This document shows positions 1 through 34,483 of a stretch of 34,483 nt of DNA, in pieces. Position 1 is the stretch's first letter, and each line of letters starts with the position of its first letter. The notes beneath the pieces were generated by a model. That model did no database searches. It was not told where the DNA came from and saw only the letters and a program-made list of their open reading frames with translations. Source of the stretch: Anaerolineales bacterium (lineage in GTDB: Bacteria; Chloroflexota; Anaerolineae; Anaerolineales; Villigracilaceae). The stretch covers positions 1 to 34,483 of the forward strand of contig JADGQB010000010.1 in NCBI GenBank assembly GCA_017882145.1, in the 5' to 3' direction. The translations under genes and the position numbers were made by a program.

Positions 1-2
1 TT

Positions 3-176
3 ATTAATTTAGTATTGAAGGCAGTTGGGATTGGCGGCACGGCCTCCTCCTCGACCATTTTCCTGGTCTCGGCGGCCGGTTTGCTTATCGTTGTAGGCGT
101 GGTTCGCGACACATTCTTGAATATTGACGCCGAATTGAAACTGCATGGATATGATGATGCCCGGTTGGTGAAATAA
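3..176 (+). CDS. secY: SecY preprotein translocase subunit, C-terminal part (5' end outside window)
   Basis: Frame 3 reads ...GIGGTASSSTIFLVSAAGLLIVVGVVRDTFLNIDAELKLHGYDDARLVK*, typical of the SecY C-terminus; directly followed by adk. Confidence 0.88.
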   Translation: MNLVLKAVGIGGTASSSTIFLVSAAGLLIVVGVVRDTFLNIDAELKLHGYDDARLVK

Positions 177-180
177 GATC

Positions 181-831
181 ATGCGGACTTATATCGTTCT
201 CCTCGGTCCCCCAGGCGTCGGCAAAGGTACTCAGGCAGAGTTGATTGCCAAGACTACCGGATTGCCGCATATCTCTTCGGGCGACCTATTCCGGGAGAAC
301 ATAAAGGATGCTACCGAACTCGGCACACAGGCCCAATCCTTTATGAACAAAGGTGAGCTGGTGCCGGATGATCTTACGATAGCGATGATTCGTAACCGTC
401 TTTCCCAACCGGACTGCAGCCAGGGTGCTTTGCTGGATGGCTTCCCGCGCACAACCGTGCAGGCGGAAGCCCTGGAGAAATTGCTGGCGGAGTTTGGTGG
501 CAAGGTGAATTTTGTCCCTTACATCACCGCTTCCGAGTCGACCCTGGTTGAGCGCTTGAGCGGACGCTGGACCTGCAAAGCGCAGGGTCACATCTTCCAC
601 GAGAAGTACAACCCGCCCAAAAAACCGGGCGTGTGTGATGTGGATGGTTCGGAGCTTTACCAGCGGGATGATGACAAAGCTGAAACAGTCACCCGGCGCA
701 TCCAGGTTTATTTTAAACAGACTGCACCACTGATTGCCTATTACCGGGAGCGCGGTTCGTTGTCGGAAATTGACGGCGCGCGGCCGATTGAGAAAGTCAC
801 CGCAGATCTACTGGCGGTACTCGGTAAGTAA
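181..831 (+). CDS. adk: Adenylate kinase
   Basis: MRTYIVLLGPPGVGKGTQAELIA P-loop, SSGDLFRE, LLDGFPRT and SGRWTC motifs; secY-adk-map order. Confidence 0.97.
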   Translation: MRTYIVLLGPPGVGKGTQAELIAKTTGLPHISSGDLFRENIKDATELGTQAQSFMNKGELVPDDLTIAMIRNRLSQPDCSQGALLDGFPRTTVQAEALEKLLAEFGGKVNFVPYITASESTLVERLSGRWTCKAQGHIFHEKYNPPKKPGVCDVDGSELYQRDDDKAETVTRRIQVYFKQTAPLIAYYRERGSLSEIDGARPIEKVTADLLAVLGK

Positions 832-832
832 C

Positions 833-1600
833 ATGGCTTGGGATCGCGATATTAACATCAAAAGCCCGGCTGAAATGGTATTGATGCGCGAAGCCGGACG
901 GGTCAATGCCCTGGCGTTGGCATCTGTACGAGAACTTTTACAACCCGGCGTCACCACTGCAGACCTCAACGCGGCTGCTGAGGAAACACTGCGGAAACAT
1001 GGCGCTTTCTCGCCTTTTTTGAACTATGGACAACCACCTTTCCCGGGGTCGATATGTGCCAGTGTCAATGAAGAATTGGTACATGGTATTCCAGGAAAAC
1101 GCAAGCTCAAAGAAGGTGACATCATCTCAATAGATTGTGGGGCGGTCGTCGAGGGTTATGTCGGCGATGCAGCTTTCACGGCTGGAATAGGGCAGATTTC
1201 CCCGAATGCCAGCAAGCTTATCGAGGTGACTAAGCAAGCGCTTGATGTTGGCATCGCTATGATGCGCGCTGGTAACAAGACGGGCGATGTATCTGCTGCC
1301 ATCCAGCAATTTGTGGAGGCGCAGGGCTTCCAGGTCGTCCGTGAATATACTGGACACGGCGTTGGAAAGAAAATGCACGAAGGGCCTCAGGTGCCGAATT
1401 ATGGTACTCCGGGTACCGGGGTTCTATTACGACCTGGTATGACGATCGCCCTCGAGCCGATGGTTTTGGTCGGCACATACCGGACCCGTGTCCTGTCCAA
1501 CCAATGGACGGTTGTCTCTGCTGATGGGTCATTGACGGCGCATTATGAACACTCGGTTGCCGTCACCGAAGGCGACCCTCTCATCCTGACTGTCCCGTAA
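833..1600 (+). CDS. map: Type I methionine aminopeptidase
   Basis: ATG at 833 (MAWDRDINIKSPAEMVLMREAGR...); SVNEELVHGIPG, GDIISIDCGA, YTGHGVGKKMHE and ALEPM motifs. The ORF-track start at 734 overlaps adk. Confidence 0.96.
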   Translation: MAWDRDINIKSPAEMVLMREAGRVNALALASVRELLQPGVTTADLNAAAEETLRKHGAFSPFLNYGQPPFPGSICASVNEELVHGIPGKRKLKEGDIISIDCGAVVEGYVGDAAFTAGIGQISPNASKLIEVTKQALDVGIAMMRAGNKTGDVSAAIQQFVEAQGFQVVREYTGHGVGKKMHEGPQVPNYGTPGTGVLLRPGMTIALEPMVLVGTYRTRVLSNQWTVVSADGSLTAHYEHSVAVTEGDPLILTVP

Positions 1601-1625
1601 CCTGGCAGCAAGATACCGCATAAAC

Positions 1626-1654
1626 TGGACGGATAAGTACAGTACAAGTATAAT
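1626..1654 (+). promoter_or_regulatory. Candidate internal promoter upstream of rpmJ
   Basis: TGGACG (1626-1631), 17-bp spacer, perfect TATAAT (1649-1654), followed by short hairpin TTCAACC-TTT-GGTTGAA (1654-1670). Confidence 0.45.
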
Positions 1655-1695
1655 TCAACCTTTGGTTGAACAACTGAAGTAAGGAGTAAGCAATC

Positions 1696-1809
1696 ATGAA
1701 AGTTGGCCCCTCCATTCGCAAGCGCTGCGCCAAGTGCAAAATTGTCAAGCGCAAAGGCAGATTGTACATCATCTGCGAAAATCCTAAGCACAAACAGCGA
1801 CAAGGATAG
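1696..1809 (+). CDS. rpmJ: Ribosomal protein L36 (bL36), zinc-binding type
   Basis: ATG...TAG gives [37 protein letters not shown] with CxxC...C...H; RBS AAGGAG upstream. Too short to appear in the ORF track. Confidence 0.97.
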
Positions 1810-1815
1810 ATAACC

Positions 1816-2202
1816 ATGGCAAGAATTGAAGGTGTTGACCTCCCGCGTAATAAACGCGTTGAAATCGGCCTGAATTACCTGTTCGGTATTGGGCCGACGC
1901 GCTCGCGCGAGATTCTGGCAGCTACCAAGATCAACCCGGATACACGCGTCAAGGATTTGACCGAAGCCGAAGTTGCGCAGATCCGCGAGTACATCGGGAA
2001 GAATTGGAAAGTCGAAGGCGATTTGCGCCGTCAGGAACAGTTGAATATCAAGCGTCTGGTTGAGATTGGCTGCTACCGCGGCCTGCGTCACCGCCGCAAT
2101 TTGCCTGTCCACGGACAACGCACGCGCACCAATGCACGCACCAGCAAAGGTCCCAAGAAGACAGTTGCCGGACGCGGACGCCGCAAGGGCGGTAAGAAAT
2201 AG
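1816..2202 (+). CDS. rpsM: Ribosomal protein S13
   Basis: [34 protein letters not shown]...[25 protein letters not shown]. Confidence 0.98.
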
Positions 2203-2229
2203 CCCGTATACAGGGACGAAAGAGGTTTT

Positions 2230-2634
2230 ATGGCTCAGACTGTACGATCTGCGCGCCGCTCCGGTGGCGCTAAAAAAGGAAAGCGCAGCCTGTCTTCCGG
2301 GCAGGTGCATGTTTATGCGTCCTTCAATAATACGATTGTGACTGTGACAGACCCGGATGGGAATACCCTGTGTTGGGGTAGCGCCGGCTCGGTAGGTTTC
2401 AAGGGCTCCCGCAAGAGCACTCCTTTTGCGGCCCGTTTGGCTGCTGAACAGGCCATCAAAGCTGCTCAGACCATCGGTATTCAGGAAGTGGACTTGTTCG
2501 TCAAAGGCCCTGGCCCGGGTCGTGAATCCGCCATCCGCGCCGTCCAATCAATGGGTCTAAAAGTCAAATCCATTTCGGATATTACACCGGTTGCCCACAA
2601 TGGCTGCCGGCCTCCCAAGAAGCGTCGCGTCTAG
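2230..2634 (+). CDS. rpsK: Ribosomal protein S11
   Basis: [20 protein letters not shown]...[17 protein letters not shown]...[13 protein letters not shown]-like C-terminus. Confidence 0.98.
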
Positions 2635-2658
2635 TTCTGGTGAGAGAGGTAAGTAAGT

Positions 2659-3309
2659 ATGGCGAAATATACAGGGCCGGCCTGCAAACTGTGCCGGCGT
2701 GAAGGTGAAAAATTATTCCTTAAGGGAGAGCGTTGCTTTACTCCCAAATGTGCATTCGAGCGCCGTGGATTTGCGCCCGGCCAGCATGGTCGCTCCGGCG
2801 GTCGTGGTGGACGTGGTGGCCAGGGTCGCGAGTCGGATTATGCCAAGCAGTTGCGCGCCAAGCAGAAAGCTCGCCGCATTTATGGCATTTACGAAGCCCA
2901 GTTCCGCCGCTATTATGGAAAAGCATTAAAGGCGCGTGGCATTACCGGTCTCATGCTTTTGCAAATCCTTGAATCCCGCCTGGATAATGTGGTCTTCCGT
3001 CTGGGCTTCGCATCCAGCCGCTCCCAGGCACGCCTGCTGGTGACGCACGGCCATTTTACGGTCAATGGCCGCCGCACCGACGTCCCGTCGATGACTTTAG
3101 GCGCCGGTGATGTTATTACCGTCCGCCCGGGCTCCCTGGATGCAACCTATTTCAAAGAATTGGCCTCAATCGCCGAGACTCGCAATATTCCGGCGTGGTT
3201 GAGCCGTGATTTGAGTTCTCTTTCAGGCAACTTCCTGCGTCTACCGGAACGTCCTGAGATTGACGGTAACCTGAACGAGCAGTTAATCGTCGAGTACTAC
3301 TCGCGCTAA
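2659..3309 (+). CDS. rpsD: Ribosomal protein S4 (cysteine-containing, zinc-type)
   Basis: [45 protein letters not shown]4 RNA-binding domain [30 protein letters not shown]. Confidence 0.98.
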
Positions 3310-3366
3310 TCCGAGTCTGTTCTCTTAGACGCGGCGTACCGTTCTGTACGCCGGGAGAGGTGTATC

Positions 3367-4332
3367 GTGACAATCACGAACATGGTGATGCCGAAGATCG
3401 AGCGCGAAGCGGAAGCTCGTAATTATGGCAAGTTTGTTATTGGCCCTTTGGAGCACGGTTATGGCGTGACATTGGGTAATGCACTCAGGCGTGTGTTGTT
3501 GTCCTCACTGGAAGGCGCCGCGGTGACTTCCATCCGCATCGTGGATATCTTGCATGAGTTCAGTGATATTCCAGGCGTACGTGAAGATGTTTTGCAGGTA
3601 ATGCTGCAAGTCAAGCAACTGCGTTTGATCCTCGAAGATGTGGATGCCACCCGTATGCACCTGGAAGTGCGTGGTGAAGGGGTTGTGACTGCGGCGGATA
3701 TTATTACATCGCCGGAGGTCCAGATCATCAACCCGGACCTGTACCTGTTCACTGCGGATAGCTCCAAGACCCGCCTTGACCTCGAGTTGATTGTCGAGCG
3801 TGGGCGCGGCTATGCTCCCTCCAATGAACGAGGGCGCATGCCCATCGGTGAACTGCCGGTGGATGCCATCTTCAGCCCGGTCAAACGTGTCAATTGGGAA
3901 GTTCTGGCGGCACGTGTTGGGCAGAGTACCAATTACGACAAACTCGTTCTTGAAATATGGACCGATGGCGCCATTTCACCTGAAAAGGCCCTCAGTGCCT
4001 CCGCCAAGATCCTGATCGAGCACTTGCGTTACGTTGCCGGCATTAGTGAAGAGACCCTTACCATTACAATGGAAAAGGAAACTGCCGGTTCACGCCTGAC
4101 CAGCGAAGTGGCCGAGACACCGGTGGAATCGCTTGACCTTTCGGTGCGAGTCTTCAACTCACTCAAACGTACCGGCATTACCACTGTCGGGGATGTGCTT
4201 GAGCTGCTCGAGAAGGGCGACCAGGCCGTCATGTCCATCCGCAATTTTGGCGAGAAGAGCCTGGACGAACTGCGTTCGAAGATGCAGGAGAAGGGCTATT
4301 TGAAGGACGAACAAAAGAAAGAGTCGGAGTAA
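3367..4332 (+). CDS. rpoA: DNA-directed RNA polymerase subunit alpha (GTG start)
   Basis: FVIGPLEHGYGVTLGNALRRVLLSSLEGAAVTSIRI; C-terminal domain VFNSLKRTGITTVGDVLELLEKG...RNFGEKSLDELRSKM. Confidence 0.98.
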   Translation: MTITNMVMPKIEREAEARNYGKFVIGPLEHGYGVTLGNALRRVLLSSLEGAAVTSIRIVDILHEFSDIPGVREDVLQVMLQVKQLRLILEDVDATRMHLEVRGEGVVTAADIITSPEVQIINPDLYLFTADSSKTRLDLELIVERGRGYAPSNERGRMPIGELPVDAIFSPVKRVNWEVLAARVGQSTNYDKLVLEIWTDGAISPEKALSASAKILIEHLRYVAGISEETLTITMEKETAGSRLTSEVAETPVESLDLSVRVFNSLKRTGITTVGDVLELLEKGDQAVMSIRNFGEKSLDELRSKMQEKGYLKDEQKKESE

Positions 4333-4339
4333 TTAAGAA

Positions 4340-4723
4340 ATGCGACACCAAGTAGCTGGATATAAACTTAATCGAACCCCAGGCGGACGTATCGCTCTAC
4401 GCCGTAATTTGATCAAGCAGTTCTTCACACATGAGCGCATCCGCACCACAGAAGCCAAGGCTGCCGCCATCCGAGGGGAAGCTGAACGGATGATCACCAT
4501 TGCCCGAAATGTTACGGATAAGACGGACTCTGAGAAAGTAGCCGCCCGCCGCCTGATTGCTGGCAGACTCGGTAACAACAGTAACGACGCCGTTAAGAAA
4601 TTATTCGATGAAATTGCGCCTCGTTTTGCCGATCGTAATGGTGGTTACACCCGGGTAATGAAACTTGGACCACGTTTCGGCGACAAGGCCGAGATGGCAT
4701 TGCTCGAACTTGTGGAAGAGTAA
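4340..4723 (+). CDS. rplQ: Ribosomal protein L17
   Basis: MRHQVAGYKLNRTPGGRIALRRNLIKQFFTHERIRTTEAKAAAIR. Confidence 0.97.
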   Translation: MRHQVAGYKLNRTPGGRIALRRNLIKQFFTHERIRTTEAKAAAIRGEAERMITIARNVTDKTDSEKVAARRLIAGRLGNNSNDAVKKLFDEIAPRFADRNGGYTRVMKLGPRFGDKAEMALLELVEE

Positions 4724-4791
4724 TCATATCAAACCAGCCTTTGGCGCTGATAGCTGACATCCTACCCTAAGGGTATCGCTGACTGCTGGAA

Positions 4792-5553
4792 ATGGCACGT
4801 TACCAGATTATCCTCGCTTATGACGGAACCGGCTTTCTCGGAAGCCAACGGCAAGCGAGCTCCCGGACTGCGCAGAGCGAACTCGAAAAAGCTTTGCGTA
4901 AACTTGGATGGCACGGCAAGACAGTCTATCTGGCCGGGCGCACGGATACCGGCACCCATGCAAGCGGGCAGGTGGCAGCTTTTGACCTCGATTGGGGTCA
5001 CAGCCTCGAAAAACTTCAGGATGCCCTGAATGCCCATCTACCCAGGGACATGGCGGTGCGGGAAGTCAAAGAGGCTGCGGATGGCTTCCATCCACGCTTT
5101 GACGCAAGCTCGCGTTGCTACCGCTACCGGCTTTTTTGCGCCAGTGTCCGCGATCCTTTGCGGGAACGCTATGCCTGGCGGGTGTGGCCTGCTGTGACTG
5201 ATTTGGCGCCATTGGCCAGTATTTGGCCCGGAACGCACGATTTCGCCGCATTCGGCAGCTCGCCTCGTTCCGGTGGCAGCACTATTCGAACGGTCATATC
5301 TGCCAGCTGGCACCTGCGAGACGCCGAGTGGATCTTCGAAATCCAGGCCGACGCCTTCTTGTACCGCATGGTTCGCAGGTTGGTTTATGCGCAAGTGGCG
5401 GTTGGCCAGGCCAGACTTTCGGCGGAAACGCTGGCTCGGGCACTGGATAACGGCTCTGATCTACGTAAGGATGTGCAGGAGCAAATTCCTGCGAGTTTGG
5501 CTCCGGCTTGTGGTTTGACTCTGGTCGAAGTCCGCTACGATAATCTGGTTTGA
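4792..5553 (+). CDS. truA: tRNA pseudouridine(38-40) synthase
   Basis: MARYQIILAYDGTGFLGSQRQ, LAGRTDTGTHASGQVAAF, FLYRMVRRLV motifs; position after rplQ. Confidence 0.96.
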   Translation: MARYQIILAYDGTGFLGSQRQASSRTAQSELEKALRKLGWHGKTVYLAGRTDTGTHASGQVAAFDLDWGHSLEKLQDALNAHLPRDMAVREVKEAADGFHPRFDASSRCYRYRLFCASVRDPLRERYAWRVWPAVTDLAPLASIWPGTHDFAAFGSSPRSGGSTIRTVISASWHLRDAEWIFEIQADAFLYRMVRRLVYAQVAVGQARLSAETLARALDNGSDLRKDVQEQIPASLAPACGLTLVEVRYDNLV

Positions 5554-5620
5554 ATTTGTTCAACATCTCAATTTTGGTTGAGAAGACATTTGTTTAGTCT
5601 GAAAGTTTGGAGAGACGAAA

Positions 5621-6061
5621 GTGTATAAATCTTACTATCCTAAGGCTGCTGAGATTAATCGCCAATGGCTGTTGGTAGACGCCAATGGCGAGACTTTGGG
5701 TCGATTGGCGACCAAGCTCGCCGGACTACTTCTGGGAAAGCACAAGCCAACCTTTACGCCCGGTGTTGAGTTGGGTGATTTCGTGGTGGTGATTAACGCC
5801 CAGAAAATTGTCGTTACCGGCACAAAGACCCATACCAAGCTGACCGAAAAATTCTATCACAGCCATTCGGGCTATCCCGGCGGCTTGAAGACAGTCAGCT
5901 TGCGCGACCAGTTGCAGAACCATCCGGACCGCGTCATTCGCTCCGCAGTGTGGGGCATGTTGCCGCACAATAAGATGGGTCATCATCTTATGACCAAGCT
6001 AAGAGTATACGGCGGCGTGGAACATCCACATAACACGCAGACCTCGAAGACGGTCGCTTAA
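5621..6061 (+). CDS. rplM: Ribosomal protein L13 (GTG start)
   Basis: WLLVDANGETLGRLATKLAGLLLGKHKPTFTP...HSGYPGGLK...VWGMLPHNKMG. Confidence 0.97.
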   Translation: MYKSYYPKAAEINRQWLLVDANGETLGRLATKLAGLLLGKHKPTFTPGVELGDFVVVINAQKIVVTGTKTHTKLTEKFYHSHSGYPGGLKTVSLRDQLQNHPDRVIRSAVWGMLPHNKMGHHLMTKLRVYGGVEHPHNTQTSKTVA

Positions 6062-6082
6062 CGTAAATTAAGGAGCAGGATT

Positions 6083-6478
6083 ATGTCTGTGCAATATTTT
6101 GAAGGTGTTGGACGCCGCAAGCAAAGCATTGCCCGCGTGCGCATTATGAGTGGTTCCGGACGCTTCATCGTCAATGATAAAGATGCCCCGGTTTACTTTA
6201 ATCGTTTGGGTGATGTCGAGGCGATCATGGCTGTCTTGAAAGCGGCCGGCCAGGATGCGCATAGCTACGATATAACCGTGATTGTCTCCGGCGGTGGCGT
6301 TACCGGCCAGACCGATTCTGTACAACTGGGTCTGGCGCGTGCCATGGTCAAGATGGACCCTGAGAACGTTTCAGCCATGCGCAAAGGTGGCTTCCTGACC
6401 CGCGATGCTCGCGTAAAGGAACGCAAGAAGCCCGGTCTCAAGCGCGCCCGCAAGGCTCCGACCTACACGAAACGATAA
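6083..6478 (+). CDS. rpsI: Ribosomal protein S9
   Basis: YFEGVGRRKQSIARVRIMSGSGRFIVND...GLKRARKAPTYTKR. Confidence 0.98.
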   Translation: MSVQYFEGVGRRKQSIARVRIMSGSGRFIVNDKDAPVYFNRLGDVEAIMAVLKAAGQDAHSYDITVIVSGGGVTGQTDSVQLGLARAMVKMDPENVSAMRKGGFLTRDARVKERKKPGLKRARKAPTYTKR

Positions 6479-6499
6479 TTCTTACACTTTACTCCACCT

Positions 6500-6546
6500 C
6501 GTAATGCGTGATACGTGACTCAAATAGTTTCGTATTACGCATTACG
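6500..6546. repeat. Intergenic inverted repeat / hairpin
   Basis: CGTAATGCGTGATACG (6500-6515) versus CGTATTACGCATTACG (6531-6546), 15/16 complementary, with further pairing inward; followed by TTTTAC. Confidence 0.7.
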
Positions 6547-6590
6547 TTTTACTTTAATGATACTCGTTGCTTGTTATTTAGGAGTCTCCT

Positions 6591-8048
6591 ATGCCTGGAA
6601 TAACCCTGCTTGGTCTTGGTCCTGGCGATCCTGCCCAACTCACACGCGCAGCCTGGGATGTAATCAATTCCTCAGATGAAATCTGGCTGCGAACGAACCA
6701 GCATCCAACGGTCGCTGGTTTACCGGTCTCTGTAAAAGTCCTTTCGTTCGACGATTTGTACGAAAGCAGCGACTCTTTCGAGGATGTGTACTCCGCCATC
6801 GTCGAAAAAGTGCTGGAACTCGGGCAGCGTCCGCAGGGTGTGGTCTATGCTGTGCCCGGTGACCCTTTTATGGCGGAAGCCACCTGCCCTGTCATCGCCC
6901 AACGCGCCCGTGCAGCCGGGTTATCCCTGAAAATCGTCAGCGGGCTTTCATTCCTCGAACCTGTTTTTGCGGCTCTCGGTCTGGATCCATACCCGCATAT
7001 GACCCTGGTGGATGCGCTGGAATTGAGCCAGGCGCACACCCCGGTCTTCCCGCCGGATGTACCGGTGCTGGTTGCCCAGATATACTCCCGCATGGTGGCC
7101 GCCGAAGTCAAGGTGACCCTTAATACCATCTATCCGGACGAACATCCGGTGCAGCTTGTGCATGCCGCCGGGACACAGAATGAAGTGGTGGAGCAGTTGC
7201 CGCTTTACGAAATAGACCGTTCTGAACATATTGGCCTGCAAACGGTGCTTTACGTTCCCCCCTTGGCAGAAGGGACTTCCTTCGAAGCCTTTCAGGAGAT
7301 TATTGCTCATTTACGGGCTCCGGATGGTTGCCCATGGGATAAGGAACAAACGCATTTGTCGCTGCGTACGCACTTGATCGAAGAGGCCTACGAAGCCCTG
7401 GCAGCGCTGGATACCGAAGATCCGGAAAAGATGGCCGAAGAGTTCGGAGATTTGTTGCTGCAAATTGTTTTGAACGCCCAGATTGCCAGTGAAGAAGGCG
7501 AATTTGGCATGTCGGATATTCTCAAGGGCATTTATGACAAGATTATCCGGCGCCATCCCCACGTCTTTGGGGAAGTTCACGTGGAAGGGGTCGGTGGCGT
7601 GTTGAAGAATTGGGAGAAACTGAAGGCTGATGAACGTCTGAACAGTAGTGAGCCTGAAAAAGGCTTGTTGGGCGGCGTTCCACTAGCCCTGCCAGCCTTG
7701 ATCCAGGCTCAGGAATATCAGGATCGGGCTGCTCGCGTCGGTTTTGATTGGCCGGAGATCGAAGGGGTTTTGGAGAAGATTGCTGAGGAAATCCAGGAAG
7801 TCCGGGAGGCTGCTAATGAGGATGAATTGGCAGGCGAATTGGGAGACCTGTTCTTTGCACTGGTCAACCTGGCGCGCTGGAAAAAAATCGATGCTGAGTC
7901 CGCTCTGCGTGGAACCAATTCACGTTTCAGGCAGCGCTTCGCCCATGTGGAGGCGGGTGCCAAAAAACAGTCCCGAAACGTTTCGGAACTGACCCTGGAT
8001 GAGATGGAAGCTCTCTGGCAGGAAGCGAAAACGGTCAGCAGATCATAA
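6591..8048 (+). CDS. mazG: YabN-like fusion: tetrapyrrole-methylase-like domain plus MazG NTP pyrophosphohydrolase
   Basis: N-terminus MPGITLLGLGPGDPAQLTRAAWDVI...YAVPGDPFMAEAT (TP methylase fold); C-terminus LRAPDGCPWDKEQTHLSLRTHLIEEAYEALAAL...EEFGDLLLQIVLNAQIA (MazG). Confidence 0.93.
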   Translation: MPGITLLGLGPGDPAQLTRAAWDVINSSDEIWLRTNQHPTVAGLPVSVKVLSFDDLYESSDSFEDVYSAIVEKVLELGQRPQGVVYAVPGDPFMAEATCPVIAQRARAAGLSLKIVSGLSFLEPVFAALGLDPYPHMTLVDALELSQAHTPVFPPDVPVLVAQIYSRMVAAEVKVTLNTIYPDEHPVQLVHAAGTQNEVVEQLPLYEIDRSEHIGLQTVLYVPPLAEGTSFEAFQEIIAHLRAPDGCPWDKEQTHLSLRTHLIEEAYEALAALDTEDPEKMAEEFGDLLLQIVLNAQIASEEGEFGMSDILKGIYDKIIRRHPHVFGEVHVEGVGGVLKNWEKLKADERLNSSEPEKGLLGGVPLALPALIQAQEYQDRAARVGFDWPEIEGVLEKIAEEIQEVREAANEDELAGELGDLFFALVNLARWKKIDAESALRGTNSRFRQRFAHVEAGAKKQSRNVSELTLDEMEALWQEAKTVSRS

Positions 8049-8066
8049 TTATCTACGAAAATGAAA

Positions 8067-8099
8067 GACTCCAGTCCTAATTCCGACCGGAGCCTTTTT
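8067..8099 (+). terminator. Rho-independent terminator after mazG
   Basis: GACTCCAGTC-ctaattcc-GACCGGAGCC imperfect stem followed by TTTTTCTTTT. Confidence 0.8.
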
Positions 8100-8185
8100 C
8101 TTTTATTTGTGTTCTTATGTGATCTTCGTGACCTAGTGGTAATGAATTTACCCCTGGCTTTAAAAGTATAAAGACTGGCTTCAAC

Positions 8186-8731
8186 TTATTCTGATTCGCT
8201 TCTCCCTGTAAATTGAGTGAAGGCCTTTACAATCTCCTTGCCATTCGGCAAAACATGCACCTGTGGCCTTCTGGAGGATTTCAAGTAGATAAATAGCGCG
8301 CCTCGCCGCGAAGACATCGATTTGATATCACCTAACGGTATTTCCCGCCCAGGGTTCCAGGCATACGGAAAGCCTTTTGTCCAGACGCGCCGGTTGGTCA
8401 GGATAAGCTCGCTGGTAAAAATCCTGGCGGTATCTTCAGCAAACCAGGCAATTACCAGTAATGGCATAATACCCTGGAAAATGATCCGGCTTAGCACGTC
8501 TGCCAGGCCCAAAGGCAGGAAGGTCACGAATAGTGCATTCGTAAGGCTGGTCAGTGCGGTAAATGAAAACAGGATAAAAATGGCAACTTCAAAGACACCC
8601 AGGCCGATCGTCCAGGCCAGATCATACCATTTCCGATAAGGGCTGCTGCGGTAGAGAATTGCTTCATCGGGGTCAGGTTGAAAAGGATTATCCATGTTAT
8701 CTATTAGAGACCGAAAAATTTTAACGCGCAT
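8186..8731 (-). CDS. Membrane protein with bacterial PH-like domain; start may be 8695 (MDNPFQPDPDE)
   Basis: Hydrophobic segments, then ELILTNRRVWTKG...EIPLGDIKSMSSRRGALFIYLKSSRRPQVHVLPNGKEIVKAF, a bPH pattern. Confidence 0.75.
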   Translation of the reverse strand: MRVKIFRSLIDNMDNPFQPDPDEAILYRSSPYRKWYDLAWTIGLGVFEVAIFILFSFTALTSLTNALFVTFLPLGLADVLSRIIFQGIMPLLVIAWFAEDTARIFTSELILTNRRVWTKGFPYAWNPGREIPLGDIKSMSSRRGALFIYLKSSRRPQVHVLPNGKEIVKAFTQFTGRSESE

Positions 8732-8807
8732 TTGTTATAATTCGTGATACTATAACCAACTTGTGGGTCAAAGGCAAGAGGATTTAGAAAATCACCCATT
8801 CGTACTC

Positions 8808-8836
8808 TTGTTTAGCCTCGATATGTATGCTAGAAT
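8808..8836 (+). promoter_or_regulatory. Promoter of nrdR-nrdJ (extended -10)
   Basis: TTGTTT (8808-8813), 17-bp spacer, TGC-TAGAAT (-10 at 8831-8836). Confidence 0.7.
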
Positions 8837-8848
8837 ACGAGCGCTTGT

Positions 8849-8896
8849 TACCCATATATAGGGGTATTCGCATAATCATCCACCATATGTGGTGGA
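8849..8896 (+). promoter_or_regulatory. Tandem NrdR-box-like operators
   Basis: Cores CCATATATAG (8852-8861) and CCATATGTGG (8884-8893), 32 bp apart; second site ccaCcAtATgTgGtgg fits the published consensus acaCwAtATaTwGtgt well. Confidence 0.7.
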
Positions 8897-8927
8897 AATA
8901 TTTGTTCTATAATACGGAGTATTACTG

Positions 8928-9380
8928 ATGCGTTGTCCATACTGTCAGAACGACGACTCTAAAGTGATCGACACCACCCACGATAGTCATGGAGGAATTC
9001 GCAGGCGCAGGGAGTGCTTGAGTTGTGGACAGCGATTCAGTAGCTATGAACGTCCAATCCTGTCGACGCCTTTGATCGTCAAGCAGGATGGCACGCGCGA
9101 GGAGTTCGACCGGGAGAAGCTTGAGCGGGGTATCCGGATTTCTTGCGCCAAACGACCGGTCTCCGCAACGGATATCGAACGCCTGGTGGGGCAGGTGGAA
9201 TCCGAGTTACAACGACTCGGAAAAGCCGAGATTTCTTCCCGCGTCGTTGGAGACCTGGTCATCAAAGGCTTGAAAGAAATGGATCAGATTGCCTATATCC
9301 GCTATGCCATTGTCTATCTCCGCCTGGACGATTTACATTCCCTGCGTAATGAAATTGATCATCTGTTATTAGAACCATAA
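8928..9380 (+). CDS. nrdR: Transcriptional repressor NrdR
   Basis: MRCPYCQNDDSKVIDTTHDSHGGIRRRRECLSCGQRFSSYER zinc ribbon plus ATP-cone domain. Confidence 0.98.
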   Translation: MRCPYCQNDDSKVIDTTHDSHGGIRRRRECLSCGQRFSSYERPILSTPLIVKQDGTREEFDREKLERGIRISCAKRPVSATDIERLVGQVESELQRLGKAEISSRVVGDLVIKGLKEMDQIAYIRYAIVYLRLDDLHSLRNEIDHLLLEP

Positions 9381-9388
9381 CACTTTCC

Positions 9389-9431
9389 TGACGCCGCAAT
9401 TCCCAGTCCCCGGGGCAGAGAATCGGCGTCA
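9389..9431 (+). other. Intercistronic hairpin between nrdR and nrdJ
   Basis: TGACGCCG (9389-9396) / CGGCGTCA (9424-9431) perfect 8-bp stem with inner ATTC/GAAT pairing; no U-tract. Confidence 0.6.
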
Positions 9432-9515
9432 TTAGAGTCTTAAGCTGTTCTATTGGAACGGTTGTTTAATGAATTGTAGGTGTTTAATTTTAGAATAACA
9501 GGAGAAAAAATTAAA

Positions 9516-12191
9516 GTGGCAACTTTACCGGCAGAGTCAAAAAAAGATTTACTTCCCACCCCGTCCTTACCGGCGGACTTGCCAGCTGCGGAGTTGACCG
9601 AGAATGCCCAGCAGGTGTTGATCCGTCGCTATGTTCGCCGGGGTGAGAATGGTCAACCTGTTGAAAGTGTGGAGGAAATGTTCTGGCGGGTGGCTTACCA
9701 TGTCGCCCGGGCCGAAGAGACTTATATTGGCGATGTATCTGAACGTACGCGTGAGTTTTATCACCTGTTGGCCTCCAAAAAATTCTTCCCAAATTCCCCA
9801 ACATTTACCGGTGCAGGCACACCGCTTGGACAGTTGGCGGCGTGCTTTGTCCTGCCAATTACGGATGATATGGGTCGCGACCCGGCAGGTATTTTCCAAT
9901 CCCTGCGGGACGCCGCTCTTATCCAGCAGACCGGTGGCGGGAATGGTTTTTCATTCTCACGCCTTCGTCCAAAAGGAGCCCTCGTCAAATCTTCCGCAGG
10001 GCATGCCACCGGACCGGTAGGTTTCCTGCGCGTATACGACCATGCCTTTGGCGAGATCGCCCAGGGTGGAACCCGCCGTGGAGCCAATATGGGCGTCCTG
10101 CGTGTGGATCATCCGGATATCGAGGAATTCATCACTTGTAAGATTGACGAAAACCAGATCACCAACTTCAACATCTCGGTGGGTATCACCGACGCTTTCA
10201 TGCAGGCCGTCAGGGATGATGCCGATTGGGAGTTGCGTTTCCCGGATGTTAATGCTCCCGGATATCGTGGTTTTAGTGGCACGCCGGAGCAAGCCGCAGC
10301 TAAAGGTATACCCCTTCGAACATATAAAACGGTCCGAGCCCGTGAACTATTCCAAAAGATTGTCGACCAGGCGCACCATAACGGTGAGCCGGGGATGTTG
10401 TTTTTAGATGCCGCCAACCGCTCCAATCCCGTGCCACACTTATATCCTTTGGAAGCCACCAACCCTTGTGGGGAACAGTGGCTAGGACCGTATGAGAATT
10501 GCTGCCTGGGTTCGGTTAACCTGGCTGAATTTTGCGGCTCGGATGGCGAGGTGGATTGGGATGGCCTGTCCCATGCCGTGGAACTTTCGACTCGCTTCCT
10601 GGATGATGTGGTGGATGCCAATGCATATGTTCCGGCAGTCCCGCAATTGAAAGAGGCTGCGCATCGAGCCCGCCGCATAGGGTTGGGCATCATGGGCCTG
10701 GCAGATTTAATGTATCACGTGGGTGTGCGCTATGGTTCTCAAGAGGGACAGGAGTTCGGTGCACATGTGATGGAATTTGTCCGATTCCACGCCATGCGGA
10801 CGAGTGTCGCTCTGGCACGAGAGCGCGGTGCTTTCCCGGCCATAAAAGGGAGTATTTACGATTTTGAAGATTTACATTGGACACCCCCACAACCACTTTT
10901 TCCTTATCAGTGTGATTGGGGCCGCCCGGCACTGGATTGGAATGAAATTCTGGAAGGGATCAAAAAATTTGGCATCCGCAACGCTGCCCAGACCACCGTC
11001 GCCCCAACCGGTACCATTGCCACGGTGGCAGGTTGCGAAGGTTATGGTTGTGAGCCGGTTTTTGCACTGGCCTATGTTCGTCACGTTAACGACCAGGGCA
11101 AAGATCTGCAACTGACCTATGCCAGTCCGCGTTTTGGGCTGGCCCTCGAAAAAGCTGGCATCGTTGGAGATGTACGCCAGCAGATCATCGAGAAAGTGAT
11201 GGAACACGGCACCTGCCAGGATATCCGCGAGGTGCCCGAAACCGTTCGTAATGTATTCGTGGTAGCCGGCGATATCAGCGCCAAGGAACACGTCCGGATG
11301 CAGGCCTCCCTGCAGGCCTTCGTGGATAATTCACTATCAAAGACAGTCAACTTCCCCGTTGGTGCAACCGTGGAAGATGTTGCGGAAGTTTACCAACTGG
11401 CCTGGGAACTGGGCTGCAAGGGCATCACCGTTTATGTGACTGGTTCACGTGAGAAGGTAGTCCTCGAAACCAAGGAAACCGCTGATAAAAAACAACCTAA
11501 AAGCACCAGCAGCTTGACGATGCCTAACTGGCGATCTTCCACCGCGGAAGTTGCAACTTCCAGCGTTGAAGAAGCCGAAATTGCCACCCAATTGGCAGGC
11601 TGGCATGAGACCAAGAAAGCCCGTCCGCATGCCCTGGTTGGCAGCACTTTTAGCGTGGAAACGCCGCTCGGCAAGGCTTTCATCACGGTTAACCAGAATG
11701 GGGGTGGGCATCCATTTGAAGTCTTCATTAATACGGCCAAGGCTGGTTCAGAGACCGCCGCCGTTTCGGAAGCAATTGGCCGGCTGGTTTCCTATGTGCT
11801 GCGCCTGGCCTCGCCCATCCCGCCGCGCGAGCGCCTGGCTGAAGTAGTCCGCCAGCTCTCGGGCATTGGCGGCGGACGCTCGCTGGGCTTTGGGCCGAAC
11901 CGGGTCCGTTCCCTGGCAGATGGGGTCGGGCAGGTACTGGATGAATACTTGACCGGCGGACTGACGCACGTTGTCGAAAAAGGCGATGAGAAACCTGAGA
12001 ATCACAGTCATCCTGGTGAATCCGTTCAGGACCTGTTGACAGGGGTCGGAACTCCAGACCTGCAGCCGCCAGCCTCAGCCCGGCAGATGGCTCTCAAAAC
12101 CAGCGAGCTTTGCCCGGAATGCGGCGAGGCTTCCATGGTAAATGAAGAAGGTTGCCGGAAATGTTACAACTGCGGCTATAGCGAGTGTTAG
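9516..12191 (+). CDS. nrdJ: Adenosylcobalamin-dependent (class II) ribonucleoside-diphosphate reductase; ORF opens at 9480, likely start GTG 9516
   Basis: [69 protein letters not shown]-like domain, and C-terminal CPECG...[17 protein letters not shown] precedes GTG 9516. Confidence 0.95.
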
Positions 12192-12230
12192 CCGTTTCAC
12201 ACTCCGTGAGGATTACTGAAGATATCACCC

Positions 12231-12258
12231 AGGCGCCCATTTGGGCGCTTGTGGTTTT
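12231..12258 (+). terminator. Rho-independent terminator after nrdJ
   Basis: AGGCGCCC-ATTT-wait-free stem: AGGCGCCC / GGGCGCTT with 4-nt loop ATTT, then GTGGTTTT. Confidence 0.75.
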
Positions 12259-12393
12259 AATTCCAGGTAGAGTGAATTCAACCGGCCACCTGGCTTTATG
12301 GCTAGTAAAGACTATACCTTTGACCAGGGTTTTGACTCTCCTACAGATGGAAGAAGTCCGATAAAATATAGCCTATAGTAGTGTAATACGAAT

Positions 12394-12431
12394 AATTCCC
12401 CTGACGAAACCGGGGAATTGTTATCGTCAGG
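12394..12431 (+). promoter_or_regulatory. Overlapping alternative stems in leader of ABC permease operon
   Basis: Stem A AATTCCCC (12394-12401)/GGGGAATT (12412-12419); stem B CCTGACG (12400-12406)/CGTCAGG (12425-12431) competes with A. Confidence 0.5.
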
Positions 12432-12505
12432 TTATTTGCAGGTTTTGGGTCGGGAGTTCAAGGGACAGAATTTATTGCATAGTAGCGTACATTAGGAGAC
12501 AGGTC

Positions 12506-13441
12506 ATGTTCAATGTGAAACGCGCACCTGCGCCTCGCAGCAGGTCGCCAAAACCGGATAAGCATCTCTCTCTTAGAAAATACGAGGCCACCGTCGGGTT
12601 CCTATTCCTTTTGCCCTGGCTGCTGGGATTTTTGTTCTTTAAACTCGTTCCCATCCTGGCCGCTCTGGGTTTTTCATTTACGAATTTCAAGATGCTGGAA
12701 CCGGAAGCTACACGCTTCATCGGCCTGACCAATTACCTGACTTTTTTCAAGGATTCTTCCGCCGGTGCCAGCCTGTTTGGGTCGATCAGTTATTTCCTGC
12801 TGTCGGTCCCCCTTGAGATGGTGATTGCACTTTTCCTGGCAGCGGTCTTTACCAGTGAGCGGCTGCGTGGCAAGCGTATCATGCGCACGCTCTTCTTCAT
12901 GCCCAGTATCATCCCGGCTATCGCGATCTTCATTATTATTTCCGGGTTGATCGATGTCAACAACGGTTGGATCACGCGCCTCTTCCACTTATCCCAATCT
13001 ACTCCCTTATATAGTCTATTCCCGATCATCCTTTCCCTTTGGACGATCGGACCCGGCTTTCTGATCATGTTGGGAGCTATGCAGGCCGTCCCGAAGGAGC
13101 TTTACGAAGCGGCCCGGGTCGATGGGGCTGGTCCAATCAACCGCTTCGTTTCCATCACCGTTCCGATGAGTTCGCCGGCGATCTTTTTCTCCCTGGTGAT
13201 TAACATGATCAGCGCTTTTGGCGGAGTGGCACTGCTCGACCGGGGTTTATCCTATAGCCAGAGCCTCTCCCCGATGGAATCCTACATCACTTATCAAATG
13301 TTCTCATTCTCGAACCTGGGCTATGCCAGCGCCCTGGCCTGGATCATGTTCATCCTGGTCATGGTCGTTACGATCATCCTTTTCCGTTCAGCCCGTTACT
13401 GGGTCCACTTCCCGGAGGAGAGCAGCGATGATGAAATCTAA
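12506..13441 (+). CDS. Carbohydrate ABC transporter permease (MalF/UgpA type)
   Basis: Hydrophobic protein; EAARVDGAGPINRFVSITVPMSSPAIFF matches the EAA loop. Confidence 0.93.
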   Translation: MFNVKRAPAPRSRSPKPDKHLSLRKYEATVGFLFLLPWLLGFLFFKLVPILAALGFSFTNFKMLEPEATRFIGLTNYLTFFKDSSAGASLFGSISYFLLSVPLEMVIALFLAAVFTSERLRGKRIMRTLFFMPSIIPAIAIFIIISGLIDVNNGWITRLFHLSQSTPLYSLFPIILSLWTIGPGFLIMLGAMQAVPKELYEAARVDGAGPINRFVSITVPMSSPAIFFSLVINMISAFGGVALLDRGLSYSQSLSPMESYITYQMFSFSNLGYASALAWIMFILVMVVTIILFRSARYWVHFPEESSDDEI

Positions 13442-14504
13442 GTCTTCTCTCCGCCGGCAGTCCTCGACCCTGACATTGCGTGCATGGGAATTTACCGGAA
13501 CAGCCTTGTTGACACTGTTCATCTGGATTTTCCTGCTGGTTTTCCTTTCCCCGCTGTCATACATGGTGGTGACTTCCCTCAGGTCCTCCGACGAGTTCCG
13601 CGACCGGTCTGCACCGATCTATCCGGCTGAACGCCTGACCTATGTGTATCAGGGCACCACCTACCAGCTCTACAAGGTGCCCACTCCGGATGGTGTCATC
13701 CACGATTGGGCTCTGGTCAAGCCCAGCCGCCTTTCCAGCCAGTTCATTGACCCGGCTCACCCGGAACAAGGCCTCATCGACTGGAATGGTTCCTGGCGCA
13801 GCCTGGATGGGGTTTTCCACTTCCGGATTTACTGGGACAATTACATTAACATCTGGAAAGCGGTTGATTACCCGCATTTGTTCAGGAACTCGCTCATTAT
13901 TGTGGTTTTGAGTGAGATTGGCATCTTGCTGTCATCCATCGCGGTCGCTTATGGATTTTCGCGCTTCAGGATCCCGGGTGGGAAGTTCCTGTTTTTCCTC
14001 CTGATCGCCACCATCGTCATTCCTGATAGTATCACCCTGGTCCCAAGCTACGTCATCTTCACCCGCATCCTGCCCTGGAACGGGACCTATTACCCGCTCA
14101 TCGTTCCGGCCTTCTTCGGAAGTGCCATCTACATCTTCCTGCTCAGGCAGAATTTCAGGAGCATTCCACGCGACCTGGATGAAGCTGCCATGCTGGATGG
14201 GGCCGGCCCTTTGCGGACCCTGATCTCGATCATCATTCCCCAGGCCGTCCCCGCCATCGTGACCGTGGCATTGCTGCACTTCTTCAACACCTGGAATGAG
14301 CTGCGCATGGCCAGTCTCTACCTGGCCATACGGCCAGACCTGCAGACGATGGCATTCAGCGCTCAAGCCTTCCCAACCTATGGATTCACGCCAGAAGTTT
14401 TGCAGACCGGCGCAGTCATGCTCATCGCTATTCCCCTTGTAATTCTGTTCCTGTCGCAGCGCTTCTTCATGCAAGATATGGTAGTTACGGGAATCGAGAA
14501 GTAA
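13428..14504 (+). CDS. Carbohydrate ABC transporter permease (MalG/UgpE type) with a long insertion after TM1
   Basis: ATG 13428 behind GGAGGAG (ORF-track start 13218 overlaps the upstream gene); DEAAMLDGAGPLRTLISIIIPQAVPAIVTV EAA loop. Confidence 0.92.
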   Translation: MMKSKSSLRRQSSTLTLRAWEFTGTALLTLFIWIFLLVFLSPLSYMVVTSLRSSDEFRDRSAPIYPAERLTYVYQGTTYQLYKVPTPDGVIHDWALVKPSRLSSQFIDPAHPEQGLIDWNGSWRSLDGVFHFRIYWDNYINIWKAVDYPHLFRNSLIIVVLSEIGILLSSIAVAYGFSRFRIPGGKFLFFLLIATIVIPDSITLVPSYVIFTRILPWNGTYYPLIVPAFFGSAIYIFLLRQNFRSIPRDLDEAAMLDGAGPLRTLISIIIPQAVPAIVTVALLHFFNTWNELRMASLYLAIRPDLQTMAFSAQAFPTYGFTPEVLQTGAVMLIAIPLVILFLSQRFFMQDMVVTGIEK

Positions 14505-14506
14505 TT

Positions 14507-15916
14507 ATGAATAAAAACGCCTTTCGTAAGATATTTCTGATCTGGCTGGCCTGGGCGTTGATCGTGATCGGATTTCAAGCACTGGCAACCGCCCGTTTCC
14601 AGCCGGTCTTCCCGGATCGGGCGCAGGATTGGACAACCACCTATACCGAGCCGGCTACTTACCAGCTCGACCGTCCTTACCTCAACGAGCCTTTCATGAA
14701 TGCCCAGGTATGTTGGGATTCGGAGTACTATATTGGCATCGCAATTGATGGGTATGACTCGCCCAAAGTCCCGCATTTGACTCCCTTTGGCTCGACGACC
14801 GTCTGGCAGGACGGCATGCTCCTGGGTGGGAATCTCTACAACGGAGAATCTCTTTCCTTGAACTATGCCTTCTTTCCGTTCTATCCCTGGGTTATGTGGC
14901 TCTTCAGCCAGCCGCTCAAGTTGATCGGACTTAATATTGTTGCCACCACCACCCTGGCAGGTGTAATTGTCTCTGCATTGGGTGCCTTGATGGCAATGCT
15001 GGCGCTCTATGATCTGACCAGCGACAGTTTGGGTGATGAAGGCGCTACACGGGCGGCCTTTTATCTGCTGATCTTCCCAACCGGCTTTTTCCTTGTCCAG
15101 GTTTATACGGAGGGCCTCTTTGTAGGTTTGGCATTTGCATGTTTGGCCATGTTGCGGCGCGGGAAATGGCTGCCGGCCGCCTTGCTGGGGGCAGGTGCCA
15201 CCCTGACACGTGCCGTGGGGGTGGCGTTGGTCATCCCGATGGCACTCACCTGGTTCCGCACCGGGGATTGGCTGGATATTGACCTGGAATGGCGCCAGAT
15301 CTATTACTGGTGGAAGGAATCCTGGCGGGCTCTGTTCCTGGCAGCCCGCAAGGCTGTCCGGGGCATTTTCGGTATCCATCGACCCGAGGATCCGGAGTGG
15401 TCTGTGCTTCGAAAAGACCTGGTTGTTGTGGTCTCCTTCACAAAAATGCTCCTGGCCTTTGCCCCTTTGATCGCCTACCTGGTCTGGAAGTTCTCCCGCC
15501 TCGGATTGAATTTCGATATTGTCGAAACCAACTACTTTGGGCGCGGTTTTCTGGATTTTGGGAGCGCCTATTACAATTGGGCGGCAGCTTTCCACAACCT
15601 GTTCGTTCATATCCCCGAGCGGACTGCCTACTTCCTGACCGAATTCCTCGGCCTGGTCATCGGTGTGGCAACCTGTGTCACCTGCATCAAACATTATCCC
15701 GAGATTGCATTCTTCAGCCTGGCTGTTCTGCTGATTTCCTGGGGTAGCGGACCCGCCCAGGGCATCATCCGTTATATTTTGGGCGCACCTGCAGTTTTCG
15801 TAATGCTGGCCAGGTGGGGCAAAAATTCCGCCTTCGACCGGGCCTGGACGATTGCCAGTATTCTTCTAATGGGGCTGATGGCGACCTTGTTTGCCTTCAA
15901 TTTCTGGGTGGCTTGA
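14507..15916 (+). CDS. Multi-pass membrane protein, PIG-V-like mannosyltransferase family
   Basis: VCWDSEYYIGIAIDGY, LNYAFFPFYPWVMWL, AAFYLLIFPTGFFLVQVYTEGLFVGLAFACLAMLRRGKW patterns. Confidence 0.75.
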   Translation: MNKNAFRKIFLIWLAWALIVIGFQALATARFQPVFPDRAQDWTTTYTEPATYQLDRPYLNEPFMNAQVCWDSEYYIGIAIDGYDSPKVPHLTPFGSTTVWQDGMLLGGNLYNGESLSLNYAFFPFYPWVMWLFSQPLKLIGLNIVATTTLAGVIVSALGALMAMLALYDLTSDSLGDEGATRAAFYLLIFPTGFFLVQVYTEGLFVGLAFACLAMLRRGKWLPAALLGAGATLTRAVGVALVIPMALTWFRTGDWLDIDLEWRQIYYWWKESWRALFLAARKAVRGIFGIHRPEDPEWSVLRKDLVVVVSFTKMLLAFAPLIAYLVWKFSRLGLNFDIVETNYFGRGFLDFGSAYYNWAAAFHNLFVHIPERTAYFLTEFLGLVIGVATCVTCIKHYPEIAFFSLAVLLISWGSGPAQGIIRYILGAPAVFVMLARWGKNSAFDRAWTIASILLMGLMATLFAFNFWVA

Positions 15917-15937
15917 TCAATCCAGCTTTTCATATTT

Positions 15938-15965
15938 GGCAGCCGGCATGTATTTGCCGGTTGCC
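15938..15965 (+). terminator. Strong hairpin, probable terminator of the ABC permease/PIG-V operon
   Basis: GGCAGCCGGCA-tgtatt-TGCCGGTTGCC, 11-bp stem with one G-U pair; weak downstream T-tract. Confidence 0.65.
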
Positions 15966-16142
15966 ATTTAGTTCCAGGGGAAAACTCATCCTTGTCTGGT
16001 TTGACTTTATATGGTTCCTCATCATTTTCATCTAATTGCGCTTCCTTGGTTTTTTCTCCTCATTACCCGATCTTTTCCCGGATGAATTCATCCCATCGAA
16101 TTCCCTGTATAATTCGACAACATTTATCCATCGAGGTGACTT

Positions 16143-17396
16143 TTGGCGATTGAAGAACAATCTACCGGAAAAATTCGAAACTTGCGCTGGAAACAGACAT
16201 TTGCTGCCCTTAACCACTACAATTATCGCTTGTGGTTTGGAGGCCAGGTGGTCTCACTGGTCGGCACCTGGATGCAGAGTACTGCCCAGGGATATCTTAT
16301 TTACCAAATTACTGGTTCTCCTGTTTACCTTGGGTTGGTCGGGTTTGTTGGCGGCGCGCCCGCGTTACTATTTACCCTTTTCGGCGGAGTGATAGCAGAC
16401 CGTCTGCCGCGGCGTAAACTCCTTGTCATAACCCAGACTGCCATGCTGATCCTGGCATTCATCCTGGCAGCCCTGACTTTTACCAACCAGGTTCTGCCCT
16501 GGCATATTATTGTACTGGCCTTCCTGCTGGGAGTGGCCAATGCATTTGACGCTCCTGCCCGGACTTCCTTCGTTCTGGAATTGGTCAGCCGCGAAAATAT
16601 GACCAATGCCATTGCTCTGAACTCGACCATGTTTAACATTGCCACGGTAGTCGGGCCTTCCGTGGCAGGCTTGACCTACGCTGCCATCGGACCGGCCTGG
16701 TGTTTTACCCTGAACGGTATCTCATTCATAGCCGTGATCATAGCTTTGCTGTTGATGCGGATCAAATTGGAGGAAAAGCCTGAGCATCGCGACACCGCCC
16801 TGGCAGAATTGGGCGAGGGGATTCGCTATGTACTTAAGAACCGCATGATCCTCAGCCTGATCATCTCCGTGGGTGTCGTCAGCATTTTTGGGATTGGAAT
16901 GATGAACCTGCTGCCGGCCTGGGCTAAAGATGTCATGCACGGTGACGTAACAACGAACGGCTGGCTGGTCTCCGCGCGTGGCCTTGGATCATTGGTCAGT
17001 GCTCTCATGCTGGCCTATTGGGGCCTCCGTAAAGTCCGTGGCAGGATCTGGACAATCGGAGCTTTTGTCATGCCGGTGGCGTTGTTCGTGTTTGCATTTA
17101 TTCGCTGGCTGCCGCTCTCGCTGGTGACTTTGCTGGTGGTTGGTTGGGGTTTCATGATGGTGCTCAACAACAGCCAGGCGATCGTACAATCCCTTGTTTC
17201 GGATAGGTTGCGCGGTAGGGTAATGGGTGTATATACGTTGGTATTCTTCGGCTCCATGCCAATTGGTTCGCTTTTGGCTGGTGCGCTGGCCGAAAAGATT
17301 GGCGAACCGCTCACTGTGATGCTGGGAGCCGGCTTGCTGCTGGTTATGGCGAGCGCTGCCTGGCTGTTCCTGCCGGACATTCGTAAGCAGGCCTGA
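16143..17396 (+). CDS. MFS transporter, DHA3/enterobactin-exporter-like (TTG start)
   Basis: FGGQVVSLVGTWMQSTAQGYLIYQITGSPVYLGLVGFVGGAPALLFTLFGGVIADRLPRRKLL; 12-TM pattern. Confidence 0.92.
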   Translation: MAIEEQSTGKIRNLRWKQTFAALNHYNYRLWFGGQVVSLVGTWMQSTAQGYLIYQITGSPVYLGLVGFVGGAPALLFTLFGGVIADRLPRRKLLVITQTAMLILAFILAALTFTNQVLPWHIIVLAFLLGVANAFDAPARTSFVLELVSRENMTNAIALNSTMFNIATVVGPSVAGLTYAAIGPAWCFTLNGISFIAVIIALLLMRIKLEEKPEHRDTALAELGEGIRYVLKNRMILSLIISVGVVSIFGIGMMNLLPAWAKDVMHGDVTTNGWLVSARGLGSLVSALMLAYWGLRKVRGRIWTIGAFVMPVALFVFAFIRWLPLSLVTLLVVGWGFMMVLNNSQAIVQSLVSDRLRGRVMGVYTLVFFGSMPIGSLLAGALAEKIGEPLTVMLGAGLLLVMASAAWLFLPDIRKQA

Positions 17397-17425
17397 CGCT
17401 AGTTACAAGGTTTTGGAAGGAGCGC

Positions 17426-17923
17426 TTACAACTTCCCAAAGGCAACCCCTTTATAGTTCCAGCCGCTTGACGCGCAAATATCCTGGATGGGTTTCTTGAG
17501 CTCATTCGTATTGAATTTGTATTTATAGACCTGACCCGGGGCCAATGTCTCGCTGAAGGCAAAACCGGTTCCGAATTCCACGGATGTCATCTGTCCTTTG
17601 AAAGAGCTGACAGCCAGCTTCAGGCTGGGTACGCCGGCTGACCACTCGACAGAATACTCGTGGTCTTGGGCACGGACTTCGTTTTTACCGGCATCCAATT
17701 TCATGTAAATCCGGAAAACTTTTTCAAGTTTGGCCTTGGCGAAAATTTCGTACCAACTGGCATCCACGATCTTCCATTCCGCAATCAGGTCCACACCCTC
17801 GGGTTGCCCTTCCACAATGCGGAAGGGCGCGCTGGGCCGGTTGAGACTCAGCAGGCGGGTCTTGATTTCGCCGGTAGAGAGCGCCGGTACATTCATGGCA
17901 GGTTTCTTTCCGAATAATGGCAT
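17426..17923 (-). CDS. Conserved hypothetical protein
   Basis: 165-aa ORF, soluble composition, convergent with the MFS gene; RBS AGGAGG upstream on minus strand. Confidence 0.75.
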   Translation of the reverse strand: MPLFGKKPAMNVPALSTGEIKTRLLSLNRPSAPFRIVEGQPEGVDLIAEWKIVDASWYEIFAKAKLEKVFRIYMKLDAGKNEVRAQDHEYSVEWSAGVPSLKLAVSSFKGQMTSVEFGTGFAFSETLAPGQVYKYKFNTNELKKPIQDICASSGWNYKGVAFGKL

Positions 17924-18081
17924 GGCAAACCTCCTGGGATAGTGTCTAATGTTTTCAATTATAAAGGCTTACAAGGGATTGCTATGAATGGAAATGTTCC
18001 TCACAAGATTGGCATCCTGAATTATTTATAATAGCCGTGTTAAACCGGGTGTACAATTATCCAGATTTTTGAGGAGGCACC

Positions 18082-18729
18082 ATGCCAAAAAGATTGGTTG
18101 TTGTTGCTGGGAACATTGGAGTGGGCAAGACATCGCTTACCGAACGGATCGGCTCGCGCTTGGGCTGGCGGACGGACTTTGAATCCGTCGCCGATAATCC
18201 CTACCTGCCTGATTTTTATGCCGATATGCGCGCCTGGTCATTCCATCTCCAGATCTATTTTCTTGGGCATCGCGCTGATCAATATTTGGAAGCGGCCCAC
18301 GACCCGCGCCCGGCCATCCTTGACCGGAGCATTTACGAGGATGCCATTATCTTTTCACGTGCTCTGCACCACATGGGCAACCTTTCTGAGCGCGATTATC
18401 TGGCTTATCGGAAATTGTTCGACCTGGTGGTCAACAGCCTGCCGTTGCCGAATCTGTTGGTTTACCTGAAATGCCCGGCAGAAATATTGATGGACCGCAT
18501 CCGCAAGCGTGCCCGTAATATGGAAACCGGCATCACGACCGAATACCTGGCATTGCTGGAATCCTTTTATGACGATTGGCTGCTGTCTTTCGACCTATGC
18601 CCCGTGCTTACCATCCATACCGATGACCTGGATTTTGTTCATCAACCCATGGCGTTGGAATTGGTGGTTGAACGGATCCAGGAAAAGTTGGGCGGCAAGG
18701 AAGAGATCGATTTTAGCCAATCCTTATGA
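18082..18729 (+). CDS. Deoxynucleoside kinase (dAK/dGK family)
   Basis: VVVAGNIGVGKTSLTERI P-loop, ILDRSIYEDAIIF (DRS), LVYLKCPAEILMDRIRKRAR. Confidence 0.93.
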   Translation: MPKRLVVVAGNIGVGKTSLTERIGSRLGWRTDFESVADNPYLPDFYADMRAWSFHLQIYFLGHRADQYLEAAHDPRPAILDRSIYEDAIIFSRALHHMGNLSERDYLAYRKLFDLVVNSLPLPNLLVYLKCPAEILMDRIRKRARNMETGITTEYLALLESFYDDWLLSFDLCPVLTIHTDDLDFVHQPMALELVVERIQEKLGGKEEIDFSQSL

Positions 18730-18735
18730 TTGGCT
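18715..18735 (+). terminator. Terminator overlapping the deoxynucleoside kinase stop codon
   Basis: AGCCAATC-cttat-GATTGGCT perfect 8-bp stem, then AGGTTTT. Confidence 0.6.
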
Positions 18736-18781
18736 AGGTTTTCAATTCCTGGTGCATTTTTTCCGAGAGTGGAGCTTTTGA

Positions 18782-19381
18782 GTGAAAAATTGGCGTAGTT
18801 ATCTCGTGTTGGTTATTGGCCTCCTGCTCATCCTTGCTTCGTTTGTTGTCTATGGGCTGCGCGTCTTGGAAACAACCATTCCATTCGGGAGTACGCCGCA
18901 ACAAATCGCAAATCTGACCCGCATATACGGTTTGGACCGTCCTGTGATAGAGCAATATCAATGGTTTCTGTTCACCTTTCTGCCAGGACTAACCCTGCTG
19001 GGCATATACGGAACCGTGGGGCTGCGCCGGCGGGATTTTCAACACGGCATTCTGGTTAAAACCTTTATTGTATTGATGTTGATTACTAATACTGTAACAA
19101 TGTTGACCTATCTCGTCACGGCGCATGCCTCCATCGCAGAGTCACCTCTGGCATTTTGGGTGGGACTGGTGGATGCTGGCCTGGCATTGGTCAATTTTGT
19201 ATTCTTGCTGGTACTATGGAATGGCTATAAATGGGGAGCCTGGGCTTTCGGAATCAGCTCATTCGTATTGTGCACGTTAAAATTCGTCGGACACATTCCA
19301 ATATTCCCGGTTCTCTTTGAGGTCTCATCGGTTATTATTTTGATTTATCTACTCCGGGCCTCCTGGTTTGAAATGGAGTAA
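18782..19381 (+). CDS. Integral membrane protein, unknown function (GTG start)
   Basis: 199 aa with multiple hydrophobic helices. Confidence 0.7.
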   Translation: MKNWRSYLVLVIGLLLILASFVVYGLRVLETTIPFGSTPQQIANLTRIYGLDRPVIEQYQWFLFTFLPGLTLLGIYGTVGLRRRDFQHGILVKTFIVLMLITNTVTMLTYLVTAHASIAESPLAFWVGLVDAGLALVNFVFLLVLWNGYKWGAWAFGISSFVLCTLKFVGHIPIFPVLFEVSSVIILIYLLRASWFEME

Positions 19382-19415
19382 TTCTCCATAATAATATCGG
19401 TTTAACCCAAGCATT

Positions 19416-19811
19416 ATGGAATTGAGTCCAGTTACCAGTAAACTTGCCAGAACCAGCCTTACGCTGGGAATCCTGGGCTGGATTCTTTATTTCTTGCAGT
19501 GGTGCTTTGATTTGACCCTCGGTTTGCTTTTAGCCTTCGCGACTGGCGGGTCAAGTGCCGTTTGCTCGACTGTGTTGGATTTCCTGCCATTCGTTTTATG
19601 GCTGATTGGCATTTTGACCGGACACGTAGCTCTTGGTCAGATCAAACAAACAGGGATTACCGGCCGCCGGCAGGCAGTCTGGGGCCTGGCCTTGGGTTAC
19701 TCGGGTATGCTTTTCACAATCTTACTAATTGCCATGGTTGTGGCCCTGGTTACCATGGGCGTTGGTGTTGGTGTACTTGATAAAGTACTTCCCTCGTTCC
19801 CAAAACACTAG
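19416..19811 (+). CDS. DUF4190-like small membrane protein
   Basis: LWLIGILTGHVALGQIKQTGITGRRQAVWGLALGYSGM is typical of DUF4190-type proteins. Confidence 0.75.
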   Translation: MELSPVTSKLARTSLTLGILGWILYFLQWCFDLTLGLLLAFATGGSSAVCSTVLDFLPFVLWLIGILTGHVALGQIKQTGITGRRQAVWGLALGYSGMLFTILLIAMVVALVTMGVGVGVLDKVLPSFPKH

Positions 19812-19832
19812 CCGTTTTTTTACAGGATACCT

Positions 19833-21074
19833 ATGGCTCAAACCATCCTTTTCAAAAAAGTCCCATTATTGAGTAATTTACCTCGCAGCGAGCTGGATTA
19901 CCTGGCTGCCAATCTCCAGGTTATGGACCTGGCCCCGGGCGACGTGCTGTTCTGCGAAGGTGAGCCTGGCGAAAGTCTCTTTATCATTCTGGAGGGCCTG
20001 TTGGCGGTCCTTTTGGCCCTTGGTACACCCGATGAAAGACAATTGGCGGTTTTTGGTCCGGGTGAGTTCATTGGCGAGATGAGTCTCTTGATCCCTGGCA
20101 GGGCGCGCACCGCCTCCGTCCGGGCGGTTGAAGCAACCCGTTTGTGGATGATGACCCGCACCGATTTCGACGGTTTACTTACCCGTCAGCCAAAATTGGC
20201 CTATACCATGGTGCAAACCCTCACCAAGCGCCTCGATACAACCACCATGCTCTCTTTCCATGATCTCCAGGAACAGAATCGCAAGCTGCAGCAGGCCTAC
20301 GATGAACTCAAGGCGGCCCAGGTTCAGATTATCGAGAAGGAGCGCCTGGAAAAGGAATTGCAGGTTGCCGCTGAGATCCAGATTAGCATCCTGCCGCAGG
20401 CACTCCCGCAAATAGCAGGTTACACATTTGGAGCGGTCATGGATCCGGCCCGCATGGTCGGTGGGGATTTCTATGACATTTTCAGGTTGGATGGCAGCCG
20501 GGTCGGATTGGTGGTAGGGGATGTGTCAGATAAAGGAGTTCCTTCCGCCATCTTCATGGCACGCTCGCATGCGCTTATCATGTCCGAGGCCCAGCATGGT
20601 GGCACACCCGGGCAGATATTGCGGCGCGTTAACAGCCATCTCATCATGCTGGGGCAATCCGACCAATTTGTAACGGTCCTGTTTGGCATCCTGGATTGTG
20701 CCAGCGGAAGGTTGGATTTTGCCCGGGCTGGCCACGAACTGCCCATGCTCATGGATGCGGCAGGCGCCGTCCAGACGCTCCCGCATGATACGGGTCAGGC
20801 GTTGGGCGTGTTCGACGACCTGCTCCTGGATGAAAGTTCCATCCAACTGCCGCCTGGTGGTACCCTGTTGGTTTTTACGGACGGGTTGACTGACTGCCGG
20901 AACCCGCAAGGCCAGGTTTTCGGGCATGAACAAGTTTTAAAGACCCTCGCCACCCTGCCAGGACAGAGCGGGCAGCAGGTCTGCGATATGCTCCATAAGG
21001 TGTTGATGGACTATCAATCCGGTGCCTCCCAGGATGACGATGTGACACTGGTGGCAGTACATGTTTCTGGATGA
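19833..21074 (+). CDS. Cyclic-nucleotide-binding domain plus SpoIIE/RsbU-type PP2C phosphatase
   Basis: N-terminus GDVLFCEGEPGESLFIILEGLLAV...GEFIGEMSLL; C-terminus ILPQALPQIAGY...MVGGDFYDIFRLDGSRVGLVVGDVSDKGVPSAIFMA...LLVFTDGLTDCRN. Confidence 0.95.
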   Translation: MAQTILFKKVPLLSNLPRSELDYLAANLQVMDLAPGDVLFCEGEPGESLFIILEGLLAVLLALGTPDERQLAVFGPGEFIGEMSLLIPGRARTASVRAVEATRLWMMTRTDFDGLLTRQPKLAYTMVQTLTKRLDTTTMLSFHDLQEQNRKLQQAYDELKAAQVQIIEKERLEKELQVAAEIQISILPQALPQIAGYTFGAVMDPARMVGGDFYDIFRLDGSRVGLVVGDVSDKGVPSAIFMARSHALIMSEAQHGGTPGQILRRVNSHLIMLGQSDQFVTVLFGILDCASGRLDFARAGHELPMLMDAAGAVQTLPHDTGQALGVFDDLLLDESSIQLPPGGTLLVFTDGLTDCRNPQGQVFGHEQVLKTLATLPGQSGQQVCDMLHKVLMDYQSGASQDDDVTLVAVHVSG

Positions 21075-21122
21075 GATTATATGGTTCACCTGACGAAGAA
21101 CCTACAAAAATTATTTAAGAAC

Positions 21123-21167
21123 CGCATTTTGAGTGTGTGCAGCGAAGCTGCACACACTCAAAATGCG
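21123..21167. repeat. Perfect 21-bp inverted repeat with GAA triloop
   Basis: CGCATTTTGAGTGTGTGCAGC-GAA-GCTGCACACACTCAAAATGCG, no mismatch. Confidence 0.97.
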
Positions 21168-21350
21168 AACTCCTCCTGAATTTTCTAATGGATGCTAAAC
21201 CTTACCTTTTAGAATGATTGTTGGTTGGGAATTTATCATTTAATCCAATTTATCTAGCGAAAGAAATGGATTCGGAAAAAACGTGGAATCCCCACGCTCA
21301 TAGTCGAGTTTGAGCTTTTTTCGACGATTCTGATAATCCTGTAAGTATTC

Positions 21351-21379
21351 TTGACTTCGAGTCTGCGCTGTGCTAGAAT
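21351..21379 (+). promoter_or_regulatory. Promoter of yceD-sigma factor operon
   Basis: TTGACT (21351-21356), 17-bp spacer, TGC-TAGAAT (-10 at 21374-21379). Confidence 0.8.
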
Positions 21380-21415
21380 GATTATGGTCCCAATACTTGC
21401 GTATAGAAGTAACCA

Positions 21416-21919
21416 TTGACAAACCCTCGTCACCCATTGCGGCTTAACGTCGGATTTCTGATCAATGCAACGATCGGGACGAGCCGTGATTTTACCTTCG
21501 AATATGAAACCATGCGGTTGGGGGATGATCTCACCGTCCAGGATTTCACCGGCACTGCCCGTTTCAGCCGAACTCCCCAGGGATTTTTCCTGCAGGGTGA
21601 GTTCGAGGCAAAAACGGATCTGGAGTGTGTACGCTGCCTGGACCCCTTTTCCCAGCTTCTTAAGTGGACGGTCACGGATCTGTATGCCTTCGACCAGAGC
21701 AATATTACCGAATCAGGTCTGCTTGTACCCGAAGATGGTCAGATTGACCTGGAGCCGTTGCTGAGGGAGTATGCATTGTTGGAATTTCCGATCAGTCCGG
21801 TGTGTAAGCCGGATTGCAAAGGCCTGTGCCCGGTCTGTGGTGAGAACCTGAATAAGACCGATTGCGGGCATCGTCCCCAGGCCGACTCGCCGTTCGCGGC
21901 GTTGAAAGACCTGTTGTAA
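21416..21919 (+). CDS. YceD/DUF177 family protein (probable TTG start)
   Basis: PLRLNVGFLI..., TDLECVRCLDPF, CKPDCKGLCPVCGENLNKTDCGH pattern. Confidence 0.88.
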   Translation: MTNPRHPLRLNVGFLINATIGTSRDFTFEYETMRLGDDLTVQDFTGTARFSRTPQGFFLQGEFEAKTDLECVRCLDPFSQLLKWTVTDLYAFDQSNITESGLLVPEDGQIDLEPLLREYALLEFPISPVCKPDCKGLCPVCGENLNKTDCGHRPQADSPFAALKDLL

Positions 21920-21945
21920 TCTGCGCCTGAAGAGGAGGGTTAGCG

Positions 21946-23118
21946 ATGGCGCCACTTGACCGAAACCATAACCGGGAAGACCTGAATCTGCTGTTGGAGA
22001 AAGCCTCCGTCCAAGGCTATTTGACGACCGATGATCTGTTGGATCTTTCGCCGGAAGTGGGCGAGGATTCGGAACGCTTGTCCGTTATCATGCATGCACT
22101 ACGTCATCGCGGTGTGGATGTGGTGGACCCCGACTGTGAAACCCTATCCACTGATGAGATGGTCGCACCTGAAATGGAAGCCTGGGTGGAGCCAGCCGCC
22201 ACGGATGGTTCCAGCGATGACTCGGTGGGGATGTATCTTAAAGAGATGTCCCGTGTCCCGCTCCTCAAAGCAGAAGAGGAATATCGGTTGGCTGTCCGTA
22301 TTGAAGATGGGCACAAGGCTCGCACTGAGTTGTTGCGCTGCCTGGGACGCCGCCGCAACCTGGAACGGCAGCGTTTGGATGCACTGGTGCAGGATGGGAT
22401 TCTGGCACGCGAACACATTATCAAGGCCAATACCCGCCTGGTGGTGAGCATTGCCAAACGTTATATGGGGCGCGGGGTGGCATTCCTGGATCTGATCCAG
22501 GAAGGTAATCTTGGCTTGATGAAGGCCGTCGAAAAATACGATGTTCATCGCGGTTTCCGTTTTTCCACCTATGCTACCTGGTGGATCCGCCAAACAATCA
22601 CGCGCGCCATCGCTGATCAGGCCCGCACGATCCGCCTTCCCGTCCATGTGAATGACCGCATCCGGCAGATCTACAAAGCCACCCATGATCTGGAACAACG
22701 CCTGGGCCGTATCCCCACGCCTGAGGAACTGGCGGCTGAAGTGAAGATGGATTTGGAGAAAGTGCAGTGGGTGCTCAAGGTCTCTTGGCTGCCGCTTTCA
22801 CTGGAAAGTCCGATCGGAGACGACGAAGACTCGGAGCTGGGCATGTTCATCGAGGATGAGCTCAGCCCGACCCCGATCCAGAGTGTCTATCAGTCCATGT
22901 TGAAGGACAAGATTGAGGAAGTGCTGGGTACGCTAACACCGCGCGAGGCGCGCGTGCTGCGCATGCGCTTCGGCTTGGACACTGGCGACCCCTTCACGTT
23001 GGAGGAAGTGGGGGAGAAGTTCGGACTGACGCGTGAGCGTATCCGCCAGATTGAGGGCAAAGCCTTGCGGCGCTTGCGTCATCCGAGAAGAGCCAGGCAG
23101 TTGAAGGAATATTTATAA
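21946..23118 (+). CDS. rpoD: Sigma-70 family RNA polymerase sigma factor (RpoD/SigA-like)
   Basis: DSVGMYLKEMSRVPLL, HIIKANTRLVVSIAKRYMGRGVAFLDLIQEGNLGLMKAVEKYD...RFSTYATWWIRQTITRAIADQARTIRLPVH...RERIRQIEGKALRRLRHP. Confidence 0.95.
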   Translation: MAPLDRNHNREDLNLLLEKASVQGYLTTDDLLDLSPEVGEDSERLSVIMHALRHRGVDVVDPDCETLSTDEMVAPEMEAWVEPAATDGSSDDSVGMYLKEMSRVPLLKAEEEYRLAVRIEDGHKARTELLRCLGRRRNLERQRLDALVQDGILAREHIIKANTRLVVSIAKRYMGRGVAFLDLIQEGNLGLMKAVEKYDVHRGFRFSTYATWWIRQTITRAIADQARTIRLPVHVNDRIRQIYKATHDLEQRLGRIPTPEELAAEVKMDLEKVQWVLKVSWLPLSLESPIGDDEDSELGMFIEDELSPTPIQSVYQSMLKDKIEEVLGTLTPREARVLRMRFGLDTGDPFTLEEVGEKFGLTRERIRQIEGKALRRLRHPRRARQLKEYL

Positions 23119-23166
23119 AGAATTGTTGTTGGGAATTTGGGTAACAATTTATCCGGCTGGCTTTAA

Positions 23167-24921
23167 TTATTGGTTTACCGGATCCAAATTCCTTTGCACC
23201 GTATACAATTTCCGGTACAGCCCATCTTTCAGATTGATCAATTCCTCATGTGTCCCCATCTCGCGGATGGATTTGTCCTCCAAAACCACGATCTGGTCTG
23301 CATTCCGTACCGTAGATAGCCGATGAGCAATGATCAGGGTAGTCCGCCCCTGCATCAGCCGTTCGAGCGCCTGCTGGATCAGCAGTTCAGTCCCGGTATC
23401 CACCGAAGAGGTGGCCTCATCCAGGATCAGGATGGGTGCATCCTTCAGGATGGCGCGTGCGATCGACAGGCGCTGCTTCTGTCCGCCGGAAAGTTTAACG
23501 CCGCGTTCGCCGATCAGGGTATCGTAGCCCTGCGCCAGCTCCATGATGAACTCGTGAGCGTTGGCGGCCTGCGCAGCCGCCACCATCTCGGCCTCGCCGG
23601 CTTCCGGGCGTCCAAACAACAGGTTTTCACGGACCGTCCCATAGAACAGGAACACATCCTGCAGGACAATACTGACCTGCTTGCGTAGGCTGTCCAGGGT
23701 GTAGTCGCGCAGGTCGCGTCCATCCAGCGTGATCGAACCGCTGGTCACATCGTAGAAGCGCGGGATCAGGCTGACCAGGGTGGTCTTTCCAACGCCGGTC
23801 GGCCCCACCAGCGCCGCCACCGATTTGGCTGGGATGGTCAGGGAAATGTCATCCAGCACCGGAATACCGGAAGTATATTCAAAGCAAACGTTCTTGAAGG
23901 TGAACTCACCCTTGACGGAACCCGTCACCGGCCCGGCGCCGCGCATATTCTGCGGCTCATGCGGTTCGGCAATCAAGTCCGCCACCCGGTCCGCACCCGC
24001 CAGCGAGGACTGGATGGCCTCCCAGGCGGCACTCAGATTCTGCACGGGGGCGTAGAAACTCTGCAAATACAGGAAGAATGCCACCAGGTCTGCCACGGGC
24101 AGGGATCCTTGCAGTGCCAGCCGCCCGCCAAAGTAGATGACGATCAGCGTCCCGAGCGAAGATGTAAACTCCACAAATGGCTGGAAGGTAGCCATCAACC
24201 TCAAGGCGCTCAACTGGGATTTGCGGTAATTTTCAATACCGGCATGCACGCGTTTGGCTTCCTCTGTTTCGCGTGTGAACGCCTTGATTTCCCGGATTCC
24301 CGACAGGTTATCGTTTAGCAAGGCATTCAGGTCGCCTAAAACCTTCTGGCGGTTACGGAAGGCCGGTCGGACATATTTTGCATAGACTCGAAGGGAAAGG
24401 AACACCAGCGGAATCGGGATCAGGCTGAATAGGGTTAACTTCCAATTCAGACTGAAGAGGACAACCGACACGCCTACCAGCGTGACCAGGTTGACAACCA
24501 CATCCGGGATGGCATGCGCGATCAGCTGTTCGAACAGGTCGGTGTCGTTGACCACATTCGACATCAGGTTTCCAACCTGCTTATCTTCGTAGAAGCGCAG
24601 GCTCAAGCGCTGCATATGTTCGTAGATATATTCACGCACGTCTGCCACCACACCCCAGCCGGCCACATGCGCCAGGTACGAGCGCACAAAAGTCAGTCCA
24701 GCCCGCACGATGTAAGCCGCCATTACGATCAATGTCAGGGTGGTGACATAGTTATAATTCGCCAGGGTGGTTCCGGGGTCGGTGATGCGTGCGATCAGCA
24801 GTTTGACGATCCACGGTATCAAAAGTTGGATACCCACCAGGGCCAGCATGCTCAGGGCAGTTACGACCAGAGAAGCCGTATATTTACGGGCGTAATTGAA
24901 AATGAGTTGGAAGGGTTTCAT
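23167..24921 (-). CDS. ABC exporter, fused TMD-NBD (MsbA-like)
   Basis: VAALVGPTGVGKTTLVSLIPRFYD Walker A, VKLSGGQKQRLSIARAILKDAPILILDEATSSVD. Confidence 0.96.
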   Translation of the reverse strand: MKPFQLIFNYARKYTASLVVTALSMLALVGIQLLIPWIVKLLIARITDPGTTLANYNYVTTLTLIVMAAYIVRAGLTFVRSYLAHVAGWGVVADVREYIYEHMQRLSLRFYEDKQVGNLMSNVVNDTDLFEQLIAHAIPDVVVNLVTLVGVSVVLFSLNWKLTLFSLIPIPLVFLSLRVYAKYVRPAFRNRQKVLGDLNALLNDNLSGIREIKAFTRETEEAKRVHAGIENYRKSQLSALRLMATFQPFVEFTSSLGTLIVIYFGGRLALQGSLPVADLVAFFLYLQSFYAPVQNLSAAWEAIQSSLAGADRVADLIAEPHEPQNMRGAGPVTGSVKGEFTFKNVCFEYTSGIPVLDDISLTIPAKSVAALVGPTGVGKTTLVSLIPRFYDVTSGSITLDGRDLRDYTLDSLRKQVSIVLQDVFLFYGTVRENLLFGRPEAGEAEMVAAAQAANAHEFIMELAQGYDTLIGERGVKLSGGQKQRLSIARAILKDAPILILDEATSSVDTGTELLIQQALERLMQGRTTLIIAHRLSTVRNADQIVVLEDKSIREMGTHEELINLKDGLYRKLYTVQRNLDPVNQ

Positions 24922-25050
24922 GCAATAACCTCGGCGTTGATTTTACGACTACTTGATGATTCCCGGGTGTTAAATAGGTATCAAATCCCAGGTTACAGGT
25001 TTCCTTGACATTCCCACCTGCCTCAGGTAGAATACCCCACGCCCATGAAA

Positions 25051-25126
25051 GGGCCTGTAGCGCAGTTGGGAGCGCGCCTCAATCGCACTGAGGAGGTCGA
25101 GAGTTCGAATCTCTCCAGGTCCACCA
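25051..25126 (+). tRNA. tRNA-Ala (anticodon CGC), CCA encoded
   Basis: GGGCCTG...CCTCA-ATCGCAC-TGAGG...GAGAGTTCGAATCTCTC-CAGGTCC-A-CCA cloverleaf. Confidence 0.95.
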
Positions 25127-25132
25127 GGATGG

Positions 25133-25198
25133 TTGATTGCCGATATGAGATTGCTGATTGGCATCCCCGGCAATCTGCGATCCTCAATCGGCAATCAA
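25133..25198. repeat. Imperfect palindrome between the two tRNA-Ala genes
   Basis: TTGATTGCCGAT (25133-25144) / ATCGGCAATCAA (25187-25198), inner GATTGC/GCAATC pairing. Confidence 0.8.
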
Positions 25199-25208
25199 AA
25201 GAAAAAAT

Positions 25209-25281
25209 GGGCCCATAGCGCAGTTGGGAGCGCGTCTCAATGGCATTGAGAAGGTCGAGAGTTCGAATCTCTCTGGGTCCA
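25209..25281 (+). tRNA. tRNA-Ala (anticodon GGC), CCA not encoded
   Basis: GGGCCCA...TCTCA-ATGGCAT-TGAGA...GAGAGTTCGAATCTCTC-TGGGTCC-A followed by CAAATA. Confidence 0.95.
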
Positions 25282-25292
25282 CAAATAGTATT

Positions 25293-25333
25293 CAGCGGTC
25301 AGCCATCAGCATTAGCCTGAATGCTGGCCGCTG
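25293..25333. repeat. Hairpin downstream of second tRNA-Ala
   Basis: CAGCGG...CAGCATT-agcctg-AATGCTG-g-CCGCTG. Confidence 0.65.
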
Positions 25334-25383
25334 TGTGATATACTGAAGGTTGATAGTTGTAAACTGAAATCCATTAAAGTCAT

Positions 25384-25703
25384 GACAGGAGTAGTAGGTC
25401 ATCCCGTCAGCGAGAAGGGAGAGCGAGGTGGAAGCCCTTCAAGGCGCAAACTGGAGCGCCACGGACCCGGATGGGTGCCAAAGACCGAACTCGCCTGCCC
25501 TCGCAAGAGAGACTGCGCTGGTGAATCCAGTAGTCAGCGCCGGGAATGCCCGTTAACGCAAAAAGAGAGACGTTATCACGTTGACTGGTTTTCGGGTTGG
25601 AGCGATAAACGCGAAAACACGTAAACAAATCAACTTGCTAACGTAATCCGGGTGGTACCGCGGAGCTGACCCTTCGTCCCTGAGTGGATGAAGGGATTTT
25701 TGT
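25384..25703 (+). ncRNA. T-box leader riboswitch, predicted Leu specifier CUC, with terminator 25670-25703
   Basis: AGTAGTA-GGTC paired to GACC-GAA-CTC (specifier 25490-25492), stem III GCGCTG/CAGCGC, canonical GGGTGGTACCGCG (25650-25662), terminator CCCTTCgtc...gatGAAGGG-ATTTTTG; upstream of leuS. Confidence 0.95.
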
Positions 25704-25728
25704 TTGGATTACCGAAAGGAGGCGTGCC

Positions 25729-25797
25729 ATGTTTGAAATAGTTACAAGAATTATTGAGTTCCGTCCCTGCCTTCTCGCGCGCCTCCGATTGAGCTAA
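25729..25797 (+). CDS. Putative leader peptide MFEIVTRIIEFRPCLLARLRLS
   Basis: AAAGGAGG 6 nt before ATG; 22 codons; 4 Leu in the last 8 codons; lies between T-box terminator and leuS. Not in the ORF track (too short). Confidence 0.55.
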   Translation: MFEIVTRIIEFRPCLLARLRLS

Positions 25798-25887
25798 TTG
25801 TCAAAAGTTGAGTATAAAGTCAAAAGCCTGACATTTAGCTTATGACGTTCGACATTTTCTTTTAGAATCTATTACCAAGGATACAGA

Positions 25888-28350
25888 ATGAGCGACTATA
25901 TTCCAACCCAAATTGAACCGAAATGGCAGGCCAAATGGGAAGCCGATGGCCTGTACCATTCCGATATTGATCCTAAGAGGCCCAAACATTATGCGCTGAC
26001 CATGCTGCCGTATCCCTCCGGAGATCTGCACATCGGTCACTGGTATGCCATGACACCCGCGGATGCACGCGCACGCTACATGCGCATGAACGGCTACAAC
26101 GTCCTGTTCCCAATGGGGTTCGATGCCTTCGGCCTGCCGGCGGAGAACGCCGCCATCAAGCGCGGCGTCCATCCAAAGGTATGGACCTATAAAAACATCG
26201 AGAACATGCGCAAGCAAATGCGTTCGATGGGAGCCATGTTCGACTGGCGCCGTGAGGCAGTATCGGCGGACCCGGAATACTACCGCTGGACCCAGTGGTT
26301 TTTCATCCAGCTGTATAAGCACGGGCTGGCTTACCGCAAAATGTCGCCGGTTGATTTCTGCCCGCATGACAACACCACCCTGGCACGTGAGCAGGTCTGG
26401 GGCGAAGACCGTCATTGTGAGCGTTGTGGCACGCCGGTCATCAAGAAAGACCTGGAACAGTGGTTCTTCCGTATCACCCAGTACGCCGATGAGCTGCTGA
26501 ACTACGAAGGCTTGGATTGGCCCGAACGCGTCCGCACCCTGCAGACGAATTGGATCGGTCGTTCCGAAGGCGCATCAGTCATTTTCAAGACTGAAATGGG
26601 TGATTCCCTGGAAGTATTTACAACCCGACCAGACACGCTGTGGGGTGCCACCTTCATGGTACTCTCCCCGGAACACCCACTGGTCGGGAAACTGACCACC
26701 GCCGAGCACAGGCAGGCTGTTGAAGACTACAAGAAACAGGCTGCCCGCCAATCCGATATCGAACGCGAGGCTACCGATAAGGAGAAGACCGGAGTCTTTA
26801 CCGGAGCTTATGCCGTCAACCCCGTTAATGGAGTGAAGATCCCGATCTGGACTGCCGATTATGTCCTGATGACCTACGGCACCGGCGCCATTATGGCGGT
26901 ACCCGCCCATGATGAGCGCGACTTCGCCTTTGCCCGTAAATTTGGGCTGCAGATCATCCCGGTTATCCAGCCGGAAGGTGTTCCTGACCTGGACGGCGAA
27001 ACGATGGAAGTCGCCTATGTCGGTGCAGGTCACATGATCAACTCAGCCCAATTCAACGGACTGGCCGTTAACGATGAAAAAGGTCGCAAGAATCCCGGCA
27101 TCACCGCCGTAATTGACTGGCTGGCTGGGCAGGGGATTGGCAAAGAGGCTGTCACTTATAAACTGCGTGACTGGTTGATCTCACGCCAGCGTTATTGGGG
27201 CGCGCCCATCCCGATGATCTATTGCGAGAAGGATGGCTGGAACCCGGTCCCGGACGATGAATTGCCCGTCCTGCTGCCTGATGATGTTGCCTGGAAACCC
27301 ACTGGCGAATCGCCTCTGAAACTGCACCCGACCTGGAAACAGGCCAAATGTCCGGTCTGTGGCGAGCCGGCCGTGCGTGAGACGGATACGATGGATACCT
27401 TTATGTGTTCTTCGTGGTATCACCTGCGCTACCTGTCTCCCTGGTACAACCAGGGCCCGTTTGAGGAGTCCGAGTATAACTATTGGATGCCAGTGGATAC
27501 CTATACCGGCGGCATCGAGCACGCCACCATGCACCTGATGTACACGCGCTTCTTTCACAAGGCGCTGCGCGACATGCAGATCACCGAAGGATCCGAGCCA
27601 ATGATCCAACTGCGCAACCAGGGCATGGTGCTGGGCGAGGACCACGAGAAAATGTCCAAGAGCCGCGGCAATGTGACTGCCCCGGATGACCTGGTCCATC
27701 GTTACGGCGCAGATGCGGTCCGCTCCTACCTGATCTTCTTTGCCAAGTGGGATATGGGTGCTCCGTGGAATCGCACCGGCATCGAAGGCACATACCGCTG
27801 GCTGAAGCGCGTCTGGGCGCTGTTCTCTGAGCCAATTGGGAACCCTTCGGCTTCTCCTGAGACTCTAAAGGTGCTGCGACGGAAGGTCCACCAGACCCTC
27901 AAGCAGGTGACGCATGACTTCGAGCAGTTTGAGTTCAATACGATCGTTTCCGGCCTGATGGAACTGCTGAATGAGATGTACAAGGCTAAAGAAGCCGGTG
28001 CAGCCGGCACCCGGGAATGGAGCGAGGCGGTCGATCTTTACCTGCGCATGCTGGCACCGGTCTGCCCGCACATCGCCGAGGAGCTATGGGAGCTGCTCGG
28101 CAAGCCGTACTCGATCCACATCCAGTCCTGGCCAAAGGTGGATGAGGCTGCCACACATGAAGACGAGATAACGATACCGATCCAAATCAATGGTAAACTG
28201 CGCGACCGCCTGGTCTTCCCGGCGGATACCAGTGAAGAAGAGATCAAGTCAGCAGCACTAGCGAGCGAGATCGTCAGGAAATATCTGGAAGGCAGGCAGC
28301 CCAAAAAGGTAATTGTGGTACAGAAAAAACTGGTAAGTATTGTAATATAG
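25888..28350 (+). CDS. leuS: Leucyl-tRNA synthetase
   Basis: MLPYPSGDLHIGHWYAMTPADARARYMRMNGYNVLFPMGFDAFGLPAENAA (HIGH); KMSKSRGNV (KMSKS). Confidence 0.98.
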   Translation: MSDYIPTQIEPKWQAKWEADGLYHSDIDPKRPKHYALTMLPYPSGDLHIGHWYAMTPADARARYMRMNGYNVLFPMGFDAFGLPAENAAIKRGVHPKVWTYKNIENMRKQMRSMGAMFDWRREAVSADPEYYRWTQWFFIQLYKHGLAYRKMSPVDFCPHDNTTLAREQVWGEDRHCERCGTPVIKKDLEQWFFRITQYADELLNYEGLDWPERVRTLQTNWIGRSEGASVIFKTEMGDSLEVFTTRPDTLWGATFMVLSPEHPLVGKLTTAEHRQAVEDYKKQAARQSDIEREATDKEKTGVFTGAYAVNPVNGVKIPIWTADYVLMTYGTGAIMAVPAHDERDFAFARKFGLQIIPVIQPEGVPDLDGETMEVAYVGAGHMINSAQFNGLAVNDEKGRKNPGITAVIDWLAGQGIGKEAVTYKLRDWLISRQRYWGAPIPMIYCEKDGWNPVPDDELPVLLPDDVAWKPTGESPLKLHPTWKQAKCPVCGEPAVRETDTMDTFMCSSWYHLRYLSPWYNQGPFEESEYNYWMPVDTYTGGIEHATMHLMYTRFFHKALRDMQITEGSEPMIQLRNQGMVLGEDHEKMSKSRGNVTAPDDLVHRYGADAVRSYLIFFAKWDMGAPWNRTGIEGTYRWLKRVWALFSEPIGNPSASPETLKVLRRKVHQTLKQVTHDFEQFEFNTIVSGLMELLNEMYKAKEAGAAGTREWSEAVDLYLRMLAPVCPHIAEELWELLGKPYSIHIQSWPKVDEAATHEDEITIPIQINGKLRDRLVFPADTSEEEIKSAALASEIVRKYLEGRQPKKVIVVQKKLVSIVI

Positions 28351-28397
28351 GGGAGAAAAGAAAGTGAATAGTGAGTAGCAGGTATGTGAGTAGCAGG

Positions 28398-28425
28398 TAA
28401 AGGCAGACCTACAGGTCTGCCTTTA
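28398..28425 (+). terminator. Terminator-like hairpin after leuS
   Basis: TAAAGGCAGACC-TACA-GGTCTGCCTTTA, perfect 12-bp stem. Confidence 0.75.
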
Positions 28426-28597
28426 CGCTTTCTCTGGCTTGATGGAAATCCTCAAATGGCGTAAACTCGGCGGCAACAAAGATGCGGAGCCACAGGTGAA
28501 AGATATTCTTACCTTTGGCACAATTGGTACCTCCCTGGACAGCATAGGACGCAGTCCAGTGCAGGCTGGTACTTCTGATACCTTTGAAAGGAGCCCC

Positions 28598-29107
28598 ATG
28601 GACTTGGATTTCTTCACCAACCAGATGACCCTTCACGCCGGGTCGATTCACAGCTTGACCCTCGGTATCTCGGATGAACAGGCACGTTGGAAACCGGACC
28701 CGGAGAAGTGGTCCATCCTGGAAGTTATTAACCACCTGTACGATGAGGAACGCGAGGATTTCCGCGTGCGCGTCGACTATATCCTGCACCGCCCGAGTGT
28801 GCCCTGGCCGCCCATCAACCCCAAAGGTTGGGTAACGGAGCGAGCGTACAACCAGCGTGACCTTTTGCAGTCCACCGAAGATTTTCTGCTGGAACGCCGC
28901 AAATCCGTGGCCTGGTTGAAAGAATTGGCGAACCCCGATTGGGATGCCTTCGAAACGGTGGCATTTGGAAAGTTTTCTGCTGGCGATATATTCGCTGCCT
29001 GGATGGCTCACGATCTGCTGCACCTGCGTCAACTGATCGAACTGCATTGGGCTTACACTCTACATCAAGCCGAACCCTTCCAGGTCAATTACGCCGGTGA
29101 GTGGTAG
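28598..29107 (+). CDS. DinB-like family protein
   Basis: ATG 28598 behind GAAAGGAG; MDLDFFTNQMTLHAGSIHSLTLGISDEQARWKPDPEKWSILEVINHLYDEERED...HDLLHLRQLIEL. ORF-track start 28439 lies 5' of this. Confidence 0.85.
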   Translation: MDLDFFTNQMTLHAGSIHSLTLGISDEQARWKPDPEKWSILEVINHLYDEEREDFRVRVDYILHRPSVPWPPINPKGWVTERAYNQRDLLQSTEDFLLERRKSVAWLKELANPDWDAFETVAFGKFSAGDIFAAWMAHDLLHLRQLIELHWAYTLHQAEPFQVNYAGEW

Positions 29108-29109
29108 GC

Positions 29110-29484
29110 ATGCATAAAAATAGTCTGCGCCTGACTCTGGCCGGCCTGGTTGTGTTCTTGAGCACCACCTTTTGCACTCTGACCCCGCGCCCGGCCCTCC
29201 AATTCCTGCCAGATAAAATGCCGGATGCAAAGGTCGGGAGCCTTTATATAGTAGAGTTTGTTATTACCGGGAATGTTACCCCGGTTGGGAACTATTCCAT
29301 CTCCGCTGGAGCGCTACCGCCCGGGTTGGAACTCATTATGGAAGAACAGCTCCATACCGCCAGGATCAGCGGCACGCCGACTCAATCCGGATCCTACCAG
29401 TTCACTGTCAGCGTCTGGTGCTATGGCACCAACGTCAGCGGGCAGACGGGAGATAAACAATACACGCTGGTGGTGGGGGAGTAA
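29110..29484 (+). CDS. Exported protein with a putative Ig-like (He_PIG-type) domain
   Basis: Signal-like N-terminus MHKNSLRLTLAGLVVFLSTTFC; YSISAGALPPGLEL...ARISGTPTQSGSYQFTVSV. Confidence 0.7.
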   Translation: MHKNSLRLTLAGLVVFLSTTFCTLTPRPALQFLPDKMPDAKVGSLYIVEFVITGNVTPVGNYSISAGALPPGLELIMEEQLHTARISGTPTQSGSYQFTVSVWCYGTNVSGQTGDKQYTLVVGE

Positions 29485-29762
29485 ATAGTTCGATATCAAT
29501 TATCCCTACAAACACATACATACATATAATGCGCATAGAGATATGTAGGTATGTATGTATGTTATGCATGTAATTCTTCCTCTTGATCGTGCACGGACAT
29601 GGAATTGAACATCTTCCCACCAGGGATTTCCTTTTTCACCTTTCAGTTGTCGAAAGGGCGCAAACCCTACAGGAAATGTTCCCACTATCCTGATCTAATG
29701 ATCGCGAAACAACCATTTTATGGTTCGTCTGGGATAAAGGTGGTTGAGCCTACTTTTTAACC

Positions 29763-29811
29763 TTGATTCTTTGATCGAATTGTAATATACTATGTTTAGT
29801 ACAAACTAAAC
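29763..29811 (+). promoter_or_regulatory. Promoter and palindromic operator of the GbsR-like gene
   Basis: TTGATT (29763-29768), 17 bp, TATACT (29786-29791); inverted repeat GTTTAGT-ACAA-ACTAAAC (29794-29811). Confidence 0.65.
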
Positions 29812-29831
29812 GTTCTAAACGGAATGAGACA

Positions 29832-30356
29832 ATGGCAAACGATCTCCAACAACTCAAACAGAATTTCATTTCAGGCTTGAGCAACATCAGCGGGTTCTGG
29901 GGCTTTCCCAAAGGCATGGGCGCCATTTTTGCGGTGTTGTATCTTTCTCCCGGACCGCTGTCCCTGGATGAACTCGTCACGCAAACCGGTTTGACCAAAG
30001 GCGCCATCAGCACGAATGTGCGCGGGCTTTCCCGCCTCGGGTTGATCCACGCAGCTTCCCAGTTGGGCGACCGCAAGGACTATTACCAGGCTGAAACAGA
30101 TTTCTATCGGGCAGTGCGTGCCATCCTGCAGGAACGCCGCAACAGCGATTTCGACCGTGCCGTTGAGACAGTTCGGTTGACTTTGGAAAAACTCGAATCA
30201 GATGACAACTCTGATCCGGAACGGGCCTTCTTGGTGGAGCGTTTACGCGCCCTGAAGGACTTCTTCGATGCACTCGACTCGCTGGTCAATGCTGTCACCC
30301 GTCTGGATGGTCTGGGGCTGCATACCGTTCAGACCGTCTTGAAAATATTGAAGTAA
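29832..30356 (+). CDS. GbsR/MarR-type winged-helix transcriptional regulator
   Basis: FWGFPKGMGAIFAVLYLSPGPLSLDELVTQTGLTKGAISTNVRGLSRLGLI. Confidence 0.88.
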   Translation: MANDLQQLKQNFISGLSNISGFWGFPKGMGAIFAVLYLSPGPLSLDELVTQTGLTKGAISTNVRGLSRLGLIHAASQLGDRKDYYQAETDFYRAVRAILQERRNSDFDRAVETVRLTLEKLESDDNSDPERAFLVERLRALKDFFDALDSLVNAVTRLDGLGLHTVQTVLKILK

Positions 30357-30359
30357 TCC

Positions 30360-30389
30360 GGAAGCGGAAGGATCGTCTGGCTTCCTTTT
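30360..30389 (+). terminator. Possible terminator after GbsR-like gene
   Basis: GGAAGC...GCTTCC followed by TTTTC. Confidence 0.45.
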
Positions 30390-30449
30390 CACCGGGACGC
30401 AAGTCACCGGTCTGATTAACGTTCCTGTTTTTCGATGAAAGGAGTTCCT

Positions 30450-30914
30450 ATGATTAGCAAGAAGAGTTTCGCCATGAGACGTATTATTGAGTGGATACTT
30501 GCTGGTATTGGAGCAATAATGTGCATTGGGGGGGCGGCTTCCATCTGGGTACAACAAACACCAAATGACACGCCGGGCTTATCCCTTTGGCCAATGCCTG
30601 CCATCCTATTATTGGAAGTTGCCATTTTAGGGGCAGTGGGATTTTTAGGAATTGTTCTTGAGCCCCGACAATTATCCGCCGGTTGGGGATTTCTTGTATG
30701 GATTGCATGTGGTGGGCTACTGGGCTTGAGCATTTTAGGCGGAATAGGGTTCAGCGTTATAGTTTTCCTTGCTGCACCTGCCCTGTTTTTTTCCGGATCG
30801 GCAATTTTGGCTGATATCCGCCGAAAACGAAAAGTGTTACCCGATTTAGGTATTCTCGTTGTGAGCGTTATTGCCAATTTTGGATTGTTTTATTTGATCG
30901 CATTATTAAAGTGA
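30450..30914 (+). CDS. Integral membrane protein, unknown function
   Basis: ATG 30450 behind GAAAGGAG; four to five hydrophobic helices. Confidence 0.7.
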   Translation: MISKKSFAMRRIIEWILAGIGAIMCIGGAASIWVQQTPNDTPGLSLWPMPAILLLEVAILGAVGFLGIVLEPRQLSAGWGFLVWIACGGLLGLSILGGIGFSVIVFLAAPALFFSGSAILADIRRKRKVLPDLGILVVSVIANFGLFYLIALLK

Positions 30915-31030
30915 ATGGATAAAGCAATTTGCTTCCGAAGTCTTAGCAGAAGAAATACAGACCAGGATTGATAAGTTATCCGTCCTCAAAAAGGCCGCTC
31001 AACATCAGTTCCAGAGGAAAGGAGTTCGCT

Positions 31031-31936
31031 ATGAGAATCGTCGTTACCGGTGCATTTTCCTATACAGGCAAGTACATCACCCGCCATTTATTGGAAAAAG
31101 GTGAAGAAGTCCTCACCCTGACGAACCACCCCGATCGCACGGATCCCTTCGCAGGCAGGGTCAAAGCTTTCCCGCTCGATTTCGGCAACGAAAATGACCT
31201 TATCACCCATCTGACCGGCGCAGACGTGCTGGTCAACACCTATTGGGTGCGCTTCGACCGGGGCACGGTCACGCAGTCGGGAGCGGTCGAAAATACCCGC
31301 ACCCTGGCCCGGGCTGCGCAGGCGGCCGGTGTGCGCCGTATCCTGCATATCAGCATTACCAATCCTTCGCTTGATTCGCACTTGCCATATTTTCACGGCA
31401 AAGCTCTAAATGAACAGACAGTGGTCGATTCCGGGATAAGTTACAGCATCCTGCGTCCCACCTTGATCTTCGGCCGGGAGGATATCCTGATCAACAACAT
31501 TGCCTGGATTTTGCGCCGCTTCCCGTTTTTCCCCCAGATCGGAGACGGTCAATACAAGCTCCAGCCGGTCTTTGTGGAAGATCTGGCGGAAATCGCCTGC
31601 CAGGCGGTTTATGGCTCAGAGAATTCCATTATGGATATAACCGGCCCGGAAATCTATTCCTTCGATGGTCTGGTCCGCATGCTAGGTAAGAAAATTGGCC
31701 ACCACAGGCGCATTCTGCACTTTCCGGCCGGCCTGGCTCTGCAGGCTGCGCGCCTGCTCAGCCTTTTCATCGGGGATGTGTTAATCACAGCAGAAGAAGT
31801 GCAGGGCTTGATGGCCGGCCTGCTGGTTTCAGCCGATCCGCCGCGTGGCTTGACCAGGCTGTCCGACTGGTTGGAAACCAACCGGGAGACTGTCGGAATG
31901 CGCTATGCTTCGGAGATTGCCCGGCACTACAAATAA
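31031..31936 (+). CDS. NAD(P)-binding NmrA/NDUFA9-like oxidoreductase
   Basis: MRIVVTGAFSYTGKYITRHLLEKGEEVLTLTN Rossmann motif; VRRILHISITNPSLDSHLPYFHGKALNEQTV; ATG 31031 behind GGAAAGGAG. Confidence 0.9.
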   Translation: MRIVVTGAFSYTGKYITRHLLEKGEEVLTLTNHPDRTDPFAGRVKAFPLDFGNENDLITHLTGADVLVNTYWVRFDRGTVTQSGAVENTRTLARAAQAAGVRRILHISITNPSLDSHLPYFHGKALNEQTVVDSGISYSILRPTLIFGREDILINNIAWILRRFPFFPQIGDGQYKLQPVFVEDLAEIACQAVYGSENSIMDITGPEIYSFDGLVRMLGKKIGHHRRILHFPAGLALQAARLLSLFIGDVLITAEEVQGLMAGLLVSADPPRGLTRLSDWLETNRETVGMRYASEIARHYK

Positions 31937-31970
31937 TCCCGGCTTGGTTTCTGCCTGATCCCGCTGACTT

Positions 31971-32669
31971 TTACCAGATACCTGGGATCAGGCGGTAATG
32001 TACCTGCTGTACATACTTGACGTATCCTGGCAGCTCTGCTTGCAGGGTTTTGTCTTCGAGCGCTGTCCGGATGAAGAACAGTACAATGTTCAGCAGGCCG
32101 GGGATCAGCGCCCACCAGGAACCCAGCAGCAAGGGCATGCCCCAGGACATGAGTAGGATGCCTGCGTACATGGGATGCCGTACGTAGCGATAAGGCCCGC
32201 CGGTGACGGTGGTGTGGCCGCGTTCCTCCTGAATGCGTACGAATGTGGAAAGGAACGTGTTGGCAGTCATGACCCAGAAGGTGATTGCCAACGAAACAGC
32301 CAACGCAATGCCACCCAGGATCTTCGCCCATAGCGGCACCCCCGACCAGGCAAAGCGTGCGTCCAATCCGGCAATCGCAAATAATCCCACAAGGAAGATC
32401 GTGTAGAAAACGCCGATCAGTTTATCCCAGGATTTGGCGTTCTTTCCGATCCGGCCGCGCTCGTTGATCATCTCCGGGTTGTGGCGGATCGACCATAGCC
32501 CATTGGTCAGGATTCCAGCCAGGTAGATGATAATAAAGATCCACGCCTCCCACCAATCCAGGCGACCAGCCAGGCTAAAAAGGATTATGCCGAAAACCAG
32601 GAGAAATCCAAACACCTGGAGAATGCGGTTGATTCCCGAGCGGTCCAGCTTATTGGTTGTGCTTGACAT
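31971..32669 (-). CDS. ICMT/PEMT-family membrane methyltransferase (isoprenylcysteine carboxyl methyltransferase-like)
   Basis: GGPYRYVRHPMYAGILLMSWGMPLLLGSWWALI...RTALEDKTLQAELPGYVKYVQQVHYRLIPGIW; GGAGGT upstream on minus strand. Confidence 0.9.
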   Translation of the reverse strand: MSSTTNKLDRSGINRILQVFGFLLVFGIILFSLAGRLDWWEAWIFIIIYLAGILTNGLWSIRHNPEMINERGRIGKNAKSWDKLIGVFYTIFLVGLFAIAGLDARFAWSGVPLWAKILGGIALAVSLAITFWVMTANTFLSTFVRIQEERGHTTVTGGPYRYVRHPMYAGILLMSWGMPLLLGSWWALIPGLLNIVLFFIRTALEDKTLQAELPGYVKYVQQVHYRLIPGIW

Positions 32670-32729
32670 AATTCACCTCCGATTTGAATATCTTGCCAGG
32701 CATACCGCCTGGAACTCTCCGGCAGGGTT

Positions 32730-32764
32730 AAAACAAATGCCTCCCGAAGTGAATCCAGGGAGGC
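32730..32764 (-). terminator. M-box riboswitch terminator
   Basis: Minus strand GCCTCCC-tggattcactTC-GGGAGGC-ATTTGTTTT. Confidence 0.85.
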
Positions 32765-32807
32765 TGTGCTTAATACAACACCCCGAACGGCAGCACACCG
32801 TCCGGTT

Positions 32808-32968
32808 ACCCCCCTGGTTGAGTTTTGGCACTGCGTGTCGTAGGGGATGAATTCCCAGCCACTTTGAGCGAGGCCTTAAGCCGGCCTTGCCTGGTCTATC
32901 CCTTGGCGTCTTTGGACGTTTCGGGACAGCGGCCTGTGTCTCACGCAGACGCCTCACCTAACGAGGGT
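32808..32968 (-). ncRNA. M-box (ykoK leader) Mg2+ riboswitch aptamer
   Basis: Minus strand ACCCTCGTTAGGTGAGGCGTCTGCGTGAGACACAGGCCGCTGTCCCGAAACGTCCAAAGACGCCAAGGGA...GCTGGGAATTCATCCCCTACGACACGCAGTGCCAAAACTC; matches remembered M-box hallmarks (GTTAGGTGAGG, GCTGCTGCCCA-AAA-GTC-AAAGACGCCAATGGG, CAGTGCTAAAGCTC). P1 ACCCTC/GGGGGT closes it. Confidence 0.93.
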
Positions 32969-32985
32969 CAATATTTTCACTTATC

Positions 32986-33013
32986 ATTTTATGCCACTTT
33001 AAATCGAAGTCAA
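32986..33013 (-). promoter_or_regulatory. Promoter of the M-box/ICMT transcript
   Basis: Minus strand TTGACT (33008-33013), 16-bp spacer, TAAAAT (32986-32991). Confidence 0.7.
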
Positions 33014-33042
33014 TAGGCAATTTTTGGTTTTTCTCTCTCATC

Positions 33043-33822
33043 CTATCGATTCTGATCTGCATACTTCCACCACAGATACGTACCAACCACCCCGGCCAGG
33101 CCTGTCAGGGCTACGATCAGGAAACTGACCGGCAGCAGGAAGTCCTTTCCCTGGGCATAGATACCCAGAATGGCCCACGGGAAAAACTCTCCCCACCCGG
33201 CCGCTGTCACCAGGTTCGCCGTAACAAACGTAAGGATCAATACCCCGATGGGTAACAGATAACCACGTCCCAGGCTGGCGAAAAAAGCAAACGGTAGGCT
33301 GGCTGCGATCGCCAGACTAGCAGTGATAGCTGCCCGGGTTATACCCTGGAGAAGAATTTCAGTTGATCCACCTGATAGTTGGAATAAAGTGCCAACTATC
33401 AGACCTGTCCCGAATATGAGGGCTGCCAGCGCAAACGACCAGGCTGCCACAACAATGAATTTAGCCAGGAGAATATTGCTCCTGGGGACGGGCACCGCCA
33501 GCAGGTCTTTCAGGGTGCCGTCGGTAAACTCACGCCCGAACACCCAGGCAAGGATCAGGACCGCTAAAAATAGCCCTCCGATCGCCAGAACCTGTGCGAA
33601 TATCCCCAGAAAGGTAGGCCAATTGGCCGCGGTATCTGCCATCAGGGTAGCCTTGGTGCTGATCAGGCCAAGTTTGCGGGATATCTCCGGGTTTTTAGAA
33701 ACGAAAAGCAGGAAGGCAATCCCCAAAGGCATGAACAGCGATCCGAGCGCTGTGAAGAGCGGCATTTTCGAGCGCATCGCTTTGCGCCATTCGATCCAGA
33801 CCATATCGAAAATGGTGATCAT
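33043..33822 (-). CDS. ABC-2 type transporter permease
   Basis: WIEWRKAMRSKMPLFTALGSLFMPLGIAFLLFV...FGREFTDGTLKDLLAVPVPRSNILLAKFIV. Confidence 0.9.
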   Translation of the reverse strand: MITIFDMVWIEWRKAMRSKMPLFTALGSLFMPLGIAFLLFVSKNPEISRKLGLISTKATLMADTAANWPTFLGIFAQVLAIGGLFLAVLILAWVFGREFTDGTLKDLLAVPVPRSNILLAKFIVVAAWSFALAALIFGTGLIVGTLFQLSGGSTEILLQGITRAAITASLAIAASLPFAFFASLGRGYLLPIGVLILTFVTANLVTAAGWGEFFPWAILGIYAQGKDFLLPVSFLIVALTGLAGVVGTYLWWKYADQNR

Positions 33823-33892
33823 TGTATTTTTTCCTTAATGCTCCGCGTCCATCAATTTCAATCCGGGTCACATTTTGAACAGGCGAGAAATC

Positions 33893-34483
33893 CTAATCCG
33901 ATCCGACCAGCCGGAGGAAATATGGTTCCAATTCCTCTTCCTCTACCAGCAGTTGCATGGGCGGGGTGCCGGCTCGCACCAGCAAGCTTGCAATCTCATC
34001 CGGGTGTTCGATCGCTAATGGAAGATCGAGTTCCAGGAGCCCATCCGGAAGGATCTGACCCGGGTAACCTGAGGCGGACAATGCCTGCCGGGCAGCCTCG
34101 ATATCGCGTGCTCTGACCAATAATCGCCTGCGCCGGTCGCGTTCCAATCCAGCGATATCCATCTCACGCAGCAGCCGGCCTTCGTGGATGATTCCGATCC
34201 GGTCTGCCAGGCGGGAGACTTCGGCCAGGATATGACTGGACATAAAGACCGTAACTCCTTCCTGGCGGGTCAATTCAAGCAGGAGTTCGCGGATCTCGAC
34301 GATCCCGGCCGGATCCAGGCCGTTCGCTGGCTCATCCAAAAGGATCAATTTCGGGTTGTGCAGTAAGGCTTTGGCCAATCCCAGGCGTTGGGCATTTCCC
34401 TGCGAAAGCACGCCTGCTCTCCGGTTTGCGTATGCAGCCAATCCCATGCGCTCGATAACCTGGCGGATGGCTTTCAGCGGAGT
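33893..34483 (-). CDS. ABC transporter ATP-binding protein, partial (5' end beyond window)
   Basis: VLSQGNAQRLGLAKALLHNPKLILLDEPANGLDPAGI signature plus Walker B; frame remains open through 34483. Confidence 0.93.
   Translation of the reverse strand, partial: TPLKAIRQVIERMGLAAYANRRAGVLSQGNAQRLGLAKALLHNPKLILLDEPANGLDPAGIVEIRELLLELTRQEGVTVFMSSHILAEVSRLADRIGIIHEGRLLREMDIAGLERDRRRRLLVRARDIEAARQALSASGYPGQILPDGLLELDLPLAIEHPDEIASLLVRAGTPPMQLLVEEEELEPYFLRLVGSD

Follow-up and report, generated by a model that had tools for sequence, protein, structure and literature searches.

T-boxes read uncharged tRNA directly, while leader peptides read decoding speed. In the trp leader of E. coli, the ribosome binding site (RBS) of the leader pairs with a downstream leader segment, which limits translation of the leader. 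According to the theory summarised in PMC1183508, attenuation leaders use the codons that are most sensitive to starvation. In the actinobacterial LEU element, which is located before leuA, a run of Leu codons pairs with the Shine-Dalgarno (SD) sequence of leuA (Seliverstov et al. 2005, PMC1262725). The 2008 survey of T-boxes placed those of the Chloroflexi in Dehalococcoides only, and leader peptides are unmentioned there (PMC2494555). In a literature search of partial coverage, we found no report of a T-box and a leader peptide acting in series on one synthetase gene.

The window, i.e. the whole stretch of 34,483 nucleotides analyzed here, comes from an Anaerolineales bacterium of the Chloroflexota and contains leuS, encoding a leucyl-tRNA synthetase of 820 aa, at 25888-28350 on the plus strand. 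A T-box leader (RF00230) was identified upstream of this gene at 25373-25684 (+), with an Rfam score of 53.2 bits and an E-value of 8.2e-11. The score is lower than the curated Rfam gathering score of 93, as are those of most T-boxes of these genomes. The T-box is real despite the sub-threshold score, and it contains the CTC specifier for the regulated amino acid (25490-25492, +), the T-box sequence, i.e. the antiterminator motif GGGTGGTACCGCG (25650-25662, +), and a U-tailed intrinsic terminator CCCTTCGTCC...GGATGAAGGGATTTTTG (25670-25704, +), recognized from sequence and fold. CTC is by far the commonest specifier triplet in the leuS set, with 141 matches compared with 15 for the next triplet when counted with a heuristic pattern. 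Two tRNA-Ala genes (anticodons CGC and GGC) are located just upstream of the T-box at 25051-25126 and 25209-25282, and an M-box magnesium riboswitch (RF00380, 133 bits) is present on the minus strand of the window at 32804-32972.

The T-box terminator is followed by a leader ORF of 22 codons and then by leuS. The leader ORF is preceded by the SD sequence AAAGGAGG (25715-25722, +), a type (GGAGG) found before the leader in nearly all relatives, and a spacer of 6 nt separates it from the ATG start codon at 25729-25731. The ORF, MFEIVTRIIEFRPCLLARLRLS, ends with the TAA stop codon at 25795-25797 and thus occupies 25729-25797 (+); it is recognized from the sequence, its relatives and the conservation of its frame. 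It contains four Leu codons, CTT at 25771, CTC at 25774, CTC at 25783 and TTG at 25789. The SD, spacer, start, ORF, stop and Leu codons are exactly as given in a preliminary description of this locus, which read the ORF as a leader peptide. Comparison within the family delimited a conserved core, TGC CTT CTC GCG CGC CTC CGA (CLLARLR; 25768-25788, +), with rare CTY Leu codons.

To examine the distribution of the leader, leuS upstream regions were collected from 212 loci, 187 of them distinct, which were found via LeuRS relatives mostly belonging to Chloroflexota and there to Anaerolineae/Anaerolineales. An SD-preceded leader ORF was present at 63 of the 106 scored leuS loci, which are those of the window's Anaerolineales family for which 200 nt or more of upstream DNA was available; these counts come from related genomes, many of them metagenome-assembled, and do not represent independent events. 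Six further leaders were found in G009 and G077 and, by eye, in G159, G074, G132 and G137, those of G132 and G137 starting with GTG. The leader was also observed in three other families of the taxonomic order, in G041 and G054 (f6) and in G304 (f9), and in a divergent form in G059 (f11). The leader is absent from close relatives in which the T-box abuts leuS, including G004, G005 and G007 of the same genus, indicating that it is dispensable. In leaderless relatives the T-box is usually near leuS, at distances of 67 nt and upwards from the start codon. In G016, G023 and G062, the T-box is located 1.2-1.4 kb upstream of leuS, before an intervening gene, and the leader is still found directly before leuS, apart from the T-box. 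The intervening gene in G023 reads by eye as the end of ilvE. In another genome of the same genus (G002:C50, L131), a class 1 leader precedes a divergent leuS with about 50% identity to that of the window, which suggests that the leader was kept and leuS was replaced behind it. The LeuRS proteins of the family often have a long Lys/Ala-rich N-terminal extension, for example at L128, L129 and L285.

The alignment of leaders from related genomes, proposed with the preliminary description, revealed conservation of the SD, the start, the frame and the Leu core among many genera, with drift in the N-terminal and C-terminal parts and in the stop positions. When the nucleotide sequences were scanned for the core without regard to ORFs, the nearest SD-ATG was joined to the core by an open frame in 58 of 61 sequences; in the three exceptions (G016, G083 and G074) the pattern took an ATG too near the SD, and the next ATG is in frame. 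The frame is kept although the distance from the ATG to the core varies from 9 to 24 codons, and in some leaders the two Leu pairs are separated by in-frame inserts, such as the PFDEAQDR-like repeats of G142. Exact copies of the motif away from leuS, among those inspected, lie in longer ORFs or have no SD-ATG leader arrangement, and the nine leuA loci of these genomes examined have no leader of the leuS type. SD-preceded short ORFs are frequent, and the leader is missing from some close relatives, as would be expected of a chance ORF, the alternative raised in the preliminary description. However, the frame, the SD, the core and the codon choice are all conserved between genera and between families, which refutes this alternative, and we give it a negligible probability. 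The sequence-based attempts to refute the leader reading, proposed at the same time, were carried out and the reading withstood them. Based on these comparisons, we suggest that the ORF is very probably a translated regulatory leader peptide of leuS.

The leaders share a consensus core of [GS][PC]-Leu-Leu-x-x-Leu, which is CLLARL in the window and FWKQGPLL elsewhere, and fall into three peptide classes that intergrade. Class 1, [SP]CLLA[RH]L, comprises the window, G001, G010, G013, G016, G035 and others; class 2, FWKQGPLLxxL, is found in G017, G023, G033, G140 and more than 30 others; and class 3, GRLL followed by a basic C-terminal tail, in G034, G076, G078 and G138. All 37 class 2 leaders have G, P and the first L, while each of W, K and Q and also the second L occurs in 33-36 of 37. 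W-K-Q-G-P-L-L persists despite variation at the third positions of the codons (GGT/GGA/GGG/GGC for Gly; CTT/TTG/CTA/TTA/CTG/CTC for Leu), indicating selection on the peptide or on codon identity. The Gly-Pro preceding the two Leu residues recalls known arrest sites, for example that of SecM. Conservation of these non-leucine residues (W, K, Q, G, P) with synonymous variation would also fit a nascent-chain arrest peptide (FWKQGPLL, xVSCLL) that arrests within the exit tunnel, whether or not free leucine acts as a ligand, and thereby controls leuS. On the contrary, the residues surrounding the Leu core are different in classes 1 and 3, so that just the Leu residues and the pairing of the core with the SD, described below, are common to the classes, and the biased codon choice points to sensing of tRNA rather than of the peptide. 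An arrest peptide is improbable in our estimation.

The codon choice in the core is strongly biased. In the leader set used for codon and folding statistics, whose members were picked by SD and ORF, CTT or CTC accounts for 186 of 223 core Leu codons (83%). The leuS genes use CTY for 43 of 426 Leu codons (10%), and the leuS of the window for 4 of 58 (Fisher p ~1e-80 for core versus leuS). The CTY share is 25% in the other genes of the window, 29% in thrS and 34% in leuA, and within leuS it is 6% where the leader is present and 16% where there is a T-box alone. Since the core is rich in CTY and the specifier of the T-box is CTC, it seems that leader and T-box address the same tRNA-Leu class, and leuS avoids the codons of that class. 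This avoidance could also be driven by the tRNA of the T-box alone, or have other causes. The match between the leader codon class and the T-box specifier supports the leucine-specific layer supposed in the preliminary description, and we consider it probable that the leader senses charged tRNA-Leu(CUY).

A structural feature absent from that description is the pairing between the core and the SD of the leader itself. The SD segment GGAGGCGUG (25718-25726) pairs in the predicted fold with CGCGCCUCC (25778-25786), which lies within the Leu/Arg codons of the ORF; this anti-SD segment, CGCGCCTCC (25778-25786, +), was examined by folds, duplex statistics and pair variation. The fold of 25710-25800 has a z-score of -2.5, and 2 of 200 shuffled sequences fold equally well. 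Over 70 leaders, the mean energy of the SD:core duplex is -14.6 kcal/mol, compared with -5.4 for the ORF start and -6.4 for the downstream sequence. When the core codons were redrawn synonymously it was -11.4 +/- 0.3 kcal/mol, and when only the non-Leu codons were redrawn it was -13.0 +/- 0.25 kcal/mol. As the redrawn cores pair less strongly, the pairing is favoured beyond what the peptide and the Leu codon choice would give. The calculated opening energy of the leader RBS is 8.1, compared with 6.0-6.5 in the synonymous control. Cognate SD:core pairs have a slight advantage over pairs swapped within classes (p 0.06 and 0.125). The base pair adjacent to GGAGG varies among the class 1 leaders: most have C-G, G010 and G013 have U-A and G077 has U-G; G010 and G013 belong to different genera, and their U-A pair comes with a change from Arg to His. 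In this listing, the register of G002 and G304 was shifted by one motif. Based on these calculations, the SD:core pairing is predicted to be a conserved structure.

We then consider the output on leuS, for which the LEU element suggests a translational attenuation: the Leu-codon run would sequester the leuS SD, and a stalled ribosome would free it. A stem of this kind has been described before leuA (PMC1262725), and the core, being an anti-SD, pairs with the leuS SDs at a mean of -8.8 kcal/mol, where other segments give -5.5 to -5.7. When the core is masked in the window, the opening energy of the leuS RBS falls from 6.0 to 3.0 kcal/mol. However, cognate pairing of core and leuS SD is no better than swapped pairing, and when the core was masked as by a stalled ribosome over the 70 loci, the opening energy changed from 5.62 to 5.40 kcal/mol, a shift of just 0.2 kcal/mol. 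The difference between initiating and stalled ribosomes (0.63) is likewise not clearly above that of the synonymous controls (0.27-0.55). Sequestration of the leuS RBS by the core was thus rejected as not exceeding controls, and this type of attenuation is an unlikely explanation in our view.

A classical transcription attenuation, in which an antiterminator and a terminator follow the leader, was also considered, since the leader peptide carries conserved cognate codons and classical attenuators have been predicted for leuS of Streptomyces (PMC1262725). Just 2 of 70 loci have a terminator-like signal downstream of the leader, whereas the same scan recovered 59 of 59 T-box terminators, and this mechanism is close to refuted. 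The preliminary description had proposed attenuation through a weak stem of 25796-25802 with 25851-25856 and a following U-run; this stem is absent from the predicted fold and not conserved, and the scarcity of terminator-like signals among the relatives speaks against such an output. The predicted fold instead contains a local hairpin without a U-run over the leader stop (about 25791-25841, +), which by eye does not recur in the relatives' downstream sequences, and no conserved structure was noticed between leader and leuS in the relatives. The leader-leuS gap is slightly richer in C than in G (0.23 vs 0.18), which is uninformative on a Rho site. Taken together, the terminator scan and the null leuS RBS results support neither classical attenuation nor LEU-type sequestration. 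The idea of a T-box and leader-peptide attenuation in series therefore holds in part: a ribosome-dependent layer of leucine sensing is well supported by conservation and codon class, while attenuation by a terminator is not.

When other T-box regions were inspected (n=20, from four genomes), most ran straight into their gene, and the exception pointed to thrS. A short leader with Thr codons follows the thrS T-box in 14 genomes of the family (for example MTTHTRRRLGGLSASL and MTEDSTTFTPKRLGGLPVSVRV; loci L317, L320-L324, L330-L335, L342 and L343, with L292 in addition), with peptides such as MTTHTRRRLGGL and MTEDSTTFTxKRLGGL. The Thr codons of the 14 leaders are ACT or ACC (ACY) in 44 of 47 cases, and ACY accounts for 38 of 418 Thr codons in thrS (9%) compared with 285 of 438 in leuS (65%; Fisher p ~1e-69). 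The avoidance is thus reciprocal, with leuS avoiding CTY but not ACY and thrS avoiding ACY but not CTY. A CGCCTC-type segment after the Thr codons is complementary to the leader's SD, but this pairing is just about 2 SD (standard deviations) better than that of the shuffled body and is therefore weaker evidence at thrS. Downstream, a hairpin CTGCTTC..GAAGCAG is located near the thrS SD GGAAGC; in G016 it reads CCGCTTC..GAAGCGG, and it appears to covary. At another locus (L298; G013:C23:240700-241430), a 62-aa ORF, MEITTKIKITPTETPP..., is located downstream of a T-box and upstream of a possibly trpB-like gene that begins MSEQTGFTLNETDLP.

These results also bear on whether the ORF encodes a functional small protein whose place before leuS is incidental. 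The class 3 leaders (L031/G034, L209/G078, L211/G076 and L214/G138, and also L122/G059) are longer and basic with a conserved P-x-P-V..RR tail, one of them has a sub-threshold NCBIfam match, and they could be a real small protein. For the leaders, no Pfam or NCBIfam family scored above its cut-off. As an account of the ORF in general, a small protein is highly improbable: the C-terminal ends drift, the codons are rare and cognate, the classes share the Leu core and the SD pairing alone, and the thrS leader has Thr codons instead.

Based on these observations, all of them comparative, we suggest, with a probability of roughly 60%, that the arrangement as a whole is best explained by a second leucine sensor after the T-box, with a core that closes the leader's SD and a terminator-independent effect on leuS. 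The T-box would decide by uncharged tRNA-Leu whether RNA polymerase passes position 25704. A ribosome would then start on the leader and have to decode the cluster of rare CUU/CUC codons, which are predicted to be part of the 3' strand of the helix closing the leader's own SD. When charged tRNA-Leu is scarce, the ribosome would linger on the core, keeping the helix open and the leader loaded; when it is plentiful, ribosomes would run off and the helix would shut the leader start. A loaded leader would favour leuS expression without an intrinsic terminator, either because ribosomes re-initiate near leuS or because the downstream RNA is protected or coupled against decay or Rho. Such a latch is suggested because Leu codons that close the leader's own start are the remaining design feature, and as the output of the leader we regard it as a tentative possibility. 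Somewhat less tentatively, though still with less than even confidence, we propose that Chloroflexota have placed terminator-free leader-peptide control downstream of T-boxes at two or more synthetase genes, with Leu at leuS and Thr at thrS, and that in leuS the cognate rare codons, doubling as anti-SD of the leader's own start, would form a ribosome latch reading the isoacceptor of the T-box. The leader also offers an explanation for the additional 100-200 nt found between leuS and many of the T-boxes. The arrangement is widespread in one family of bacteria, has a counterpart at thrS and is accompanied by synthetase genes avoiding the sensed codons. It provides a natural test of selective tRNA charging in bacteria other than the common models, and of regulation that can do without a terminator in its output.

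In the literature searched, the LEU element is the nearest relative of the leuS leader. Both have a leader ORF with a Leu-codon run, Leu codons that pair with an SD, and no terminator. In the LEU element, the paired SD is that of leuA, a pseudoknot is present and there is no T-box, whereas the leuS leader pairs with its own SD, precedes leuS and has a T-box upstream of it; pairing with the SD of the regulated gene showed neither a cognate preference nor a systematic change in accessibility here, and the leader is located at leuS rather than leuA. Classical attenuators, such as those of the enterobacterial leu and thr operons and those predicted for Streptomyces leuS (PMC1262725), share with it the short leader and the clustered, biased cognate codons; unlike them, the leuS leader lies behind a T-box and, in 68 of 70 loci, has no terminator signal after it. 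The module upstream of it is a T-box riboswitch (RF00230) for leucine, with specifier CUC and terminator, to which a leader ORF is added after the terminator, one that needs ribosomes and is separated from the T-box by a gene in some genomes. Finally, the self-inhibition of the E. coli trp leader accompanies a terminator attenuator, whereas no terminator was seen with the leuS leader, and here it is the run of cognate codons that forms the closing strand.
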